Position numbers and translations under genes: made by a program. Positions 1-64,000 of a DNA stretch of 64,000 nucleotides are shown piece after piece (the first letter of the stretch is position 1; each line of letters begins with the position of its first letter). Where the stretch lies: NCBI RefSeq assembly GCF_026314295.1, contig NZ_CP111108.1, positions 744,001 to 808,000 on the forward strand, given 5' to 3'. This DNA comes from Caproicibacterium sp. BJN0003 (GTDB lineage Bacteria; Bacillota; Clostridia; Oscillospirales; Acutalibacteraceae). Under the pieces are notes generated by a model, which saw only the letters and a program-made list of their open reading frames with translations, was not told where the DNA came from and made no database searches.

Positions 1-405
1 GATAATATCGGTCTGCCATTCGTCCGGACGGTTAATGCCGAAAGCGATTGCCTGATCAATCCGCAGTCCCATAGCTTCATTGACACGTGGGGTGACTTCT
101 CCCATGATGTCGTAACTGGAATCGTCGAGGACTGCCTCCGGGATAGGAACAATGACGGCCAGTTCTGCGGCAGTCATGTAAACATTGTCCCATGCCTGCA
201 TGCTCGTCTGTTTAAAACCGTTGTCTCCATTAACCCAATATGCCATAGGCAGCATATCGAGAACTGGAATTTTAGTCTGCTTGCTGGTCATGTTCGGCAT
301 TTTGCGCATAAGCGGTAGCACCGAGGACTGTTTTGGAACGTCCTGAAAAATAGTTTGTGTAAGCTGCTCCTGAATTAATGCAGAAGCCTGTTCTCTTGTA
401 ATCAT
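1..405 (-). CDS. Phage major capsid protein (N-terminal part, runs off left edge)
   Basis: The reading frame starts at ATG 405 (MITREQASALIQEQ...) and stays open to position 1, so the C-terminal part is missing. The N-terminus has the helical segment, then 'VPKQSSVLPLMRKMPNM' and 'KIPVLDMLPMAYWV', followed by a helix around 'ELAVIVPIPEAVLDDS' and 'DIMGEVTPRVNEAMGLRID'. This pattern is typical of HK97-fold major capsid proteins of the phage_capsid family. It lies directly downstream of the scaffold gene (stop 409), the standard head-gene order. The protein would form the icosahedral shell. The family assignment is from recognisable pattern and position, not a search. Confidence 0.8.
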   Translation of the reverse strand, partial: MITREQASALIQEQLTQTIFQDVPKQSSVLPLMRKMPNMTSKQTKIPVLDMLPMAYWVNGDNGFKQTSMQAWDNVYMTAAELAVIVPIPEAVLDDSSYDIMGEVTPRVNEAMGLRIDQAIAFGINRPDEWQTDII

Positions 406-408
406 ATG

Positions 409-936
409 TTATTCCTTTCCGCCGCCCAGAGCTTCTCGCAGGGCGGCATTTGCTTTTTCATGATCTGTGAGTGTCCCGGTATTGGGACCGGGAGTGCGTG
501 CTGAAAATTGCGGTGGCTTTTCATCAGACTCAAAAAGAAAGCCATAATCATTTTTGACATTATCAAGTTGCTCTTTAAGTCCGAGAATCGTATCGCCGTC
601 GAGTTTCAGCGCATCTGTTTTAAGGTGTGCTTTTACTCCGGTTACGTCCTTGGCTTTTGCCGATTTTAGCGCATCGTTCAAAGCATAGTCGAACTTTAGA
701 GCATCAACCTGTTTTTGAGCGTTTTCTGCGGCCGTGTCGGACTTTGTTTTCCACTCCGGATCATAACCGGTCAATTTTCCGTTGGCAGTATCCAGCTGCG
801 TTTTGTAGTTATCACGCTCAGTTGTGAGTGTGCCGACGGAATTCTGCAGTTTCGTGATATCTTTTCCATGCAGAACCATTACTTGAGAAGCCTGTTCATC
901 AGTTAAACCAATAGACGTGAGTTCTTCTGTTTTCAT
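409..936 (-). CDS. Phage scaffolding protein
   Basis: This 175-residue protein starts at ATG 936 with a GGAAAGGA ribosome binding site; an earlier start at 954 would place that site inside the gene. It is rich in Lys, Asp, Thr and Leu, with a long predicted coiled coil at about residues 20-60 and a polar C-terminal tail. This is the typical make-up of phage minor structural GP20/scaffold proteins, which guide capsid assembly and then leave the prohead. It stops four bases before the capsid gene starts, consistent with co-translation. No protease domain is visible. Confidence 0.8.
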   Translation of the reverse strand: MKTEELTSIGLTDEQASQVMVLHGKDITKLQNSVGTLTTERDNYKTQLDTANGKLTGYDPEWKTKSDTAAENAQKQVDALKFDYALNDALKSAKAKDVTGVKAHLKTDALKLDGDTILGLKEQLDNVKNDYGFLFESDEKPPQFSARTPGPNTGTLTDHEKANAALREALGGGKE

Positions 937-1053
937 AATTTGTCCTTTCCTCATAAAAGCAATAACTAGGCGTTTTAAGTGGTTGCTGGCACTCGATTAT
1001 TGCTTTCATGCTCTGCTTTATTAGGGCTGCAGATTGTCCAAAGATTAAAGGTA

Positions 1054-1084
1054 TGAAAAAAGCAGCCCTCAAAAAGGCTGCCTG
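1054..1084 (-). terminator. Intrinsic terminator (second of a pair) inside the head operon
   Basis: Read on the minus strand, GCAGCC and GGCTGC pair around an eight-base loop and are followed by six T residues. It lies between the 67-residue gene and the scaffold gene, so late transcription must read through it or restart after it. Transcription termination is inferred from structure only. Confidence 0.65.
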
Positions 1085-1104
1085 TTTCTAAAATTAGGCA
1101 TAAA

Positions 1105-1135
1105 AATACCGCCGAGCAATACGCCGGGCGGTTTA
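1105..1135 (-). terminator. Intrinsic terminator (first of a pair) inside the head operon
   Basis: On the minus strand, ACCGCC pairs with GGCGGT around a loop containing a second short stem, and is followed by ATTTTT. It starts at the stop codon of the 67-residue gene. With the neighbouring hairpin at 1054-1084 it forms a tandem terminator. Confidence 0.55.
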
Positions 1136-1336
1136 ATAATCGCGGAACGGACACTTTTTGCAGATATCCTTCCAATTGGGCTTTCTCTTATACTTGGCGG
1201 GAATAGCTGATTCGATGACTTCCTGATTTTCCATGCAGTCAATATCCTCAATCCAATCATCGACGAGAGGGCATTTTACCTTTTCGGCTATCCCGTTTTC
1301 ATCCGGTATATATTCCACATCACCGTTATAAGCCAT
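1133..1336 (-). CDS. Small Cys-containing phage protein, unknown function
   Basis: A 67-residue acidic protein overlapping the stop of the minor capsid gene by 11 bases. It contains 'CPLVDDWIEDIDC' and ends with 'CKKCPFRDY', so four cysteines in two pairs could bind a metal. Similar short proteins with a CPLVD...C segment are common in head regions of Clostridia prophages, but I know of no assigned function. Translational coupling to the upstream gene supports it being real. It is followed at once by two terminator hairpins. Confidence 0.7.
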   Translation of the reverse strand: MAYNGDVEYIPDENGIAEKVKCPLVDDWIEDIDCMENQEVIESAIPAKYKRKPNWKDICKKCPFRDY

Positions 1337-2882
1337 TTTTCAAAATCACCTCCAAAATTGCTTTTGTATTATCATCATATTGTTTCGCAGAATACGCGGT
1401 ACGAATTAGTGATTCGAGAGCGTTAACATAAGTGGTTCCATCAACGCCATAATAGCGTTCATATTTCCCACCCCACACCGTAACCGATATTTTAGCATCA
1501 TGTACCCATTGGATAGCCTGTTCCCTTGTAACATCATGTTTACGTTGCAAATTAATATGCTTATCATCAAAGGAAAGAGAACCAGTATTAATCGGCTTCG
1601 GTATTAAATGGATTTTTGCGGTCTTGGGAAGGTTCCCAGCGGTACGAATCTCCTCTTTTATTATATCCTTTTGCCGCTGAATATCAACTTTTTTATTGAC
1701 CCAAACGGCCTTACTGGATTGACTGTGACTAAATCCGAGAACCTGTTCCAGGTTTCGCTGGCGCTCAAGTCCCGTCTTCTGCGTAAAATCTTTCAGGATC
1801 GATTCCTGCTGTTTAAGCTTTATTGCTGCAGAGTTAAACTCCTGCTTCATGGCTTTTGCAGTGGCTTCGTCTTTTGCGGATTTTACCGCCTCATCATATC
1901 CGGCTGCCTGCCGCTTGCTGTCACGAACAGCGCGTTCCATTGCTCGCTGTCGTTGGGTAGCATCGTAATAGCTCATTTTAACGCCTTGATATTCGACGGT
2001 CTTGTTCTTGTATTCATCCAACTTTTGCTTTGGATAAGCGGATTCCGATATTCCTTCAAAATATGGGTAAAAGTTGTGCCGGCAGTTCCAACCGCAAAGG
2101 CCGTCCCCATATCCATACCGTGTGTTTTCCACAAAGTCAGGGTATTTCCGATTGTTTCCCGATCGGCTGAATACTTTGCCCTGCCAGACAGCATGTTCCG
2201 GGCGTGCGCCGATATGCGCTGTTGTTTCCACGAGATCACAGCCCATGTCATCGGCATAAGCAAGACTTATCTGTGCCGATGTTTGATTGACGCCGGTCAT
2301 TACAGCGCGGCGGGTTGCAACATCCAAACGGTCATGATGGCCGGTAGGATACGTGATCCAGTTTCCGCCGTCAATAGCAGAACGTACTGCATTGCGAATC
2401 GCTGTCGTATAATCAAAAGCCCCGCTGTCAACCTGCATTTCTGCAATCGTTGCGGCATGGATATAAGCTTGCTGTGCGCCGCTGGCGGTCGTCTGAGTTA
2501 GGTTCTGCAAATATCCGCTTGTCTTTACCAGACCAGCATTCAAAACCTGTTGTGCTGCGGGTGACATGGCAAGCGGAGGAGGAGAAAGACCGGCTGCTGT
2601 GTAAATGGTACGATCATAGTTGACAGCCTCCACTCCGAAGTCCTGAAATAACGCGCGGACTTGTGATTCTGAAGCTCCGCTGAATTTTGAAACTTCGGCG
2701 ATTACCTCATTGTAAAGAAGGCCGGAGTTCTGCACTCTATCAATCTGCCAGGCCGCTGTATCTGTAATGCGCCTGGTTTTCATGATGCGCCGTACAATAT
2801 CGCGTATGATGAGCTGATCAAGCTGACTGTACAGATCAACAATATCATCTGCGGCGTGTTCAAGATACTCAGGTGGCAGCAT
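1326..2882 (-). CDS. Phage minor capsid protein with C-terminal PBECR2-like nuclease/toxin-type domain
   Basis: The preferred start is ATG 2882 (MLPPEYLEHAADD, 518 residues), overlapping the portal gene by 14 bases; a TTG 30 bases upstream also exists. Residues about 1-330 match the phage minor capsid protein 2 type (helical N-terminus, then a segment rich in conserved Trp, His and Cys such as 'GDGLCGWNCRHNFYPY'). A coiled, Lys/Gln-rich linker follows. The last about 90 residues ('SFDDKHINLQRKHDVTREQA', 'ISVTVWGGKYERYYG', 'YVNALESLIRTAY') resemble the PBECR2 fold, a Barnase/EndoU/ColicinE5-D/RelE-like group often fused to phage head proteins. The protein is probably packaged near the portal and might be ejected into the host. 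The nuclease role is inference. Confidence 0.8.
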   Translation of the reverse strand: MLPPEYLEHAADDIVDLYSQLDQLIIRDIVRRIMKTRRITDTAAWQIDRVQNSGLLYNEVIAEVSKFSGASESQVRALFQDFGVEAVNYDRTIYTAAGLSPPPLAMSPAAQQVLNAGLVKTSGYLQNLTQTTASGAQQAYIHAATIAEMQVDSGAFDYTTAIRNAVRSAIDGGNWITYPTGHHDRLDVATRRAVMTGVNQTSAQISLAYADDMGCDLVETTAHIGARPEHAVWQGKVFSRSGNNRKYPDFVENTRYGYGDGLCGWNCRHNFYPYFEGISESAYPKQKLDEYKNKTVEYQGVKMSYYDATQRQRAMERAVRDSKRQAAGYDEAVKSAKDEATAKAMKQEFNSAAIKLKQQESILKDFTQKTGLERQRNLEQVLGFSHSQSSKAVWVNKKVDIQRQKDIIKEEIRTAGNLPKTAKIHLIPKPINTGSLSFDDKHINLQRKHDVTREQAIQWVHDAKISVTVWGGKYERYYGVDGTTYVNALESLIRTAYSAKQYDDNTKAILEVILKNGL

Positions 2883-4287
2883 TGTTATCACCAGACTGTT
2901 GTTTAAAATCAAACGGATTACTTAAATTGCTGGCAGCTTCATTTGCAATCTCTTTGGCATCCTTTTCGGTATAGTGCTCAAACTCAACCAAATAACGCCA
3001 GAACGGGAATTTCCCAGCGGTAACATACTGCCAGTACATTTGCTTTCGCTGCTGTGGATCGTTGACGATACTGTCATCCCAATCATAGGCAGTCTGGTAA
3101 CTTCCCTGCGGCGCTAATTGATACAGCGTCGCAAGTTTATCCATGGAATAAATAAGATCGTCCAGAGCACTTTGCAGGGACTTCTGAATATCCCGCACGG
3201 TAGAGAAACTGCGCTGCTTTGATGCCTGAATTTCTGTTGCGGTTTTAGCAACATCCTGTGGATCAGATAGAGTTCCATAGGCAAGCCCACACTGCATTTC
3301 AATCTGCTTGAGCATGGTATTCATGCCGCGCGCAAGACTTTCGTCTCGCAGTTGAGGTGCAAAGATTTCATAGAATGACTGATCCTGTGCACGAACACTG
3401 TGTCCGCGATACAAGCGTTTATCGCGTTCCGGCATTTTAATGCTGCCGTCTGATTGGGTCTGCAGTAAATCATCTGCTACATCAATAGCCAGTTCGCCGC
3501 CTTTAAACTCCCAGAGATATCGGCCGTATTGCGCGTCAAAATCCCGTATTGTCTCCACTGCGTCTGCAAAGACCGAAGTTCCAAGCGGGGAATGCCTGTC
3601 CTGCCGGTTTGCCTGTGGTACTCGGAAATAGGCAAACAGAGGACGATCAATCTCTTTAATCTGCATATCCGGGGTAAGCTGCGCCCATTCCGGCACATCG
3701 GACAGGGCAATAGGTGTTCCGATGGATTCGGAAGAATGACTTTCGAATGCTCGGTTTTGAATTGTATAGGTTCCGTTTGAGTATTCATGATGCTCTGCAC
3801 GAGTGAAAATATTGTTTTTACGCTTGATTTGCTCAACAAATACACAGCCGGTCATTTTCCCAGAAGTGTCAAATGAGGTAGGAAAGAAGTCGTCTCCCTG
3901 CACTGAATCAATCACAATCTGGTTATTACTCACATATGGTTTAAATACAATGCCACCCAGGGCGCATCCAAATTCTATATAAGTGCGGATATCAATTAGA
4001 AAGTTTTTGATCTGCTCTTGCAGAAAGTCTGCACGCGGGGATCCGGTTATATCAACTTCCATCTCCAACGTAACCAGCCTGGCAAATTCAGAAGAGATAA
4101 TGACGGGCAATTTGCAGCTGTGCAGTCCTGTCTTTGCATTGCACCACGGACCACCATCTTCATACATTCGCGCCCAAAGATCAATGGCTGCACTCATCTT
4201 TTCAGACATCATCACGTCTTGCTCGGTATTTTGATCAAATATCTGATTGAGCATTGATCTAATCCATTTTAATAGCTTTTTGAACAT
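2869..4287 (-). CDS. Phage portal protein (SPP1 gp6-like)
   Basis: A 472-residue protein with a GAGGTG ribosome binding site before ATG 4287. It has the length and arrangement of SPP1-type portal proteins: an N-terminal helical part, a central segment with 'EFGCALGGIVFKPYV', a crown/stem region around 'PLFAYFRVPQANRQD', and a C-terminal helical part containing 'LSDPQDVAKTATEI'. This last motif is seen in many Gram-positive phage portals. Portals form the dodecameric ring through which DNA enters and leaves the head. It sits between the large terminase and the minor capsid gene, as expected. Confidence 0.9.
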   Translation of the reverse strand: MFKKLLKWIRSMLNQIFDQNTEQDVMMSEKMSAAIDLWARMYEDGGPWCNAKTGLHSCKLPVIISSEFARLVTLEMEVDITGSPRADFLQEQIKNFLIDIRTYIEFGCALGGIVFKPYVSNNQIVIDSVQGDDFFPTSFDTSGKMTGCVFVEQIKRKNNIFTRAEHHEYSNGTYTIQNRAFESHSSESIGTPIALSDVPEWAQLTPDMQIKEIDRPLFAYFRVPQANRQDRHSPLGTSVFADAVETIRDFDAQYGRYLWEFKGGELAIDVADDLLQTQSDGSIKMPERDKRLYRGHSVRAQDQSFYEIFAPQLRDESLARGMNTMLKQIEMQCGLAYGTLSDPQDVAKTATEIQASKQRSFSTVRDIQKSLQSALDDLIYSMDKLATLYQLAPQGSYQTAYDWDDSIVNDPQQRKQMYWQYVTAGKFPFWRYLVEFEHYTEKDAKEIANEAASNLSNPFDFKQQSGDNNAAT

Positions 4288-4293
4288 TATAAA

Positions 4294-5517
4294 TCACCTC
4301 GCTTTCCAGTCAGCCCAACGGAACTCACGTGCTAAAACGGTATAGCAGAAGTACCGCATATCATCCATGGCGTGATCGTTTTCTTTGATAACTGTATCAG
4401 AATTTTGCTTTTCATCCCATCGGTACAGTCCAAATTCCCGGATAATATCTTTGCAGGATTCGTGAAACTGCAGCATGCCTGCATGGAGCAGGGAAGAAGT
4501 AACTCTGATACCGTCAAGAACGTCGTTATCTGCAGCCCAAACGCTGAACTTTCGATGCCTCCGGATGCATTCAAGAAATGATGCAGCCGAAGGATCAACA
4601 ATAACTTTTCGTATGTAATACCCAGCGGCCAGTTTTTCGAGAGCTTCGTAGTATTCCTCATCTGTCCACTGCCCTTCTTTGCGCCCGTCATGGTACCATT
4701 CTTTTACTCGGGTAGCTTTGTGATCCTGCACGCACCACAGTCCCATACTGCAGGGATTGAGAGTACCATAATCGATACTGACAAACCACTGTCCATCCAT
4801 ACCGGCGAGTGATCCGTGCCGAATAAAAGAGTCTGGACTATCAGTGAACATAGGATAAACTCTACCTTCGGCAACAACCCACAGGCCGAGAATATAACGG
4901 TCATAAAAGACGCCGGTATAATTGCCGTAGTATTCCTGCTTCTTTGCTTCACTTAGCGACGGATTATCGTCAAGCAGAAAATGCAGGTGCAGGGCGTTGT
5001 GCTTTTCCGGCTGACAGACCCATTCTTTATAAAACCAGTGCTGTGGCCCTTCCGGGTTACAGTTGAACCAGTATTTTGAACCGTCCACACTGCAGCGGGC
5101 AAGCGCCTGATTAACGAACGATTCCGGCATTAAGGCCACTTCATCCAGCAGCACTCCGGCTAAGGTAATGCCTTGAATCAGCTGATAGCTGGATTCGTCT
5201 TTTCCTCCGAAAATATAAAAGTGGTTGCTTTTATTTCCACGCGAAACAGTAAGCACATGATTCGCAAAGTGAATTTTGAATTGCTGCTGTAGATAGCGAA
5301 TTCCCATTAGTGGGCGGATAATGTTGCGTTCTGCCGAAACGACGGTTTTGCCGCAGATTCCAAAATTTTGTCCGTTAAAGCTGCCCATTGCCCAAAGGAC
5401 AAATGATAAAGACATTACGCAGGTCTTGCCGGCACGAACAGCGCCATCACAAATAAGCGCAGAATATTCAGAGTAAGGGAAAGTGAGAATTTGCTTTTGC
5501 TTTTCAGAAAAACTCAT
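4294..5517 (-). CDS. terL: Phage terminase large subunit
   Basis: This 407-residue protein is the packaging motor. The ATPase half has a Walker-A-like 'GAVRAGKT' at about residues 25-32 and a Walker B 'GVLLDEVALMP' near residue 140. The nuclease half shows 'SIDYGTLNP', 'VDPSAASF' and 'NDHAMDDMRYFCY', which carry the acidic residues of the RNase H-like endonuclease. Length and motifs fit the PBSX/Terminase_3 group. Its start overlaps the small-subunit stop by four bases. Whether the phage packages by headful or at cos sites cannot be seen. Confidence 0.95.
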   Translation of the reverse strand: MSFSEKQKQILTFPYSEYSALICDGAVRAGKTCVMSLSFVLWAMGSFNGQNFGICGKTVVSAERNIIRPLMGIRYLQQQFKIHFANHVLTVSRGNKSNHFYIFGGKDESSYQLIQGITLAGVLLDEVALMPESFVNQALARCSVDGSKYWFNCNPEGPQHWFYKEWVCQPEKHNALHLHFLLDDNPSLSEAKKQEYYGNYTGVFYDRYILGLWVVAEGRVYPMFTDSPDSFIRHGSLAGMDGQWFVSIDYGTLNPCSMGLWCVQDHKATRVKEWYHDGRKEGQWTDEEYYEALEKLAAGYYIRKVIVDPSAASFLECIRRHRKFSVWAADNDVLDGIRVTSSLLHAGMLQFHESCKDIIREFGLYRWDEKQNSDTVIKENDHAMDDMRYFCYTVLAREFRWADWKAR

Positions 5518-5966
5518 TTTTTCTCGAACTCCTCCTTCAGTGATTTTGTAATTGGATCATCTTCGACGACAACGGCAGACTGCTGTGCTTCAGGATGTTC
5601 AGACCAGCCCTTAAAATTGTTTGCAAGACTGAACTTTGCGCCATTGCTTCCATCTTTATCGTAGAGCCTTGCTTCCGCGTATTCTTCGCATCTGGACTTT
5701 GCGCGCGTAAGCGTGTCATTAAATGCTTTACTCCTTGCCTGGTAATTAAGAAGCGCCTGCCTGGAATTGAATCCTAAGGCAAGCGCTAAACCTGTTACAG
5801 TGGGGGGCCTTCTATCTAAAATGATAGGGTGTCCCCACTTATTCAGTACAGCTTTCCCATCATCATCCAACAATGGATTTCCTTCGCATTTATCGAAATA
5901 CTGATCGATTGCTTCCTGCATTTCATCAGAATTTTTATACTTTCTAGGACGTCCAACAGATTTCAT
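5514..5966 (-). CDS. terS: Phage terminase small subunit
   Basis: A 150-residue protein beginning 'MKSVGRPRKY', with a helix-turn-helix-like segment around 'PPTVTGLALALGFNSRQALLNY' and a central helical oligomerisation region. The tail 'NGAKFSLANNFKGWSE' is typical of gp3-type packaging proteins. It recognises the phage DNA packaging site and loads the large subunit. It overlaps both neighbours by four bases (ATGA), so the three genes 5963, 5514 and 4294 are translationally coupled. Confidence 0.9.
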   Translation of the reverse strand: MKSVGRPRKYKNSDEMQEAIDQYFDKCEGNPLLDDDGKAVLNKWGHPIILDRRPPTVTGLALALGFNSRQALLNYQARSKAFNDTLTRAKSRCEEYAEARLYDKDGSNGAKFSLANNFKGWSEHPEAQQSAVVVEDDPITKSLKEEFEKK

Positions 5967-6205
5967 TCAGGACCACCACCCGGAGGACGCTGACCAATCA
6001 ACATCAAGTCAGTAGCCCATTGTGCTCGTAGCCGGCGAAGATCAGCTTCCTGTTGAATGGAGCGATGGGGAAGGCATTCAAGATTACGTATTTGTTTATC
6101 TAGGTCGATCCGGTGATGCGGATCCAGCGGACAATAGGGGAGGGCACACGCTGGACACCCGGTCTTTATAGTGTTGTTCTGCGGACAATGATCACATGGC
6201 AGCAT
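5963..6205 (-). CDS. Small Cys/His-rich phage protein, unknown function
   Basis: An 80-residue protein with a strong GGAGGTG ribosome binding site. The first 35 residues contain 'CDHC', 'CPAC' and 'CPLDPHHR', six cysteines plus histidines that could bind zinc; the rest is helical and basic. It takes the position where many phages carry an HNH endonuclease, but no HNH motif is present. Coupling to terS suggests a packaging-related role, which is inference only. Confidence 0.7.
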   Translation of the reverse strand: MLPCDHCPQNNTIKTGCPACALPYCPLDPHHRIDLDKQIRNLECLPHRSIQQEADLRRLRAQWATDLMLIGQRPPGGGPE

Positions 6206-6230
6206 GGTGCCACCTCCTTAAAAATAGGTA

Positions 6231-6255
6231 TAAAAAAGACGGCCCGAAGGTCGTC
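6231..6255 (-). terminator. Intrinsic terminator before the terminase operon
   Basis: On the minus strand, GACGACC and GGCCGTC pair around a short TTCG tetraloop and are followed by a run of T residues. It ends the transcript of the 138-residue gene at 6286 and would also block late readthrough into the terminase genes unless bypassed. Confidence 0.75.
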
Positions 6256-6285
6256 CTGAGCAGATATTTGAGATTGAATCTTTAC

Positions 6286-6702
6286 TTAAATCTTTCCATC
6301 CTGTTTATTTAAATCAAGTTTAATGATTTTGGTAGCAGGATAAAGTTGAATTTCACCAGCATATTTTCCAGGGTTACCGGATTCGGGATCTAAAATTACT
6401 GTAATTTTTGCGTTTGTTATCAAAATCCTATATGATTCAGAGGCACTGTAAAAATAAATTTCTAACTGATATTTTGCTGGGTTATGTTCATCTTCTTCAA
6501 AGAAATCTCTTACGTAGAATTTATTATCAAATCGCCCGTCAAAATGAAAACTTTTCGTTTTCTCATTACTTTCAAGCTTGTCATGCAAAATAAGCCACTG
6601 TAAATTTCTGTGATCAATTTGAAATTCGTCAGTCACTATCTCATCCTGTGAGTTTTTGCTTCTTATTATTGCCTTCTGCACTTCCCAAGCGTACATTTTC
6701 AT
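6286..6702 (-). CDS. Unknown AT-rich prophage cargo protein
   Basis: A 138-residue protein with no family I recognise; beta-rich, with several aromatic residues and the segment 'YQLEIYFYSASESYRILI'. It has a GGGAG ribosome binding site and is markedly more AT-rich than the packaging genes. It has its own promoter (6721-6749) and its own terminator (6231-6255), so it is an independent cistron inside the late operon. This arrangement is typical of a moron, a gene expressed from the prophage for host benefit or superinfection exclusion. The role is inferred from context alone. Confidence 0.65.
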   Translation of the reverse strand: MKMYAWEVQKAIIRSKNSQDEIVTDEFQIDHRNLQWLILHDKLESNEKTKSFHFDGRFDNKFYVRDFFEEDEHNPAKYQLEIYFYSASESYRILITNAKITVILDPESGNPGKYAGEIQLYPATKIIKLDLNKQDGKI

Positions 6703-6720
6703 TTCTCCCTTTTTCTTTTC

Positions 6721-6749
6721 ATAATATTTTCAATTATTCAAAAAGTAAA
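6721..6749 (-). promoter_or_regulatory. Sigma-A-type promoter for the gene at 6286-6702
   Basis: On the minus strand, TTTACT (6749-6744) and TATTAT (6726-6721) are separated by exactly 17 bases. The predicted start lies about 12 bases before the ribosome binding site. Confidence 0.6.
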
Positions 6750-6806
6750 GAGAAGTCCTATATTTCTACATAATGCAACAAAATTGGTTGCAGAATTTGT
6801 AAAGTA

Positions 6807-6836
6807 AAAGCACCCAGCTTATTGACTAGGTGCTTT
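6807..6836 (-). terminator. Terminator after the methyltransferase gene
   Basis: AAAGCACC and GGTGCTTT form an eight-pair stem with a 14-base loop. On the minus strand a TTTTACTTT tail follows. It lies just past the methyltransferase stop codon. Confidence 0.6.
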
Positions 6837-6853
6837 AGGGGGTAGGAAAAAGA

Positions 6854-7588
6854 CTATTTGTCTTGTAATCGGTTTATAGCTGTTTGATAATACTGCCGGT
6901 CAAATTCCCAGCACACATAATTTCGCCCGGATTGTTTGCACGCGACCGCGGTGGTTCCGCTGCCGCAGCAGCTGTCCAGCACTAAATCTCCCGGGTTCGT
7001 GTAAGTCCTAATCAGGTAGTCAAATAGCGCTACCGGCTTTTGGGTTGGATGTAAACCGCGCTCACATTTGATTTCCAATAGCTGACGCGGATAATGTACG
7101 AAGCAGGTTTCTGTGTCATGGGATAGGCTGTTGTCCATACGATAAACAGAGTCCCCATGGGAAGGAACCTTTTTTCCATTTCTTTTGACTGGTTTGTCCA
7201 AAATGATTAGTCCCTGTGGATTGTAAGTGGGGAGGTGCTTGTAAAATACGCACACTTCTTCAATACACCGCAGGGGCATTCTTTTTGCGTTGGCGAATCC
7301 GGTCGGTTGATTTTTGTACCAGTACCAGCAATATCGGAAAAGTTTTGGTTGACTGCTGATAAGCTGCGTGGTGAAAGGCTGGCATCCGGTTAAACAAATT
7401 GCGCCGTGATCTTTGATGACTCTGAGATACTGTTCCCATAGCTGATCAAACGGTAAAAGGCTGTCCCAGCGACACCCCGTGATTCCATACGGGAGATCTG
7501 TGAGGACCATGTCTACACTGTGATCGGGCAGCCGGTGCATTCCGGCGATGCAGTCTTCGTTAAAAATATGATTGATATAGTTTTCCAT
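6854..7588 (-). CDS. DNA methyltransferase (N6-adenine or N4-cytosine)
   Basis: A 244-residue SAM-dependent DNA methyltransferase. The catalytic motif IV appears as 'TDLPYG' near residue 32. The SAM-binding motif I appears as 'DSCCGSGTTA' near residue 213, preceded by 'HPTQKP'. Catalytic motif first and SAM motif last is the beta-type order. No restriction endonuclease gene is adjacent, so it is an orphan enzyme. In phages these commonly protect DNA from host restriction or act in packaging. It has a good AGGAG ribosome binding site and lies downstream of the array promoter and terminator at 7643-7715. The target base and sequence cannot be read from the protein. Confidence 0.9.
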   Translation of the reverse strand: MENYINHIFNEDCIAGMHRLPDHSVDMVLTDLPYGITGCRWDSLLPFDQLWEQYLRVIKDHGAICLTGCQPFTTQLISSQPKLFRYCWYWYKNQPTGFANAKRMPLRCIEEVCVFYKHLPTYNPQGLIILDKPVKRNGKKVPSHGDSVYRMDNSLSHDTETCFVHYPRQLLEIKCERGLHPTQKPVALFDYLIRTYTNPGDLVLDSCCGSGTTAVACKQSGRNYVCWEFDRQYYQTAINRLQDK

Positions 7589-7642
7589 GTGTAATCTCCT
7601 TTTTGTCAGAGACCCGCATGGCCTGCACTAAAAACGGTATAG

Positions 7643-7669
7643 AAAAAGGAGCTTCTTTTAAAAGCCCCT
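7643..7669 (-). terminator. Terminator immediately downstream of the array promoter
   Basis: On the minus strand, GGGGCTT pairs with AAGCTCC (one G-T pair) around a seven-base loop and is followed by TTTTT. It begins within about 15 bases of the start expected from the TATAAT at 7692-7687. It resembles the promoter-proximal terminators that phage antiterminators overcome. Confidence 0.7.
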
Positions 7670-7686
7670 CTCTGCGAAATTCCGTA

Positions 7687-7715
7687 ATTATATGTTAGCA
7701 CACATTTTTCTCCGG
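7687..7715 (-). promoter_or_regulatory. Candidate activator-dependent phage late promoter
   Basis: On the minus strand a perfect TATAAT (7692-7687) lies exactly 17 bases after a CCGGAG repeat core (7715-7710). The place of a -35 hexamer is thus taken by the sixth copy of the repeat array rather than by TTGACA. This suggests the promoter needs a repeat-binding activator. The obvious candidate is the ArpU-like product of the gene ending at 7770. Confidence 0.6.
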
Positions 7716-7769
7716 TGCGCTCCGGAAAGCTCCGGTTTACTCCGATTTACTCCGGAAAACTCCGGCTTT
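7710..7769 (-). repeat. Six-copy 10-bp tandem array (CCGGAG core), candidate regulator binding sites
   Basis: Six consecutive 10-base units share the plus-strand core CTCCGG, starting at 7710, 7720, 7730, 7740 (CTCCGA), 7750 and 7760; the four spacer bases vary. The period is close to one DNA helical turn, so all cores face the same side. The array starts right after the ArpU-like stop codon and ends at the -35 position of a TATAAT box. Conserved cores with variable spacers argue for protein binding rather than simple slippage. Confidence 0.85.
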
Positions 7770-8282
7770 TTAGCGACTGCTCCAGCTGAATACCTCTTGA
7801 GGAGATAGATCCGATAGTTCTTGAATGATTTTTCTAGTAATATCGTAAGTCTGACTTTCACTGTATCCGACTTTATCAGCAATTTCCTTCCACGGCGGCC
7901 GGCGTGTCCACATTTTTCGTGCATCTGGATCTTTAGGGCCTAAATAAGCCAGTCCTAAGATGCGTCTTTCTGTTAGTCCCAATGTCCCTAATGCCACTCG
8001 ACACCAGTCCTGCTGCTCCTGCAGACGGGCAATGCGCTTTTGACACGATTCAATCTGCCGGTCAAAATAGACGGTGTTGTCCCGCGTGGCTGCGTTTGCA
8101 GTCTGGTCGCTGGTGCTGCCTTTTCCGGTCGGTAACCCAGAGAGGATAGGGGAGGAAAGAGAAAACTTTCCGCGCTCTTCCTGGCAGTGCCGGATCGTAG
8201 CCAATTCTTCATCAATCATTTGAGGAATGTCGTAATATTTCTGCAAAAGTTTCTTGATCTGATCTGGCGTCATTGGTTCCAT
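7770..8282 (-). CDS. ArpU/RinA-like phage late transcription regulator (sigma-70 region-4-like HTH)
   Basis: A 170-residue protein. Residues about 80-105 form a coiled helix ('RQIESCQKRIARLQEQQ'). The C-terminal part 'LTERRILGLAYLGP ... PPWKEIADKVGYSESQTYDI' is a sigma region-4-like helix-turn-helix with the 'W.eIA..vgyS...v' pattern of ArpU/RinA-type regulators. These switch on late packaging and structural genes in phages of Gram-positive bacteria. It is the last gene before the repeat array and late promoter, mirroring the rinA-terS layout of staphylococcal phages. The start at ATG 8282 is set by GGAGG ten bases upstream. Confidence 0.8.
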   Translation of the reverse strand: MEPMTPDQIKKLLQKYYDIPQMIDEELATIRHCQEERGKFSLSSPILSGLPTGKGSTSDQTANAATRDNTVYFDRQIESCQKRIARLQEQQDWCRVALGTLGLTERRILGLAYLGPKDPDARKMWTRRPPWKEIADKVGYSESQTYDITRKIIQELSDLSPQEVFSWSSR

Positions 8283-8307
8283 TCAAAACATTCCTCCTAA
8301 TTTTATA

Positions 8308-8316
8308 TGGTATAAT
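8308..8316 (+). promoter_or_regulatory. Extended -10 promoter for the gene at 8349
   Basis: TG-G-TATAAT is a perfect extended -10 element, about 33 bases before the ATG. It lies in the divergent gap between the late regulator and the rightward cargo gene. No convincing -35 is seen, which extended -10 promoters do not need. Confidence 0.6.
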
Positions 8317-8348
8317 AAATAAAATACAACAGATTAAGGTGTGAAAAC

Positions 8349-9092
8349 ATGAACACAATCCAAAATAAGTTTTCAAATTTACAAATAGCAAAGAAAGAAG
8401 ATATTGAGCATATCAAATACTTCGTTAAATTTTATGATAGCAAGCTATGGTGTGACCGTCTTATAGATGGGGAATTATTTATGCAAGCTGCAGAACATCA
8501 CTGGCATACAGAGCAAACTTTGAAAAAAAAATATCAGACAGATGGAAACGATACTCGCGTCTTTAATTGCATGGGTGTAAATTCTAACCGTCCAATTTAT
8601 TGTATGTACATTGTATATGACACAGATATAGTCAGAAATCATATAACATTCTCTGATCAGTTATTAATGGATTTCTGTGGGCAAGACAATGATATTACAA
8701 AAATCAGTGCTATTATAATTCAAGCACCACAATTTCTAGAAAAAATTAATGATGCGTTATTAAAACAAAATTTGTTTGCCTATTCTGGCGTTGTAAAATA
8801 TGATAAGTGTAAAGCACGAGATGAATGGCTACTTGAACATAATTTATACAATGCTGTTTGCTTATTTAAATATCCAATATTTCAACATCAAAAGGAATTT
8901 CGTGTTCAAATGCGACTTAAATGTGATCTAGTAAATTGTGAAATTAAAGGAGAAAGTTTTGAAAACGATTCTGAAATTCCAAAGAAATATGCCCCATACA
9001 AGCTGCAAATTGGATCTATCGCAGGTATATCCAACCAATTTACATATAATGATTTAATTCGAAGTGGTCATAATTATATTCTTGCTTTGTAA
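8349..9092 (+). CDS. Unknown AT-rich protein encoded against the phage operon (candidate moron)
   Basis: A 247-residue soluble protein with AAGGTG ribosome binding site. It is the only rightward gene inside the leftward early/late block and is distinctly AT-rich. The N-terminal part 'KYFVKFYDSKLWCDRLIDGE' followed by 'ELFMQAAEHHW', and later 'RPIYCMYIVYD', recalls a loose group of Bacillota proteins of unknown function found on mobile elements. There are no membrane segments or catalytic motif I can name. Own promoter, opposite strand and unusual composition point to a cargo gene, possibly for superinfection exclusion; the function is not known. Confidence 0.7.
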   Translation: MNTIQNKFSNLQIAKKEDIEHIKYFVKFYDSKLWCDRLIDGELFMQAAEHHWHTEQTLKKKYQTDGNDTRVFNCMGVNSNRPIYCMYIVYDTDIVRNHITFSDQLLMDFCGQDNDITKISAIIIQAPQFLEKINDALLKQNLFAYSGVVKYDKCKARDEWLLEHNLYNAVCLFKYPIFQHQKEFRVQMRLKCDLVNCEIKGESFENDSEIPKKYAPYKLQIGSIAGISNQFTYNDLIRSGHNYILAL

Positions 9093-9207
9093 ATTGCAAT
9101 TGTGGAAATATGTTTTATAAATTCGAAATCCAAACTTCTACAATTTCCGGGCCGTCTATGTACTGCCCATTTTTCATTGAAAGAATAATAGGCCCTTTGA
9201 AAATTTG

Positions 9208-9648
9208 TTAATCTACAATAATTTCTCGGAAAGCCCATCCATTTGGACGGCAGTATTTTTCGATGAATAACCTTCGGCGGTATATGTAATCTCTTTGGAG
9301 CTTTCGTATGGCCTTTGATTTCGTTTCTATGGCTTCTATGGTCCCGTTGCGGTAAGTTATGAGAAAGTCAGGAGTATAACGCGCTGAGGGCAATTTTAGA
9401 CCGCAGTACTCGCTTTTCGGAAGCAACTCAAAACTTTTGTGTAACTCTATGTCGATGATCTGTCCACTTAGGATTTTCGGCAGAAGATCAGTTATGTAAA
9501 AGTTGCGTTCCAGCTGACTGTCAAATTCATCGGATCGTTTCGGTTTGCAGTGCTCTTTTTGCTGATTTTGCCTTTGTCGTTCTTTTATTTGACGTTCCAG
9601 TTCGGCACGGACAGCCGGGCCAAGTTGACTTAAGTCGTCAATTCTCAT
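9208..9648 (-). CDS. DUF1064 family protein (PD-(D/E)XK nuclease-like)
   Basis: A 146-residue protein. A basic, Gln-rich N-terminal helix is followed by 'SQLERNFYI' and then 'SARYTPDFLITYRNGTIEAI' with 'ETKSK'. The order E...PDF...E-x-K is the signature of PD-(D/E)XK nuclease folds, and the overall layout fits DUF1064, common in replication/recombination regions of Gram-positive phages. It could process Holliday junctions or replication forks, taking the place of RusA. It overlaps the upstream small gene by four bases. Confidence 0.8.
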   Translation of the reverse strand: MRIDDLSQLGPAVRAELERQIKERQRQNQQKEHCKPKRSDEFDSQLERNFYITDLLPKILSGQIIDIELHKSFELLPKSEYCGLKLPSARYTPDFLITYRNGTIEAIETKSKAIRKLQRDYIYRRRLFIEKYCRPNGWAFREIIVD

Positions 9649-9842
9649 GGAAAAACATTTCTCCCGTTTTGCATTTCTTTTTTGCGCCGAAGGAGTTCGG
9701 CCTGAATGATTTCAATTTCTGAATTTGCAGCGGATACCGATTCCTTTTTCCCAAGTTGTCGATTAAAATTGAGCGCTTCTTTGAGACTATCAATGCGGTG
9801 CTGAAGTCTTTCAACGGGGAGTGTATGGTAATCAAGACTCAT
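9645..9842 (-). CDS. Small coiled-coil phage protein
   Basis: A 65-residue, mostly helical protein ('ERLQHRIDSLKEALNFNRQL', 'EIEIIQAELLRRKKEMQ') likely to form a coiled coil. It overlaps the DUF1064 gene by four bases (ATGA) and the upstream gene by 11, so it belongs to the early operon. A competing frame at 9638-9835 lacks such coupling and was set aside. Function unknown. Confidence 0.6.
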   Translation of the reverse strand: MSLDYHTLPVERLQHRIDSLKEALNFNRQLGKKESVSAANSEIEIIQAELLRRKKEMQNGRNVFP

Positions 9843-10050
9843 TTTTCATAACCTCCAATTTTGGCAGTATGTATTTTTCAAAATCCAGCCGTTCGCTGTC
9901 AGAGAGGGGACACCAGTCTGCAATCCCCTTCCAGCGTTTGTAACGCTTATATAGCGGCAGAACGGCCGGGTGGTTGATATTAACCCGAAACCCATATGGA
10001 TTGTGTTCCAACAGCAGCCCAGTTTCTGCCGGATCGTTATGGTAAATCAT
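9832..10050 (-). CDS. Small conserved phage protein, unknown function
   Basis: A 72-residue protein with 'HNPYGFRVNINHPAVLPLY', 'YKRWKGIADWCPLSD' and 'ERLDFEKYILPKL'. This pattern recurs in small proteins next to replication genes in Clostridia prophages. No function is known to me. It overlaps the stop of the DUF4373 replication gene by 14 bases and is thus co-translated. Confidence 0.65.
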   Translation of the reverse strand: MIYHNDPAETGLLLEHNPYGFRVNINHPAVLPLYKRYKRWKGIADWCPLSDSERLDFEKYILPKLEVMKNES

Positions 10051-10933
10051 GGGTCATTTCCTTCATACTGTTTTTAAAATATTCGTCCCAATCATTTTTT
10101 ATTCTGTTTTGGGGCTGTGGGATTTCCTTCTGACCCTGTGATCTCGAAAGCCATGAATTAATAAACTTTTTGATCCCGCTTTTCGCTTTTCTGCGGCTTG
10201 GGTTGGTATCACACCAGCCTTTCATTTTCCGAAATTCCTGTTCGATATCGACTGCTGGATATAACGCTTTCCATTCCTCAATCTGACGTTCAGTAACCTG
10301 ATATTCGGAATTATCACGAAGAATAAGAGAGATGAATGGAGGAGAGGCGGGTGAAACCGCTTTTGCGGTTGAACCTATCTGTTCTATACTCTTCTCTCCT
10401 TTACTCTCCTTTCCTTTACTTTGGGGATTAATTTGCAAATCAACTGCATTATTTTCTAAATTAACGGTGGTTTTCTCTGAATTTACAGTTTTAAAGGTAA
10501 CCTTATTAAGAATGCTGGTTGGAACGTCTTTTTTATCAGATGAATCCAGTAACCAGTATTCTTTTATGATCTGTATTTCTTCACGGGTAGATACTGCACG
10601 TATGTACCTGCGCTGGATACCCGCCGATGTCAAAATGCCGAACATCTGAAAAACCCCATTATTGAAAATGGAACGTCGCAGACACCCTTGCACCACCTGC
10701 GTTATGTTCTCGGGGACGATCCCACAACCGACAGCGTCAGCCATGAGGAGGCAGGAATCTTTGTCCCACACTTTGTAATATCCAGTCGTGCGATAAATAT
10801 CGCACAATAGAGAGATCACAATCAGGATCCCTTTTGATCCGAATTCGGCTTTGATCAGCCGGATTTTATCATCTTGGAGAAAATCAACATCAAGAGGAAA
10901 ATAATCAATCCCGTCCTTAGCAGGACGAGCCAT
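10037..10933 (-). CDS. Phage replication initiator/replisome organiser, DUF4373 (Lin1244/Lin1753-like)
   Basis: This 298-residue protein starts at ATG 10933 with GGAGGTG; the longer frame from 10972 has no support. The N-terminal domain 'MARPAKDGIDYFPLDVDF' and 'GSKGILIVISLLCDIYRTTG' is the DUF4373 winged-helix type found in phage replication organisers. A low-complexity middle is followed by a C-terminal helical segment ending 'WDEYFKNSMKEMTHDLP'. It should bind the phage origin and recruit helicase or loader. No separate DnaC-like loader is seen downstream. The origin may lie inside this gene, but no iterons were recognised. Confidence 0.8.
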   Translation of the reverse strand: MARPAKDGIDYFPLDVDFLQDDKIRLIKAEFGSKGILIVISLLCDIYRTTGYYKVWDKDSCLLMADAVGCGIVPENITQVVQGCLRRSIFNNGVFQMFGILTSAGIQRRYIRAVSTREEIQIIKEYWLLDSSDKKDVPTSILNKVTFKTVNSEKTTVNLENNAVDLQINPQSKGKESKGEKSIEQIGSTAKAVSPASPPFISLILRDNSEYQVTERQIEEWKALYPAVDIEQEFRKMKGWCDTNPSRRKAKSGIKKFINSWLSRSQGQKEIPQPQNRIKNDWDEYFKNSMKEMTHDLP

Positions 10934-11008
10934 AAGATCACCTCCCGAATAAGAGCCTGTACCACAATCCACCCACCCGGCTCTGTGCCTTGCCTTCTGC
11001 GAAAATGG

Positions 11009-11815
11009 TTATGGTTCTTTGACCTCTCCGGTTTCTTCGTCGACTTCAACGCTTTCCGCTTCGATGTATTCAGTAGGAACGCTGAACATGTCATCCGAAA
11101 TCTCAGTCTTGATAGTTTCATCTGCTGACATTCCACGGACAAATTCAGTTTTTAATGGAGCATATTTGAGGGCACGCTTCAAAACAGTTTTCTTTGCCAT
11201 TTCTTCAAAGTTGGTTGACCAGGGGGAATAGCTGCTGCTGTATGCTTTGCTGTATCTCTTGGCAAAGGCGCGTACGTCATCGACGCTCATTACTTCAAAT
11301 CCATATCCGCCGTCTTTTGTCTTAAACATGCCGTAGAAATAAACAGCGTTTCCTTTGTCGGCGTCTTTGCATGGTACATGGTGAAGCTTTGGTTCAAGCC
11401 CTAATTCATAGTCGAATTCATCATGTTCGTAAACGGTGTGCGCTTGGATAACGCTGATTTGGCCGGATCTGTAGGCAAGGTCAATTAACCCTTTATAGCC
11501 AAGTTGAAACTGGCATTCCAGAGTCCCATGATTTTTATATGGAATCAGATAGGCTTGCCCTAAGGGGGTATTCGGCTCGACACCAAGCTGTGCGGCAGTC
11601 ATCATTGCGCCGAGGAAAGACTGCGGTGTTGTAGCTCCCAACTGCGGATTGGTAGAGAGAGCCGATAAAATAATCCTGGTAAAGCGTTCCGGCGTCAAAA
11701 CGGAGGGCAGGGCTTTCTTGATTTCTCCCTGCATCTTTTGAATGTAGGCTTGAATGGTGTGCTTTTCGACTTTCGCGGTTGCTGTGCTTTCAGTAGCTTT
11801 TTGGATGGAGGTCAT
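11009..11815 (-). CDS. recT: RecT single-strand annealing protein
   Basis: A 268-residue RecT-family recombinase. Diagnostic segments are 'ERFTRIILSALSTNPQLG', 'SFLGAMMTAAQLGVEPN', 'GQAYLIPYKN' and 'CQFQLGYKGLIDLAYRSGQ'. The C-terminal tail is acidic, as is usual. It anneals complementary single strands produced by the partner exonuclease, supporting phage replication and recombination. Its start overlaps the YqaJ exonuclease stop by four bases, so the pair is translationally coupled. Confidence 0.95.
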   Translation of the reverse strand: MTSIQKATESTATAKVEKHTIQAYIQKMQGEIKKALPSVLTPERFTRIILSALSTNPQLGATTPQSFLGAMMTAAQLGVEPNTPLGQAYLIPYKNHGTLECQFQLGYKGLIDLAYRSGQISVIQAHTVYEHDEFDYELGLEPKLHHVPCKDADKGNAVYFYGMFKTKDGGYGFEVMSVDDVRAFAKRYSKAYSSSYSPWSTNFEEMAKKTVLKRALKYAPLKTEFVRGMSADETIKTEISDDMFSVPTEYIEAESVEVDEETGEVKEP

Positions 11816-12732
11816 TTTGAATTCTCCTTTATATCAAATTTTCTGAATGTTGATTCTTTAAGATAAGAACGGAGGTCTATTTCCGGATGATCGGAAGCAA
11901 ATTGTTTGAGATTAAAACTGCTCCTGGTTTGTTGCTTCCAGCTGACGGTATAATTGCTGCATATTCCTGACTCGCGCTCTCCAAGCTCACTCTGCAGTGC
12001 CTGTTTATATTGATTGAGTTCTTGCTGATAGGACTTAATAAGATCTTTGGTGCTGCAGTATTGCTGAATGAGGTCATGACAGGTCTGCAGATCTGCCGGC
12101 CCTTTTGCCGGATCACTGTTTTGAAAGATGGTTTCGAGTGTTTCACTGGTAGGGGGAAGGCCATCTACCGGAGGCGGTATATTTGGGACAACATATGTAT
12201 TCCAGAAGTTGGATTCCGCTTTCATCAGCGCATCAATCTCGGCTTGATCACGTTCGATCGTAAACCACTTGAACCCCTGTCCCAAAATCACGCATGCTAA
12301 ATACCAGCGGTCCCATCCGGTTACGGCCAGATAATGAACACACTGGACGTAATAGTTTTCCGGGAATTCTCCGCTTTTGAACTTTTTAAGGTTCATAACA
12401 CTGGTGGTCTTGCATTCGAGTCCGGCACGTTCCCCGACGACTGCACGGTCAATGTTCGCATGAGCAAAAGGAAATGACTTGCTGCGGAAAAAATCAGTCC
12501 GGCGCCGTACTCTTTTTCCGGTTTCTCCCATGAAACGGCTTGCAACATACTGCTCCAAGTCGCGGCCTTGCCGCATGGCTTCGTTGTCCGGTTTGTCCGG
12601 AAGTTTACCGGTCTTATCCGCCCAAAGCATATATGGAGTCACATAATGGTTTAAACCAACAATGGCGGCGGCATCGGAACCACCGATTGATTTACGACGC
12701 TCAGACAACCATTGTTTATGTGTCAACTTCAA
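11812..12732 (-). CDS. YqaJ-type phage exonuclease
   Basis: A 306-residue PD-(D/E)XK exonuclease. The TTG start at 12732 is preferred: GGGAG lies eight bases upstream and TTGA overlaps the upstream stop. The N-terminus 'LTHKQWLSERRKSIGGSDAA' is diagnostic of YqaJ recombinases. The active site shows 'FAHANIDRAVVGERAGLECK', with the catalytic D, E and K, and a later 'YYVQCVHYLAVTG'. It resects double-stranded ends to feed RecT, analogous to lambda exonuclease with Beta. Confidence 0.9.
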   Translation of the reverse strand: MKLTHKQWLSERRKSIGGSDAAAIVGLNHYVTPYMLWADKTGKLPDKPDNEAMRQGRDLEQYVASRFMGETGKRVRRRTDFFRSKSFPFAHANIDRAVVGERAGLECKTTSVMNLKKFKSGEFPENYYVQCVHYLAVTGWDRWYLACVILGQGFKWFTIERDQAEIDALMKAESNFWNTYVVPNIPPPVDGLPPTSETLETIFQNSDPAKGPADLQTCHDLIQQYCSTKDLIKSYQQELNQYKQALQSELGERESGICSNYTVSWKQQTRSSFNLKQFASDHPEIDLRSYLKESTFRKFDIKENSK

Positions 12733-13046
12733 AGCAGATACTCCCTTTCTATTGTGATCGGCAGCCAATTCCCGGAATAAAACCAATCGACTAGCGTTTT
12801 CGTAAATTCCTGCCGGCAGTCGCCTGTGTTTTCAGAGCAGTCAAATGCTATTCCACAGCGAAGCATGGCATAGGGAAGGGCATCGTCTGCGGGCACAGTC
12901 TTTCCTCTCTCTGGACCGATCCCTTTATAAGCAACGATATTTCGCTTGACAAATCCTTCATTCTGCGGTACTTTTAAATTATTAGTGGTTTCCTTTCCGC
13001 CCTGAGTGTTGGTAGCGCTCTGGGCGGTATTTTTATGTTCATTCAT
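12729..13046 (-). CDS. Small phage protein upstream of the recombination pair
   Basis: A 105-residue protein with a disordered, Asn/Thr-rich N-terminus and a conserved-looking C-terminal part 'DDALPYAMLRCGIAFDC' and 'TLVDWFYSGNWLPI'. It has a GGAGGAAATCC ribosome binding site and is coupled to the exonuclease gene through TTGA. I do not know a function. Confidence 0.65.
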   Translation of the reverse strand: MNEHKNTAQSATNTQGGKETTNNLKVPQNEGFVKRNIVAYKGIGPERGKTVPADDALPYAMLRCGIAFDCSENTGDCRQEFTKTLVDWFYSGNWLPITIEREYLL

Positions 13047-13299
13047 TGGATTTCCTCCTTATCACGTTCAAAATGTCAGCCGGATCATTCCCAGATGATC
13101 GACAAGCACAGATCAGTGCTTCCTTGAGTTCTGTGGTTGTCCATGTTTCTGGCTCATATTTTCTCAGGACGATGCAATCACCATCCACAAAGATTTCCAC
13201 CGGGTCACCATTTTTAATGCCGCGAGTTTTGCGGATTTCCTTCGGGATTACAATACGACCGAGATCGTCAATCCTGCGGACTATTCCTGTTGCTTTCAT
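13039..13299 (-). CDS. AbrB/SpoVT-family transition-state-type regulator
   Basis: An 86-residue protein starting at ATG 13299 behind GGAGGTG. Residues 1-45 'MKATGIVRRIDDLGRIVIPK' followed by 'EIRKTRGIKNGDPVEIFVDG' are a textbook AbrB swapped-hairpin DNA-binding domain. A short helical tail follows. Encoded in the early phage operon, it probably modulates phage or host genes; targets are unknown. It overlaps the Lar-like gene by 32 bases. Confidence 0.85.
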   Translation of the reverse strand: MKATGIVRRIDDLGRIVIPKEIRKTRGIKNGDPVEIFVDGDCIVLRKYEPETWTTTELKEALICACRSSGNDPADILNVIRRKSNE

Positions 13300-13570
13300 T
13301 AGTACCACCTCCATTTTTAGTTTTTAGCTTTTCTAGCAGCATTTGACTTAGTTCTTGTGATTTTTGCAACGCCTCTAAAACTTCTGTATTATCGTTTTCC
13401 GGGTCAACGCGGCGGTTCCATGCGGCGATGGCTTCGGGCTCTCCGTCGTTTACCCAGTTGATAAAGCAATGGCACTTTTGACATCCCACCCATCCATTCA
13501 CACACGGTACGGTAAAATTGCGCCGTACCGCTTTTCTTCCGCAGAGAGGGCACGGCTTCAGTTCTCCCAT
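13268..13570 (-). CDS. Lar-like restriction alleviation family zinc-binding protein
   Basis: A 100-residue protein. The first 55 residues read 'LKPCPLCGRKAV', 'CVNGWVGCQKC' and 'PEAIAAWNRRV', the CPxCG...C..C...aWNrR pattern of Lar-type proteins. A helical tail follows. Lar proteins of lambdoid phages reduce host type I restriction by stimulating modification; many family members have no tested role. With the orphan methyltransferase at 6854 this could be part of anti-restriction. ATG 13570 is preferred over the adjacent TTG. Confidence 0.75.
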   Translation of the reverse strand: MGELKPCPLCGRKAVRRNFTVPCVNGWVGCQKCHCFINWVNDGEPEAIAAWNRRVDPENDNTEVLEALQKSQELSQMLLEKLKTKNGGGTNESNRNSPQD

Positions 13571-13585
13571 CAACCTTCACTTCCT

Positions 13586-13750
13586 TTAATAATATTTTCC
13601 GGGGCGCATACTCTGCCGGTTACTCCGAACTCTTTCGCGGTTGCCGATTTCCTGCTTGTAATCGTTCCATGCTTTTTTAACTGCCCAGATAATCACATAA
13701 GCTACCAGCAGGGCGATTGTAAGCAAGCCGATGTTATAGATTGCTGTCAT
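13586..13750 (-). CDS. 54-residue single-pass membrane protein of the early phage operon
   Basis: A short gene with a GGAGGA ribosome binding site six bases before ATG 13750; its start overlaps the stop of the upstream HTH gene (ATGA). The protein begins 'MTAIYNIGLLTIALLVAY' and continues 'VIIWAVKKAWNDYKQEIG': one clean transmembrane helix at about residues 5-24, then a basic cytoplasmic tail. Candidate roles are superinfection exclusion or membrane anchoring of replication. No family is recognised. Confidence 0.7.
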   Translation of the reverse strand: MTAIYNIGLLTIALLVAYVIIWAVKKAWNDYKQEIGNRERVRSNRQSMRPGKYY

Positions 13751-13995
13751 GCTGATTCCTCCTTTTCTAAAATTAATTTTTGCATAGGAATGTGTAATCG
13801 CTGACTAATGGCACGCAGTTCGCACAATCTAAATTGCGTCGGGTCCTTTAGCCTCCGATAGAGGGTGGACCGGTCAATATGTGCAACCACCGCTAAATCC
13901 ATAGGATTTATTCCGGACATTTCGCAGCCATACTTGATCCCTGCAATTATTTTTCGATTTTCAAGTTCAGCTGCCGATACTCTTAATCTTGGCAT
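13747..13995 (-). CDS. Small HTH phage regulator
   Basis: An 82-residue protein with 'NPMDLAVVAHIDRSTLYRRL' then 'KDPTQFRLCELRAISQRLHI'. These form a compact helix-turn-helix resembling small Cro/phage regulatory proteins. It has a GGTAGGTG ribosome binding site and is coupled to the 54-residue membrane gene. It probably acts in the lytic-lysogenic decision or early timing. Confidence 0.75.
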   Translation of the reverse strand: MPRLRVSAAELENRKIIAGIKYGCEMSGINPMDLAVVAHIDRSTLYRRLKDPTQFRLCELRAISQRLHIPMQKLILEKEESA

Positions 13996-14036
13996 TTTGA
14001 ATCACCTACCTATAAACGACGTGATAGGACTGTTCA

Positions 14037-14246
14037 TTATGTACCTCCATTTTCTTTCGATTTCTGTCTAATAAGTTCGTCCAGTGCCTTTGCAAACTCT
14101 GTTTCTGCACCATTCGGAGTTCGATGTCCGTTAAGCACCATGCTTACATATTCCGGCGTATATCCGAGTTGCGCGGCAAGCTGCTTCTTTGATACGCGGC
14201 AAACGTGCATTTTGCCGATGATTTTACCAGTCCAATTTTCAGGCAT
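14037..14246 (-). CDS. Cro-like XRE-family regulator
   Basis: A 69-residue protein made almost entirely of an XRE helix-turn-helix ('SKKQLAAQLGYTPEYVSMVL', 'NGHRTPNG'). It is the first leftward gene across from the CI-like repressor gene, the classic Cro position. AAGGTG serves as ribosome binding site. It would compete for the operators at 14282-14448. Confidence 0.8.
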   Translation of the reverse strand: MPENWTGKIIGKMHVCRVSKKQLAAQLGYTPEYVSMVLNGHRTPNGAETEFAKALDELIRQKSKENGGT

Positions 14247-14281
14247 TAAAAGTTCACCTTCTTGTATCTTTATTGTTGCAT

Positions 14282-14448
14282 TTCTTAAACTTATGTGCTA
14301 TTATCTGTTTGTGACAACAAGAACATAAACTTTATCGATTGGTACTCGGTAAAGCGGGCACATTTAAGTTTATGTACTGCAACTTTGTGATTACAGTATA
14401 GTACATGAACATAAACTTGTCAACGCTTTTTTCTATGTTCTTAAACTT
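14282..14448. promoter_or_regulatory. Genetic-switch operator region with five copies of an 11-bp site
   Basis: The divergent gap between the Cro-like and CI-like genes holds five matches to WWCWTAAACTT. They lie at 14282-14292, 14322-14332, 14408-14418 and 14438-14448 on the plus strand and at 14366-14376 on the minus strand. Three read (A/T)ACATAAACTT and two read TTCTTAAACTT. A -10-like TATAGT at 14397-14402 points toward the repressor gene. The layout matches a temperate-phage immunity region; which protein binds which copy cannot be told. Confidence 0.75.
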
Positions 14449-14479
14449 TTTTTGCAAGCAAGTTGAAGGGGACAGTTTT

Positions 14480-14848
14480 ATGTTTTATGATGTATTTTCT
14501 TCGCTATGCGAAAAGCGGGGGGTCAAGCCAAGTAGGGCAGCAGAAGAGTGTGGTATAAATAAATCCAACGTAAGCAATTGGAAAAATAACGGTTATGTTC
14601 CGCGCGGAGACGCACTCAAAAAAATAGCTGATTATTTTAACGTTTCAATAGGGTATCTCCTCGGGAACGAGCAAAAAGAAAAGGCTTCCTCTCTGAATGA
14701 GAAGAAGCCTGAAGATATCACTTTTAGTGATTTTACTTATGCGCTCTTAGATGAATCTAAGGAATTAACAGAAGAGAATAAAGACAAGTTGTTGGAAATG
14801 GCAAAATTCTTTAAACAACAGCAGGATAAAAAAAAATCTAAGGATTGA
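14480..14848 (+). CDS. CI-like XRE-family phage repressor
   Basis: A 122-residue protein starting at ATG 14480 (AAGGGG upstream); the longer frame from 14405 runs through the operators and is rejected. Residues about 5-60 form an XRE domain ('VKPSRAAEECGINKSNVSNW', 'YFNVSIGYLLG'). The C-terminal half is helical and charged, with no LexA-like protease domain. It cannot self-cleave, so induction probably needs the ImmA/IrrE peptidase encoded four bases downstream. Confidence 0.85.
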   Translation: MFYDVFSSLCEKRGVKPSRAAEECGINKSNVSNWKNNGYVPRGDALKKIADYFNVSIGYLLGNEQKEKASSLNEKKPEDITFSDFTYALLDESKELTEENKDKLLEMAKFFKQQQDKKKSKD

Positions 14849-14852
14849 CATT

Positions 14853-15281
14853 ATGGTTGAGTTTTCAGATTTATATAAAGAAATACAAGGACACGAAATT
14901 TCCCTATATCAATATGATGCTGGGGAAGTTAAGAGCGCTACGATTGAACTGAATAAGCAATATGGAATATTTATTGATATTACTCGGTTTTCATCATTGG
15001 CGGAGACAAAGAGAGCAATAGCACACGAAACAGGGCATTGTGTTACCGGGTGCACGCATAAAGTAAGCAGTTCGCTTGATTTGGTTCAAAAACATGAATA
15101 TAAGGCCAATAGATGGGCAGTAAAGCGTTTTCTTCCGTTTGAACAAATACAAGCGGCGATTCAAGATGGATATACAAAACCATGGCAGCTTGCCGAGTAT
15201 TTTGGATTGCCAGAGCCCGCAATTAAGTGGGCGATTCATTATTATATAGAAAATTGTGGGTTGTCATTTAGCGTGAAATAA
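14853..15281 (+). CDS. ImmA/IrrE-family metallopeptidase
   Basis: A 142-residue zinc peptidase with the HExxH motif in 'AIAHETGHCVTG' at about residues 52-60 and the distal 'KHEYKANRWAVKRFLP' carrying the third ligand Glu. ImmA of ICEBs1 and similar phage proteins cleave their partner repressor in response to DNA damage or a signal. Direct adjacency to the protease-less repressor supports that pairing here. The C-terminus 'LAEYFGLPEPAIKWAIHYY' fits the family's substrate-facing part. Confidence 0.9.
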   Translation: MVEFSDLYKEIQGHEISLYQYDAGEVKSATIELNKQYGIFIDITRFSSLAETKRAIAHETGHCVTGCTHKVSSSLDLVQKHEYKANRWAVKRFLPFEQIQAAIQDGYTKPWQLAEYFGLPEPAIKWAIHYYIENCGLSFSVK

Positions 15282-15401
15282 AAAAGAGCAGAAGTATTCT
15301 ATTAAATCAATTTATGAAATAGAAGCCTATAAAGACCAATTAATTAATTCTTTAAAAAGATATAATAAAATAGGAAATATTTTGATATGGGGGAGACATT
15401 T

Positions 15402-15986
15402 ATGATTAAGTGTCCTAAGTGCCAGGCGCTAAATCCGGATGGGGCAAAGCAGTGTTATAAGTGTAAAACTTATTTAAGCGAAACTGCAACGGAACGAATA
15501 TTTCACTCAAAATCCGATCATGTTCAGCAGGATAGTCCTAGTCCTGTTGAAAAAAATATTGAAAGTTCAGCCCGGAAAGATGCTGGAAGTCAGATTCCAC
15601 CTAGTCCTAATGTTGAACCTACCAAGAAACCGATCAGTTCACTTTTTAGGAACCTGGCAATTGTTTCTCTGGTTGTCGGAATTTTGATGGGTTTATTGTT
15701 GGGAAGTATGTGCAAGACTGTCACAATGGGAGATCAGATTAATTATTTACTTGGAACTAGTTCCAGCAGTTCTAACAGTAAAAATTATAGCAACAGTAAA
15801 AGTCATAGTTCTGATAATAATAAACCCGTTGGTAGCTTTAATTACATAATGATGATTAGCGTATGGGGCGCTTTTGGAGCCCTTTCAGCAGGCCTTGCAA
15901 CGGCTTCTTGCCATTTTAAAAACCAAGAGAAAGAAATTAACTTGTTGTATAGCATAGATGAAAAAATTCAAAGCAGTAAAAAATAA
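15402..15986 (+). CDS. Zinc-ribbon membrane protein in the lysogeny module
   Basis: A 194-residue protein starting at ATG 15402, six bases after GGGGGAG. Residues 1-25 form a zinc ribbon 'IKCPKCQALNPDGAKQCYKC'. A charged linker leads to a transmembrane helix ('LAIVSLVVGILMGLLLG'), a Ser/Asn-rich loop, and a second transmembrane helix ('YIMMISVWGAFGALSAG'). The gene lies between the repressor/peptidase pair and the integrase, a region usually expressed in lysogens. It may therefore change the host envelope; no function is assigned. The 105 bases upstream hold no other gene. Confidence 0.7.
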   Translation: MIKCPKCQALNPDGAKQCYKCKTYLSETATERIFHSKSDHVQQDSPSPVEKNIESSARKDAGSQIPPSPNVEPTKKPISSLFRNLAIVSLVVGILMGLLLGSMCKTVTMGDQINYLLGTSSSSSNSKNYSNSKSHSSDNNKPVGSFNYIMMISVWGAFGALSAGLATASCHFKNQEKEINLLYSIDEKIQSSKK

Positions 15987-16060
15987 ATAAAAAATCCGCC
16001 TACCGGTACTCGCAATACCAACAGACGGAATCATCGGCCGGAGCCGACAGGAACAAATGC
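15985..16060 (-). ncRNA. Candidate leftward small RNA upstream of the integrase
   Basis: On the minus strand a promoter (16095-16067) would start a transcript near 16060. This transcript has a TCGGC-TCCG-GCCGA hairpin (16047-16034) and a 14-pair terminator stem (16029-15995) followed by six T residues. The stem is complete only on the minus strand: four plus-strand C-A mismatches become G-U pairs there, which marks the transcribed strand. Predicted length is about 70-76 bases. I recall similar paired hairpins upstream of other Clostridia integrases, but this is memory rather than a search. Confidence 0.55.
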
Positions 16061-16066
16061 AACCAT

Positions 16067-16095
16067 ATTGTACCAGTCGTCCGGCAAAAAATCAA
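16067..16095 (-). promoter_or_regulatory. Promoter for the small RNA upstream of int
   Basis: On the minus strand TTGATT (16095-16090) and TACAAT (16072-16067) are 17 bases apart. Transcription would run away from the integrase toward the two hairpins at 16047-15995. Confidence 0.55.
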
Positions 16096-16136
16096 GTAGC
16101 CGGGCATTTTTATGCCTATTTTTAGGGGGTATCAAT

Positions 16137-17171
16137 ATGGCAAGTGCAAAAAAACTTCCAAGTGGGGCTTGGAGAGTATTAATATATGCAGGAATGTCTC
16201 AAGGGAAAAGGCAGTATAAGTCTTTTACAGCAGATACTAAAAAAGAAGCGGAATATGTTGCTGCTGAATACAGTTATAAAAAGAAAAGGGGAAGGAAATC
16301 TGAGAATTTAACATTTGATGAAGCCGCAAATGATTATTTAGAAAGTAAATCAAATTTGCTTTCTCCTTCTACAATCAGAGGATATAGGATTATGCAGCGT
16401 ACTGCGTATACATTAATTAAAGATGTGTGCCTCGGTAAATTAGAGGTCGGGGATTTTATACAAAAACAAATGAATCAAAACGCTTTAAAGTATTCTTCCA
16501 AGTCCTTAAAAAATCAATTTGGATTCATTTCTGCTGTTATGCGTTATCACAGAATGCAGGTACCGGATACAACACTTAAGCCGGATGAGCACAAATCAAT
16601 TTTAGTCCCTACACAAGAAGATGCCCAGCGTATTATGAAAATAATAGAAGGGACCCCGATTGAGTGTCAAGTCTTGCTGGCATTAACCTGTAGTTTACGG
16701 CAAAGCGAAATTGCAGCGCTAACGGCCTTCGATATAAAAGGTGCAAAAGTTTATATTCACGGGGCTTTAATTTCAGATGAGCATGACCAACTTGTATATA
16801 AGCCCTTTGCAAAATCTGATGCAGGTACAAGAGTAGATTTAATGCCTCCATACCTGGCCCAAAAAATGAAGGCAGTGTGCAAGTTGCATCCGGATGGATG
16901 GCTTTTTCAGAGTCGATCCAGTCAAGTACTGAAACAGTTCAAGAATATTTTAAAAGAAAATGGCTTACCTCCTTATACAATGCACTCTTTACGTCATTGC
17001 TTCGCAGCAATTATGCATGCTCGCGGAGTTCCGGATAAATATGTTATGGATATGGGAGGATGGGCGAGTGATCATGTTTTAAAAAGTGTGTATCAATATA
17101 CGTTTAAAGAAGAAACAGAAAAGATAAAAAAAGAGGCTAATCAATACTTCGAAAATGCTTTAAACAAATAA
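16137..17171 (+). CDS. int: Phage tyrosine integrase
   Basis: A 344-residue site-specific recombinase starting at ATG 16137 behind AGGGGG. The N-terminus ('ASAKKLPSGAWRVLIYAG') is an arm-binding AP2-like domain, followed by a SAM-like core-binding domain ('TFDEAANDYLESKSNLLSPS'). The catalytic domain shows Arg in 'CSLRQSEIAALT', 'HSLRHCFAAIMHARG' and the nucleophile Tyr in 'LKSVYQYT'. It integrates and excises the prophage, most likely at the tRNA-Ser downstream. All key residues are present. Confidence 0.95.
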   Translation: MASAKKLPSGAWRVLIYAGMSQGKRQYKSFTADTKKEAEYVAAEYSYKKKRGRKSENLTFDEAANDYLESKSNLLSPSTIRGYRIMQRTAYTLIKDVCLGKLEVGDFIQKQMNQNALKYSSKSLKNQFGFISAVMRYHRMQVPDTTLKPDEHKSILVPTQEDAQRIMKIIEGTPIECQVLLALTCSLRQSEIAALTAFDIKGAKVYIHGALISDEHDQLVYKPFAKSDAGTRVDLMPPYLAQKMKAVCKLHPDGWLFQSRSSQVLKQFKNILKENGLPPYTMHSLRHCFAAIMHARGVPDKYVMDMGGWASDHVLKSVYQYTFKEETEKIKKEANQYFENALNK

Positions 17172-17187
17172 AAATACGGATTTCTGT

Positions 17188-17226
17188 GTTGCATTTCGTG
17201 TTGCATTTTTTAATTTTTGTTGCATT
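17188..17226 (+). repeat. Three GTTGCATT direct repeats after int (candidate arm-type sites)
   Basis: GTTGCATT occurs at 17188-17195, 17200-17207 and 17219-17226, between the integrase stop and the tRNA-Ser. Short direct repeats beside an att site are typical integrase arm-binding sites. The binding is inferred. Confidence 0.5.
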
Positions 17227-17280
17227 ATTTCCTTTTTTCAGAAGAATTTAGTCTCAATAATAAGATATATAAACATAAAG

Positions 17281-17325
17281 AAAACCCGCATGAATACTGA
17301 CTTTTCAGCAAACATGCGGGTTTTT
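17281..17325. terminator. Bidirectional terminator between int and tRNA-Ser(GCU)
   Basis: AAAACCCGCATG and CATGCGGGTTTT pair across a 20-base loop and are flanked by A/T runs on both sides. It serves the rightward integrase and the leftward tRNA genes. Confidence 0.85.
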
Positions 17326-17329
17326 GGAT

Positions 17330-17419
17330 TGGCGGAGAAAGTGGGATTTGAACCCACGCGCCGGTTACCCGACCTACTCCCTTAGCAGGGGAGCCCCTTC
17401 ACCACTTGGGTATTTCTCC
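17330..17419 (-). tRNA. tRNA-Ser(GCU), probable prophage attachment site
   Basis: A 90-base class II tRNA with encoded CCA. It has a 5' GGAGAAA and 3' TTTCTCC acceptor stem, the anticodon loop CTGCTAA (anticodon GCT), a long variable arm, and the T-loop GGTTCAAATCC. Its 3' end faces the integrase gene, the usual attB orientation. The phage would restore the tRNA 3' end after insertion. Confidence 0.95.
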
Positions 17420-17467
17420 AAGGTGAATTAAAATTATTTATATCAAATTTTTCAATCGAATTTGCAA

Positions 17468-17556
17468 TGGCGGAGAGGAAGAGATTCGAACTCTTGGTCC
17501 CTCGCGGGATCACTGGTTTTCAAGACCAGCTCCATAAACCACTCGGACACCTCTCC
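17468..17556 (-). tRNA. tRNA-Ser(UGA)
   Basis: An 89-base class II tRNA with encoded CCA. Acceptor GGAGAGG pairs with CCTCTCC; the anticodon loop is CTTGAAA (anticodon TGA); a long variable arm is present. It is transcribed leftward ahead of tRNA-Ser(GCU), 48 bases apart, so the two probably share a transcript. Confidence 0.95.
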
Positions 17557-17697
17557 TTACAAGACGAGATTTATTTTATCATAAAAGAGATTCGCTTGTC
17601 AAGAGATTGAAAAAAAATATTAAAAAATTGTGCAAAAACTCAAAAGAAAATAAAAACCAAAAGAGTAAATAAAATCGATTCTTTTCCGGACAGGCAC

Positions 17698-17726
17698 TTT
17701 ACTTTTATGGGAAAAAACGCTATAAT
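17698..17726 (+). promoter_or_regulatory. Promoter of pta
   Basis: TTTACT and TATAAT are separated by 17 bases, about 57 bases before the pta start codon. The AT-rich stretch upstream could be an UP element. Confidence 0.75.
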
Positions 17727-17782
17727 CATCTTGCAAGAATTGTCCAAGTTGACGATAAATTCACAAACGGAGGAATCAAGTA

Positions 17783-18784
17783 ATGATGACAGAGTCAAAG
17801 GGCAGCGGTATGCTGACTAAATTGATCAAAAACCTGAAAGAAAATCCTCGTCGGATTGTCTTTACTGAAGGGGAAGATCATCGTATTCAAGAAGCGGCAT
17901 CCCGCCTGAAAAAAGAAGGATATTTAACGCCGATTATGATTGGTAATCCCGAAAAGGTACAGGCTGCAGCGAAGAAAAACGGAATTGACATTGATGGAAT
18001 TGAGATTGTTGATATTAAAACATTCCCTAAATTTGATGAGTTCGTTGCAAAAATGGTCGAACTGCGTAAAGGAAAAATGGATGAGGCTGCATGCAGAGCA
18101 GCTCTTTCTAAATCCAACTATTTTGGCACCATGTATGTGAAAATGGGCTATGCCGATGCACTTTTGGGCGGTGCTACTTACTCTACCGCAGATACAGTTC
18201 GCCCGGCACTGCAGCTTATTAAAACAAAGCCCGGCAATAAGATCGTGAGCAGCTGCTTCGTTCTGAACCGTCCAAAGGCTGATGGAAGCGATGAAATGTA
18301 TGTAATGGCAGACTGTGCTATTAATATTGATCCTTCTGATGATGATTTGGTTGAGATCGCTCTGGAATCTGCAAAGACCGCTCGTTTCTTTGATATGGAT
18401 CCAAAGGTTGCAGTACTTTCTTACAGCACAAAGGGTTCCGGAAAGGGAGAAAGCGTTGATAAGATGCGTTCTGCTACCGAGAAGATTTTGGCTGCAAAAC
18501 CAGACTTCGATGTAGATGGCGAATTCCAGTTTGATGCTGCATTCTCTAAAGAAGTCGGTTCTTTGAAGGCTCCAGGATCAAAGGTTGCTGGTCAGGCAAA
18601 TACCTTTATTTTCCCGGATATCAACGCTGGTAACATCGGTTATAAAATTGCTCAGCGCCTTGGTGGTTTTGAGGCAATTGGGCCGATCCTGCAGGGATTG
18701 AATGCACCAATCAATGACTTGTCCCGTGGCTGCAATGCTGAAGAAGTATACAAAATGGCAATTGTAACAGCTGGTATGGCTTGA
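17783..18784 (+). CDS. pta: Phosphate acetyltransferase
   Basis: A 333-residue enzyme converting acetyl-CoA and phosphate to acetyl phosphate, the first step of acetate and ATP formation. The N-terminal 'NPRRIVFTEGEDHRIQEAAS' and the C-terminal 'FIFPDINAGNIGYKIAQRLG', 'AIGPILQGLNAPINDLSRGC' are diagnostic of the PTA_PTB family and match the usual short length. It is a single-gene unit with its own promoter and terminator; ackA is not adjacent, unlike many Clostridia. GGAGG lies nine bases before ATG 17783. Confidence 0.95.
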   Translation: MMTESKGSGMLTKLIKNLKENPRRIVFTEGEDHRIQEAASRLKKEGYLTPIMIGNPEKVQAAAKKNGIDIDGIEIVDIKTFPKFDEFVAKMVELRKGKMDEAACRAALSKSNYFGTMYVKMGYADALLGGATYSTADTVRPALQLIKTKPGNKIVSSCFVLNRPKADGSDEMYVMADCAINIDPSDDDLVEIALESAKTARFFDMDPKVAVLSYSTKGSGKGESVDKMRSATEKILAAKPDFDVDGEFQFDAAFSKEVGSLKAPGSKVAGQANTFIFPDINAGNIGYKIAQRLGGFEAIGPILQGLNAPINDLSRGCNAEEVYKMAIVTAGMA

Positions 18785-18808
18785 TTCTGTAAAAAAATTT
18801 ATTTATTC

Positions 18809-18878
18809 AGCGGTTTCCTTTTATTTAAAGCAAATCTGTTTTATCGGAGCGTTTTGAGTAGGGGAAGCCGCTTTTTTT
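18809..18878 (+). terminator. Terminator after pta
   Basis: AGCGGTTTCC pairs with GGGGAAGCCGCT across a long loop and is followed by a run of seven or more T residues. The long loop lowers certainty, but stem and T-run fit. Confidence 0.6.
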
Positions 18879-18961
18879 ATAAAAGCGATGGAAATTTGTA
18901 TGATATGTAAATAATTGGGAATCTTTTAAATAAATCTTATCTCAATTAGGGAGGAATCTCG

Positions 18962-20209
18962 ATGAAAAGCCGAATTACAAAAATTACGGCGCGCTGGATT
19001 TTAGATAGCAGAGGCAATCCAACCGTAGAAGCAACGGTGTTTTTAGCAGATGGAACTCACGCAAAAGCGGCAGTTCCAAGTGGGGCTTCTACCGGTCAGC
19101 ATGAGGCACTGGAATTGCGGGATGGCGGTGCGTTTTTTAATGGGATGGGCGTCAAAAAAGCAGTCCAAAATATTGAGCAGGAATTAGCACCGGCTTTGCA
19201 TGGAATGGATGCCTGCGATATTATGTCATTGGACGCTGCAATGTGTGCGTTAGACGGTACCCAAAACAAGGAACGTTTGGGAGCCAATGCAATTTTAGCA
19301 GTCAGCATGGCGGCAGCTAGAGCGGCCGCAGTGAGCAGCGGGCAAGCTTTGTGGGAATTCTTGCAGGAAGAAGAAAACTTCACGAGAACAAAGCCGCCGG
19401 TACCGTTTTTGAATGTCTTAAATGGTGGTGCTCATGCTGGAAATAAGCTTGATACACAGGAGTTCATGTTGGTGCCGCAGGGAAAAGATTTTGAGGAGAA
19501 TCTGCGGCGTAGTGCGGAAGTTTATCATGCTTTAAAGGGAATTTTGAAAGATAGAAATCTTTCCACCGCGGTGGGAGATGAGGGCGGTTTTGCACCGGAA
19601 CTTGAGAGTGATGAGGAAGCGCTTGACTGTCTGACAGAAGCGGTAAAAAAAGCAGGATATGAGCCTGACAAAGATTTTCAATTTGCATTGGATTTTGCAG
19701 CGAGCGAATGGGCCGATAAAGAGGGACATTATCTTCAGCCCAAGAGCGGCCATATTTTTACCACGCAGGAATTGGTGGAATATGAAAAGAAATTAATTCA
19801 AAAATATCCAATCTGTTCTCTGGAGGATCCTGTTGGAGAGGAAGATTGGGAAGGCTGGAGAATGATCACAAAGGAATGCGGAGATCTTGTATGGCTGGTC
19901 GGTGATGATTTCTTTGTGACGGATTCTAAGAGGCTGCAACGCGGCATTGACGAAAAGTGTGCAAATTCAATTTTAATTAAGCTTAATCAGATTGGAACGG
20001 TTACCGAAACGCTGAATGCTATCCGTACAGCCCAGTCAAATCAGTATCATGTAATTGTTTCTCATCGGTCGGGCGAAACAGCGGATACTTTTATTGCTGA
20101 TTTAGCGGTTGCTGTCGGAGCGGATGCCTTAAAGTCGGGTGCACCGTGCCGCTCGGAGCGAACGGAAAAGTATAATCGTATGATGGAGATCCTTTCGCCG
20201 CAAAAGTGA
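18962..20209 (+). CDS. eno: Enolase
   Basis: A 415-residue phosphopyruvate hydratase of glycolysis. Expected active-site segments are all present: 'AVPSGASTGQHEALELRDGG', 'HAGNKLDTQEFM', 'VGDEGGFAPE', metal ligands in 'ALDFAASEW', 'SLEDPVGEEDWEGW' and 'LVGDDFFVTD', the base Lys in 'ILIKLNQIGT', and 'SHRSGETADTFIADL'. It is slightly shorter than the common 430 residues, with a variant C-terminal 'GAPCRSERTEKYN' in place of GSLSRTDR-type. A second enolase could exist elsewhere. GGGAGGAATC precedes the ATG. Confidence 0.95.
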   Translation: MKSRITKITARWILDSRGNPTVEATVFLADGTHAKAAVPSGASTGQHEALELRDGGAFFNGMGVKKAVQNIEQELAPALHGMDACDIMSLDAAMCALDGTQNKERLGANAILAVSMAAARAAAVSSGQALWEFLQEEENFTRTKPPVPFLNVLNGGAHAGNKLDTQEFMLVPQGKDFEENLRRSAEVYHALKGILKDRNLSTAVGDEGGFAPELESDEEALDCLTEAVKKAGYEPDKDFQFALDFAASEWADKEGHYLQPKSGHIFTTQELVEYEKKLIQKYPICSLEDPVGEEDWEGWRMITKECGDLVWLVGDDFFVTDSKRLQRGIDEKCANSILIKLNQIGTVTETLNAIRTAQSNQYHVIVSHRSGETADTFIADLAVAVGADALKSGAPCRSERTEKYNRMMEILSPQK

Positions 20210-20224
20210 AATTCATCCCCAAAA

Positions 20225-20256
20225 GGCGGCTGACAAGTTCGTCAGCCGCCTTTTTA
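20225..20256 (+). terminator. Terminator after eno
   Basis: A perfect ten-pair stem GGCGGCTGAC/GTCAGCCGCC with a six-base loop and a TTTTT tail. Confidence 0.95.
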
Positions 20257-20304
20257 TGCCTTGTTGAGGCTGTTACAGCGGTTAAAAAAATTTTTAAAAA
20301 GTGC

Positions 20305-20354
20305 TTGACAATCGGAAAGTCCAAGTGTATTATTGTATTAAGTTGTTAATACAA
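20305..20354 (+). promoter_or_regulatory. Promoter and operator of the GntR-ABC operon
   Basis: TTGACA (20305-20310) and TATTAT (20328-20333) are 17 bases apart. Starting at the last base of the -10 is a perfect inverted repeat, TTGTATTA-agttgt-TAATACAA (20333-20354), covering the transcription start. This is the expected autoregulatory operator for the GntR protein encoded next. Confidence 0.85.
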
Positions 20355-20393
20355 TTAAAAATAGAACTGGTGAAGACGAAAGGAGGAGAGACG

Positions 20394-20762
20394 ATGGTAT
20401 GGAAATTCACAGAAGATCGTCCAATTTATACGCAACTGGTCGAACAGCTTCAACTGCGGATTGCTATGGGGCAATATCCTCCGGGAGGAAAATTCCCCAG
20501 TGTTCGTGAGTTGGCGTCTGAGGCCGCTGTTAATCCCAATACGATGCAGCGAGCGTTAACACAGCTGGAAAGCAGTGGCTTGCTTTACAGCGAGCGTACC
20601 GCAGGAAGATTTGTAACAAAGGAGGCAGACCGAATTATGCAGATGAAAAAAGAAATGGCACAGCATTTGATGACAGAATTTTTGCGTGGAATGAAAGAAC
20701 TTGGTTTTACAAAAGAGCAGACGATTCGGCTGCTTCAGCAGATGGAGGAGGAATCAATATGA
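20394..20762 (+). CDS. GntR-family repressor, YtrA type
   Basis: A 122-residue protein starting at ATG 20394 after GGAGGA. Residues about 8-75 form a GntR winged helix ('DRPIYTQLVEQLQLRIAMGQ', 'GGKFPSVRELASEAAVNPNT'). The C-terminal part is a short helical segment, as in YtrA-type members that control their own ABC transporter operon. It overlaps the downstream ATPase gene by four bases. The ligand is unknown; YtrA in Bacillus responds to cell-wall antibiotics. Confidence 0.9.
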   Translation: MVWKFTEDRPIYTQLVEQLQLRIAMGQYPPGGKFPSVRELASEAAVNPNTMQRALTQLESSGLLYSERTAGRFVTKEADRIMQMKKEMAQHLMTEFLRGMKELGFTKEQTIRLLQQMEEESI

Positions 20763-21508
20763 ATGAGCAACTAGAGCAGACTGCTCAGATTCCACAGGTG
20801 CAGGGAGAACATGCTCCTATATTGGTTTGTGAGCATCTGAGCAAATTTTATCCGCAGTGTCTGGCACTTAATGATCTAAGCCTTTCACTGCAGCCGGGCC
20901 GAATTGTTGGACTTCTTGGCCCGAATGGAAGCGGAAAAACGACCCTTATTAAATTGATCAATGGACTTTTAACCCCTTCTAGCGGACAAATCACAATCAA
21001 TGGGATGCAGCCGGGTCCTCAGACAAAGGCGATCGTTTCTTATCTTCCGGATCGGAACAGTCTCCCGGAATGGATGACGACTGAAGAATTGCTCCATTTC
21101 TTCGCGGATTTTTATGCGGATTTTGATATTGGAAAAGCTCGTGAAATGCTTCAGCATTTGCACATCACAGAAAAAATGCGCTTAAAGACCATGAGTAAAG
21201 GAACCAAAGAAAAGGTGCAGCTAATTTTGACAATGAGCCGTGCTGCAAAGCTGTATTTGTTAGACGAACCGATTGGTGGGGTTGATCCGGCAGCCAGAGA
21301 TTATATTCTGGAGACCATTATCAGCAATTACAGTAAAGATGCCTGTGTGATTATCAGTACTCATTTGATTGCGGATATTGAGAAAATTTTGGATGAAGTT
21401 TTGTTCTTAAATAGCGGAGTGCTTGTCATGCAGTCTAGCGTAGATGATATTCGGGAAAAAGAGGGCAAGAGCGTTGATGCGCTTTTCCGGGAGGTATTCA
21501 GATGCTAA
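20759..21508 (+). CDS. ABC transporter ATP-binding protein (YtrB-like)
   Basis: A 249-residue ATPase with Walker A 'GPNGSGKTTL', a Walker B segment 'KLYLLDEPIGGVDPAARD' and H-loop 'CVIISTHLI'. The signature is weak ('MSKGTKEKVQLILTMSR' rather than LSGGQ), as is usual for this exporter subgroup. Translationally coupled to the GntR gene and overlapping the permease gene by seven bases. Probably pairs with the permease at 21502 to export a peptide, lipid-like compound or antibiotic. Confidence 0.9.
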   Translation: MNEQLEQTAQIPQVQGEHAPILVCEHLSKFYPQCLALNDLSLSLQPGRIVGLLGPNGSGKTTLIKLINGLLTPSSGQITINGMQPGPQTKAIVSYLPDRNSLPEWMTTEELLHFFADFYADFDIGKAREMLQHLHITEKMRLKTMSKGTKEKVQLILTMSRAAKLYLLDEPIGGVDPAARDYILETIISNYSKDACVIISTHLIADIEKILDEVLFLNSGVLVMQSSVDDIREKEGKSVDALFREVFRC

Positions 21509-22356
21509 GAAAATTATTGAAATATGAATTAAAAGCAACTTCACGGATCTTCCTGCCGATGTATGGATTACTTTTTCTGTTTTCGATTGCAATGCTGATT
21601 ATGTTTAAGAATACATCCGGAACTTTTTCAACGACTCCCATGGCTATCATTGGATTTTTGATTGGCATTGGATACGCTGCTTTAGTGACGGCAATTTTTG
21701 TGATGACAGTCGTTATCAGCATTCAGCGCTTTAACCGCAATCTTTTGGGGCACGAGGGATATTTAAGTTTGACCTTGCCGACAACAATTGCGCAACATAT
21801 CTGGGCAAAACTTTTGATTTCCTGCCTTTGGGTAATCCTAAGCTGTGTTGCTTTGGTGATTTCCGTTATGATCATGTCGGCGAATGACAATATGGTGCGA
21901 GTCCTTTCTTCCATATTCTCTTCTATCGGTAAGGCAACTCAAATGTACGGCGGATCAGTTTGGGCTATGGGATTTTCTGTACTCGCTTTCATAGTCACAT
22001 GCCTGCTGCAGTGCATTCTTGGCGTTTATATGGCAATCGCGGTCGGTTCTCTCTTCCCGAAGCATCGGGTGCTTACAGGAATCGGAGCCTATACGGTCGG
22101 TGGAATTGTGCAGGGCACTGTCGGCTATTTCTTCTTCAGAGGATTTGATCGAGCAACGAGTGCCGATGGTATCTTGGCAAATTGGTTTCAAACGCTTTCT
22201 GTGAGTGACAATTTCAGCCAAGTTGAGATTGATATTCGAGAGATGCATATGTTTTCGATTGCTCTAGGCAGTATGACAATCTTTTTCCTGGTGTTCTGTG
22301 CGATCTTCTTTGTAATTACGCATCAAATTCTCAAGAATCATCTGAATCTGCAGTAA
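21502..22356 (+). CDS. ABC transporter permease
   Basis: A 284-residue integral membrane protein with about six hydrophobic segments, including 'FLPMYGLLFLFSIAMLIMF', 'MAIIGFLIGIGYAALVTAIF' and 'ILSCVALVISVMIM'. The loop 'GHEGYLSLTLPTTIAQH' between the second and third helices is typical of this exporter type. Third gene of the GntR-ATPase-permease operon; GGGAGG ribosome binding site. Confidence 0.85.
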   Translation: MLRKLLKYELKATSRIFLPMYGLLFLFSIAMLIMFKNTSGTFSTTPMAIIGFLIGIGYAALVTAIFVMTVVISIQRFNRNLLGHEGYLSLTLPTTIAQHIWAKLLISCLWVILSCVALVISVMIMSANDNMVRVLSSIFSSIGKATQMYGGSVWAMGFSVLAFIVTCLLQCILGVYMAIAVGSLFPKHRVLTGIGAYTVGGIVQGTVGYFFFRGFDRATSADGILANWFQTLSVSDNFSQVEIDIREMHMFSIALGSMTIFFLVFCAIFFVITHQILKNHLNLQ

Positions 22357-22371
22357 AAAGGAGGAAGCTTC

Positions 22372-22584
22372 GTGGAACAAAAACAATACATTTGTCCCAA
22401 ATGTGGGAATCAATCTTTTGAATCAGATCAGTTTCAGGCAACCGGTGGAAATTTTGCGAAAATTTTTGATATTCAAAATAAGAAATTCTATACCATTACC
22501 TGTACGCAATGCGGTTATACAGAACTTTATAAGACAATGACTGACGATGCGTGGAATATTCTAGATTTTCTAATTGGTAAATAA
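22372..22584 (+). CDS. Zinc-ribbon protein
   Basis: A 70-residue protein with a GTG start behind GGAGG. Two CPxC/CxxC pairs, 'ICPKCGNQSFESD' and 'ITCTQCGYTELYK', form a zinc ribbon of the nucleic-acid-binding type (COG3478-like). It is the last gene of the GntR-ABC operon, ending at a strong terminator. A regulatory or assembly role for the transporter is possible but not shown. Confidence 0.8.
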   Translation: MEQKQYICPKCGNQSFESDQFQATGGNFAKIFDIQNKKFYTITCTQCGYTELYKTMTDDAWNILDFLIGK

Positions 22585-22589
22585 CAAGC

Positions 22590-22632
22590 AGCAGCACTTC
22601 GGTATTTTTGACCTCGAAGTGCTGCTTTTTTG
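22590..22632 (+). terminator. Terminator after the GntR-ABC operon
   Basis: A 12-pair stem AGCAGCACTTCG/CGAAGTGCTGCT followed by a run of T residues. Confidence 0.95.
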
Positions 22633-22714
22633 GGAAAAAGTGTGCAATGCGTTGACATTTGAAAAGAGGAGTCGTATTCTGGAACTATTAAGAATTTGTT
22701 GAACGGGGGCTGTT

Positions 22715-23638
22715 ATGGAAGCAATCCTTACAAAAAAACTTACAAAAATTTATTCGGAAAAAGTTGTTGCCTTAAATGATTTTTCTTTTGCCGTTTCCGA
22801 GGGGACTGTTTATGGTCTGCTGGGTGGAAAAGGTGCCGGAAAGACAACTTTGGTAAAGCTTTTAAGCAGCCTTGAAAAACCTACTTCTGGAGAGTGTACA
22901 GTCCTAAATTGGAACCCAATGAAAGCGCCCGAACAGATTCACCAGAGTTGTGGAGTGTTAACGCAGACGGCGGGATTGTATAAACAAATGACCGGATGGG
23001 AAAACCTGCTGTTCTTCGGAGGAGTCTCCGGACTGAAAAGAACAGAATGTGCGGAACGTGCAGCAGAATTGATGCGGGAATTAGATATTTTCCCGCTTCG
23101 AGACCAAAAAGTTTGGAGATATACAACAAGTGAAGCACAGCGCCTATCGCTTGCGCGTGCGCTGATGCATCGGCCGCGTGTGCTTTTATTGGATGAACCT
23201 GTCAGCGGACTTGATTCGGATACAGCATCTGCTGTGTTGAGCCTGATTTTTGGAATCGTGCAAAACGAGGGAATGACAGTTTTGCTGTGTACACGCTTTC
23301 CACAGGAAGCAGAAGTGCTCTGCGAAAAGTTTGGAGTACTGAGCCATGGATGCTTGATTGCGGATGGAGATTTAAATACGCTTTCAGAGAAAGCAGGCTG
23401 TTGGCCGAAAGCGGTACTGCGGATTCCTGAAGAGGATCATCTCCAAGATTGGACTTTACAGGAAGATGGTTTTTGGGGGAAAAAAATTCAAAATGAATCA
23501 GAAATGCCTGAAATTCTCCGTGAAATGGTAGCAAAAGGGCATGATATTTATGAGGCACGGGTTATAAAACCGACTTTGACTAATATTTATAAAGCCCTTT
23601 TAGGAGGAATGACAGAATGCACAAAAGGCGGGCAGTAA
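22715..23638 (+). CDS. ABC transporter ATP-binding protein with degenerate motifs
   Basis: A 307-residue ATPase of the ABC-2/NatA exporter type. Walker A is 'GGKGAGKTTL', the Q-loop is 'VLTQTAGLYKQM', and Walker B with D-loop is 'VLLLDEPVSGLD'. The signature that should read LSGGQ is 'TTSEAQ', and the H-loop His is replaced by Arg ('LLCTRFPQEAE'). The C-terminal about 80 residues form the usual accessory domain. It overlaps the permease gene by 22 bases. ATP hydrolysis may be slow or asymmetric. Confidence 0.85.
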   Translation: MEAILTKKLTKIYSEKVVALNDFSFAVSEGTVYGLLGGKGAGKTTLVKLLSSLEKPTSGECTVLNWNPMKAPEQIHQSCGVLTQTAGLYKQMTGWENLLFFGGVSGLKRTECAERAAELMRELDIFPLRDQKVWRYTTSEAQRLSLARALMHRPRVLLLDEPVSGLDSDTASAVLSLIFGIVQNEGMTVLLCTRFPQEAEVLCEKFGVLSHGCLIADGDLNTLSEKAGCWPKAVLRIPEEDHLQDWTLQEDGFWGKKIQNESEMPEILREMVAKGHDIYEARVIKPTLTNIYKALLGGMTECTKGGQ

Positions 23639-24417
23639 AAACAGATAGAATTCTTATTAGAAAAGAGCTTACTGAAATCTGGAATGATCGTGTAGCGCGC
23701 AGTTGTATGATTATCATTCCGATTTTTTTGGCCTTGCTGATTCCAGGCGGATATCTTGCGATGCTGATGATTTTCCATCAGCATTCTTCTCTGGGAGAGG
23801 GACTGATGGCCCTTTTAACAACAAAAAATGAATGGATGAATGAACGGCAGGCTCTATTTGCCATTTTTAGTCGGTATATCTGCCCGATGCTGTTTTTAAT
23901 GATTCCACTTCTTTGTTCCTGCATTACGGCGGCCTGTAGCTTTGTGGGAGATCGAGATCGTCAGACGCTCGAGTCCCTGCTTTTAACACCAGTCCGGATA
24001 TCGAGAGTCTTTCAGGTTAAGGCAATTTGCTGCATCATGATTTCTGCTGTTACTACAGTGATCTCTTTTGCTTTGATGGCTCTGGTTCTTTCAATTGGAG
24101 ATATCCTTTTAAAGGTTCCATTTTTCTTTCGTCTGGAGTGGCTGATTGTGCTCGTTTTGCTTGCACCGTCGATCACGGTGTTGGGCACTTTTTTTACAGC
24201 TGCGGGGTTCTTTAAGAGCGGTTCTTATCTCGAAAGTATCCAGACCAGTGCATATCTGGCTTTTCCATTGACTTTGTGCTGTATTGTGCCGTTTACTGGC
24301 CTTTTAGTTTTTTCTGCACATGTTCTTTTGATTTTCTGGGGAATCATATTGCTGGCAGATGTGATCCTTTGGCGGATAAACCGTCACTCTTTTCGGATTC
24401 AGAAAATGGCGCTTTAA
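23617..24417 (+). CDS. ABC-2-type transporter permease
   Basis: A 266-residue membrane protein with six hydrophobic segments ('CMIIIPIFLALLIPGGYLAM', 'YICPMLFLMIPLLCSCITAA' and others). The segment 'DRDRQTLESLLLTPVRISRV' is the typical coupling loop of NatB/ABC-2 permeases. GGAGGA lies before ATG 23617. Probable partner of the degenerate ATPase; substrate unknown. Confidence 0.85.
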   Translation: MHKRRAVKTDRILIRKELTEIWNDRVARSCMIIIPIFLALLIPGGYLAMLMIFHQHSSLGEGLMALLTTKNEWMNERQALFAIFSRYICPMLFLMIPLLCSCITAACSFVGDRDRQTLESLLLTPVRISRVFQVKAICCIMISAVTTVISFALMALVLSIGDILLKVPFFFRLEWLIVLVLLAPSITVLGTFFTAAGFFKSGSYLESIQTSAYLAFPLTLCCIVPFTGLLVFSAHVLLIFWGIILLADVILWRINRHSFRIQKMAL

Positions 24418-24434
24418 AGTAGAATTCGTTTTTT

Positions 24435-24466
24435 AAAGGGTCACCGTTTTAAAACGGTGACCCTTT
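24435..24466. terminator. Palindromic hairpin after the second ABC operon
   Basis: AAAGGGTCACCGTTTT pairs perfectly with AAAACGGTGACCCTTT. The T-run is short, so termination efficiency is uncertain. Confidence 0.7.
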
Positions 24467-24493
24467 ATTCTGCCCAACTGGCAAAAACGTTTG

Positions 24494-24522
24494 TTGCAAA
24501 ACTATAAAATTTGTATTATAAT
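24494..24522 (+). promoter_or_regulatory. Promoter of the PHP-domain gene
   Basis: TTGCAA and TATAAT lie 17 bases apart, 67 bases ahead of the GTG start. Confidence 0.7.
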
Positions 24523-24588
24523 ACGGATAGAGTAAAAAAACAACAGTTAAATGTAAACTTTTAGAAAATAAAAAGGTGGGGTGATTGG

Positions 24589-25428
24589 GTGCCAGCAGAT
24601 CTGCATTGCCATACCAAGATTTCCGATGGTTCTGTCAGCATTGAAGAACTATTGCAGCTTGCAAAACGGAAAGGGCTTAAAACAGTGGCAGTAACTGACC
24701 ATGATACCTTTGCAGGAGCAATCAGGGCAAAGGTTTATGGGAAGCGAAATGAAATTGAAGTGATTCCTGGAGCAGAATTCTCCACCGCCGATACCGAGAC
24801 AGGAAAACGTGCTCATATTTTGTGCTATTTCTGTTCCAATACAGATCGTCTGGAGGGACTTTGTAAGCATACTAGTGATGCGCGTAGACGTGCATCTTTA
24901 GTAATGCTTCAAAAAGTGATCCATTTGTATCCGGTTACAGCAGAGATGATTATGCGGCGAGCACAAGGCAGCACTAATATTTATAAGCAGCATGTGATGC
25001 ACGCATTGATCGATGCCGGGTGTACAGATGAATTTTATGGCCCCGTTTATCGAAAACTTTTTGATCATAAGGTGGGGCTTGCTTATAGCGCAGTTCATTA
25101 TCCAGATACCCGCGATGTGATTAAGCGAATTCACGATGCAGGAGGAGTGACTGTTTTTGCCCATCCCTGCCTTTATGATGGATTTCCCCTTTTGGAAAAG
25201 CTTGCATCTGAAGGGCTATTGGACGGCGTAGAAGTCAACCATCCCTGCAATAAGGAAGATGATGAGGAAAAAGCTCGTGCGATTGCGCAGAAATATCATC
25301 TTGCCATGACCGGCGGCAGCGATTTTCACGGCATGTATACGAATCATCGGACAGAGGTTGGTGCCTGTTTGACGGAGGATGACCAAATTGAACTGCTGAA
25401 AAAGCGTGCCGCAGCGCTCCGAAAATAA
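24589..25428 (+). CDS. PHP-domain phosphoesterase
   Basis: A 279-residue protein with GTG start behind an AGGTGGGG site. The metal-binding PHP motifs are 'ADLHCHTKISDGS', 'VAVTDHDTFAGA', 'EVIPGAEFST', 'VFAHPCLYD' and 'TGGSDFHG'. This order matches the TrpH/YciV type, which hydrolyses 3',5'-nucleoside bisphosphates and short RNA ends. Cytosolic. It starts a two-gene unit with the TSCPD gene. Confidence 0.9.
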   Translation: MPADLHCHTKISDGSVSIEELLQLAKRKGLKTVAVTDHDTFAGAIRAKVYGKRNEIEVIPGAEFSTADTETGKRAHILCYFCSNTDRLEGLCKHTSDARRRASLVMLQKVIHLYPVTAEMIMRRAQGSTNIYKQHVMHALIDAGCTDEFYGPVYRKLFDHKVGLAYSAVHYPDTRDVIKRIHDAGGVTVFAHPCLYDGFPLLEKLASEGLLDGVEVNHPCNKEDDEEKARAIAQKYHLAMTGGSDFHGMYTNHRTEVGACLTEDDQIELLKKRAAALRK

Positions 25429-25471
25429 TTCTTGCCGAAATATTTTTGATACTTTAAGAGAGGGTTTTTCG

Positions 25472-25729
25472 ATGAAATATAACTACAAGACAAAAGGAAC
25501 CTGCTCTCGTGAAGTTCAGCTTGAACTTGACGGAGATCGGATACAGGATATGAAAGTTATTGGAGGATGCAATGGAAATCTAAAGGGCATTTGCGCTTTG
25601 GTAAAAGGGATGAAAGCGCAGGACGTGATCGACCGCTTTTCTGGAGTGCGCTGTGGATTCAAATCCACTTCCTGTCCGGATCAGATTGCCAAGGCACTTA
25701 GAGAAGCATTGAAAAAGAAGGATATCTAA
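25472..25729 (+). CDS. TSCPD domain protein
   Basis: An 85-residue protein starting at ATG 25472. It carries the family name-giving 'TSCPDQIAKAL' and the preceding 'GGCNGNLKGICALVKGM' and 'CGFKSTSC', with four conserved cysteines. This small domain also occurs at the C-terminus of class II ribonucleotide reductases; the stand-alone form has no established function. It is co-transcribed with the PHP gene. Confidence 0.85.
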   Translation: MKYNYKTKGTCSREVQLELDGDRIQDMKVIGGCNGNLKGICALVKGMKAQDVIDRFSGVRCGFKSTSCPDQIAKALREALKKKDI

Positions 25730-25751
25730 AAAGATTCTCAAGATAAAGAAT

Positions 25752-25783
25752 AAGGGCTGCAGGAATTATCTTCCGCAGCCCTT
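25752..25783. terminator. Bidirectional terminator between TSCPD and Gly/Cys peptide genes
   Basis: AAGGGCTGC...GCAGCCCTT with an inner GGAA/TTCC extension, flanked by A- and T-rich sequence. It lies between convergent genes. Confidence 0.8.
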
Positions 25784-25820
25784 ATTCATTCAAATGCTAG
25801 GAACTTGCAGATTAGTAGGA

Positions 25821-26009
25821 TTAGCAGCCGCAATTGTTATTATTGCATCCGCAGCCATCGCCACAGCCACCGCAGCCACCGCCACAGCCGCCACAGCCAT
25901 TGCCGCAGCCACCGCCGCAGCCACCGCCGCAGCATACAAGAATGATAATCAGAAGGATAATCCAACTGCATCCACCGAATCCACTGCATCCACCACAATT
26001 ATTGCACAT
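25821..26009 (-). CDS. Gly/Cys-rich single-pass membrane peptide
   Basis: A 62-residue peptide starting at ATG 26009 behind GGAGG. It has three parts: 'MCNNCGGCSGFGGCSW', a hydrophobic helix 'IILLIIILVCC', and a 35-residue tail of GGC/GCG repeats ending 'CGCNNNNCGC'. About one third of residues are cysteine. The layout recalls small Gly-rich membrane peptides of spore formers such as the YjcZ group, but the cysteine content is unusual. It could bind metal or crosslink in the spore coat; this is inference. The opposite-strand frame is a low-complexity shadow. Confidence 0.7.
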   Translation of the reverse strand: MCNNCGGCSGFGGCSWIILLIIILVCCGGGCGGGCGNGCGGCGGGCGGCGDGCGCNNNNCGC

Positions 26010-26165
26010 AAAGTATTGCCTCCTTCGTTGTTTTACATGCCAGTATACGAAGAAAGCATAAAATGTGTGCATTGCCTACAGAGAAAAGAGAATTTCATAA
26101 TTTTTTCACATTCTGGCAGTATACTAATTCCAACTTTAAAGAGATTTTGATTTGGAGGAACGATT

Positions 26166-26630
26166 ATGCTATGTCAATCCTGCGGGGAACAAACCGCTAC
26201 AATGCGAGTCAAAGAGATTGTAAACGGTCGTTTGACAGAGTATGCAATTTGCGCTTCCTGTGCAAGAAGACTGGGATATAACACCTTGCTGTCCGGTTTG
26301 GGCAGAGGGTACGGCAGCATGCTGAGCGAATTCTTTGGGGACCAGCCGCCGGAACCGGAAAAGCGCTGTCCGCAGTGCGGGGCTTCTTTTGAAGAGATTG
26401 CAAGAACCGGCAGAGTCGGCTGTGCACTTTGTTATGAAGCCTTTGAGGAAGAACTGATGCCGCTGATTCAACGACTGCATGGAAATGAACTTCACTGCGG
26501 AAAATTCCCAGGCGAAAATTTGCCGCAGCCTCGTTTGCAGAGCCAGATGATTCCTATGCGTGAGATGTTGGAAAAGGCAATTCGAGAAGGGAATAAGAAT
26601 CTTCTGAAGGGTGGAGAAAGCGATGCATAA
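26166..26630 (+). CDS. mcsA: McsA-type zinc-finger activator of protein-arginine kinase
   Basis: A 154-residue protein with two zinc-binding parts: 'CQSCGEQTATMRV...CASC' and 'CPQCGASFEEIARTGRVGCALCYEAF', closely matching McsA. A C-terminal helical segment replaces the UvrB/C-type motif region. McsA binds and activates McsB and adapts it to ClpC. It overlaps mcsB by eight bases. In Bacillus the operon is ctsR-mcsA-mcsB-clpC; ctsR and clpC are absent here. Confidence 0.85.
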   Translation: MLCQSCGEQTATMRVKEIVNGRLTEYAICASCARRLGYNTLLSGLGRGYGSMLSEFFGDQPPEPEKRCPQCGASFEEIARTGRVGCALCYEAFEEELMPLIQRLHGNELHCGKFPGENLPQPRLQSQMIPMREMLEKAIREGNKNLLKGGESDA

Positions 26631-27639
26631 GTGGTATGAAAAATCCGGACCCGATTCAGAAACAGTGCTTTCCTGCCGAGTACGTTTAGCGCGAAATTTT
26701 GCAGACCTTCCTTTTCCATCGAAGATGTCTCGTTCTGATTTGGAACGCAGCCGAGAGAGGGTAAAAAGAGCGCTTTCTCTTTGCAGTCGGGCACAGGATT
26801 ACCGCTATATTCTGATGGAAGAAATGACGGAGAGCGAAGCGGTTTCTTTTGCAGAGCGGCAGCTTTGTACGCCCGAATTCATTGCAAAGACTTCCGGAAG
26901 AGCACTGTTCTTTACTTCGGATGAAGGGGACAGCATTACGGTAAATGGCGCCGACCATTTGCGGATTCAAATTTTGAGAACAGGAAACCAACTTTCGGAG
27001 GCATTAAAGACGGCTGATCAGTTGGATACTCAACTGGATCGCAGTCTGCGATTTGCGTTTCGCAGAGACCTTGGGTATCTTACGCAAAGCCCTATGGATT
27101 TGGGGACCGGCATGGTGGCAGGACTGCAACTGCATCTGCCGGCTTTGGAACAACTTGGTGAGATGGATCGAATCTGTACCGATCTGATTGGGCTTGGATT
27201 CGTAATGCGCAGCCTTTATGGAACAGATGCTGCCATTTATGAAATGCGTAATCGTATCACTCTTGGAATCAGCGAAACAGAGGCTGTCCAAAATCTTTCT
27301 GCTTTGGCAAAACAAGTCATTATGCGGGAAAAACAGGCCAGAGAAGAGATGCTTTCACAACCACAAACACAGGGGGAAATTCGGGGTAGTCTGAGCACTT
27401 TACAGACTGCAAGAATTTTGTCCCAGGAAGTTTTCTTTGATTGCTACTCAAAGATACGGGTGGGGATTTTTGCAGGTCTCATTCGAGGATTGACTGCAGA
27501 ACAACTTGATACCTTAAAAATCGCGGTGCAGCCTGCAACTTTAACGGTGCAGGCAGGAAGAGAACTAGATGCTAAGCAATGCCAAATTCGCCGTGCACAG
27601 TTTGTCAGCACGGCCTTACAAGGCGTTCGCCTTTGCTAA
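26623..27639 (+). CDS. mcsB: McsB-like ATP:guanido phosphotransferase, active-site residues altered
   Basis: A 338-residue phosphagen-kinase-fold protein; GGTGGAG sets the start at ATG 26623. The overall match to McsB is clear ('SCRVRLARNFADLPFP', 'HLPALEQLGEMDRI', 'YLTQSPMDLGTGMVAG'). Yet the NEEDH motif that carries a catalytic Glu in Bacillus McsB is 'NGADH', the SCP cysteine is 'QSP', the acidic GEGSEA loop is 'YGTDAA', and the phosphoarginine-sensing RDIRRA is 'CQIRRA'. The protein may be inactive as a kinase or use different residues. See findings. Confidence 0.85.
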   Translation: MHKWYEKSGPDSETVLSCRVRLARNFADLPFPSKMSRSDLERSRERVKRALSLCSRAQDYRYILMEEMTESEAVSFAERQLCTPEFIAKTSGRALFFTSDEGDSITVNGADHLRIQILRTGNQLSEALKTADQLDTQLDRSLRFAFRRDLGYLTQSPMDLGTGMVAGLQLHLPALEQLGEMDRICTDLIGLGFVMRSLYGTDAAIYEMRNRITLGISETEAVQNLSALAKQVIMREKQAREEMLSQPQTQGEIRGSLSTLQTARILSQEVFFDCYSKIRVGIFAGLIRGLTAEQLDTLKIAVQPATLTVQAGRELDAKQCQIRRAQFVSTALQGVRLC

Positions 27640-27675
27640 AAAGTTATTTATTTGTCATGAAAAGGAGTGTTTTTC

Positions 27676-28335
27676 ATGGAATTGCATCAAAAAATAACAG
27701 AGAACGAAAATTTTGCGGCAGCACTTTTAGCACGTGCGGGAGTTTATATTTCTCATGATCCATTAATGGATAGCAAGGCAGACCAGATGATTGCCGGGTT
27801 TCGAACACAGAAAGAGATTTATCAGAAGGTTATAGAGCTGTGTTCTTCCTCTCATTCTTCCCTTTCGGAATATCTTTCCGTAATGGCGTACAGTATGTTA
27901 GGGGAAGGGTATGAGGATGGCGTAATTCGTTGTGCAAAGGAATTTCTCAATACACCTTCTAATTGGGACATCGGAAATGAAGAAATTTTGATTCAGGACG
28001 GAATCCGGAAGAGAAGAGTAGATTTGCGCCGCGGAGAAGTTTTGATGGCAATGGCAACAGCAGAAGCTCAACGGTCCTTCTATGTTTCAGCTTTAATGCA
28101 TCAAAAGCAAGCTTATGCACTGATGCCCTATAGCGGAGAGGCTGCTGTCCGTCTGTCTCAAATCCTTCATCACGAGGCTGGAATGGAAGCTGCTGTAAAG
28201 TTTTTACAGGATCAGCGGCAAAGTACTTTTTATCCGCCGTTTCTCTATGTGAATGAAGAAGGAAAGCAAAAACATAATGATGCTTTTTCAAGAGGCATTG
28301 AATCCGAATTGGAAAAGCTCAAAAAAGAATCATAA
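27676..28335 (+). CDS. Unknown helical-repeat (TPR-like) protein
   Basis: A 219-residue cytosolic protein starting at ATG 27676 (AAAGGAG upstream). The C-terminal half looks like helical hairpin repeats ('AEAQRSFYVSALMHQKQAYA', 'SGEAAVRLSQILHHEAG'). It has no enzyme motif. It follows mcsB by 36 bases in the same direction, with no terminator between, so it may be co-transcribed and linked to protein quality control. Confidence 0.65.
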   Translation: MELHQKITENENFAAALLARAGVYISHDPLMDSKADQMIAGFRTQKEIYQKVIELCSSSHSSLSEYLSVMAYSMLGEGYEDGVIRCAKEFLNTPSNWDIGNEEILIQDGIRKRRVDLRRGEVLMAMATAEAQRSFYVSALMHQKQAYALMPYSGEAAVRLSQILHHEAGMEAAVKFLQDQRQSTFYPPFLYVNEEGKQKHNDAFSRGIESELEKLKKES

Positions 28336-28339
28336 AAGA

Positions 28340-28378
28340 AGGGCGCCCCGCTGATGAAGACGGAGTGCCCGGCAATTA
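28340..28378. terminator. Hairpin between convergent genes
   Basis: GGGCGCCCCG pairs with CGGAGTGCCC through several G-U pairs, followed by ATTATTTT in the plus direction. It likely ends the mcsAB unit. Confidence 0.55.
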
Positions 28379-28380
28379 TT

Positions 28381-29355
28381 TTAAGGTGGATTCGGTGTGT
28401 TTTCCGGTTTGGAAATAGAAAAATCATTTTGTTCAGGTGAAAAAATCGTTTCAATTCGTTTCGGACAGTCGGATGGAGAGTAGATAAATCGATCCATGTG
28501 ACTGCCGCTGAAAAAGTATTCCGGTGGTTTCGGCGCCCATTCCTGATCAAAAGCGTCAATGATAACAAGCTTTACTTTCATGCGGGATGGAAGAATATTT
28601 TTGATGTAAACACTTGCTTGCTGTCCCGGCAGAATATTCGGACGGCTTTCGGCAAGTCCGGCTAAATTTGGGGTCAGTTCTACAAAAATCCCATAGGGCT
28701 CTACACTGCGGATCACACCTGCAACGGTCTGACCGGGTGAAAAACGAGCGGCATTTTCTTCCCATGTTCCGAGCAGTTCTTTTTCAGTCAGCGTGATGCG
28801 GCCGTTTTCAATGCTTTTGACCACGGCTTTTAGATCCATTCCAACGCTAAAACGTTCTCGAGGATGATTAATTCGGGAAATGCTGATACAATCAATCGGC
28901 ATTAGGGCGGAAATTCCGCAGCCGACGTCTAAAAAAGCGCCGAAAGGTTCCAGATGGGTAACCCGTGTATCGATGATATCTCCAGGATTAAGCTTACTGA
29001 GATAGGATTCCATGCAAACGTTTTGTGCTTTTCTTCTGGAAAGAATTGCACGCTGTCCATTTTCGTTTTCTTCAATATCGGTTACAATGAAAGAGACAGG
29101 ACGATTTACCCGGGATAAAATTGCAATATCACGGATTTTGCCCTCACGAATTCCTATGGCGCCCTCTTCCCGCGGAATAATGCCGCGCATACATCCGAGA
29201 TCGACGATCAGATCGTGATCAGAGGTGCAGACTAATGCGCGTCCCTCCAGAATTTTTCCTTCCCTCATAGCTTCTTTAAGAGATGCCGGACTGTTGAGCG
29301 CTGCACGATTTTCGATGCAGTTGATCAACCGTCCTTCCGGCTCAAATCCAAGCAT
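28381..29355 (-). CDS. S1 RNA-binding domain protein (RpsA-like)
   Basis: A 324-residue protein with three S1 repeats, at about residues 35-105 ('EGRALVCTSDHDLIVDLG'), 120-195 ('PGDIIDTRVTHLEPFGAFLD') and 205-270 ('PGQTVAGVIRSVEPYGIFVE'). The C-terminal 50 residues are low complexity. Short S1 proteins replace full ribosomal protein S1 in many Clostridia and can aid translation initiation or mRNA stability. Single gene, convergent with the mcsAB unit. Confidence 0.85.
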   Translation of the reverse strand: MLGFEPEGRLINCIENRAALNSPASLKEAMREGKILEGRALVCTSDHDLIVDLGCMRGIIPREEGAIGIREGKIRDIAILSRVNRPVSFIVTDIEENENGQRAILSRRKAQNVCMESYLSKLNPGDIIDTRVTHLEPFGAFLDVGCGISALMPIDCISISRINHPRERFSVGMDLKAVVKSIENGRITLTEKELLGTWEENAARFSPGQTVAGVIRSVEPYGIFVELTPNLAGLAESRPNILPGQQASVYIKNILPSRMKVKLVIIDAFDQEWAPKPPEYFFSGSHMDRFIYSPSDCPKRIETIFSPEQNDFSISKPENTPNPP

Positions 29356-29458
29356 TCTTTGACTACCTCCTTTTTTACTGCCGTTTCATAAATATGCGGA
29401 GAAAGAAGGGGGTATTCACAATGATTTTTTAGAAAATGAATGATCAGGAGGTTCTTAC

Positions 29459-30337
29459 ATGCGACTTGCTAAATCCATTCCAATTCTTTTATCTTTAATG
29501 ATCGGTTTTTCTATGACCAGCTGTGGTTCTTCATCTGGAAATTCTTCTGTGGTGTCTTCACAGCCTTCTTCAGAAGCAGCATCTGAAAAGACGCAGTCAA
29601 TGGTAAGCCAAGATTCGTCAACTAGTAGTCTGCAGCTTGGAGATCAATTACAGCTTCCTCAAAAAGGGGAGCAGATCGCGGTCCTGCAAACAAATTATGG
29701 AACCATAAAAATCCGGCTGTTTCCCAAGGAAGCTCCGGAAACGGTTGAGAATTTTGTGGGATTGATTCAAAAAGGATATTATAATGGACTTACCTTTCAC
29801 CGTGTCATGAAGGACTTTATGATTCAGGTAGGAGATCCAAAAGGGAACGGTACCGGAGGAGAAAGTCTCTGGGGCGGAACTTTTGAAGATGAGTTTAGTG
29901 CAAACCTTGTTAACTTGCGCGGCAGTCTTGCGATGGCCAACAGTGGGGCCAATACAAATGGAAGCCAATTTTTTATCAATCAGGCAGGTCCTGTAAACTC
30001 CAGTGCGTGGAGTCAATATGAAAGCCTTTACAGCCAATTAAAAACGTATGATCAATCCCAATGGCCACAGATTGCAGCAAATCAGTATACTATTTTAAAT
30101 ACGGATTCTTTAACAGATACCTATAAAAAGCTTTATGAAAAACAGGGTGGAAATCCTTTTTTGGACGGTGCTTATAATGCTTTTACTCCAAAACGCGGGC
30201 ATACTGTTTTTGGACAGGTATTTGAGGGAATGGATGTCGTAGATGCGATTGCGCAAGTAGAAGTAGATAGTTCCTCCAAAAAGCCGAAGACAGATGTTGT
30301 GATTCAAAAAGCCACTGTAGAACAATATGAAGGATAA
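29459..30337 (+). CDS. Cyclophilin-type peptidyl-prolyl isomerase lipoprotein
   Basis: A 292-residue exported protein. The signal sequence ends in a lipobox ('MIGFSMTSCGSSSG', Cys at about residue 22), then a Ser-rich spacer to about residue 65. The cyclophilin domain follows: 'FVGLIQKGYYNGLTFHRVMK', 'MIQVGDPKGNGTGGES', 'ANSGANTNGSQFFINQ' and 'HTVFGQVFEGMDVVDAI'. An insertion of about 45 residues separates the last two. It should help folding of secreted proteins at the outer face of the membrane. Confidence 0.9.
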   Translation: MRLAKSIPILLSLMIGFSMTSCGSSSGNSSVVSSQPSSEAASEKTQSMVSQDSSTSSLQLGDQLQLPQKGEQIAVLQTNYGTIKIRLFPKEAPETVENFVGLIQKGYYNGLTFHRVMKDFMIQVGDPKGNGTGGESLWGGTFEDEFSANLVNLRGSLAMANSGANTNGSQFFINQAGPVNSSAWSQYESLYSQLKTYDQSQWPQIAANQYTILNTDSLTDTYKKLYEKQGGNPFLDGAYNAFTPKRGHTVFGQVFEGMDVVDAIAQVEVDSSSKKPKTDVVIQKATVEQYEG

Positions 30338-30388
30338 ACTTTCGATTATTAGAAAATGATATTTTTGTCGAAAAGTCAGTCCTTTACA

Positions 30389-30418
30389 TTGACAAGAGCA
30401 TTGGTTGGGAGATATAAT
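30389..30418 (+). promoter_or_regulatory. Promoter of pyrG
   Basis: TTGACA and TATAAT are separated by 18 bases, 47 bases upstream of the pyrG start. Confidence 0.8.
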
Positions 30419-30465
30419 AACTTTAATTGTTTTAAAAAACCAATGGATTCAGATGGAGGGAAATC

Positions 30466-32085
30466 ATGGCTGCAAAATTCATTTTTGTCACTGGCGGTGT
30501 GGTGTCCGGGTTGGGAAAAGGCATCACGGCGGCGTCTTTAGGGCGCCTGTTAAAGGCACGAGGTCTGCGGGTTACGATGCAGAAATTCGATCCTTATCTC
30601 AATGTCGATCCCGGGACGATGAATCCTTTTCAGCATGGAGAAGTCTTTGTAACGGATGACGGCGCTGAAACCGACCTGGATTTGGGACATTATGAACGTT
30701 TTATCGATGAAAATCTGAGCCAGAACAGCAATGTTACTTCCGGACGGGTTTATTGGAATGTAATCCAGAATGAACGAAATGGTGATTACGGCGGTGGTAC
30801 GGTTCAGGTGATCCCACATATCACTAATGAAATTAAGGCGAGAATTTCGGCCGGCAAAGAAAATGTAGATGTTGCGATTATCGAAGTCGGCGGTACGGTC
30901 GGCGATATTGAAAGTCAGCCATTTTTGGAGGCAATTCGTCAGTTCGCAACGGAAGTAGGCCGTCAGAACTGCCTGTTTATCCATGTTACACTGGTGCCGT
31001 ATCTTGCCTGTTCGGACGAGCATAAGTCCAAACCGACCCAGCACAGTGTAAAAGAGCTTCTGTCCATTGGAATTCAGCCGGATATTATTGTTTTGCGTTC
31101 TGACCGAAAAATTGAGCAGGAAGTCAAAGATAAGATCGCGCTGTTCTGCAATGTGCAGAAAGAATGTGTGATCGAGAATTTGGATCTTCCCAGCCTTTAT
31201 CAGGTGCCGCTGGCACTCCATGAAGAAAAGCTGGACGATATTGTCTGCAAGCGCTTTAGTTTAGATACTCATGGACCGGAACTGGCCGATTGGATTTCCA
31301 TGGTTGATACGGTAACATCTCTTAAAGAGAGCGTTAATATTGCACTGGTAGGCAAATATGTAGGACTGCATGATGCTTATTTGAGTGTGGCCGAATCGTT
31401 GGCACACGGTGGCTTCGGAAATAAAGTAAAGGTCAATATTAATTGGATCGATTCTGAGACCATTACAGAGGAGAACGTCGCACAGGTATTAAAGGGTATG
31501 GATGGACTCTTAATTCCCGGTGGCTTCGGACAGCGCGGAATTGAGGGCATGATCATTGCAATTCAATATGCGCGTGAGAATAAAGTGCCGTTCCTCGGAA
31601 TCTGCCTTGGAATGCAGTTGGCAATTATCGAATACGCACGCCATGTCATGGGGCTTTCTGATGCCAATTCTGCCGAATTTGATCCGCAGAGCACCAATCA
31701 TGTCATTGACCTGATGCCGGAACAGAAGGATGTTGTTCAGCTTGGCGGAACTATGCGCCTCGGAAAATATCCCTGTAAGCTTTTGCCTGGTACTATGGCG
31801 AGTGAGCTTTATGATGGACAGTCTTTAATTTCTGAGCGCCATCGTCATCGTTATGAGGTCAACAATGACTATCGTGAAGATATGGAGAAGCATGGTATGA
31901 TCCTCTGTGGAAGAAGCCCTGACAATCATATCGTAGAAATGATGGAGTTGCCTAGAGATCAGCATCCTTATTATATTGGAGCGCAGTTCCACCCTGAGTT
32001 TAAATCTCGTCCAAATCGTCCGCATCCATTATTCCAAGGTTTGATTAAAGCAGCAAAAGAACATCATAGGGTTGCTAAAAAATAA
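30466..32085 (+). CDS. pyrG: CTP synthase
   Basis: A 539-residue enzyme that makes CTP from UTP, ATP and glutamine. The synthetase half starts '[20 protein letters not shown]' and contains '[20 protein letters not shown]'. The amidotransferase half (about residues 290-535) holds the Cys nucleophile in '[11 protein letters not shown]' and the His-Glu pair near 'GAQFHPEF'. Length is normal for the family. GGAGG precedes the ATG. No attenuator-like pausing element was recognised in the short leader. Confidence 0.97.
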
Positions 32086-32093
32086 AATAAAAA

Positions 32094-32134
32094 GGCCGCC
32101 TGAAAGACTGAAACCTTTCAGGCGGCTTTTTTTT
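32094..32134 (+). terminator. Terminator after pyrG
   Basis: GCCGCCTGAAAG and CTTTCAGGCGGC pair, followed by eight T residues. Confidence 0.95.
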
Positions 32135-32168
32135 AAAATCGACGAAGTCTTTTATTAGAAAGATATCA

Positions 32169-32219
32169 AATGGGCAGGAATTCTAATTTTTAAAAACAAG
32201 TTTAGAATTCCTGCCCATT
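32169..32219. terminator. Long perfect hairpin downstream of the DUF2207 gene
   Basis: AATGGGCAGGAATTCTAA pairs perfectly with TTAGAATTCCTGCCCATT around a 15-base loop. It lies between the convergent pyrG and DUF2207 genes; the T-tract is weak on both strands. Confidence 0.6.
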
Positions 32220-32240
32220 ATTGTTTTTACGAAAGAATGA

Positions 32241-34208
32241 TTATCGGCAGCCGCCGCCACCGCCACCAAAGCCGCCGCCGCCAAAACCGCCAAAGGAACT
32301 TCCGCCGCCAAAACCAGAGCCGGTAGAAGAACTGATAGAGGGGTGTGCAAGACGGGTTGCAGCCTGTGTGATTTGATTCATCGAACTGGAGAACTGTTCT
32401 CCAAAATCGTAGTTGTAATGATAGAAATTTCCATACCAGAAATAGGTGTACATCCAATTTCCACTTTGATAATCAACCGTATTGAGCTGAGGATAAACCA
32501 ATTTGAGCTGTTTTGCCACTCTTTTAGAAATCCCCATCATAGTGGCATAAACAAGATATTCTTCCCAAAGTGCCAACTGCGGAACTTCATATTCCTTGAG
32601 ATTTGAAAAATCAAGCATATACTTTTTAAGTCCATGCCATTGATCCCATTCTGTTTGGCCTTTTTTGGTAAGCCTCGGCTTTTTAGAGGAGCAAGAGACA
32701 GCGAGAATGATTCCGCCAATCAGCATGCCCAGCGGGAGATAGATCATCGTTAGGTTGGCAATAGCTAAAAGGACTACAAAGAGAACAATGCCCAAAACAG
32801 CAGCCATAGAGGCGATCGCTATGAAAGCTTTGACCGCTTTTGGACGTTTCTCATACCAATCAGCTTCAGTGTGTTCGCGCTCTGCTGTTACCCAAAATCT
32901 GGAGATCAAAGAGTCAACAGAGACATACTGCTTTTTAGCATACTGTTTAAAGTCTTTCATGGAAAAAGAACCATTATAATGTTCTGCTACATTGCTAAAT
33001 AATTGTTGGAAAATAGCTTCGCTTTGAGTCAGGTCTTCGCGAGCCTTATCGTCCGTAATTGAAATACGAAATTCCTTCTCGTTTTGATCCGGAATAAGGT
33101 TAACGTAACCTTTGCGTGCAAGACTTAAAAGGGTAGCACTGTAAACTCTGCCCTTTTGCTCCTGCGTCAGATCTACACCACCGTCATAATAGTAGAACAG
33201 CTTGGCAATTCCACCAGGAGAAGCTTCTTTTGGAATCTCTCGATAATATTCCGGAGAATTGAGTTGATAAGGCTTAAAGTATTTTTTACGAATATAAATC
33301 GTCAAAAAGATTGCCAGTACTAAAAACAAAATACCACCGATTACATCAATATATCCGAGCTGTTTTTGCGTCTCTTGGTGCGCAATTGCTTTGTCAACTA
33401 AAGCTTGTTCCTCTGCCGCAATTTCAGATCCTTTCGCCTCATTTATTTGTTTTGGCGATTCTGAAAACAGGGTTGCAGGCGCAAGCATTCGTACGGCGAC
33501 CATCGTTTCTTTTGGAATGTTTTCCAGAGAGAATGTGATTCCGGTGCCGTCCGGAAGGACCTCCCAAGAACCGGAGGCAGTGCTGTGGAGCCATGCGCGG
33601 ATCTGGGTATTCGGATCAGAAACTGCCTGAGGCAACCGAATGGTTCCGGTCAGTTTAGTGACTGAAAACGAAAACTTATCTGGTACAAATGTGTCAAAAA
33701 TTTCTCCAACATCCTGATAAACGTTCATGACATTGTGAATCGTATAGGAAAATGTGAAAGTACGGTTACCAGAAGTGAATTTTGGAGCGAACCAACCGAT
33801 TTCAATCTGATTTCCTGATTTGTGCAGATAGCAGGAGTTTTGCGGCCCTGTTACATTTTCAGGATTAATATCACCGATGTTCTGGTATTCAATCCCACTA
33901 TCATTATCAAATACACTGTTTAGTGTGATCGAATCAGCAGAAATGCCATTGCTTCCGGCCATATCGAATGTCCGGTAAAAATTAGAGTACGCTTTGCTGC
34001 GCTCTGTTACATGGAGCGCCCACTTTTCGGTGACAAGAAGATCTCCGTTTGATTGTGCCTGTGCATCAATCGTCATCTGTGAAACGGTTTGGCTGCCGCT
34101 GCTGCTTGCAGAAGCAGAAATAGTGCTGCCCCAAAACAGAGAACAAATTAAACCAAAGAGTAAAAAACTGAGAAGAGAAATTTTTGAAAATTTTCTTTTC
34201 ATTTTCAT
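32241..34208 (-). CDS. DUF2207 membrane protein with Gly-rich C-terminus
   Basis: A 655-residue protein. A signal peptide (residues 1-33) precedes an extracellular DUF2207 beta domain ('VTEKWALHVTERSKAYSNFY', 'TFSYTIHNVMNVYQDVGEIF'). A transmembrane helix lies near residue 290 and a pair near 470-510, with a cytosolic region between. The end is Gly/Phe-rich ('GSGFGGGSSFGGFGGGGFGG') and finishes in CR. Such proteins are regularly encoded beside LemA, as here (one base apart). They are linked to envelope processes, but their mechanism is unknown. Confidence 0.85.
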   Translation of the reverse strand: MKMKRKFSKISLLSFLLFGLICSLFWGSTISASASSSGSQTVSQMTIDAQAQSNGDLLVTEKWALHVTERSKAYSNFYRTFDMAGSNGISADSITLNSVFDNDSGIEYQNIGDINPENVTGPQNSCYLHKSGNQIEIGWFAPKFTSGNRTFTFSYTIHNVMNVYQDVGEIFDTFVPDKFSFSVTKLTGTIRLPQAVSDPNTQIRAWLHSTASGSWEVLPDGTGITFSLENIPKETMVAVRMLAPATLFSESPKQINEAKGSEIAAEEQALVDKAIAHQETQKQLGYIDVIGGILFLVLAIFLTIYIRKKYFKPYQLNSPEYYREIPKEASPGGIAKLFYYYDGGVDLTQEQKGRVYSATLLSLARKGYVNLIPDQNEKEFRISITDDKAREDLTQSEAIFQQLFSNVAEHYNGSFSMKDFKQYAKKQYVSVDSLISRFWVTAEREHTEADWYEKRPKAVKAFIAIASMAAVLGIVLFVVLLAIANLTMIYLPLGMLIGGIILAVSCSSKKPRLTKKGQTEWDQWHGLKKYMLDFSNLKEYEVPQLALWEEYLVYATMMGISKRVAKQLKLVYPQLNTVDYQSGNWMYTYFWYGNFYHYNYDFGEQFSSSMNQITQAATRLAHPSISSSTGSGFGGGSSFGGFGGGGFGGGGGGCR

Positions 34209-34209
34209 A

Positions 34210-34758
34210 TTAAAATTTCACCTGCGGTGCTTCGCGCTCTTCGTCCGAAACTTCATAATATGGGCGTGCATGGAAATGGAAGATGGAAGCAATCAAATTG
34301 CTGGGGAATTGTACGGTGAATTCGTTATAGCGCATGACAGTATCATTATAAAATTGACGGGAAATAGCAATCTTGCTTTCAATATCTTCGAGTTGTTTTT
34401 GAAGAGAAAGAAAGTTTTGATTTGCTTTAAGATCCGGATATTGTTCTGCTGTAGCAAACAGATTCACAATTGCATGAGAAAGCTGATTGTTTGCATCCAT
34501 CAATTCCTGCGGATTTTTGGCACTGCCAGCAGCGGCACGCCATTTTACAACTTCCTCCAAAGTTCCTTTTTCGTGAGTGGCATAGCCTTTTACGGTCTCT
34601 ACCAAGTTTGGAATCAGGTCAAAGCGCTTTTTCAGCTGAACATCTACCTGACTCCAGCCATTGTCTACTCGGACGTTTAATTTTACGAGGCGGTTATATG
34701 TTCCTGCGAACCAAAAAATCAGGATCAGAATGATAACACCAATAATAATCCAATACAT
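34210..34758 (-). CDS. lemA: LemA family membrane protein
   Basis: A 182-residue protein. One N-terminal transmembrane helix ('YWIIIGVIILILIFWFAGTY') is followed by the LemA helical domain with 'VDVQLKKRFDLIPNLVETVK' and 'YNDTVMRYNEFTVQFPSNLI'. GGAGG lies before the start. It is co-transcribed with the DUF2207 gene. LemA proteins expose a short N-terminus outside and a long helical part inside or outside the membrane, depending on the model; function is unclear. Confidence 0.95.
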   Translation of the reverse strand: MYWIIIGVIILILIFWFAGTYNRLVKLNVRVDNGWSQVDVQLKKRFDLIPNLVETVKGYATHEKGTLEEVVKWRAAAGSAKNPQELMDANNQLSHAIVNLFATAEQYPDLKANQNFLSLQKQLEDIESKIAISRQFYNDTVMRYNEFTVQFPSNLIASIFHFHARPYYEVSDEEREAPQVKF

Positions 34759-34794
34759 AGAGATTCCTCCTTTTTAATGAAAAATCAGATAGAC

Positions 34795-35424
34795 TTAGTT
34801 GGACATTCGATAGCAAAGGGTCATAAGACTGTCGTTTAAATGGACATTTTCCACCACAACATCCGGATAGCGCATTGCAATATCGTAATGGCTGAAATTC
34901 CAGAAATTGCGGATTCCAACTTTGTAAAGATAGTCGACATTTTTCTGGGCGCAACCACGGGGGATACAGAGTACGGCTACATCAGGATGTTCTTCCTGAT
35001 AAAAGCTTTCAAAAGTTTCCGTCATACGAATGGGGAGACCGTCGGCAATTTTTCCGGCTTTCAGAGGATCATTGTCAAAAATCCCAATCAGCTGAAAACC
35101 CATCGCTTCAAAAGACATATGGCTGGCGATGGCCCTGCCAAGATTCCCGGCGCCAAAGAGAACTGCTTTATAGCAGTGGTCAAGGCCTAAAATCTGACGA
35201 ATTTCAGAGCAGAGCTGATCTACCATATATCCGTAACCCTGCTGGCCAAATCCACCGAAGCAGTTAAGATCCTGACGAATCTGACTGGCAGTAAGTCCCA
35301 GACGTTTTGATAATTCCGTCGAAGAAATCCGAGTAGCGCCCTCTTTCTGCAGTTGACGCAGAAAACGGTAATAGCGCGGTAGGCGCCGGATCACCGACAT
35401 TGATACATTTTCACGTTTCGGCAT
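34795..35424 (-). CDS. rex: Redox-sensing transcriptional repressor Rex
   Basis: A 209-residue repressor starting at ATG 35424 behind GGAGG; a longer frame from 35523 has no ribosome binding site. Winged helix: 'VSMSVIRRLPRYYRFLRQL' and 'STELSKRLGLTASQIRQDL'. The Rossmann NADH-binding loop is 'VLFGAGNLGRAIASH'. The C-terminal swapped helix ends 'LMTLCYRMSN'. It senses the NADH/NAD ratio and controls fermentation genes such as alcohol dehydrogenases. No certain Rex operator was found in the window. Confidence 0.97.
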   Translation of the reverse strand: MPKRENVSMSVIRRLPRYYRFLRQLQKEGATRISSTELSKRLGLTASQIRQDLNCFGGFGQQGYGYMVDQLCSEIRQILGLDHCYKAVLFGAGNLGRAIASHMSFEAMGFQLIGIFDNDPLKAGKIADGLPIRMTETFESFYQEEHPDVAVLCIPRGCAQKNVDYLYKVGIRNFWNFSHYDIAMRYPDVVVENVHLNDSLMTLCYRMSN

Positions 35425-35524
35425 GAGCTTTATTTCCTCCTTGCAACAATCGTTGCTGAACATTTTTGCATTTTTTCGGAGAATTCCCCTGCATGACTCT
35501 GCACTTTTTGGACAATGTTTCATG

Positions 35525-36218
35525 TAAAAGAAAATCTCCGGTCAATATTTTCTTCCAATTCTAGTAGAAACACCTTTTTTAGGTTTGACTCCAAAAGATG
35601 ATAAGAGTGAAATTGGGATTATTTTATTCTCCTTTTTAATTTATGAAAAGAGCGCTGAATAGTATCATTCTTTGGAGTGATCTTCGACCCTGGGTTTCAT
35701 GAATTTTTAAAAATTTATCTCCCTAATTTTTAACACCTTTTGCCGCAAAAAAGAAAACACAGAATGCTTTTTTGGAGGAACGCTATCTGTCATTTTGCCC
35801 ACCTATGAGGATTTCTATTTTAATTTAAGGGATAATATTGTTTAAAAAAATCCAAATTACAAAGATGAGAAACTAAACGGCAAGATTTAAAAAAGTATCT
35901 AAAATGGTTTTCCCTTTGGGTAGGGACGAATATTCGCGCTGCAAAAATTTTTATTTTTTAGTAATCTTTTAGTGCTAGTGGGAAGATCGGAAAATCATGA
36001 TTTGGCCTGGATCTTTCTGATTATCCGGTCATCAAGAACAAAATGATGAAAAATGATCCTTTCTGCAAAGAAGTTTCCTGCAATATTCACCTTTTGGTGT
36101 TTCGACAGAATAGATTCCTTTACTTTATTTATAATAACATATTATCTAATAAATTTATGCAGTTGTCAATCAATTAACACCGAGAAAACAAGGAAAAAAG
36201 GAAACTCTTTTCCTTCTC
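35525..36218. other. About 700-base AT-rich gap with no recognised gene
   Basis: No open frame with both a ribosome binding site and sensible composition is found; a 71-residue frame at 36053-36268 lacks a ribosome binding site and looks random. Features seen are several short AT hairpins, for instance CAAAAAAG...CTTTTTTG near 35745-35780, and scattered GC-richer stretches. A structured RNA is possible but none was recognised. Confidence 0.5.
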
Positions 36219-36247
36219 TTGCGCAGAGCGGAAGGGAATGTTATAAT
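36219..36247 (+). promoter_or_regulatory. Promoter of tepA unit
   Basis: TTGCGC and TATAAT are separated by 17 bases, 83 bases before the TTG start of the next gene. Confidence 0.6.
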
Positions 36248-36329
36248 AAAGCGATTCCTATAAGATGATGTGTTTCTTGAATGGGTCGTTTTTTTTAGGG
36301 CAGACTACCAGCTGGGAGGCGAATCTGTC

Positions 36330-37076
36330 TTGAAAAATAAACGGCCTTATGCATTAATGGATACGGATTCTCCGGAAAAAGAAGATGATGAAGAACGTCG
36401 GGACGAAATCAGTGAAAGCGGAAGTGTTACGGCGGGAAAACCGGGGCATCGAATCCATTGCCTGACCATTATCGGCCAGATTGAAGGACATTTTATCTTA
36501 GGAAGTCAAAATAAAACCACAAAATACGAGCATGTGATTCCGCAGCTGGTCGCAATCGAGGAAGCATCGGATATAGATGGTCTGCTGATTATTCTCAATA
36601 CGGTCGGCGGAGATGTGGAGGCCGGGCTTGCATTGGCTGAACTGGTTTCTGGAATGAAAAAGCCAACAGTCAGTTTGGTGCTTGGCGGGGGACATTCAAT
36701 CGGGGTCCCTTTAGCAGTCGCTGCAAAGCATAGCTTTATTGCACCAAGTGCTACCATGACAATTCATCCGGTTCGCATGAACGGCACGTTGCTCGGAGTA
36801 CCGCAGACGTTGGAATATTTTCAGCGTATGCAGGAGAGAATTACACATTTTGTGGTGGGAAACAGCAAAATTACTGAAAAGCGTTTTATGGAACTTTCAA
36901 TGAACACAGAAGAACTGGTTATGGACGTAGGAACCGTTTTAGATGGGCCTGACGCAGTACGAGAGGGACTCATTGATTCTCTTGGAAGTTTATCAGATGC
37001 GTTGGACTGCCTTTATGGAATGATTGACAAGAGACGAAAGAAAACAGTTAGACCAAGAAATAAAGAAAAAAAATGA
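36330..37076 (+). CDS. tepA: ClpP-class serine protease, TepA family
   Basis: A 248-residue protein. The TTG start at 36330 is chosen because GGGAGG lies ten bases upstream. A charged N-terminal tail precedes the ClpP-fold core: '[20 protein letters not shown]', catalytic Ser in '[14 protein letters not shown]', catalytic His in '[10 protein letters not shown]'. Family members (YmfB/TepA) are linked to protein export and spore-related degradation. It is followed 35 bases later by uppP and may be co-transcribed with it. Confidence 0.9.
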
Positions 37077-37111
37077 GGCGTTTTTACGCCTTACATAAGT
37101 GGAGGTAACTT

Positions 37112-38044
37112 ATGAGTATTCTGCAGGCAATTATTTTAGGAATTGTTCAAGGTGCAACAGAGTTTTTGCCGGTTTCCAGCAGCGGGCATCTTTCTCTGGC
37201 ACAACATATGATGGGCCTTTCAATGCCGGGTCTTTTCTTTGATGTTATGCTGCATTTAGGCACATTGATTGCAGTGATATTTGTTTATCGAAATTTGATT
37301 CTTCGACTTCTGCGGGAATTGGTCAGAGTGGTACAGGATCTGGTACATAGAGAGTTTCATTGGAAACAAATGAGTCCTGACCGTCGTTTGCTGATGATGT
37401 TGATCATTGGTCTTTTACCGTTATTCCTCTTGTTCCTGCCGGTTCCTGGAACGGGTCATTCTATTAAAGATTATGCGGATATATTATCCGGAGACAGCGA
37501 TATTTTGGTTGAAGGTTTTTCCTTCCTTGGTACCAGCGTACTTCTGTACTTTGGAATTCAGATGAATCGAAAGGTTCGTCCGATGATGAGAGATGGAAGA
37601 ACGCTCCCCGGAGGACGCAGACAGTATAATCCCATAGATGCGCTCTGTGTTGGCGTGGGGCAGGTATTTGCAGCAGTGTTTCCGGGCCTTTCCCGTTCTG
37701 GGACGACGCTGAGCGTTGGCCTCATGCGCGGTATTAATAAACAGTCTGCTTTGGATTACTCATTTGTTATGGGAATTCCTGCTATTTTAGCAGCGGTTGT
37801 TTTAGAGACAAAAGATGCAGTTGCTCAGGGAACCGGCGGCATTGGATTTGGTGTGGTAATTTGTGGATTACTTTCGGCAATGATCGTCGGATTCCTTGCA
37901 ATCAAACTGCTCAAGTGGATTGTTTCTTCCAACAAGTTAGCCATCTTTGTCGTTTATACCGGAATCCTCGGCGTCTTAACTATTATTATTGGAATTATTG
38001 AGCATGTGACTGGATTCAATCTTTTCTCTCATATGCCGCTTTAA
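37112..38044 (+). CDS. uppP: Undecaprenyl-diphosphatase
   Basis: A 310-residue membrane enzyme that recycles undecaprenyl diphosphate for cell-wall synthesis. Both catalytic motifs are present: 'GATEFLPVSSSGHL' near residue 15 and 'FPGLSRSGTTLSVGLMRG' near residue 190. There are about eight hydrophobic helices. It is somewhat longer than the usual 270-280 residues because of a loop with 'GTGHSIKDYADILSGDSD'. GGAGGT precedes the ATG. It gives bacitracin tolerance in many species. Confidence 0.95.
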   Translation: MSILQAIILGIVQGATEFLPVSSSGHLSLAQHMMGLSMPGLFFDVMLHLGTLIAVIFVYRNLILRLLRELVRVVQDLVHREFHWKQMSPDRRLLMMLIIGLLPLFLLFLPVPGTGHSIKDYADILSGDSDILVEGFSFLGTSVLLYFGIQMNRKVRPMMRDGRTLPGGRRQYNPIDALCVGVGQVFAAVFPGLSRSGTTLSVGLMRGINKQSALDYSFVMGIPAILAAVVLETKDAVAQGTGGIGFGVVICGLLSAMIVGFLAIKLLKWIVSSNKLAIFVVYTGILGVLTIIIGIIEHVTGFNLFSHMPL

Positions 38045-38086
38045 AATATTTTTCGTTATCCGTTACATAAAAAAGGAGCTTCAAAA

Positions 38087-40684
38087 GTGTCTCAGAAGAA
38101 AACAACAAAAAGGTCGGCAACTTCCGGCACTAAAAGATCCTCTGCACCGAGGAGCAGAAAACCTGCTTCTAAAGGGAGGACAAAACGGTCTGCACCGGCT
38201 TCAGAACCGGTACGGCGCCGCAATAAACAAGCGGCTGCAGTGGTCTTGTTTTCGATTGCAGTTTTGCTGGGCTGTATGATTATTTTGCCCGGTGCCTTTT
38301 TCTGGAACTGGATTCATAATGCTCTCGGCGGACTTTTTGGAAACTGTGCGATTCTTTGGCCGGCATTGTTTCTTTATATTGCAATCGTAACTTCCATGGA
38401 TCGGGAAGATGTCCGTTTAAGCGGCAGAGTGTGGCTGATAGTCATTATTATCACTCTGTTCTGTTCGGCAGTCTACTCTTTTGGCAGTCACAGCGGTGCT
38501 GCTACTGTAAAAGAATTTGGCAGTCAGCTGACAGCGCTTTACCGCATGGGGGTTGATGGGCAGGGTGCAGGCTTATTCAGCGGCCTTCTCGGAATTCCTG
38601 TCTGTGCAGCACTTGATTATGCCGGTGCGCGTATTTTCTTTGTTCTGGCTATTTTTGTGGGATTGATGCTGCTTACCGGCACCACGTTGATTAAATTCAT
38701 TCGAACTCTCACAAAGCCGGTGGAGAAGGCTGCAGAAGCGGTCAATACGGTTCGGGAAAATCGGCAGGGAGAGATTATCCGCAGCACTGATATTGATGTG
38801 CCGTTGGATGATGGAATGCCACAGCACCCAGTTCGCTCTAAGACAGTGAAGCCTTCTGAGGATGCTTTTGCAGAAGCTCCTAAGAATGATAAATTGGAGC
38901 GGCTCAGAGAAGCAGTCAATACTTCTGCTTTTGGGCAAGATAAGAAGCCTGAGATTCCGGATTCAAAAACGGTCTCTGAGGGCATTCCAGTACAAATGAT
39001 GCTGGAAACGCCGGCTCATGCGGATGGCAGTGCAGAAGCAGCACAAAATTTTATAAAGCGTAAGCGAAAGCTCGATCAGGAGCAAAAGGCGTTGGAAACT
39101 GCAGTCAATGGGACCACTGCGCCGATGGATATTTCTGTTCATCAAACAGAAGATTCGGAAGGGTATCATGTTCCTCCAGTTTCTATGCTGAATGTAACAA
39201 AAGAGCCTGATCAGCAAAATGTGACAAATGAACTTCAACAGAATGGGCAGAAGCTGATTTCTGTTCTGAAAAGCTTCGGCGTTTCGGCAAAAATTGTGGA
39301 TATCAGCAGAGGACCTTGTGTTACTCGATATGAGTTGCAGCCGGCAGCTGGAGTTAAGATCAGTAAAATTACAAATCTTTCCGATGATATTGCGATGAAT
39401 TTGGCAGCTTCAGGCGTTCGTATCGAAGCACCGATTCCTGGGAAAGCTGCTGTTGGAATTGAGGTGCCAAATAAGCAAAAATCGATTGTGCGGATGCGCG
39501 ATTTGGTGGAGTCAAATGCTTTTGTTTCAGCAAAGAGTTTTTTGACAGTCTGTTTGGGAAGAAATATTGCAGGTGAAGTTACGGTAACAGATCTTGCAAA
39601 GATGCCGCATCTTCTGATTGCCGGTACCACTGGCTCCGGTAAATCGGTTTGCCTTAATTCTTTTATTATTAGTCTGCTCTATAAATCCACGCCGGAAGAA
39701 GTTCGCTTTTTAATGATCGACCCAAAAGTTGTAGAACTTTCTATTTATAATGGAATTCCACAGCTGCTTGTCCCGGTCGTGACCGATCCCCGTAAAGCAG
39801 CAGGCGCTTTGGGTTGGGCGGTAACGGAAATGCTCAAGCGATATAAGATTTTTGCTGAATATAATGTGCGTGACTTAAAAGCCTATAATGCACTTGCAAA
39901 ATCCTGTAATTATCAGACGGAAGATGGCCTTCCGATGGAACATATGCCTCAAATCGTCATCTTTATTGAGGAGCTGGCGGATTTAATGATGGCTGCTCCA
40001 AATGAAGTGGAAGACAGTATCTGCCGTTTGGCACAGATGGCGCGTGCCGCTGGAATGCATCTGGTGATTGCAACACAGCGTCCGAGCGTAGATGTGGTTA
40101 CTGGTTTAATCAAAGCGAATATTCCGAGTAGAATTGCACTCTCCGTTTCCAGTCAGGTGGATTCCCGTACGATTATTGATATCGGCGGTGCTGAAAAGCT
40201 TTTAGGCAACGGCGATATGCTCTTTTCTCCCGTTGGCACGCAAAAGCCGATTCGAGTGCAGGGCGCATTTGTCAGTGACAGTGAAATCGAAAGTATTGTA
40301 GAATACATTAAAAAGAGCGGCGAAGGCGAATATGATCAGAAGATCGCCGATGAGATCGAAAAAAATGCTGTTGCCGAAAAGGGCAGCGATTCTACAACAG
40401 AATCGCATAGCGATCAGGATCCTATGATGGAAGACGCAATCAAATGTGTTGTAGAAGCAGGACAAGCCAGCACTAGCCTTTTGCAGCGACGTTTGCGGCT
40501 CGGCTATGCAAGAGCGGGACGCTTGATTGACAATATGGAGCAGATGGGAGTCGTTGGCCCGCATGAAGGCTCTAAACCGCGTAAGGTACTGATTACTTAT
40601 CAGCAGTGGTTGGAACGCAGTATGCAGAAAGGGGATGCTCCGGAACAAAATCCGGAAGAAGCTTCCTCTAAAGAACAGTTATAA
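38087..40684 (+). CDS. FtsK/SpoIIIE DNA translocase
   Basis: An 865-residue protein with GTG start. A basic, low-complexity N-terminal tail is followed by four transmembrane helices (about residues 48-205), a linker of about 230 residues, and the motor. The motor has Walker A 'AGTTGSGKSVCLNS', Walker B 'IVIFIEELADLM' and 'ATQRPSVDVVTGLIKANIPS'. The C-terminal winged-helix gamma domain ('QASTSLLQRRLRLGYARAGR') reads DNA polarity. It pumps DNA at the septum during division or into the forespore. Which of the two roles cannot be decided from sequence. Confidence 0.95.
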   Translation: MSQKKTTKRSATSGTKRSSAPRSRKPASKGRTKRSAPASEPVRRRNKQAAAVVLFSIAVLLGCMIILPGAFFWNWIHNALGGLFGNCAILWPALFLYIAIVTSMDREDVRLSGRVWLIVIIITLFCSAVYSFGSHSGAATVKEFGSQLTALYRMGVDGQGAGLFSGLLGIPVCAALDYAGARIFFVLAIFVGLMLLTGTTLIKFIRTLTKPVEKAAEAVNTVRENRQGEIIRSTDIDVPLDDGMPQHPVRSKTVKPSEDAFAEAPKNDKLERLREAVNTSAFGQDKKPEIPDSKTVSEGIPVQMMLETPAHADGSAEAAQNFIKRKRKLDQEQKALETAVNGTTAPMDISVHQTEDSEGYHVPPVSMLNVTKEPDQQNVTNELQQNGQKLISVLKSFGVSAKIVDISRGPCVTRYELQPAAGVKISKITNLSDDIAMNLAASGVRIEAPIPGKAAVGIEVPNKQKSIVRMRDLVESNAFVSAKSFLTVCLGRNIAGEVTVTDLAKMPHLLIAGTTGSGKSVCLNSFIISLLYKSTPEEVRFLMIDPKVVELSIYNGIPQLLVPVVTDPRKAAGALGWAVTEMLKRYKIFAEYNVRDLKAYNALAKSCNYQTEDGLPMEHMPQIVIFIEELADLMMAAPNEVEDSICRLAQMARAAGMHLVIATQRPSVDVVTGLIKANIPSRIALSVSSQVDSRTIIDIGGAEKLLGNGDMLFSPVGTQKPIRVQGAFVSDSEIESIVEYIKKSGEGEYDQKIADEIEKNAVAEKGSDSTTESHSDQDPMMEDAIKCVVEAGQASTSLLQRRLRLGYARAGRLIDNMEQMGVVGPHEGSKPRKVLITYQQWLERSMQKGDAPEQNPEEASSKEQL

Positions 40685-40735
40685 AAGGAACAGAGCTTAT
40701 ACTTTTTGCATTTTTAGTTTTTTTAGAGGTGTTTT

Positions 40736-42679
40736 ATGCCGTTTTTACCCGTTACAAAGGAAGAGATGAAAGCGCTTTTGTGGGAAGCTCCGGACTTCGT
40801 TTTGGTGACCGGAGATGCCTATGTAGATCACCCGACTTTCGGAACAGCAATTATTTCCAGAGTGTTGGAAAGCTGCGGCTATCGGGTGGCAATTCTTGCG
40901 CAGCCGGATTGGCACAGCCTGCAGGATTTTCAGCGCTTTGGACGTCCAAAATTAGGATTTCTTGTGAACGCCGGAAATTTGGATAGTATGGTGGCACATT
41001 ATACGGTGGCGAAACGTCCGCGGCGGATGGATGCTTATTCCCCGGGAAATAAAACCGGAAAAAGGCCCGACCGCGCGGTTACGGTTTATAGTCATTGTAT
41101 CCGGAAAGCATATCCCGATGCGCCCATTATTTTAGGCGGGTTGGAAGCTTCTCTGAGAAGATTTGCCCATTATGATTATTGGGATGATTCGATTCATCCC
41201 AGTATTCTTGTGGAAAGCGGAGCGGACCTCCTGATCTTCGGGATGGGAGAACGCCCGGTGAAAGAAGTTGCCCAGAGACTTCAAAATGGACAGAAAGCTT
41301 CGGAGATTCGAGATGTTCGGGGGACCTGTTATTTGATTCCCACAAAGGAATATGAGCCCGGACCCGCAGTCGACTGCCCCAGCTTTGAACAGGTACAGAA
41401 ATCGAAAAAGGAATATGCGGTTTCCTGCCGAAAACAGCAGGATGAGCAGGATGCTTTTCGTGGAAAAAGAGTCCTGCAAAAGCACGGCAGCCTGCTTTTG
41501 GTGCAGAATCCTCCTGCATTACCGCTTTCTCAAAAAGAACTGGATGCGGTCTATGAGCTGCCTTATATGCGCACTTATCACCCGATGTACGAAAAGGAAG
41601 GCGGAGTCCCGGCCATTCAGGAAGTGGAGTTTTCCATTACACAGAACCGCGGCTGTTTTGGCGCCTGCAATTTTTGCTCTCTTGCATTCCATCAGGGCAG
41701 ATATGTGACCTCCCGCAGTGAAGAGAGCATTCTGAAAGAAGCAAAACTTCTGACGACTCTGCCAAATTTTAAAGGCTATATTCATGATGTCGGCGGGCCT
41801 ACTGCAAATTTTCGTCATCCTTCGTGCCTCAAACAGGAGAAAAACGGTCTTTGTCCAGGCCCTAAAAAATGTCTGGCGCCAACCCCATGCCCGGCTTTGC
41901 AGGTCGATCATAGTGAATATTTGGACATCCTCCAAAAGATTCGGGCTTTGCCAAAAGTAAAAAAGGTGTTTATTCGTTCTGGAATCCGATTTGATTATTT
42001 GATGGCAGATCCGGATGATTCCTTCTTTCGGGAGCTTGTTAAATATCATGTCAGCGGACAGCTCAAGGTAGCGCCGGAACACTGTGTGCCCGAAGTGCTG
42101 GATGCCATGGGAAAGCCTCATATTGAGTCTTTTCTGCGCTTTCAAAAGAAATATTTTGCATTGTGCCGGGAATATGGAAAAGAGCAGTATCTGGTTCCAT
42201 ATATGATGAGTTCGCACCCTGGAAGCACTTTAAAAGACGCTGTAGAACTGGCATTGTTTCTTAAAAAACAACATTTGCGTCCGGAACAGGTGCAGGATTT
42301 TTATCCGACGCCGGGAACAATTGCAACTTGCATGTATTATACGGGCCTCAATCCATGGACAATGAAACCGGTCTATGTGACAAAAAATCCGAAGGAAAAA
42401 GCTATGCAGAGGGCGTTGCTTCAGTATTTTGAACCGCATTTGCAGCGAGAGGTAATTGCAGCGCTGAAAGCGGCGGGACGTCCGGATTTAATTGGAGACG
42501 GCTCACAGTTTCTTGTTCATCCAACGCCTGAAATGCGGCGTGAGCAAGCAATGAAAAAAACGGAAAATAATCGAAAAAACGACGAGAATGGGCCCCACAG
42601 TTTTTTTAAACACCAATCTCAGACCAAAAAAACAGATGGAAAGAGAGGACATCACCATTATGAGAATCGTAAGCATTGA
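40736..42679 (+). CDS. YgiQ-family radical SAM protein
   Basis: A 647-residue protein. The N-terminal part ('FVLVTGDAYVDHPTFGTAII') is the YgiQ domain. The radical SAM cluster motif is 'CFGACNFCSLAFHQGRYV' (CxxxCxxC) near residue 307, followed by the SAM domain with 'YIHDVGGPTANFRHPSC'. The C-terminal end is basic and low complexity. Its reaction is not established. It overlaps the DUF3006 gene by 20 bases. Confidence 0.9.
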   Translation: MPFLPVTKEEMKALLWEAPDFVLVTGDAYVDHPTFGTAIISRVLESCGYRVAILAQPDWHSLQDFQRFGRPKLGFLVNAGNLDSMVAHYTVAKRPRRMDAYSPGNKTGKRPDRAVTVYSHCIRKAYPDAPIILGGLEASLRRFAHYDYWDDSIHPSILVESGADLLIFGMGERPVKEVAQRLQNGQKASEIRDVRGTCYLIPTKEYEPGPAVDCPSFEQVQKSKKEYAVSCRKQQDEQDAFRGKRVLQKHGSLLLVQNPPALPLSQKELDAVYELPYMRTYHPMYEKEGGVPAIQEVEFSITQNRGCFGACNFCSLAFHQGRYVTSRSEESILKEAKLLTTLPNFKGYIHDVGGPTANFRHPSCLKQEKNGLCPGPKKCLAPTPCPALQVDHSEYLDILQKIRALPKVKKVFIRSGIRFDYLMADPDDSFFRELVKYHVSGQLKVAPEHCVPEVLDAMGKPHIESFLRFQKKYFALCREYGKEQYLVPYMMSSHPGSTLKDAVELALFLKKQHLRPEQVQDFYPTPGTIATCMYYTGLNPWTMKPVYVTKNPKEKAMQRALLQYFEPHLQREVIAALKAAGRPDLIGDGSQFLVHPTPEMRREQAMKKTENNRKNDENGPHSFFKHQSQTKKTDGKRGHHHYENRKH

Positions 42680-42881
42680 CCGCTTTGAGGGAACACTGGC
42701 AATTTGTGAAGATCAGGATGGACGCTTTTTTGCATTGGAATCAGCAGAACTGCCAAAAGGAGCAGCGGAGGGGAGCGTTTTGCGAATTGATGATCAAGAG
42801 GGAACGCTTTGTATCGATGAAGAAGAAACAGCTCGCCGCCGCTCAAAAAATCATAAAATGGAAGACAAGCTTTTTCGGTGA
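42660..42881 (+). CDS. DUF3006 family small protein
   Basis: A 73-residue protein starting at ATG 42660. The N-terminal 'MRIVSIDRFEGTLAICEDQD' and 'VLRIDDQEGTLCIDEEET' form a small beta barrel typical of DUF3006. The C-terminal tail is basic. In many Bacillota it is encoded beside a metallo-beta-lactamase; here it is coupled to the radical SAM gene. Function unknown. Confidence 0.75.
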   Translation: MRIVSIDRFEGTLAICEDQDGRFFALESAELPKGAAEGSVLRIDDQEGTLCIDEEETARRRSKNHKMEDKLFR

Positions 42882-42885
42882 AAGA

Positions 42886-42914
42886 TTGACAGAATCTAAT
42901 TGATAAGATAAAAT
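42886..42914 (+). promoter_or_regulatory. Promoter of the cobalamin-controlled operon
   Basis: TTGACA and TAAAAT with a 17-base spacer. The predicted start near 42921 coincides with the beginning of the riboswitch. Confidence 0.85.
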
Positions 42915-42919
42915 ACAAA

Positions 42920-43056
42920 GAGACCAAAGAGGGAATGCGGTTAAAATCCGCAACAGCTCACTCTACTGTAAAAGGGCAACGAAAATCCAAAAACAGTCAC
43001 TGTCAAAAGCGGGAAGACCGGATGAGTAGGTATTTGGCCCAAAAGTCAGGATATCT
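42920..43056 (+). promoter_or_regulatory. Cobalamin riboswitch
   Basis: The leader shows the cobalamin (B12-box) core: GAGGGAA-tgcGGT-taAAATCCGc-AACAG at 42929-42956, then CTACTGTAAA and, near the end, AAGTCAGGATAT at 43043-43054. An inner helical region with repeated ACAGTCACTGT and GGGAAGACCGG lies between. Binding of a cobalamin would favour the terminator at 43168-43192 and turn the operon off. Which corrinoid is sensed cannot be told. Confidence 0.9.
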
Positions 43057-43167
43057 TTTTGGTTAAAAATAAAAAGCAAATTATTCGGTGAGGAAATTGG
43101 TTGCATAAAAGAAAAAGAAAAGATCCTTCCAGCTGAAATGATCGGAGGGCTTTGTATCCTTTTATTT

Positions 43168-43192
43168 GCGGCCGTAAAAGGCTGCTTTTTTA
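43168..43192 (+). terminator. Riboswitch-controlled terminator
   Basis: GCGGCC pairs with GGCTGC (one G-U) around GTAAAA and is followed by TTTTTTATTTTTT. Lying between the riboswitch and the first start codon, it is the expected expression platform. Confidence 0.75.
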
Positions 43193-43227
43193 TTTTTTAA
43201 GAACAACAAAAGGGGAAGAGAATCAAT

Positions 43228-46200
43228 ATGAAAAAACGGATTGCCAGCCTATTCTGTGCGATTGCCTTTATGTTTGTATTTGTCGTACAGCCTGCGGTAG
43301 CTCAGGAGCCGGTAAAAACAACAGGGATTACGGTAACTCTGAGAGTAGAAGGCTATGGAAACACAGAAGTGCAGCCGGTTAAGGTGACGTTGCCTGCAAC
43401 TTATCAAACCTTTAGCGACTACGGCCTTAACATTAGTCAGGACCCCGGCTATGATACGCCGCTGCATGTGCTTGCGCAATACTGTAAAGACGAATATGGT
43501 GCGGATAAGGATGCAATGTCTGCTCTTATTGATGTAACAGCAGGCGGATTCCTGAATGATTTTTGTAATGATAAGGATAACTGGCCTACTGATGTTTATT
43601 GGATGTATGCAGTTAACCAGGATTCCTGCCCTTCCGACAGCAAAGGGACGGGCTATACGGCCGCGTCTTGTCCAATTAAAGATGGGGATACCGTTGTATT
43701 CTATGCCAGCTGGTATTCTTCTTTTGAACCGAGTAATTATGCTTATTTTGATCAGACGGAAGCTGCAGCGACGATTGATCAGCCACTGACTCTTACCTTA
43801 CTTGGAAAAGGAAATATGTCGGCTCAAAGTACGGCAGCCGCTATTGATGGAGCAACTCTTCTCCTTTATGATCAGAATGGACAGGCGCTTTCCAGCAGTG
43901 ATTATACCCTTTCTTCTGCTAACACAGGAGCAGACGGAAAAGATTCCATTACTTTTCATAAAGCTGGCACCTATTTTGTCAGCGCAGAGAGACAAAGTAC
44001 TCTATGGTATGATAGTAAGGGAAACTATGCCTATAATATCAGCAATCCAAGCTGCAAAGTAACCGTTACTCAAAATCAACCAGAAAGTTCTTCTTTATCG
44101 TCTTCCTCTCAAAGCTCTTCTTCTGAGGAGTCTTCACAGGTTTCATCTTTACCGGTTTCTTCTAATAGTTCTAGTGGTTCTAGTTCGTCAGGGGAAACAC
44201 CAGTAGCCCTTTCTTCCCAATGGCCGCAGCATCTTGGAAATGCACAGAATAATGCTACCACTTTAGCTTCCACTCCTGTTGATGGAAAGCTGCTTTGGGA
44301 AAGTCAATGCAAGAATCCAAATTCGTGGGGTGGTTATGCAGGTTCTCCGCTTTTAGTCAATGGTCAGATTTATGTAGCACGGGATAATGAAGTTCAAATT
44401 TTGAATGCTTCTACCGGAGCAATTGAGAAATCACAGAGTCTGGCTTCTTCTCTGGGGTATTATTCTTATCCTACTTACGGCAATGGAAAACTGTTTGTTC
44501 CTTTGGGGAATGGGCAGATTGAAGTGCTGAATGCTTCTACCTTGGAACCTCTTTTTATCACGGAACTGATGACGGATGGTTCCGGTAATCCAAAATATCA
44601 GGGGCTGTCTCCGGTTTACTATGATGAGGCAGACGATATGTTTTATGTGGGATTGACTGATGCTTCGAGCACTGGCACTTTTGCAGCATATTCGGCAGAA
44701 GATACGGACAGCACAAAGGGAACGGAAACGATTTCGCCCAAATGGACATACGGGACCGGCAGCTATTATGGAGCTGGTGCAGTAAAAATAGAGGATCGTA
44801 TTTATTTTTGCGGGGATGATGGAGTCCTTGTTTCTGCTGATGCAAAAACGGGAAGCGATCAGTCTACCTGTCAACTTGGAAAAGTTCGTACTTCACTGGT
44901 TTCTGCGCAGGGATTTCTTTGGGCAGCTACAGATGACGGCGTGCTTTATAAAGTAACGCCAGGGGAAAACCCACAGATCGCAGGTTCCGTATCGCTGCCG
45001 GCCAGTGCAAAAACAAGCCCGATTGTGGTTGGCGGAAAAGTTTTTGTAGCGGGCGGTACATATGGACAAGCTGGTTACCTAAAAGCGTTTGATGTTAATG
45101 ATTTATCAGAAATCGCTTCACAGACGCTGGAAGATGGTGCCTGCTACGGAATGCTGGTGGCGCCGGATGCTGTTTCCAATGAGATGTGTGTTTATTTGAC
45201 ACAGAATAATAATCCCGGTGCATTATATTTGGCACGGTTAAACGGAAATTCTTTTACATTTTCGACTTTATATCAACCGGCGGATTCTCAGCAAAATTAT
45301 TGCATGAGCATCGTTGCGGCTGACAATAACGGGACTCTTTATTATGGAAATGATTCGGGGGTGCTGTTTGCAATTACGAAGAATGAAAATCCGCAGCCAC
45401 CAGCTCCAGAATCATCTTCTTCCTCTGCTTCTCCCAATCCTACTTCCTCAGAACAAAATGGGGAAAGCTCTTCACAGGGTTCGGAGAATGGAAACCAGGA
45501 TGTCAGCAGTGATCAGAATAGCTCTGAAACCGAAACCGCTTCTAGTGAGAAAACTACAGAACAAACGCCGCTTGGAGCGATTTGGCAAGCACTTAACGGT
45601 CAAAGTGGAGAGAATGATGATGAGAATAATCTAACGGATTCGATTGCACAAAAGGTTCGTGAAGCAGGACAAAATGGGCAGGTATTACTTTCTATTGCCA
45701 AAAAAGACGGAGAGCTTTCTTCTCAGACCTTTTCAGAACTGAAGAAGTATCCGAATCTGCGCCTTTCAGTAGATGCAGGCAATTATGCGGTCAGTTTTTT
45801 GGGGCAGGATGTGCTTGATCCCACAGAAGGACTGCGGCTTGGAATTACGGTCCTTTCGGATGGAGAAACAAAGGCAAAGCTTCCAGATAATATGGGCAAC
45901 CATCTGATTATTCGTTTTGCGGATAGTGGAAAGCTTCCGGCTAAAACAACGGTGGTTTATCGTCTGCCGGAGTCCATGCAGAATGAGACCACCATTTATG
46001 TTTATCGTTTGACCGATGGTCAGGATCCACAGTTCTTACAGCAGGCAGTTGTTGATAATAAATGTGTGATGTTTACTACGGAATATGGTGGAGAATATCT
46101 TTTTACAACAGCAAAATTAGGGACTGCAGCCACCGATTTGAAAGCTGGGAACGGTTCCAATCAACTCTCTCAGGGAATGGACAATTCTACTGTTTTTCAG

Positions 46201-46299
46201 ATCCCGGTGTGGGCTTATGTCACTTTTGCAGTTGGAATTCTTGCGATTGTTGGAGTCGTGATTTATTTAGTTCATTGGAAGAACCGAAAAGAGGAGTAA
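43228..46299 (+). CDS. Membrane-anchored surface protein: DUF4430 + Ig-like + PQQ-type beta-propeller
   Basis: A 1023-residue exported protein. Residues 1-25 are a signal peptide ending 'QPAVAQ'. Residues about 30-165 form a DUF4430 domain ('ITVTLRVEGYGNTEVQPVKV', 'YWMYAVNQDSCPSD', 'IKDGDTVVFYASWYSS'). About 170-285 look like an Ig-like strand domain. A Ser-rich linker (about 288-330) leads to a PQQ-like beta-propeller (about 332-720). Then come another Ser/Glu linker, a C-terminal beta domain (about 800-970), and one transmembrane helix (about 993-1015) with a basic tail. DUF4430 is related to the C-terminal domain of transcobalamin. First gene after the cobalamin riboswitch, so it probably captures a corrinoid at the surface. 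Confidence 0.85.
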   Translation: MKKRIASLFCAIAFMFVFVVQPAVAQEPVKTTGITVTLRVEGYGNTEVQPVKVTLPATYQTFSDYGLNISQDPGYDTPLHVLAQYCKDEYGADKDAMSALIDVTAGGFLNDFCNDKDNWPTDVYWMYAVNQDSCPSDSKGTGYTAASCPIKDGDTVVFYASWYSSFEPSNYAYFDQTEAAATIDQPLTLTLLGKGNMSAQSTAAAIDGATLLLYDQNGQALSSSDYTLSSANTGADGKDSITFHKAGTYFVSAERQSTLWYDSKGNYAYNISNPSCKVTVTQNQPESSSLSSSSQSSSSEESSQVSSLPVSSNSSSGSSSSGETPVALSSQWPQHLGNAQNNATTLASTPVDGKLLWESQCKNPNSWGGYAGSPLLVNGQIYVARDNEVQILNASTGAIEKSQSLASSLGYYSYPTYGNGKLFVPLGNGQIEVLNASTLEPLFITELMTDGSGNPKYQGLSPVYYDEADDMFYVGLTDASSTGTFAAYSAEDTDSTKGTETISPKWTYGTGSYYGAGAVKIEDRIYFCGDDGVLVSADAKTGSDQSTCQLGKVRTSLVSAQGFLWAATDDGVLYKVTPGENPQIAGSVSLPASAKTSPIVVGGKVFVAGGTYGQAGYLKAFDVNDLSEIASQTLEDGACYGMLVAPDAVSNEMCVYLTQNNNPGALYLARLNGNSFTFSTLYQPADSQQNYCMSIVAADNNGTLYYGNDSGVLFAITKNENPQPPAPESSSSSASPNPTSSEQNGESSSQGSENGNQDVSSDQNSSETETASSEKTTEQTPLGAIWQALNGQSGENDDENNLTDSIAQKVREAGQNGQVLLSIAKKDGELSSQTFSELKKYPNLRLSVDAGNYAVSFLGQDVLDPTEGLRLGITVLSDGETKAKLPDNMGNHLIIRFADSGKLPAKTTVVYRLPESMQNETTIYVYRLTDGQDPQFLQQAVVDNKCVMFTTEYGGEYLFTTAKLGTAATDLKAGNGSNQLSQGMDNSTVFQIPVWAYVTFAVGILAIVGVVIYLVHWKNRKEE

Positions 46300-46303
46300 A
46301 AGT

Positions 46304-47002
46304 TTGAAAAGTCGTTTTGGTGTTTTTATTGTTTGTTTTTTAAGCATCCTTCTTTTTTCAGGCTGTTCTAAGGAAAAAATAGCGGCGCCTCAAGTCCCTT
46401 CCGACGTGGTATCTTCACAAGCTTCTTCGGAAGAACTGCAGCAGGGATCTATTCCATCGGAATTAATGCCTGGAGGTTTATTATCAGAAGAACCTTCTTC
46501 TGATAAGGTGGGGGCTTCTTCTCAAGAAACGCAAGATAATGAGAGTACTGTATCTGCACAAAAGGGGCAGGCAACTTCTCAAAACGAAGGAGCAGCAAAA
46601 GTCGGAAATAGTGAGTCTGGTGCTGGCGAGGCACAGACGCAAGAAAATCATGATGTTCCGGCGCAGCAGATTACAGTTTCTTTTACCATTGATTCTTCTG
46701 CCGCTGCAGCAAAGGGAAAAAGTGGACCTGCTTTTTCTTCCTCTGTGACATTAAGTCCCGGTGCTACCGCTTTGGATGCACTGATGGCTTCCGGTGTTTC
46801 CGCAGATGTTTCTGGTGGCTATGTTGCTGGAATTGGCAATCTATACGAGAAGGACTGCGGTTCTATGAGCGGCTGGCTTTATGCAGTTAACGGTCATGCT
46901 CCCAATGTGGGCTGTGGCAGTTACGCTCTCAATAACGGTGATTCTGTGCGCTTTATTTATACCTGTAACATGGGTAAAGATGTAGGATATGGAATTGGTT
47001 AA
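46304..47002 (+). CDS. DUF4430 lipoprotein (candidate corrinoid-binding protein)
   Basis: A 232-residue lipoprotein. TTG start with GAGGAG seven bases upstream; lipobox 'LLFSGC' puts Cys at about residue 22. A 100-residue Ser/Gln-rich tether follows. Residues about 125-232 are a compact DUF4430 domain with the family core 'MSGWLYAVNGHAPNVGCG', 'SYALNNGDSVRFIYTC'. It lies four bases after the large surface protein gene and 19 bases before the ECF S-component gene. It may hand ligand to the transporter. Confidence 0.85.
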   Translation: MKSRFGVFIVCFLSILLFSGCSKEKIAAPQVPSDVVSSQASSEELQQGSIPSELMPGGLLSEEPSSDKVGASSQETQDNESTVSAQKGQATSQNEGAAKVGNSESGAGEAQTQENHDVPAQQITVSFTIDSSAAAAKGKSGPAFSSSVTLSPGATALDALMASGVSADVSGGYVAGIGNLYEKDCGSMSGWLYAVNGHAPNVGCGSYALNNGDSVRFIYTCNMGKDVGYGIG

Positions 47003-47021
47003 AAAGGATTGGATTTAAAAC

Positions 47022-47729
47022 ATGAAACGAGCTTCCCTTTTGCGTATTTTTGAGGCAGCGGCCGTTATTTTGCTGCCGATAGCGTTGGTGGGTTCGGCGT
47101 TTTTAGAGGCGGAAGCTGCTGCTGCGCTCAGTCTTTTGTGCGTAGGATTGGCGCTGACGCCTTTTCTTTTATCGTTTGAAAATAAAAAACCGCGTCCCAG
47201 AGATTTGGTTCCGATTGCAGTGATGAGTGTAATTGCGGCTTTAGGAAGGACCCTTTTTTCGGCGATTCCAAGTTTTCAGCCTGCGAGTGCGATTATTCTG
47301 ATCACGGCGATTGCATTCGGCCAAGATGCCGGATTTTTAACGGGCGCTTTAACGGCACTTTCGAGTAATTTGCTTTTAGGACAGGGACCGTGGACTCCAT
47401 GGCAAATGTATGCGTGGGGGATGATTGGCTTTTTTGGAGGTCTGCTTTACCGAGCAGGCTTTTTTCGAAAACGCTTTTTTTTGCTTCTTTTTGGATTTAT
47501 CAGCGGAATCCTTTTTGGATGGTTTATGGATTTGTGGTATGTCCTTGGATTTATCCGCCCCGTAAAATTTGCCGCTTTTTTAGCAGCTTTTGCTTCCAGT
47601 GCGTGGATGGATGTAGTTCACGGGATTTCTACCGTACTATTTCTTTTGCTTTTGGAAAAACCATGGGGTAAAAAGCTGTATCGGATTCAGGAAAAATATG
47701 GGATTGGGCCGGAGGTAAAAGAAAAATGA
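47022..47729 (+). CDS. ECF transporter S component (CblT-like, corrinoid or precursor specificity)
   Basis: A 235-residue membrane protein with six hydrophobic segments. The central region 'RDLVPIAVMSVIAALGRTLF', 'SAIILITAIAFGQDAGFLTG', 'NLLLGQGPWTPWQMYAWG' matches what I recall of the CblT group of predicted B12-related S components. Genomic context (cobalamin riboswitch upstream, EcfT and EcfA genes downstream) supports corrinoid, dimethylbenzimidazole or related transport. It overlaps ecfT by four bases. Confidence 0.85.
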   Translation: MKRASLLRIFEAAAVILLPIALVGSAFLEAEAAAALSLLCVGLALTPFLLSFENKKPRPRDLVPIAVMSVIAALGRTLFSAIPSFQPASAIILITAIAFGQDAGFLTGALTALSSNLLLGQGPWTPWQMYAWGMIGFFGGLLYRAGFFRKRFFLLLFGFISGILFGWFMDLWYVLGFIRPVKFAAFLAAFASSAWMDVVHGISTVLFLLLLEKPWGKKLYRIQEKYGIGPEVKEK

Positions 47730-48637
47730 AAGAAGAACCGATTTTTTCTACATTGCACCCCGGTTTACTTTTCTTTTATTCTTTTACAATTGCCATCTTT
47801 GCAATGTGCAGTCTAAATCCACTTTACCTTGGAACTAGCCTGGTGGCAGCAGTGCTGTCATATTCTTTTTATTTTTGTGTAAAAAGAGCTTTGCACATTT
47901 TTATAGAGGGTCTTCCAGTGGCTTTTGTTTTTGCTGCTTTTAATGTGTTTTTTAATCATCGTGGAAAAACAATTATGTGTCGTTTATTTGGTTCCGCAAT
48001 CACGCTGGAATCGTTCCTTTATGGACTTTGCAGTGGAATTATGCTTTTAATGGTTTTAATGTGGTTTCGCTGCATGGATGTCCTTTTGACGACGCAGAAA
48101 TTCTTGTATCTTTTTGGACGAAGATTTCCAAATCTTGCCCTCCTCTTATGTATGACGCTGAGGCTTTTTCCAAAAACAGAAGAACGAATTCGCTGTATTC
48201 GTCAGGCGCGGCATAGTTTGGAATCTACGTTCGACCACTTTGAGGATAAAATTAAAAATGGAATGCGCCATATTTCCTGTTTGCTCGAATGGTCTATGGA
48301 AGACGGTCTTGATACGGCCGATTCTATGAAAGCGCGGGGTTATGGAAGCATGGAGCGAACTTGCGGAGAAGAGTATCCGTTTACCGGGAAAGATTTTTTC
48401 TGGCTCATTGCTTTTTTGATTCTTACTTTTCTTTCTGCCTTTGCAATTTTTGGGAAGAATTCTGTGATGCAGTATTTTCCAGGACTCCATTTTTCTGCGG
48501 ATATTTGGTCCATTATTTTAGCAGCTTTTTACTTCGTTTTTTTGATTCTTCCGGTTTTATGGGAGAAAATCTCAGAAGTTCGGCTCTTTTGGGCGCAGAA
48601 AAAAATCCAGGACAGAAGGAAAAAATCCTATGAATGA
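47726..48637 (+). CDS. ECF transporter transmembrane component EcfT
   Basis: A 303-residue membrane protein with five to six helices. The cytosolic coupling region shows 'ADSMKARGYGSMERT' (the conserved ARG motif of EcfT) and an upstream 'IRCIRQARHSLEST'. It links S component to the ATPases. It overlaps both neighbours (four bases with S component, eight with the ATPase gene), indicating a dedicated, co-translated transporter rather than a shared module. Confidence 0.9.
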   Translation: MKEEPIFSTLHPGLLFFYSFTIAIFAMCSLNPLYLGTSLVAAVLSYSFYFCVKRALHIFIEGLPVAFVFAAFNVFFNHRGKTIMCRLFGSAITLESFLYGLCSGIMLLMVLMWFRCMDVLLTTQKFLYLFGRRFPNLALLLCMTLRLFPKTEERIRCIRQARHSLESTFDHFEDKIKNGMRHISCLLEWSMEDGLDTADSMKARGYGSMERTCGEEYPFTGKDFFWLIAFLILTFLSAFAIFGKNSVMQYFPGLHFSADIWSIILAAFYFVFLILPVLWEKISEVRLFWAQKKIQDRRKKSYE

Positions 48638-50222
48638 ATTAGTCAAACTTTCTCATTTTTCATTTTATTATCCAAAGCAGTTGTCTCCAGCGGTCCGAGA
48701 TGTGACACTGACAATTAAGAGTGGCGAATTCTTTTTGCTTTGCGGTGCTTCCGGCTGCGGAAAAAGTACGCTTCTGCGCAGCTTAAAGCCTCAAATTACG
48801 CCGCATGGAGTAATGGAGGGGGAACGGACTTTTAAGCTTTCCAAAAATTTTGATACCGATCAGACTGCTTCTGAGATAGGCTTTGTTTTTCAAGATCCGG
48901 AAAATCAAATCGTGACAGATACGGTTTCTCATGAATTGTCTTTCGGTTTGGAAAATTTAGGACTGCCTCCCGCTGAAATTCAGCAAAGGGTCGCAGAAAC
49001 CTCTTTATTTTTGGGCATTGATCATTTGATTCAAAAACCGGTCAACGAGATTAGCGGCGGGGAAAAACAGCTTTTAAACTTGGCAGCGATCCTTGCGATG
49101 CGCCCAAAGCTGCTTTTGTTAGATGAACCGACAGCTCAGCTTGACCCGGTTGCAGCGAAACATTTTCTGGAGCTGCTTTTAAGGGTGAACCGCGAAATGG
49201 GAATTGCAGTGATGGTCAGCGAGCATCGTATGGAGGACTTACTGCCAATTTGTGATCAGGTCTGTTTGATGGAAGACGGGGCACTTCATATGCCGCTGCC
49301 GCCGAGAGAGTTTGTGTACAATATTATGGAAAATCCTTCTCATCCATTTTGGGAGGCAATGCCGGCGGCTTCCAGAATAGCTTCTCAAAACGGTGCTTTA
49401 GATGAGAAAATACCGCTGACTGTGCGGGAGGGCAGAGTGTTTTTGCAGAATTTTCCGGAAGGAGAAATGAAACTGCCGACTTGTTCAAAAACAGATTCGA
49501 TATTTTTCTGTAAGGACATTTGGTTTCGTTATCGAAAGGAATTGCCTTTTGTGCTGCGCGGAGTTCATTTTTCGCTGCATAGTGGAACAATTCATGCTCT
49601 TCTCGGGGGAAACGGTGCAGGGAAAAGCACTTTGTTTCAGCTACTTTCCGGAGAACTTTTTCCGCAGAGGGGGAGTATCAAATGGAAGCATCCGAAGCCG
49701 CGCACTGCCTTTCTGTGGCAGGAACCGAAGGCAATGTTTAGTCGTGATACCGTAAAGGAAGAGCTCCTTTCACAAAACGGTGCATTAGAGCTGGGATTGA
49801 AGATGGGACTGAAGCCGCTTTTTGAGCGTCACCCATATGATTTGAGCGGGGGAGAACAGCAGCGGTTGGGCATTGCCCTAGTCCTTGGTATACAGCCGGA
49901 TCTGTTGCTTTTAGATGAGCCGACCAAAGGGCTTGATCCATGGAATAAAAAACTTTTAGCAGAGCTGCTTGATCGTTATCGTCAGCAGGGCGGAACCGTT
50001 TTGTTAACCACTCATGATGTGGAATTTACCGCTCGTTTTTGTGATGAATGCAGTCTCCTTTTCGGAGGGCGGATTGTATCCAGTGCGCCGACGCGTACTT
50101 TCTTTTCTGCCAATGCACTTTATACGACAAATGCGGCACGGATCATGAATGGAAAAATCAAAAATGGACTTTTGTGTGAAGATGTCCGACAGGGGCTGAA
50201 AACGTACAAAAATCAGTTATAA
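48630..50222 (+). CDS. Fused ECF ATPase (EcfA-EcfA' in one polypeptide)
   Basis: A 530-residue protein with two ABC ATPase domains. Domain 1: Walker A 'GASGCGKSTLL', Q-loop 'GFVFQDPENQIVTDTV', signature 'ISGGEKQLLNLAAI', Walker B 'LLLLDEPTAQLDP'. Domain 2 from about residue 290: Walker A 'GGNGAGKSTLF', signature 'LSGGEQQRLGIALVLG', Walker B 'LLLLDEPTKGLDP'. Domain 2 has a 'LWQEPKAMFSRDTV' Q-loop. ECF systems usually have two separate genes; fusion gives a fixed 1:1 pair. End of the operon. Confidence 0.9.
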   Translation: MNELVKLSHFSFYYPKQLSPAVRDVTLTIKSGEFFLLCGASGCGKSTLLRSLKPQITPHGVMEGERTFKLSKNFDTDQTASEIGFVFQDPENQIVTDTVSHELSFGLENLGLPPAEIQQRVAETSLFLGIDHLIQKPVNEISGGEKQLLNLAAILAMRPKLLLLDEPTAQLDPVAAKHFLELLLRVNREMGIAVMVSEHRMEDLLPICDQVCLMEDGALHMPLPPREFVYNIMENPSHPFWEAMPAASRIASQNGALDEKIPLTVREGRVFLQNFPEGEMKLPTCSKTDSIFFCKDIWFRYRKELPFVLRGVHFSLHSGTIHALLGGNGAGKSTLFQLLSGELFPQRGSIKWKHPKPRTAFLWQEPKAMFSRDTVKEELLSQNGALELGLKMGLKPLFERHPYDLSGGEQQRLGIALVLGIQPDLLLLDEPTKGLDPWNKKLLAELLDRYRQQGGTVLLTTHDVEFTARFCDECSLLFGGRIVSSAPTRTFFSANALYTTNAARIMNGKIKNGLLCEDVRQGLKTYKNQL

Positions 50223-50293
50223 TAAAGCTTTTTGCGTTGATTTTTTAGAAGACGTCTATTATACTGATGGTATTTATTTTAGGAGGAAAATCT

Positions 50294-51001
50294 GTGATTG
50301 GAATTATTGGAGCGATGGAGCTGGAAGTTCAAGAAATTCGCTCGGAGATGAAAAATGTTCATACGACTACGATTTTGGGAATTCATTATGATCAGGGGAC
50401 GATAGAAAACGTTCCATGTGTGCTGGCGCGCTGCGGAGTCGGAAAGGTTGCGGCGGCGGCCTGTGCACAGACAATGCTGCTAAAGTACCACCCGCAGCTG
50501 GTGATCAATATAGGGGTTGCCGGTGGCATTGGAGAAGGAATTCAGATCGGCGATTTAGTAATTGCTCAAAAGTTGGTGCAGCATGATATGGATACAACGG
50601 CTGCAGGAGACCCGCCTGGATTTTTAAGTGGCCCAAATTTGATCTATCTGGAAACGGCAGAAAAAGTTCTGAAAACAGCTGTGGACGTTTCTTCTAAATT
50701 TTATCCTTCTCCGGTTTATTGCGGAATTATTGCTACCGGAGACCAATTTGTGGCAGACGGAGAACTGCGCAAAAAAATCTGCGGACAGTTTGATGCGATT
50801 GCCTGTGAGATGGAAGGCGGCGCGGTCGCACAGATTTGCTGGAATGGAAAAACAGATTTTCTGGTTTTGCGGGCAATTTCAGACAGTGCAGATCAAAAGG
50901 CTGTTATGGCATTCCCAATGTTTGCACGTATGGCTGCAAATAGGATGTTTCAACTTTTGCCAAAGCTTTTGCCGGCTTTAGAAGCTCTTTATCATTCTTA
51001 A
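50294..51001 (+). CDS. mtnN: 5'-methylthioadenosine/S-adenosylhomocysteine nucleosidase
   Basis: A 235-residue enzyme with GTG start behind GGAGG. Diagnostic parts: 'IGIIGAMELEVQEIRSEM', 'VINIGVAGGIGEGIQIGDLV', 'IATGDQFVAD', the catalytic Glu region 'AIACEMEGGAVAQIC' and 'LRAISDSADQKA' with the catalytic Asp. It removes adenine from MTA and SAH, clearing by-products of SAM-using enzymes. It is separate from the vitamin operon by about 70 bases and ends at a strong terminator shared with lexA. Confidence 0.95.
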   Translation: MIGIIGAMELEVQEIRSEMKNVHTTTILGIHYDQGTIENVPCVLARCGVGKVAAAACAQTMLLKYHPQLVINIGVAGGIGEGIQIGDLVIAQKLVQHDMDTTAAGDPPGFLSGPNLIYLETAEKVLKTAVDVSSKFYPSPVYCGIIATGDQFVADGELRKKICGQFDAIACEMEGGAVAQICWNGKTDFLVLRAISDSADQKAVMAFPMFARMAANRMFQLLPKLLPALEALYHS

Positions 51002-51019
51002 AATGAGGGTTTAATAAAA

Positions 51020-51052
51020 AAAGCCGGTATCATTTTTTATGATACCGGCTTT
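51020..51052. terminator. Bidirectional terminator between mtnN and lexA
   Basis: AAAGCCGGTATCA and TGATACCGGCTTT form a perfect 13-pair stem with A/T runs on both sides. Confidence 0.95.
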
Positions 51053-51062
51053 AAAAAAATTT

Positions 51063-51647
51063 TTATGGTTCATAATAACGGTAGACTGCAACTACGCGGC
51101 CCAGGATTCGGACTTCCTTTGAATAAATTGGAGAAAAATCAGGATTTTCAGGCTGCAGCCGCACACGATCCTTTTCTTTGAAAAAGCGTTTTACGGTCGC
51201 TTCGTCTTCAATCAGCGCAACGACAATTTCTCCATCAGAAGCTGTTGACGTCTGCACTGCAACGACGATATCCCCGTCTAAGATTCCTGCATTGATCATG
51301 CTTTCTCCGTGGACGTTCAGTGCAAAATATTCGCCGCTTTTGTTCTTGGGAGAGTAGGAGACATAGCCTTCGTTTTCCTGTACGGCAAGAATCGGTTGTC
51401 CTGCAGCGACACGGCCAATAATTGGAACCTGAATCGCAGGCGATTCTCCCGCCATGTGAATTGCGCGGTTAAGACCGGCATCTCGGGTGATAAGCCCCAA
51501 TCTTTCCAATGTCTTTAAATGTGCATGAACGCTGGAAGTAGACTTAAGTCCTGTTGCAATGCAGATTTCACGTACCGTAGGCGGAAGTCCGCTTTGTGTC
51601 CGTTTCTTTAAATAATCATAAACCTTTTGTTGACTTTTAGTCAGCAT
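51063..51647 (-). CDS. lexA: LexA SOS repressor
   Basis: A 194-residue repressor starting at ATG 51647 behind AGGAGGGG; the longer frame from 51761 would include the promoter. HTH: 'PPTVREICIATGLKSTSSVH'. Cleavage site Ala-Gly in 'GRVAAGQPILAV', catalytic Ser in 'HGESMINAGI', catalytic Lys in 'DEATVKRFF'. It represses DNA-repair genes until RecA filaments trigger self-cleavage. Its own promoter contains an SOS box. Confidence 0.97.
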   Translation of the reverse strand: MLTKSQQKVYDYLKKRTQSGLPPTVREICIATGLKSTSSVHAHLKTLERLGLITRDAGLNRAIHMAGESPAIQVPIIGRVAAGQPILAVQENEGYVSYSPKNKSGEYFALNVHGESMINAGILDGDIVVAVQTSTASDGEIVVALIEDEATVKRFFKEKDRVRLQPENPDFSPIYSKEVRILGRVVAVYRYYEP

Positions 51648-51675
51648 GAGGGACCCCTCCTTTGTTTCTATTGCC

Positions 51676-51715
51676 ATTATATCATGCTTTTCGACAGAAC
51701 ACAAACGTTCGTTTG
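51676..51715 (-). promoter_or_regulatory. lexA promoter with SOS box
   Basis: On the minus strand TTGTGT (51704-51699) and TATAAT (51681-51676) are 17 bases apart. The palindrome CAAAC-GTTC-GTTTG (51702-51715) overlaps the -35 and fits the Gram-positive LexA box C(R)AACnnnnGTT(Y)G, indicating autoregulation. Confidence 0.85.
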
Positions 51716-51787
51716 ATATATGTGCAGAATTAATATATTGTTCATAAATAATTAACAACATTTATTGATGATGTAGGTATACTATAA

Positions 51788-51897
51788 AAGAAATCAAGAG
51801 AACGGAGCCGCACCGTTCTTTTGATGCATGTTCTACCCTCCTCAATTTACCCCTCAAGCTTAAGAAAAGAGGTCAAGCTTTTTGCTTGGCCTCTTTT
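51788..51897 (+). ncRNA. Candidate C-rich small RNA between lexA and spoIIQ (CsfG-like architecture)
   Basis: A compact unit: a 12-pair 5' hairpin (TCAAGAGAACGG pairs with CCGTTCTTTTGA, 51794-51824), an unpaired pyrimidine-rich stretch with CTACCCTCCTC and ACCCCTC (51832-51856), and a 3' terminator hairpin GAGGTCAAGC/GCTTGGCCTC with a T tail. TATACT/TATAAA boxes lie just upstream at 51778-51788. Two hairpins framing an anti-Shine-Dalgarno segment is the design I recall for CsfG, a sporulation RNA conserved in endospore formers. No coding frame fits. Confidence 0.6.
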
Positions 51898-51901
51898 TCT
51901 T

Positions 51902-51932
51902 TGCATAAAATGCCAATTTTGGATCCATACTA
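51902..51932 (+). promoter_or_regulatory. Candidate forespore sigma-F/G promoter of spoIIQ
   Basis: TGCATA and CATACTA are 18 bases apart; the second is identical to the sigma-G -10 consensus and the first is one base off its -35. It lies after the small-RNA terminator and immediately before the spoIIQ ribosome binding site, giving a very short leader. Confidence 0.5.
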
Positions 51933-51950
51933 TGTTCGGAGGTGGCAGAT

Positions 51951-52643
51951 TTGAGCAATTTGCATCTTGTGAACAAAGACAATGGTGGAAAACCGGGGCG
52001 CAGCTTTTATGTTGCTTTGGGACTCTGCCTGGCGGCGGTCGCGGTGGCGGGATGGACCACTTATGACAGCATGGTACATTATGCCGATAATACTGCCAGT
52101 GCAGCGCAGAATGCAGCAAATACAGTCAGCGGCGTCATGGTGTCGAGTACATCGGCACTTGTTCCAGAAGTTCCTTCAGAAGCCGAAACATCGTCTGTGG
52201 CATCTGAGGAAGAGACCGTTAGCATCGTTCCTGCTGAGGCGGCAGTTACGCAGCTAAATAAACCAATACAGGGCGATATCATTACGGCGTTTAGTGAATC
52301 TCCAGTTTATTATGAATCACTGGGAGACTGGCGGGCACATACCGGAATCGATATTGCGGCAGATGAAGGTGTTTCTGTTGGTGCAGCAGCTGACGGTTCA
52401 GTTTCTGCAGTTGAAGACGATCCGCTTTACGGAACAGTTGTTACTGTTTCGCATCAGGGTGGTATGACAACCATTTATGCGGGGTTGTCCGGTGCATCCG
52501 TTAAGCAGGGGAATCAGGTAAAGGCTGGGCAGGAATTGGGCCGGCTTGGAGCTGTTCCTGCAGAAGCGGAAGAAGAGACCCATCTGCATTTTGAAGTGCA
52601 GAAAGACGGCACTTTTGTAGACCCTCAAACTTTATTTTCCTGA
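51951..52643 (+). CDS. spoIIQ: Stage II sporulation protein SpoIIQ-like, M23 (LytM) peptidase
   Basis: A 230-residue protein. TTG at 51951 is chosen because GGAGG lies eight bases before it; the GTG at 51942 is part of that site. One transmembrane helix ('FYVALGLCLAAVAVAGW', about residues 20-38) is followed by a tether and an M23 domain. The zinc ligands are intact: His and Asp in 'AHTGIDIAADEG' and 'HLHFEVQKDG'. SpoIIQ forms, with SpoIIIAH, the channel between forespore and mother cell. Clostridial SpoIIQ often keeps the zinc site that Bacillus lost. Proximity of spoIIID supports the name. Confidence 0.85.
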   Translation: MSNLHLVNKDNGGKPGRSFYVALGLCLAAVAVAGWTTYDSMVHYADNTASAAQNAANTVSGVMVSSTSALVPEVPSEAETSSVASEEETVSIVPAEAAVTQLNKPIQGDIITAFSESPVYYESLGDWRAHTGIDIAADEGVSVGAAADGSVSAVEDDPLYGTVVTVSHQGGMTTIYAGLSGASVKQGNQVKAGQELGRLGAVPAEAEEETHLHFEVQKDGTFVDPQTLFS

Positions 52644-52668
52644 AGCTCTCGTCCTCGTTGAGGAGCAG

Positions 52669-52703
52669 CCGTGAAGCGTTATTTTCGCTTCACGGTATTT
52701 TTT
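52669..52703 (+). terminator. Terminator after spoIIQ
   Basis: CCGTGAAGCG pairs perfectly with CGCTTCACGG around a seven-base loop, followed by TATTTTTT. Confidence 0.95.
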
Positions 52704-52768
52704 ATTCTTAAATAGACTAAAATATATGACAAAAATATTAATTTTTTATGAAACTTGATTTACTGATG

Positions 52769-52797
52769 TTGAATTATGTAAACGATGATGATATAAT
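52769..52797 (+). promoter_or_regulatory. Promoter of the USP-like gene
   Basis: TTGAAT and TATAAT are 17 bases apart. The resulting leader of about 145 bases contains a CGCTCTG...CGGAGCG hairpin (52858-52880) and a possible 32-codon frame with a badly spaced ribosome binding site. Confidence 0.7.
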
Positions 52798-52950
52798 AAA
52801 AATGCAAACAAGAAAGGGAGATGAAAAAATTTTTACAAAATGTTAATGAAAATTCAACGCTCTGTTTCCATACGGAGCGATCGAAAAGCATATACTTAAA
52901 ACTGTCAGGAACAAAATGACTTAAAAGAGTCAATGAAAGGAGACCTGATT

Positions 52951-53382
52951 GTGAGAAAACATGCACCTGTTCTCGTTTGCGTAACAGGCCAGCACGATTG
53001 TGACCGGTTGATTCGTGTGGGTAAGACGATTGCAGAAGAGCGACATAGTCCTCTTCATGTTGTCAGTGTTGTACCGAGTGACACGAAAAATTGCTGTGCA
53101 GAACTAGAGTATCTGAGGCAGAACGCCCAGAATGCAGGAGCAGAGATGACCATATTTTTTCATGACGAACCGGCTTATGTGACGGCGGCTTTTTTAAAGC
53201 AGATCGGCGCACAGCAACTGGTAACCGGCATGGCAGAGGCACCAATCAATGGATTTATAGAAGTGATCCATCAGCTGATGCCGCGTGTGCCGATTGCGAT
53301 GGTGGATAAGGACGAAACAGTTTATCATATTTGTCCTTCTGCGCAGACGGCAATTTCTCCACAGCCCATATGGTCGCGATAA
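52951..53382 (+). CDS. Universal-stress-protein-like domain protein
   Basis: A 143-residue protein with GTG start behind AGGAG. 'PVLVCVTGQHDCDRLIRVGK', 'AEERHSPLHVVSVVP' and 'YLRQNAQNAGAEMTIFFHDE' match the USP-like segment found in KdpD-type sensors. No kinase part is present, so it stands alone. It could sense nucleotide or stress; the long structured leader suggests post-transcriptional control. Confidence 0.75.
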   Translation: MRKHAPVLVCVTGQHDCDRLIRVGKTIAEERHSPLHVVSVVPSDTKNCCAELEYLRQNAQNAGAEMTIFFHDEPAYVTAAFLKQIGAQQLVTGMAEAPINGFIEVIHQLMPRVPIAMVDKDETVYHICPSAQTAISPQPIWSR

Positions 53383-53405
53383 AAAATACATAATTGTAAA
53401 AAAGA

Positions 53406-53442
53406 AAAAGCGCCTGATGACTTTTGTTCATCAGACGCTTTT
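53406..53442. terminator. Bidirectional terminator between USP-like gene and spoIIID
   Basis: AAAAGCGCCTGATGA and TCATCAGACGCTTTT pair with one mismatch; A/T runs on both sides; convergent genes. Confidence 0.9.
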
Positions 53443-53443
53443 A

Positions 53444-53746
53444 TTACTTTCCGGCTTTTTTTATGTAAGAAAAATTTCGGTGCTGTGATTTTTCTTCAGA
53501 AATCCGGCGGTATTTTTCCCGGGTTGCCTGCCCGCCACGGATATGCCGCTGGGCCTTATTAAGCTCCAAAACCTCTTTGACCTTCTGGTAGAGTTGGCGA
53601 TCGATCTGCTGGAGCCGCTGGGCGACATCTTTGTGGACGGTCGATTTAGAAACGCCGAATTTTTTGGCAGCAGCGCGTACAGTGGCACCGCTTTCGCAGA
53701 TATATTGTCCGAGCTCAACCGCCCGCTCTTCTACATTGCCTTTCAT
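53444..53746 (-). CDS. spoIIID: Sporulation transcriptional regulator SpoIIID
   Basis: A 100-residue DNA-binding protein starting at ATG 53746 with GGGAGG. The sequence 'MKGNVEERAVELGQYICESG', 'VRAAAKKFGVSKSTVHKDV' and 'HIRGGQATREKYR' is a near-canonical SpoIIID with its HTH and basic C-terminal helix. In the mother cell it tunes sigma-E genes and helps activate sigK. Its nearness to spoIIQ mirrors Bacillus gene order. Confidence 0.97.
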   Translation of the reverse strand: MKGNVEERAVELGQYICESGATVRAAAKKFGVSKSTVHKDVAQRLQQIDRQLYQKVKEVLELNKAQRHIRGGQATREKYRRISEEKSQHRNFSYIKKAGK

Positions 53747-53833
53747 AAGCTTGCCCTCCCATATCCAATTGTTCATTCTTATGCGAAGAACATTATTTTT
53801 ATGAGATGACAAGCAATTTTATCGAAAGAAAGT

Positions 53834-54643
53834 TTATCGGGAATGAGAAAGAAGAATGCTATTGAGCTCTGCACCCATTAAAATGATCATTCCGCTTAGG
53901 TAAAACCAGAGGAGTAAAATGATAACGGCTCCGATGGCTCCGTAGACCAGCGTATATTTTCCAATATGCTCTACATAAAAGGCATATCCGCCGGAAACCA
54001 GAATCCAGAAAATCAGTGCGCAGATTGTTCCGGGGAGCGCTTCTTTTGTGGAAAGCCCGCCGGGAGCAAGACGATAGAGAGAAAGCAGAATCCAAAAAAC
54101 TAAAGCGGCTAAGAGAAGCATTCGAATTAGAGACCAATAAGATTCCAAAAAATGTAGAGGAGGAATAAATTCTGCTAAAAATTGAATTGCACCAGGGCTT
54201 AAGCTCAAAGCGATGATGCTGATAAAAACAGTGCCGATTAATCCCAAGGCAGAGACGAAAATTAGAGCCTGCTTTTTAATGGGGGCGTTTTCGCGCAAAG
54301 GCAAACTATGTGCACGGCGTATTCCAAGAATTAGACAATTCATAGCACGCATCGAAAACCAGACGGTCAGAGAAAATCCCAGCATAAAGGAAGGTGCGCT
54401 GGGGGATTCTGTTAGGTAAATAAAATAATTTTCGATAATTTCGATGACTTCTGCAGGAAGAAGCCCCGCAAAAATTTTAACGGAGATCGGCTGCAGATGA
54501 AATACGCCCGGTAATGAGCTAATCATTAATAAAAATGGAAAGCAGGTAAAAATTAAGTAGTAAGAAAGTGCGGCCGCGCTGCGCCCAATTCCATCACGGA
54601 AATAACGGAGAATCAGTTTACGTATTATTTTTGGAAATGGCAA
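53834..54643 (-). CDS. YihY/BrkB family membrane protein
   Basis: A 269-residue protein with six hydrophobic helices. The TTG start at 54643 is preferred (GAGGTG six bases upstream) over ATG 54670/54673, which lack a site. Family segments: 'GIGRSAAALSYYLIFTCFPF', 'FSLTVWFSMRAMNCLILGIR', 'LYRLAPGG' and 'GAVIILLLWFYLSGMIILMG'. Often called ribonuclease BN in old annotations, but it is a membrane protein of unclear, perhaps transport, function. Confidence 0.9.
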   Translation of the reverse strand: MPFPKIIRKLILRYFRDGIGRSAAALSYYLIFTCFPFLLMISSLPGVFHLQPISVKIFAGLLPAEVIEIIENYFIYLTESPSAPSFMLGFSLTVWFSMRAMNCLILGIRRAHSLPLRENAPIKKQALIFVSALGLIGTVFISIIALSLSPGAIQFLAEFIPPLHFLESYWSLIRMLLLAALVFWILLSLYRLAPGGLSTKEALPGTICALIFWILVSGGYAFYVEHIGKYTLVYGAIGAVIILLLWFYLSGMIILMGAELNSILLSHSR

Positions 54644-54778
54644 TTCTGTCACCTCGATTTTTATATTCATCATGGATAAAAAATCAAATTGTTTGGATTT
54701 CTTTACTTTTTATAGTCTCCTCTGTACAATAAGAAAAGAGTTTTTGATTGAAACTCTGAAAAATGAGGAGGACTTTTT

Positions 54779-56143
54779 TTGGATCTGAGAGATGGAGTAC
54801 AGCACGCACTTTTTACGAAAAGAGATATTTCACGGCTTTTATGGCCGCTTGTAGTAGAACAGGTACTGGAGGTCACTGTCGGAATGGCGGATGTTCTGAT
54901 GGTTTCTTCTGTGGGAGAAGCAGCGGTCAGCGGTGTTTCTTTGGTCGATATGATCAATGTACTGATTTTAAATATTTTTGCGGCGATGGCGACCGGTGGA
55001 GCGGTTGTGGTCAGTCAATGGCTGGGAGCTCAGGAGCGGGAAAAGGCGTGTCACACAGCCGCCCAGCTTCTAATGGCTGCCCTTTTGTTGGCAGTTTGCA
55101 TCATGATTTTGGTGCTTGTTTTTCGCAGTTCCCTTTTGCATCTCTTTTTTGGTCCGGTAGAACCGGACGTGATGGATGCCTGCCTTATTTATTTTTCCAT
55201 TTCAGCGTGGAGTTATCCCTTTATTGCACTTTATAATGCGGGTGCTGCCCTTTATCGTTCAATGGGGAACAGCCGTATTTCTATGTATACTTCGATTTTT
55301 ATGAATATAGTCAATGTTAGCGGGAACGCAATCTGTGTTTATGGATTGCATATGGGAGTTGCCGGGGTAGCAATGCCGTCGCTCGTTTCCCGCTTTTTAG
55401 CGGCAATTTTAATGCTGCTGCTTGTTCGTTCAAGAGAAAACAGCGTCTATGTGCGTTATTGTTGGAGTGAGCTTCGACCCAAAGTACCCTATATGAAACG
55501 AATTTTACATATTGCGCTTCCAAGTGCTATGGAAAACAGTATGTTTCAGTTGGGCAGAATCCTTGTTGTCAGTATTATCACGAATTTTGGTACAACTCAG
55601 ATTGCTGCCAACGGTGTTGCCAACAACCTTGATAATTTTGGCTGTATTCCAGGAATGGCCATCAACCTTGGGATTATTACGGTAGTGGGAAGATGTGTAG
55701 GCGCAGGCGATTTAAAACAGACTCGTTATTATGCGAAAAAACTAATGCGGGTATGCCTCTTGTGCACAGCGGCTTTAAATGGAATTATGATGCTGACGCT
55801 TCCGCTGATTTTAGGACTCTACAGTTTATCTTCCGAAACGATGCAGCTGACTGCAACCTTAGTCTATATTCACAGCGGCTTTTTAATCCCGCTTTATGTG
55901 CCTGCATTTTCAATTCCTAATGTACTGCGGGCGGCAAATGATGTCAAATTTCCAATGTGTATCTCAATCTTTTCCATGTGGATCTTCCGTATTATATTTA
56001 GCTATATTTTGGGCATCTACTTTGGAATGGGTGCAATCGGCGTTTGGTGTGCAATGGTGGCCGATTGGGCTTTCCGTGCAATTTGTTTTTCGGTTCGTTA
56101 TTTTCGTGGCCGATGGACAAAGTATGCGGAGTACCATACTTAA
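54779..56143 (+). CDS. MATE-family efflux transporter
   Basis: A 454-residue protein with TTG start after GAGGAGGA. Twelve hydrophobic segments are seen; MATE motifs include 'WPLVVEQVLEVTVGMADVLM', 'GAALYRSMGNSRISMY' and 'IALPSAMENSMFQLGRILVV'. It exports cationic drugs or metabolites in exchange for Na+ or H+. Single gene, divergent from the YihY gene. Confidence 0.95.
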   Translation: MDLRDGVQHALFTKRDISRLLWPLVVEQVLEVTVGMADVLMVSSVGEAAVSGVSLVDMINVLILNIFAAMATGGAVVVSQWLGAQEREKACHTAAQLLMAALLLAVCIMILVLVFRSSLLHLFFGPVEPDVMDACLIYFSISAWSYPFIALYNAGAALYRSMGNSRISMYTSIFMNIVNVSGNAICVYGLHMGVAGVAMPSLVSRFLAAILMLLLVRSRENSVYVRYCWSELRPKVPYMKRILHIALPSAMENSMFQLGRILVVSIITNFGTTQIAANGVANNLDNFGCIPGMAINLGIITVVGRCVGAGDLKQTRYYAKKLMRVCLLCTAALNGIMMLTLPLILGLYSLSSETMQLTATLVYIHSGFLIPLYVPAFSIPNVLRAANDVKFPMCISIFSMWIFRIIFSYILGIYFGMGAIGVWCAMVADWAFRAICFSVRYFRGRWTKYAEYHT

Positions 56144-56267
56144 TAGCATGACCAAAATGCACGATTTATCCATAAATAAGATCGATTTTATCCTTGCGGG
56201 AATTGTAGAGGGAGATTAAGATAAGAATAGTTTTATAAGGATTAATATGGAAAGGAAGCGTTAGAGA

Positions 56268-57584
56268 GTGAAATTGCAGGAGTTGAGTGCCGCTTTGCAG
56301 AACGGTGGATTTGACCGGATTTTTCGATATCTTTATGAAGAGAGTGGAGAAGAACTTATTAAAGAGAGGCTGCGCTATCTGCGTGCGGCAGAACGCTTTT
56401 CCGGATATTATGGGAAAAGACGCGAAGTGGAACTTTTCAGTGCTCCCGGACGCACGGAGATCGGCGGGAATCATACGGATCATCAGCATGGGTGTGTGTT
56501 GGCAGCGAGCGTTAACATGGATGCGATTGCAGTTGCTTCTAAAACTGAGAATGGAAAAATTCGAATTAAGTCGGAAGGATTTTCTGAAGATGTAATTGAT
56601 CTTTCAGATTTATCGATTAAAGAAGATGAAAAAAATTGCAGTGCTTCCCTGATTCGCGGAATTGCTGCGTGGTTTCAGCATAAAGGCGGAAAAATCGGTG
56701 GATTTGATGCTTATACTACTTCGAATGTTTTATCAGGAAGCGGGCTTTCCAGCAGTGCTGCCTTTGAGGTGCTGGTAGGGACGATTCTCAATGGACTTTA
56801 TAATGGGCAGAAATTTTCTCCGGTCGAGATTGCCCAGGCCGGCCAGTATGCGGAGAATACTTATTTTGGCAAGCCTTCCGGGTTGCTCGATCAAGCTTCC
56901 AGCAGTGTGGGAGGCTTTGTGGCATTCGATTTTGCAGACCCTCAAAAGCCTTTGGTCGAAAAAGTAACATTCGATTTTTCAAACAGCGGATATACGCTTT
57001 GTGTGGTGGATACGCATGCTTCTCATGCAAATCTGACCCCTGATTATGCAGCAATTCCAAAAGAGATGAAGGCGGCTGCGTCTTTCTTTGGAAAGGATTT
57101 TTTGCGCGATGTTCCAGAAGAAACTTTTTACCAAAATCTTCGTGAAGTGCGCAAATCTGCGGGAGATCGTGCTGTCTTGCGCGCAATGCACTTTTTTGCA
57201 GAAAATCGCCGTGCTCAGGAAGAGACAAAGTGTTTGAAAACAAAAGACATCGATCAATTTTTTCAGCTCCTGATCGATTCAGGCAGATCGTCTTTTATGT
57301 ATCTGCAGAATGTATATTCTCCGGCTCATCCGGAGCAGCAGGCGGTTAGTCTGACTCTTGGTCTCTGTGAACGGCTTCTTTCGAAGACAGGCGGCTCGTG
57401 GCGGATTCAGGGCGGGGGGTTTGCCGGAACAGTGCAGGCATTTGTTCCGAACGAAAGTCTCGAGCTTTTCCGCAAAGAGATTGATGCCTTTTTAGGAGAG
57501 GGGTCCTGCCATGTACTCAAAATTCGTCCGGTGGGCGGTGTCTCCCTGACACAAGAAAATGGAAAGGAAATTTGCGATGGCTGA
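56268..57584 (+). CDS. galK: Galactokinase
   Basis: A 438-residue GHMP kinase with GTG start. Sugar-binding signature 'FSAPGRTEIGGNHTDHQHG' near residue 62, ATP loop 'SNVLSGSGLSSSAAFEVLVG', and C-terminal 'GGSWRIQGGGFAGTVQAFVP'. It phosphorylates galactose at C1. First gene of galKTE; overlaps galT by eight bases. The N-terminal 50 residues extend beyond E. coli GalK, as in many Clostridia. Confidence 0.95.
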   Translation: MKLQELSAALQNGGFDRIFRYLYEESGEELIKERLRYLRAAERFSGYYGKRREVELFSAPGRTEIGGNHTDHQHGCVLAASVNMDAIAVASKTENGKIRIKSEGFSEDVIDLSDLSIKEDEKNCSASLIRGIAAWFQHKGGKIGGFDAYTTSNVLSGSGLSSSAAFEVLVGTILNGLYNGQKFSPVEIAQAGQYAENTYFGKPSGLLDQASSSVGGFVAFDFADPQKPLVEKVTFDFSNSGYTLCVVDTHASHANLTPDYAAIPKEMKAAASFFGKDFLRDVPEETFYQNLREVRKSAGDRAVLRAMHFFAENRRAQEETKCLKTKDIDQFFQLLIDSGRSSFMYLQNVYSPAHPEQQAVSLTLGLCERLLSKTGGSWRIQGGGFAGTVQAFVPNESLELFRKEIDAFLGEGSCHVLKIRPVGGVSLTQENGKEICDG

Positions 57585-58560
57585 ATTAAGATGGAATCCG
57601 CTTTTAAAGGATTGGCATATGATTGCGAGCAACCGGCAGAATCGGCCGCAGATGCCAAAAGATTATTGTCCGTTTTGTCCGAGCTTTGGAAATGTGCCGG
57701 ATTATGAGGTAATGGAGTATGATAATGATTTTCCGGCGCTGACCCAGAATCCTTCGGAGCCCGACCCGGTGGGAAATGAATTTTTTAAGGTCGCGCCAAA
57801 CTACGGAAAATGCGAAGTGATTCTTTATTCTCCCGGACATACGATAACCATGCCGCAGCTTTCGGACAGCCATATGAGAAAATTGGTGGATTTATGGTGT
57901 GAACGCTTTTCAAAAATGGCAGAGGACAAAAAAATCAAATATGTGTTTCCGTTTGAAAACCGCGGAGATGTTGTAGGCGTCACGATGCCGCATCCCCATG
58001 GACAAATGTATGGATATCCTTTTATTCCAAAGCGGATACAGGTTGAAGCTGAGAGTGCAAAGGAGTATTATAGTAAGAACGGGAAGTGCCTGTTCTGTGA
58101 AATGCTGAATCAGGAGAAAAAAGCAAAGTCACGAATTATTTTCGAAAATGAATTTTATACGGTTTATCAGCCGTTTTATACGGATTATCCCTATGGAGTT
58201 TATCTGATTCCCAATCGTCATGTGGCATATCTTACCGAGTTGACTGATGCGGAAAAAGATGCTTTGGGGATCACGGTCCGTGATACTGTTGGAATGCTGG
58301 ACTCTCTTTTTGATGATCGGTTTCCTTATATGATGTGTATGTATAGTGCTCCGGTCAATGCCGGGGATTATGAAAAAGATTTTCACTATCATATTAAATT
58401 CTTCCCGCCGATGCGCAGCGCGGAAAAACAGAAGTTTAATGCTTCCAGCGAAACGGGAGCATGGGCCAACTGCAATCCGACCTGCCCGGAAGAAACCAGC
58501 AAAGAGCTGCGCGCGGCTTATCAGAGATATCTGCAGAACCGTCCCGCGCAGAATCAGTAA
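57577..58560 (+). CDS. galT: Galactose-1-phosphate uridylyltransferase
   Basis: A 327-residue enzyme starting at ATG 57577. HIT-like active-site segment 'MPHPHGQMYGYPFIP' near residue 138, zinc-binding 'CPFCPSFGNV' and 'CLFCEML', and 'HYHIKFFPPM' near the end. It exchanges UDP between glucose-1-P and galactose-1-P in the Leloir pathway. Co-translated with galK and followed by galE. Confidence 0.95.
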   Translation: MAELRWNPLLKDWHMIASNRQNRPQMPKDYCPFCPSFGNVPDYEVMEYDNDFPALTQNPSEPDPVGNEFFKVAPNYGKCEVILYSPGHTITMPQLSDSHMRKLVDLWCERFSKMAEDKKIKYVFPFENRGDVVGVTMPHPHGQMYGYPFIPKRIQVEAESAKEYYSKNGKCLFCEMLNQEKKAKSRIIFENEFYTVYQPFYTDYPYGVYLIPNRHVAYLTELTDAEKDALGITVRDTVGMLDSLFDDRFPYMMCMYSAPVNAGDYEKDFHYHIKFFPPMRSAEKQKFNASSETGAWANCNPTCPEETSKELRAAYQRYLQNRPAQNQ

Positions 58561-58594
58561 CAGTGCCGTATCATACGGTGGAAAGGAACTTTTT

Positions 58595-59605
58595 ATGAAG
58601 ACAGTTTTGGTAACAGGAGGCGCTGGATTTATCGGCAGTCATACCTGTGTAGAACTTTTAGAGAACGGATATTCCATTGTTGTCATGGACAATTTCGTAA
58701 ATTCTAATATGAGCGCCGTAGAGGCAATTGGCAAAATTACCGGAAAAGACTTTCCGTTTTACGAATGCGATATGTTGGATGAAGAGGCTTTCGAAAAAAT
58801 CTTTGCAGAGAATCATATCGATGCAGTGATTCATTTTGCCGGACTTAAAGCGGTTGGAGAGAGTGTTTCCAAGCCGCTGGAATATTATCATAATAACTTG
58901 ACGGGAACTTTGATCCTTTTAAAATTGATGCGTAAATATCATGTCAAACAGTTCGTATTCAGTTCTTCGGCAACTGTATACGGCAGCGAAAATCCGGTTC
59001 CGTTTAAGGAAGATATGAAGATCGGTGGGACAACCAATCCTTATGGAACGACAAAAGTGATGATCGAACAAATTCTGCAGGACGTCTGCGTGGCGGATAA
59101 AGAAATGCAGGTCGCACTTTTGCGGTACTTTAACCCGATCGGAGCGCATCAGTCCGGATTGATCGGAGAAAATCCAAATGGAATTCCCAATAATCTGATG
59201 CCTTATATTGCCCGGGTGGCAGCGGGAGATCTTCCCTGCCTTTCCGTCTATGGAGATGATTATGATACACCGGACGGGACTGGCGTGCGGGATTATATCC
59301 ATGTTTGTGACCTTGCGACCGGCCACATTAAGGCCTTGGAAAAGCTGGATTCCATTAAGGGCGCAGAGATTTATAACCTCGGTACCGGATGCGGCAGCTC
59401 GGTGCTGGAAGTGGTCCATGCGTTTGAAAAAGCCAGCGGAAGAAAGGTTCCATATAAAATTACGCCGCGCCGTGCCGGAGATATTGCGACCTGTTATGCG
59501 GATGTTTCCAAAGCCAAAAAAGAATTACATTGGCAGGCAAAATATAATTTGGATGATATGTGCCGTGACAGTTGGAATTTTATTCAGCACACTAAGCAAA
59601 ATTGA
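58595..59605 (+). CDS. galE: UDP-glucose 4-epimerase
   Basis: A 336-residue SDR enzyme starting at ATG 58595 (GGAAAGGA upstream). NAD-binding 'VLVTGGAGFIGSHTC', catalytic Ser in 'FSSSATVYG', YxxxK in 'NPYGTTKVMIEQIL', and 'RYFNPIGAHQSGLIGE'. It interconverts UDP-galactose and UDP-glucose. Last gene of the gal operon, with a terminator just after the stop. Confidence 0.97.
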   Translation: MKTVLVTGGAGFIGSHTCVELLENGYSIVVMDNFVNSNMSAVEAIGKITGKDFPFYECDMLDEEAFEKIFAENHIDAVIHFAGLKAVGESVSKPLEYYHNNLTGTLILLKLMRKYHVKQFVFSSSATVYGSENPVPFKEDMKIGGTTNPYGTTKVMIEQILQDVCVADKEMQVALLRYFNPIGAHQSGLIGENPNGIPNNLMPYIARVAAGDLPCLSVYGDDYDTPDGTGVRDYIHVCDLATGHIKALEKLDSIKGAEIYNLGTGCGSSVLEVVHAFEKASGRKVPYKITPRRAGDIATCYADVSKAKKELHWQAKYNLDDMCRDSWNFIQHTKQN

Positions 59606-59607
59606 AA

Positions 59608-59639
59608 AAAGCTCCGCATTTTGCGGGGCTTTCTTTTTA
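59608..59639 (+). terminator. Terminator after galE
   Basis: AAAGCTCCGC pairs with GCGGGGCTTT (one G-U) around ATTTT plus loop bases, followed by CTTTTT. Confidence 0.9.
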
Positions 59640-59656
59640 TAAAATTTATGAAACTT

Positions 59657-59687
59657 TTGCCGGAACCGAAAGTTTTTGTGATATGAT
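59657..59687 (+). promoter_or_regulatory. Promoter of the alcohol dehydrogenase gene
   Basis: An extended -10 TGaTATGAT at 59679-59687 with a possible TTGCCG -35 19 bases upstream. Confidence 0.55.
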
Positions 59688-59727
59688 AGAAAAAGAAGTT
59701 TTTAGGATTATGTAAGGAGGATCATTC

Positions 59728-60882
59728 ATGGCTTTTTGTCATTTTATTCCAACAAAAGTTCTTTACGGGAAGGGAAGCTTAGAAACACTTCATGAGCAGA
59801 AAATGCCCGGAAGAAAAGCATTGATTGTGATTTCGGCGGGAATTTCAATGAAAAAATACGGTTATCTGAAACGGGTAGAAGAGCAGCTTGATAAAGCAGG
59901 CGTCATGCACGTCTTGTTTGACCGGATTCAGCCGAACCCAATTAAAGCACATGTCATGGAAGGGGCCAAGCTTGCAAATGCGGTCGGCTGTGATTTTGTC
60001 GTTGGTCTAGGCGGCGGCAGCAGTATCGATTCGGCAAAGGCAATCGCCGTGATGGCAACAAATCCGGGAGATTATTGGCAGTATGTAGAAGGAGAGCCAT
60101 TAAAAAAATCTCCGCTGCCGATTGTAGCAATTCCGACGACCGCCGGGACTGGGACAGAAGCAGATCTCTGGACGGTGATTACAAACGAAAAGACGCAGGA
60201 AAAAAGAGGCTTCGGCTGCGATGAAACTTATCCGAAAATTGCGGTGGTGGATTCTGACCTGATGATGACAGTTCCTCCTCGTTATACAGCTTTTCAGGGA
60301 TTTGATGCACTTTTTCACAGCACAGAAGGATACCTTTCCAATCAGGCAGATCTTTTCAGTGATTTGTATGCCCTTAAAGCGATCGAGCTGATTGGAAAAA
60401 ATCTCAGAATGGCTGTTGAAAATGGAGAAAACGAGGAAGCTCGTGGGAATATGGCACTGGGAAGTATGATCTCTGGATTTGTGGAATCTACGGCCGGCTG
60501 CATCTCGGAACATTCGATTGAGCATGCACTCAGCGCGAAGCATCCGGATCTGCCGCATGGAGCAGGACTAATTATGATTAGCGAAGCGTATTACCGCCAG
60601 TTCTGCAATAAAGGCTGCTGTGATGAACGTCTGGTTCGGATGGCAAAAGCACTCGGAAACGAAAAGGCGGAGAAACCGGAAGATTTTGTAATTGCTCTGC
60701 ATGAATTGATTGAAGCGTGCCATGTAGACGATTTAAAAATGTCGGGCTATGGAATTTTGAAAGAAGACCTTCATTCTCTGAGAGTGGATGCAATGGGTTC
60801 GATGGGCGGCAATTTCAAAAAGGATCCGGCGCCTCTTTCAGGGGACGAAGTGGAAGCAATTTTAGAGGTTTCTTACCGGTAA
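59728..60882 (+). CDS. Iron-containing alcohol dehydrogenase
   Basis: A 384-residue group III dehydrogenase. NAD(P)-binding loop 'VVGLGGGSSIDSAKAIA', 'IPTTAGTGTEADLWTVI', metal ligands Asp and His in 'GFDALFHSTEG' and two His in 'SIEHALSAKHPDLPHGAGL'. It likely reduces aldehydes to alcohols to reoxidise NAD(P)H; a target of Rex in related species. AGGAGG precedes the ATG. Sixteen bases separate it from ispD, so transcription may continue. Confidence 0.9.
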   Translation: MAFCHFIPTKVLYGKGSLETLHEQKMPGRKALIVISAGISMKKYGYLKRVEEQLDKAGVMHVLFDRIQPNPIKAHVMEGAKLANAVGCDFVVGLGGGSSIDSAKAIAVMATNPGDYWQYVEGEPLKKSPLPIVAIPTTAGTGTEADLWTVITNEKTQEKRGFGCDETYPKIAVVDSDLMMTVPPRYTAFQGFDALFHSTEGYLSNQADLFSDLYALKAIELIGKNLRMAVENGENEEARGNMALGSMISGFVESTAGCISEHSIEHALSAKHPDLPHGAGLIMISEAYYRQFCNKGCCDERLVRMAKALGNEKAEKPEDFVIALHELIEACHVDDLKMSGYGILKEDLHSLRVDAMGSMGGNFKKDPAPLSGDEVEAILEVSYR

Positions 60883-60898
60883 AAAGGAGCGGATATTT

Positions 60899-61594
60899 TT
60901 GCAGGAAAAGGAGCAAAACGCAGATTGCTGCGCAGTAGTCGTGGCGGCAGGGACTTCTAGCCGCATGGGGTTTTCCAAACAGGAAGTGCCTGTCTTAGGA
61001 ATGCCTGCACTGGAATATTGTCTATCTGCATTCGAAAAAGTGCCGCGGGTCGGGGCAATTGTAGTCGTCTGTCCGATAGGAAAACAGGAATTTTATGAAA
61101 AATGGCTTTTGCCAAAATTTCATAAGCCGCTTTTCGTTATACAAGGCGGCGATACCCGACAGAAATCGGCGCAAAAAGGGGTTCAGGCGTCACCTGATTA
61201 TCCACTGATTGCAGTACATGACGGAGCCAGAATTTTAATTACGCCGGAAGAAATCGAACGTGTCATTTCCGATGCCAAAAAATATGGTGCTTCTGCGTTG
61301 GCGATGCCGGTAAAGGATACCATTAAAATGGTCGATGAAAGTGGGTTCGTTTTAAAAACCCCACAGAGAGATACTCTTTGGGCGGTACAGACGCCCCAAG
61401 TGTTCGGGCGAAAGCAATATTTAGAGCTTTTAAAAAAAGCAGACGGCGATGATACGGATGACTGCCAGCTCTTCGAAAAGGCAGGGGAAAAGGTTCATCT
61501 CTGTAGGGGCAGCTATACGAATTTTAAACTGACCACACCGGAAGACTTGAAATTTGCGGAAGTAATCCTGAAAAAACGGGAGGAAAACAGATGA
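60899..61594 (+). CDS. ispD: 2-C-methyl-D-erythritol 4-phosphate cytidylyltransferase
   Basis: A 231-residue enzyme with TTG start (AAGGAG upstream). Nucleotide-binding '[20 protein letters not shown]', '[12 protein letters not shown]', '[10 protein letters not shown]' and '[12 protein letters not shown]'. It makes CDP-methylerythritol in the MEP isoprenoid pathway. Overlaps ispF by four bases. Confidence 0.93.
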
Positions 61595-62070
61595 GAATTG
61601 GGCATGGATATGATGTTCACCGCTTAGTTGAGGGACGAAAGCTGATTTTAGGAGGAACAGAGATCCCATATAAAAAGGGACTTTTGGGGCATTCAGATGC
61701 AGATGTATTGCTGCATGCAGTTTCGGATTCTCTTTTGGGTGCTTTGGCGTTGGGAGATATTGGATGTTTGTTTCCTGATACCGATCCCGCTTATGAGGGG
61801 GCGGATAGCTTGCTCCTGCTTCAAAAAGTTGTGCAGAAAGTTCGTGAAAAAGGCTACTCTGTTGAAAATTTGGATGCGACAATTTTATGCCAAGAACCCA
61901 AGTTGCGCCCTTATATTGCAGAAATGCGCAAAAATATCGCGAAAGCTTGTCTGATAGAGCCCCAAAGAGTCAGCGTAAAAGCAACGACGGAAGAAGGTCT
62001 AGGTTTTACCGGCTCCGGAGAGGGAATCGCCGCTCACTGTGTTTGTCTTTTAACAGAAAAAAATAATTAA
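61591..62070 (+). CDS. ispF: 2-C-methyl-D-erythritol 2,4-cyclodiphosphate synthase
   Basis: A 159-residue trimeric zinc enzyme. Diagnostic '[20 protein letters not shown]' with Asp/His ligands, '[20 protein letters not shown]', '[11 protein letters not shown]' and '[20 protein letters not shown]'. It cyclises CDP-ME 2-phosphate in the MEP pathway. Translationally coupled to ispD, a common pairing. Confidence 0.97.
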
Positions 62071-62151
62071 ATACTTTCTTTTCTTGAATCGAAAATAGTC
62101 AGATTGGCGTCCTTCTGCATACTCTGGAGTAAAACAGAGGGGTGGTTAGCT

Positions 62152-62382
62152 ATGGAAAGACCAATGATTCTGGTTAGCTCAATTACGTATGCATTAAAAG
62201 GGCGGGATCTCCTGCTTTCTTATAGAATTTCTTCTTTTGTAGAACGAATTCCTCATTTATCGAAACAAACAGGCTGTGGATATGCTTTGTATGTGCCAAA
62301 GAAAACGGATGAAGCAGAAACGATTCTCAAAGAAGCTGGTATCAGAGTTCTCGGGCGTGAGAAAAGGGCGAGTACAGTATGA
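62152..62382 (+). CDS. DUF3343 family protein
   Basis: A 76-residue protein starting at ATG 62152 behind GAGGGGTGG. Beta-alpha fold typical of DUF3343 ('MILVSSITYALKGRDLLLSY', 'GCGYALYVPKK', 'ILKEAGIRVLG'). The domain often accompanies cysteine desulfurase-like enzymes and selenium or sulfur trafficking proteins such as YedF. Its stop overlaps the next start by four bases, so the two probably act together. Confidence 0.8.
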   Translation: MERPMILVSSITYALKGRDLLLSYRISSFVERIPHLSKQTGCGYALYVPKKTDEAETILKEAGIRVLGREKRASTV

Positions 62383-63521
62383 TTTATCTTGATAATGCGG
62401 CAACTACATTCCCAAAACCAACAGAAGTTTGGAAGGCAATGCAGCTTGCTTTAGTACGTTATGGGGCAAATCCGGGCAGATCCGGACACAGTATGAGTCT
62501 GCGTGCTGCAGAGGAGGTTTATCGCTGTAGGGAAGCGGCTGCAAAACTTTTTGATGCTGAAGGACCAGAAAATGTGGCCTTTACAATGAACTGCACGCAA
62601 TCCCTGAATTTTGCAATTAAAGGACTGGTGAAAACTGGGGGGCATGTGGTTACTTCTAATTTGGAGCATAATGCCGTAATGCGTCCTCTCGAAGCGCTGC
62701 AGAAAGAGGGAATCATTACTTATACACAGGCAAAAGTTGTTCCTGAAGATCATGATGCCACACTGGAGAATTTTAGAGAGGCATTGAGGGAGAATACTTG
62801 TTTAGTCGTCTGCACACAGGCTTCCAATGTTTGGGGCATTCGGGTTCCGGTAGAACGAATCTGTGCAATGGTCAATCAGTATCAAATTCCGATGGTAGTA
62901 GACTGTGCTCAGACGGCAGGAGTGGTTCCGATTTCCATGAAAGACGGATACGCGTGCATTTGTATGGCAGGTCATAAGGGACTCTATGGCCCTATGGGAA
63001 CCGGCATTATGATTATGCGCTCCGGACTTTCTATGAAAACGTTGATAGAAGGGGGAACTGGAACAGGTTCTATGAATCTTTCACAGCCAGAGACGATTCC
63101 AGACCGTTTTGAAAGTGGAACTGTTAATCTTCCTGGAATTGCCGGACTTCATCAAGGAATTTTATTTGTTCAAAAGAGAACGCCGCCTAAAATTGCAGAT
63201 TACGAGATGAAGCTTTCGCAAATGTTTTATGCTGGCTTGAGTCACATGAAAAATGTGAAACTCTATACACCAATGCCATCATTGCCTGATTATGTTCCGG
63301 TTATTTCTTTTAATATTGAAGGAATGGAAAGTGAGGTAGCCGGGGAAAATTTAAACAAAGAGGGAATTGCAGTGCGTGCTGGTCTGCACTGCGCCCCCTG
63401 TGCACATCGGACATTTGGAACTTTAGAAAGCGGAGCTATCAGAGTTTGCCCTTCTGCTTTTACAACAGAAAAAGAAATCCAGATGGCTTTGAAAGCGGTG
63501 AAAAAAATTTCTGCTAGCTAA
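62379..63521 (+). CDS. Cysteine desulfurase family protein (class V aminotransferase)
   Basis: A 380-residue PLP enzyme. 'IYLDNAATTFPKPTEVWKAM', 'TMNCTQSLNFAIKGL', PLP Lys in 'CMAGHKGLYGPMGTG', and a catalytic Cys loop 'RAGLHCAPCAHRTFGT'. It matches the TIGR01977-type clostridial group rather than IscS or SufS. It should release sulfur (or selenium) from cysteine or selenocysteine; no iscU or suf genes are adjacent. Coupled to DUF3343. Confidence 0.9.
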   Translation: MIYLDNAATTFPKPTEVWKAMQLALVRYGANPGRSGHSMSLRAAEEVYRCREAAAKLFDAEGPENVAFTMNCTQSLNFAIKGLVKTGGHVVTSNLEHNAVMRPLEALQKEGIITYTQAKVVPEDHDATLENFREALRENTCLVVCTQASNVWGIRVPVERICAMVNQYQIPMVVDCAQTAGVVPISMKDGYACICMAGHKGLYGPMGTGIMIMRSGLSMKTLIEGGTGTGSMNLSQPETIPDRFESGTVNLPGIAGLHQGILFVQKRTPPKIADYEMKLSQMFYAGLSHMKNVKLYTPMPSLPDYVPVISFNIEGMESEVAGENLNKEGIAVRAGLHCAPCAHRTFGTLESGAIRVCPSAFTTEKEIQMALKAVKKISAS

Positions 63522-63533
63522 ACAGAAAAGGTG

Positions 63534-63562
63534 TTTTCATCTTCCAACAGATATGTTAGAAT
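63534..63562 (+). promoter_or_regulatory. Promoter of cdaA
   Basis: TTTTCA and TAGAAT with a 17-base spacer, about 50 bases upstream of the cdaA start. Confidence 0.55.
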
Positions 63563-63614
63563 AAAAAAGAAATATATGATTTTCAAATAAATGAAGTTAA
63601 AAGGGGGCATTTCT

Positions 63615-64000
63615 ATGGGGCAGTTTGTAACATTTTGGACTGCTTTGGGAAGATTATTCCAAAGTTTCCAGCTCAAAGATTTACTGGATGTCGCCCTTGT
63701 CTCCTTTATTATTTATAATGCAATTAAATTAATTCGAGAAACCCGCGCTGCGCAGTTGGTCAAAGGAATTATTTTAGTAGCAGGGGTCTGGTTGATTGCG
63801 CTGGCGTTTAATCTTTATGTGATGACTTCGCTTTTGCAGTATCTGTTTCAGTTTGGACTTTTAGCGGTTGTCGTGCTGTTTCAGCCGGAACTGCGCCGTG
63901 CTTTGGAACAAATCGGTCGTAGTGGAAACTTGAACGATGCTGGAAAAAAGTTTTTTGGCACTCAGCGCAACTGGAAAAGTGAGGAACGTGAGACTCGTAA
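63615..64000 (+). CDS. cdaA: Diadenylate cyclase CdaA (N-terminal part, runs off right edge)
   Basis: An open frame from ATG 63615 (AGGGGG upstream) to the window end. It shows three transmembrane helices ('LLDVALVSFIIYNAIKLI', 'LVKGIILVAGVWLIALAF', 'LLQYLFQFGLLAVVVLF') and then 'QPELRRALEQIGRSG', the signature start of the DAC domain linker in CdaA/DacA. The catalytic DGA and RHR motifs are beyond the edge. CdaA makes c-di-AMP, which controls potassium and cell-wall homeostasis. Confidence 0.9.
   Translation, partial: MGQFVTFWTALGRLFQSFQLKDLLDVALVSFIIYNAIKLIRETRAAQLVKGIILVAGVWLIALAFNLYVMTSLLQYLFQFGLLAVVVLFQPELRRALEQIGRSGNLNDAGKKFFGTQRNWKSEERETR

Follow-up and report, generated by a model that had tools for sequence, protein, structure and literature searches.

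The window analysed was a 64,000-nucleotide stretch of the Caproicibacterium sp. BJN0003 genome, in which five tightly packed open reading frames were found 3' of a cobalamin riboswitch (Table 1). Two of them encoded surface proteins, one of 1023 residues and the other a DUF4430 lipoprotein; the remaining three encoded the S component, EcfT-like subunit and fused double ATPase of an ECF transporter.

Table 1. Features of the riboswitch-controlled operon, in window coordinates
Feature	Position	Strand	Evidence
Sigma-70-like promoter, TTGACA-17-TAAAAT	42886..42914	+	Agrees with the consensus at 11 of 12 positions; same sequence in the related genome G054
Cobalamin riboswitch aptamer, RF00174	42896..43073	+	Score of 59.5 bits (gathering threshold 31.5); outer helix probably 42922-42931/43055-43064
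Predicted antiterminator, 5' arm	43099..43111	+	Partner 43159-43173, overlapping the terminator 5' arm; identical in G054
Intrinsic terminator hairpin, then T tract	43168..43185	+	Hairpin of -11.7 kcal/mol
1023-aa surface protein	43228..46299	+	Signal peptide (by eye); DUF4430-like and Ig-like N-terminal regions (weak); propeller; single C-terminal membrane helix (by eye)
BamB/PQQ-like beta-propeller of the 1023-aa protein	44242..45390	+	Pfam PQQ_2, E 1.8e-10; AF2 model
DUF4430 (transcobalamin beta-domain-like) lipoprotein, 232 aa	46304..47002	+	PF14478, E 3.6e-15; lipobox-like FSGC (by eye)
DUF4430 domain, residues 153-220	46760..46963	+	PF14478, 56.6 bits against a cut-off of 23.8
CbrT-family ECF S component, 235 aa	47022..47729	+	Pfam ECF S component; profile match to CbrT 6fnp
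EcfT-like transmembrane coupling subunit, 303 aa	47726..48637	+	14 of 20 aligned family members match CbiQ
Fused double ECF ATPase EcfA-EcfA', 530 aa	48630..50222	+	Two ABC_tran stretches (Pfam)

The promoter, riboswitch and terminator that the preliminary description had placed ahead of the genes were recovered. The aptamer was accepted by the covariance model and was its sole match in the genome, the promoter match was strong, and the hairpin was terminator-like. Across the region, 15 promoter matches (shuffle mean 14.3) and 12 terminator matches (shuffle mean 10.4) were recorded, numbers in keeping with the shuffles, hence each match counted by its position only; the stability of the leader was not above that of shuffles (z -0.73). 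The nominal RF00174 start overlapped the promoter match, and the probable outer helix lay just 3' of the expected start site, with predicted pair probabilities of 0.62-0.93. When the whole leader was folded, the terminator prevailed at equilibrium (about 0.9), and an antiterminator duplex of -11.1 kcal/mol appeared once the 3' arm of the terminator was omitted. The two helices were predicted to be mutually exclusive and were unchanged in G054.

The lipoprotein was confirmed as a DUF4430 protein, and its domain was the only PF14478 match in the genome. The kinship of DUF4430 with the C-terminal domain of transcobalamin and intrinsic factor, claimed earlier, was borne out by both sequence and structure. 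The family profile searched against all PDB sequences gave transcobalamin-1 as the best match (E 0.0052), and transcobalamins made up six of the seven matches at E<=5, two of them below 0.01. The AF2 model of the domain (pLDDT 85.7) was matched best by Foldseek to the beta domain of human transcobalamin (5no0, E 3.2e-4, TM 0.74/0.70). The alpha/alpha toroid, which is the partner domain of DUF4430 in transcobalamin, was matched in neither window surface protein at E<=0.1 with the Pfam toroid families; several relatives carried toroid domains instead, and two-gene toroid-plus-DUF4430 units were found among them. The toroid was also considered as a proof of descent and rejected: a profile of 13 relatives' toroid sequences produced 21 matches, to cyclases and prenyltransferases, with no transcobalamin at E<=0.01, so that the toroid link was one of domain combination and fold only.

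The 1023-residue protein had been described as a membrane-anchored DUF4430/Ig/beta-propeller protein, of which the propeller was supported. In searches with its AF2 model, BamB, YxaL and designed propellers ranked highest among the propellers recovered, and several of the matches were eight-bladed designs. A BtuG-like propeller was provisionally set aside, BtuG being absent from the best 50 matches listed by Foldseek and from the best 50 listed by VIA, which leaves some chance of a kinship with BtuG. The DUF4430 assignment of the N-terminal part was suggested by an hhalign probability of 87 over just 30 columns, an iterated-profile E of 0.0036 and a BLAST match at E 3e-7, a DUF4430 surface protein from Lentibacillus; no Pfam DUF4430 match was obtained at E<=0.1, and the AF2 model of this part was mostly below pLDDT 50. 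The C-terminal region had no Pfam match. The protein may serve as a wall-spanning receptor.

The conservation of the gene order was further assessed in loci that were collected by similarity and were thus phylogenetically non-independent. Of the 80 named loci, 67 had a DUF4430 gene, detected by iterated profile, no more than 8 kb from the S component and in the same orientation. Upstream of the S gene, a cobalamin-clan riboswitch lay within 9 kb at 24 of 40 named loci that were scanned. Both counts agree with a conserved arrangement. Named loci that repeated the order DUF4430-T-A-S belonged, by record titles, to Bacillota and Coriobacteriia. In 40 genomes, 41 RF00174 matches were counted (37 over the cut-off), 29 of them with a DUF4430 gene downstream within 10 kb on the same strand; among these 29 were 13 of the 24 matches that were not by an S component. 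The count of cobalamin-clan riboswitches upstream of the S gene was made within the individual loci, and positions from a whole-genome search, in which at least 34 of the 40 named genomes had a match (at least 31 over the cut-off), were left uncounted because contigs were not firmly tied to accessions. Among 40 S loci of the family, only 16 had a riboswitch within 10 kb upstream.

By genome, DUF4430 was present in 127 of 137 S-positive against 100 of 163 S-negative genomes, and in 2 of 14 control genomes, one a methanogen. The co-occurrence of S component and riboswitch by genome was not significant (95/137 against 98/163, p 0.12); strict filters were used in the separate co-occurrence count of these two. 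A genome of the same genus (G250) had the transporter with no PF14478 and no RF00174 match, thus the transporter can do without the binder. Ten genes just downstream of relatives' S-type genes were scanned as candidate B12 genes and discarded, as no adenosyltransferase or cob gene was matched among them. One of the ten was another ECF S component.

It could be argued that the surface proteins serve mainly in adhesion or in the scavenging of corrinoid-bound nutrients, the propeller being the functional head and DUF4430 merely structural. The BamB/YxaL-like folds seen in the propeller are not known for B12 binding, and the faintness of the DUF4430 signal in the 1023-residue protein speaks for this view as well. 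Still, DUF4430 was a steadier partner of the S component than the propeller, which was found by it in 10 of the 80 named loci, and several relatives had toroids, the partner domain in transcobalamin, instead. This explanation was therefore considered improbable, though the best placed of the alternatives. Burroughs et al. 2007 suggest other ligands for archaeal DUF4430/SLBB domains (PMC1796856), and such domains may bind other ligands.

The S component, previously called CblT-like, is CbrT-like, with B12 as its predicted substrate. The B12 S component CbrT (6fnp) was the sole match of the protein among PDB sequences at E<=1 (E 1.7e-8), and the family profile recovered it at E 1.3e-18, followed by RibU at 0.032. 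The CblT assignment was set aside on this PDB comparison, which had no CblT reference. The fused double ATPase stood as described, with two ABC ATPase stretches; among NCBIfam models, TIGR04521 and TIGR04520 were best, both below their cut-offs, and TIGR01166 (cbiO) was above its own. The EcfT-like protein had no Pfam match of its own and was tentatively assigned through its CbiQ-matching relatives.

The preliminary description had left the ligand open between B12, cobinamide and dimethylbenzimidazole, and the host genome narrowed this choice. It encoded one protein with a B12-binding domain (PF02310), which was MetH-like, and a CobO-type adenosyltransferase. No CobS match was found in the genome, hence the assembly of the nucleotide loop looks incomplete. 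The bacterium seems unable to make vitamin B12. The MetH-like enzyme and the missing CobS match point to complete cobamides as the ligand, and a cell lacking CobS would have difficulty in using cobinamide or dimethylbenzimidazole. Uptake of a precursor (cobinamide, dimethylbenzimidazole or alpha-ribazole) by a CblT-like S component was considered similarly improbable, if marginally more so: CbrT has been demonstrated to import cobinamide as well as cobalamin (PMC5997447) and the CobO-type enzyme is present, but the incomplete nucleotide-loop assembly and the CbrT match of the S component argue against it.

The weakest explanation, a transporter for folate, riboflavin or cobalt that shares its operon by chance with a separate DUF4430 module, could draw on the folate-family model TIGR04518 (matched by 14 of 24 aligned S components), the riboflavin S model (12 of 24), a PF07155 match in the window protein, cobalamin riboswitches ahead of a cobalt ECF transporter, e.g. 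in C. difficile (PMC11477304), and the naming of CbiQ/CbiO-like genes as cobalt-related in 2007 (PMC1796856), yet it was judged very improbable given the CbrT matches, the weaker score of RibU, the single packed operon under a single riboswitch and the recurrent DUF4430-T-A-S order. The folate assignment raised by TIGR04518 was dropped since FolT structures exist (PMC4525288) and none was among the matches listed at E<=1, either for the single protein or for the family profile.

Based on the directly established riboswitch identity, gene content, family relationships, neighbourhood conservation and failure to detect CobS, it was concluded that the locus is very probably an operon for the acquisition of B12 as a complete cobamide in a Gram-positive host whose genome gave no CobS match; binding and transport by its products are inferred. 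Of the earlier view, the RF00174, transcobalamin and CbrT matches supported a corrinoid uptake unit under riboswitch control, with a binder related to transcobalamin and an ECF transporter of its own. We proposed that at low intracellular cobamide the antiterminator would form and the five genes would be transcribed, and that the terminator would win when cobamide is bound to the aptamer. The membrane-anchored propeller protein, whose role is conjectural, and the lipoprotein would be located outside the membrane, where the DUF4430 domain may capture cobamide at the surface and hand it over to the CbrT-like S component. ECF transporters usually rely on their S component for substrate binding, and an additional binding protein outside the membrane is not typical of them. 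The S component would then be energised for import by EcfT and the fused ATPases, and the imported cobamide would most likely be used by the MetH-like methionine synthase.

The capture of B12 at the surface of Gram-positive gut and soil bacteria is poorly known. The preliminary description was aware of no system of such composition; Burroughs et al. 2007 had however described DUF4430/SLBB surface proteins, fused to propellers or toroids and often accompanied by a second paralogue, in CbiO/CbiQ operons; they proposed B12 scavenging and stated the idea that animals got their B12 carriers from such bacteria (PMC1796856). Because a binder of the transcobalamin type is repeatedly found with a CbrT-like transporter, in many cases with a B12 riboswitch, that prediction becomes a concrete system open to testing; the pairing also bears on the proposed origin of the animal carriers. 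In a literature search that left most subscription journals outside, no binding or transport data for the operon's proteins were found, nor any work joining SLBB, cobalamin and riboswitch, an absence of little weight. Within the reach of the searches, three points are new: the link to the riboswitch, the assignment to CbrT, and the two-gene toroid-plus-DUF4430 units. The concept itself dates from 2007. With slightly less than even confidence, we suggest that, across Bacillota and Coriobacteriia, the transcobalamin-type lipoprotein is a dedicated riboswitch-controlled B12 capture device handing its ligand to the ECF S component, and that the halves of transcobalamin also occur as separate neighbouring bacterial genes under one riboswitch; if so, the B12 carriers of animals would probably have been drawn from such systems.

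Compared with known systems, the lipoprotein shares with animal transcobalamin, haptocorrin and intrinsic factor a beta domain alike in sequence profile and fold, and the window proteins differ from them in having no alpha/alpha toroid match, although some relatives have the toroid. Bacteroides BtuG, BtuH and BtuJ belong to an outer-membrane TonB system. They are likewise riboswitch-controlled surface lipoproteins that catch B12 beside a transporter (PMC6143338, PMC10404256, PMC13398666), whereas the window propeller is BamB-like. ECF-CbrT of Lactobacillus delbrueckii (6fnp, PMC5997447) has a homologous S component, an EcfT-type subunit and two ATPase domains; in the window operon, by comparison, module and S component are encoded together, a single protein carries both ATPase domains, extracellular binders are co-encoded, and the S component has 235 aa where that of L. 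delbrueckii has 182. The systems of Burroughs et al. 2007 (PMC1796856) are alike in their DUF4430-type surface proteins, propeller fusion, frequent second paralogue, and operons with a CbiO-like ATPase and a CbiQ-like protein; they were predicted to scavenge B12 or its precursors, in hosts usually without key B12 biosynthesis enzymes. The accessible text of that source mentions no riboswitch and ties the transporter genes to cobalt, whereas the present analysis found a CbrT-like S component and counted the link to the riboswitch.

All the elements attributed to the locus in the preliminary description, namely a promoter, a cobalamin riboswitch, a terminator and five packed genes, were present (Table), and neighbouring genes were separated by short gaps or overlapped. 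The host genome was a single contig of 2,458,513 bases, and a genome-wide search returned this riboswitch as the sole match.

Features of the operon, its surroundings and three toroid/DUF4430 units in related genomes (L-handles denote loci; other positions refer to the window)
Feature	Position	Strand	Remark
GP20-b RNA	967-1039	-	Rfam, barely above threshold (37.2 vs 36.2 bits)
Promoter match	42886-42914		
Cobalamin riboswitch	42896-43073	+	59.5 bits vs threshold 31.5
Terminator-like hairpin	43168-43185		
Gene 1	43228-46299		
Gene 2	46304-47002		
Gene 3	47022-47729		
Gene 4	47726-48637		
Gene 5	48630-50222		
5'-Methylthioadenosine/S-adenosylhomocysteine nucleosidase gene	50267-51001	+	begins 45 bases past the operon
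Riboswitch + toroid gene + DUF4430 gene	L080:7220-9470	-	clear toroid protein
Riboswitch + toroid gene + DUF4430 gene	L081:3593-5726	+	clear toroid protein
Riboswitch + toroid gene + DUF4430 gene	L083:4377-6214	+	toroid weak, E 0.0036

The Rfam alignment of the riboswitch began within the promoter match, and its outer helix had many non-standard pairs; in the RNA folded from the expected start, this helix was formed by 42922-42931 and 43055-43064. In the predicted fold, 43099-43111 was able to pair as an antiterminator with 43159-43173, which includes the 5' arm of the terminator, and this pairing formed once the terminator 3' arm was omitted from the folded RNA. The terminator was predicted to dominate the whole leader at equilibrium (about 0.9), therefore the antiterminator would need to act co-transcriptionally. 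Compared with shuffles, the complete leader showed no extra stability (z -0.73). The leader of a related genome (G054) was almost identical, with both alternative helices unaltered, which is conservation and not covariation. It was proposed that the ligand would favour termination, by analogy with the known behaviour of this riboswitch class.

The gene 1 protein had a signal peptide and a single C-terminal membrane helix (both by eye), as well as a propeller (Pfam PQQ_2, E 1.9e-9). The propeller was mostly confident in the AlphaFold model, and in a structure search it resembled BamB and other propellers, some of which were eight-bladed designs. The product of gene 2, with a lipobox identified by eye, was classed as a lipoprotein; it carried one clear DUF4430 domain (E 3.6e-15), and PF14478 matched nowhere else in the genome. 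Two DUF4430 proteins had been claimed, and the claim held for gene 2. The N-terminus of gene 1 had no Pfam support for DUF4430; given a partial match to the profile, an iterated-profile E value of 0.0036 and BLAST similarity (E 3e-7) to a DUF4430 protein of Lentibacillus, the domain is likely but unproven there.

Further, 36 DUF4430 domains were aligned (one from the window and another 35 taken from 33 of the 80 named loci), and the DUF4430 profile was searched against all PDB sequences. Six of the seven matches at E<=5 were transcobalamins, led by transcobalamin-1 (E 0.0052) and transcobalamin-2 (E 0.0058), the other four having E 0.095 to 0.92. The top Foldseek match of the AlphaFold model of the gene 2 domain (pLDDT 85.7) was the human transcobalamin beta domain (E 3.2e-4). 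The model also matched haptocorrin (E 8.6e-3), intrinsic factor (E 2.5e-2) and a Ruminococcus gnavus structure, 3u7z, annotated as a putative metal-binding protein (E 9.9e-4). The other domain of transcobalamin is an alpha/alpha toroid, whereas the window's own operon proteins had no toroid match in Pfam and are therefore not called transcobalamins.

Gene 3 was identified by Pfam as an ECF S component (S). Its protein had a single PDB match at E<=1, which was 6fnp (E 1.7e-8), CbrT from the B12 transporter of L. delbrueckii; a profile of 24 S sequences matched 6fnp at 1.3e-18, the next being the riboflavin protein RibU at 0.032. Import of cobalamin and cobinamide has been demonstrated for ECF-CbrT (PMC5997447). 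Counted against the B12 reading were the NCBIfam folate-family and riboflavin models, which matched 14 and 12 of the 24 aligned sequences, respectively; the window's S protein itself matched nothing in NCBIfam at E<=0.001. Gene 4 looks like EcfT (T) from the sequences of its family, 14 of 20 aligned members of which matched CbiQ, while its own sequence had no Pfam match. Gene 5 had two ABC ATPase domains (A). Subunits were found in one reading frame in some related loci: ATPase and S in L130 and L156, T and ATPase in L098 and L099, and T-A-A-S in a single 1247-aa frame in Gordonibacter pamelaeae (L105).

Among 300 genomes sampled from the window's family, 137 encoded relatives of the S component (E<=1e-8). 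Scanning named genomes confirmed at least 594 relatives, of which the best 80 loci, belonging by their titles to Bacillota and Coriobacteriia, were retained. Neighbouring genes on the strand of S, up to 8 kb away from it, were labelled with profiles built by iteration from the window's proteins. Among these best 80 loci, many of them interrupted by contig ends, DUF4430 was recorded in 67, T in 65, A in 76, a propeller in 10 and at least two DUF4430 genes in 34. The corresponding counts for the 53 loci that exceeded 15 kb were 49 (DUF4430), 47 (T) and 51 (A). Forty family loci were fetched, and DUF4430 lay near S in 26 of the 38 with a called S ORF. A common order was DUF4430-T-A-S, that of the window being DUF4430-S-T-A.

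Within the same genus, one genome contained T, A and S (L056, G250:C1:1833780-1850445) but had no PF14478 or RF00174 match, and genome G173 had no match for S, DUF4430 or the riboswitch. At L075:6140-7411 (-) and L077:5164-6059 (+), a short protein with DUF4430 (134 aa and 131 aa, respectively) directly preceded a 167-aa protein matching the CbrT-like S profile, with no T or A genes adjoining; the L075 pair was under a riboswitch. Such pairs look like a version sharing a common ECF module.

The link to the riboswitch was counted in 40 family genomes picked for carrying S. RF00174 was found in 33 of them (41 matches, 37 above cut-off) and DUF4430 in 38 (60 matches), compared with 8 and 2 (PF14478), respectively, of 14 named control genomes. 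Within 10 kb downstream of the 41 riboswitches on the same strand, S was present at 17 and DUF4430 at 29; the 24 riboswitches lacking S downstream had DUF4430 within 10 kb at 13 and neither at 11. With ~1.5 DUF4430 matches per ~2.2 Mb genome, the chance of DUF4430 by a riboswitch was estimated at well under 1% each. Conversely, 16 of the 40 S genes had a riboswitch within 10 kb upstream. Rfam was also run on 40 of the 80 named loci, selected for having 9 kb of upstream sequence available: a cobalamin-clan riboswitch lay within 9 kb upstream of S on the same strand in 24 (one AdoCbl and one AdoCbl-II variant included), only downstream within the locus in two (L110, L144), and nowhere in the locus in 14. 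When 40 named genomes were searched in full, RF00174 was detected in 34, above cut-off in 31. Other cobalamin riboswitch classes (RF01482, RF01689) were seen upstream of transporter genes at L118:2940-3083 and L124:5798-5917.

In genome-level tests, which ignore phylogeny, DUF4430 was associated with S (127/137 S-positive vs 100/163 S-negative genomes, Fisher p 6.9e-11) and with the riboswitch (166/193 positive vs 61/107 negative, p 4.8e-8). Co-occurrence of S and the riboswitch, searched with strict filters, was not significant (95/137 vs 98/163, p 0.12). At L057 (G101:C4:360376-376966) a riboswitch was located directly 3' of the S gene and ahead of a DUF4430 gene, so that the transporter and the binder look like two distinct units at this locus.

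Ten large surface proteins from S-component loci were scanned. Both DUF4430 and alpha/alpha toroid families were matched in five (the toroid of L082 being below the Pfam cut-off), the toroid without DUF4430 in three, DUF4430 without the toroid in one and nothing at all in one; S-layer domains, an LPXTG anchor and Ig-like domains also occurred. Three family genomes, in which the transporter is encoded elsewhere, had a riboswitch with two separate genes behind it, the second of them a DUF4430 gene (Table), as if the two domains of transcobalamin were divided between two genes. The toroids of relatives resembled cyclases, and the toroid search gave no transcobalamin at E<=0.01.

The B12 gene survey covered PF02310, CobO-type, PduO-type and CobS proteins. 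The genome encoded a single protein with PF02310, the B12-binding domain; it was MetH-like and, over the 620 residues scanned, stopped short of the reactivation part of the model. A CobO-type adenosyltransferase was present, and there was no PduO-type or CobS match. Since CobS was not matched, conversion of cobinamide or a lower base into a cobamide would be difficult, and therefore complete cobamides are the likelier ligand. The nucleosidase gene past the operon, with a similar-sized ORF at its position in G054, is a methionine-cycle neighbour and fits the use of B12 by MetH.

It was concluded that this is a real, conserved operon predicted to capture and take up B12, of a kind already predicted. 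Its interest lies in an ECF transporter possibly working with a dedicated extracellular binding protein. No paper dealing with the riboswitch link turned up in a literature search of limited reach. The composition had been thought undescribed, which was wrong, because Burroughs and colleagues, who defined the SLBB superfamily in 2007 (PMC1796856), already reported such systems. Their paper describes surface proteins of the transcobalamin type in bacteria, with toroids, Ig domains and a propeller as fusion partners; a second paralogue is frequent, and the operons include CbiO-like and CbiQ-like genes. It proposes scavenging of B12 or its precursors, plus transfer to animals, and the word riboswitch is absent from its available text. 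To those systems we added the identification of the S component with CbrT, a counted link to the riboswitch, the result for CobS and the units in which a toroid and DUF4430 are encoded by two genes.
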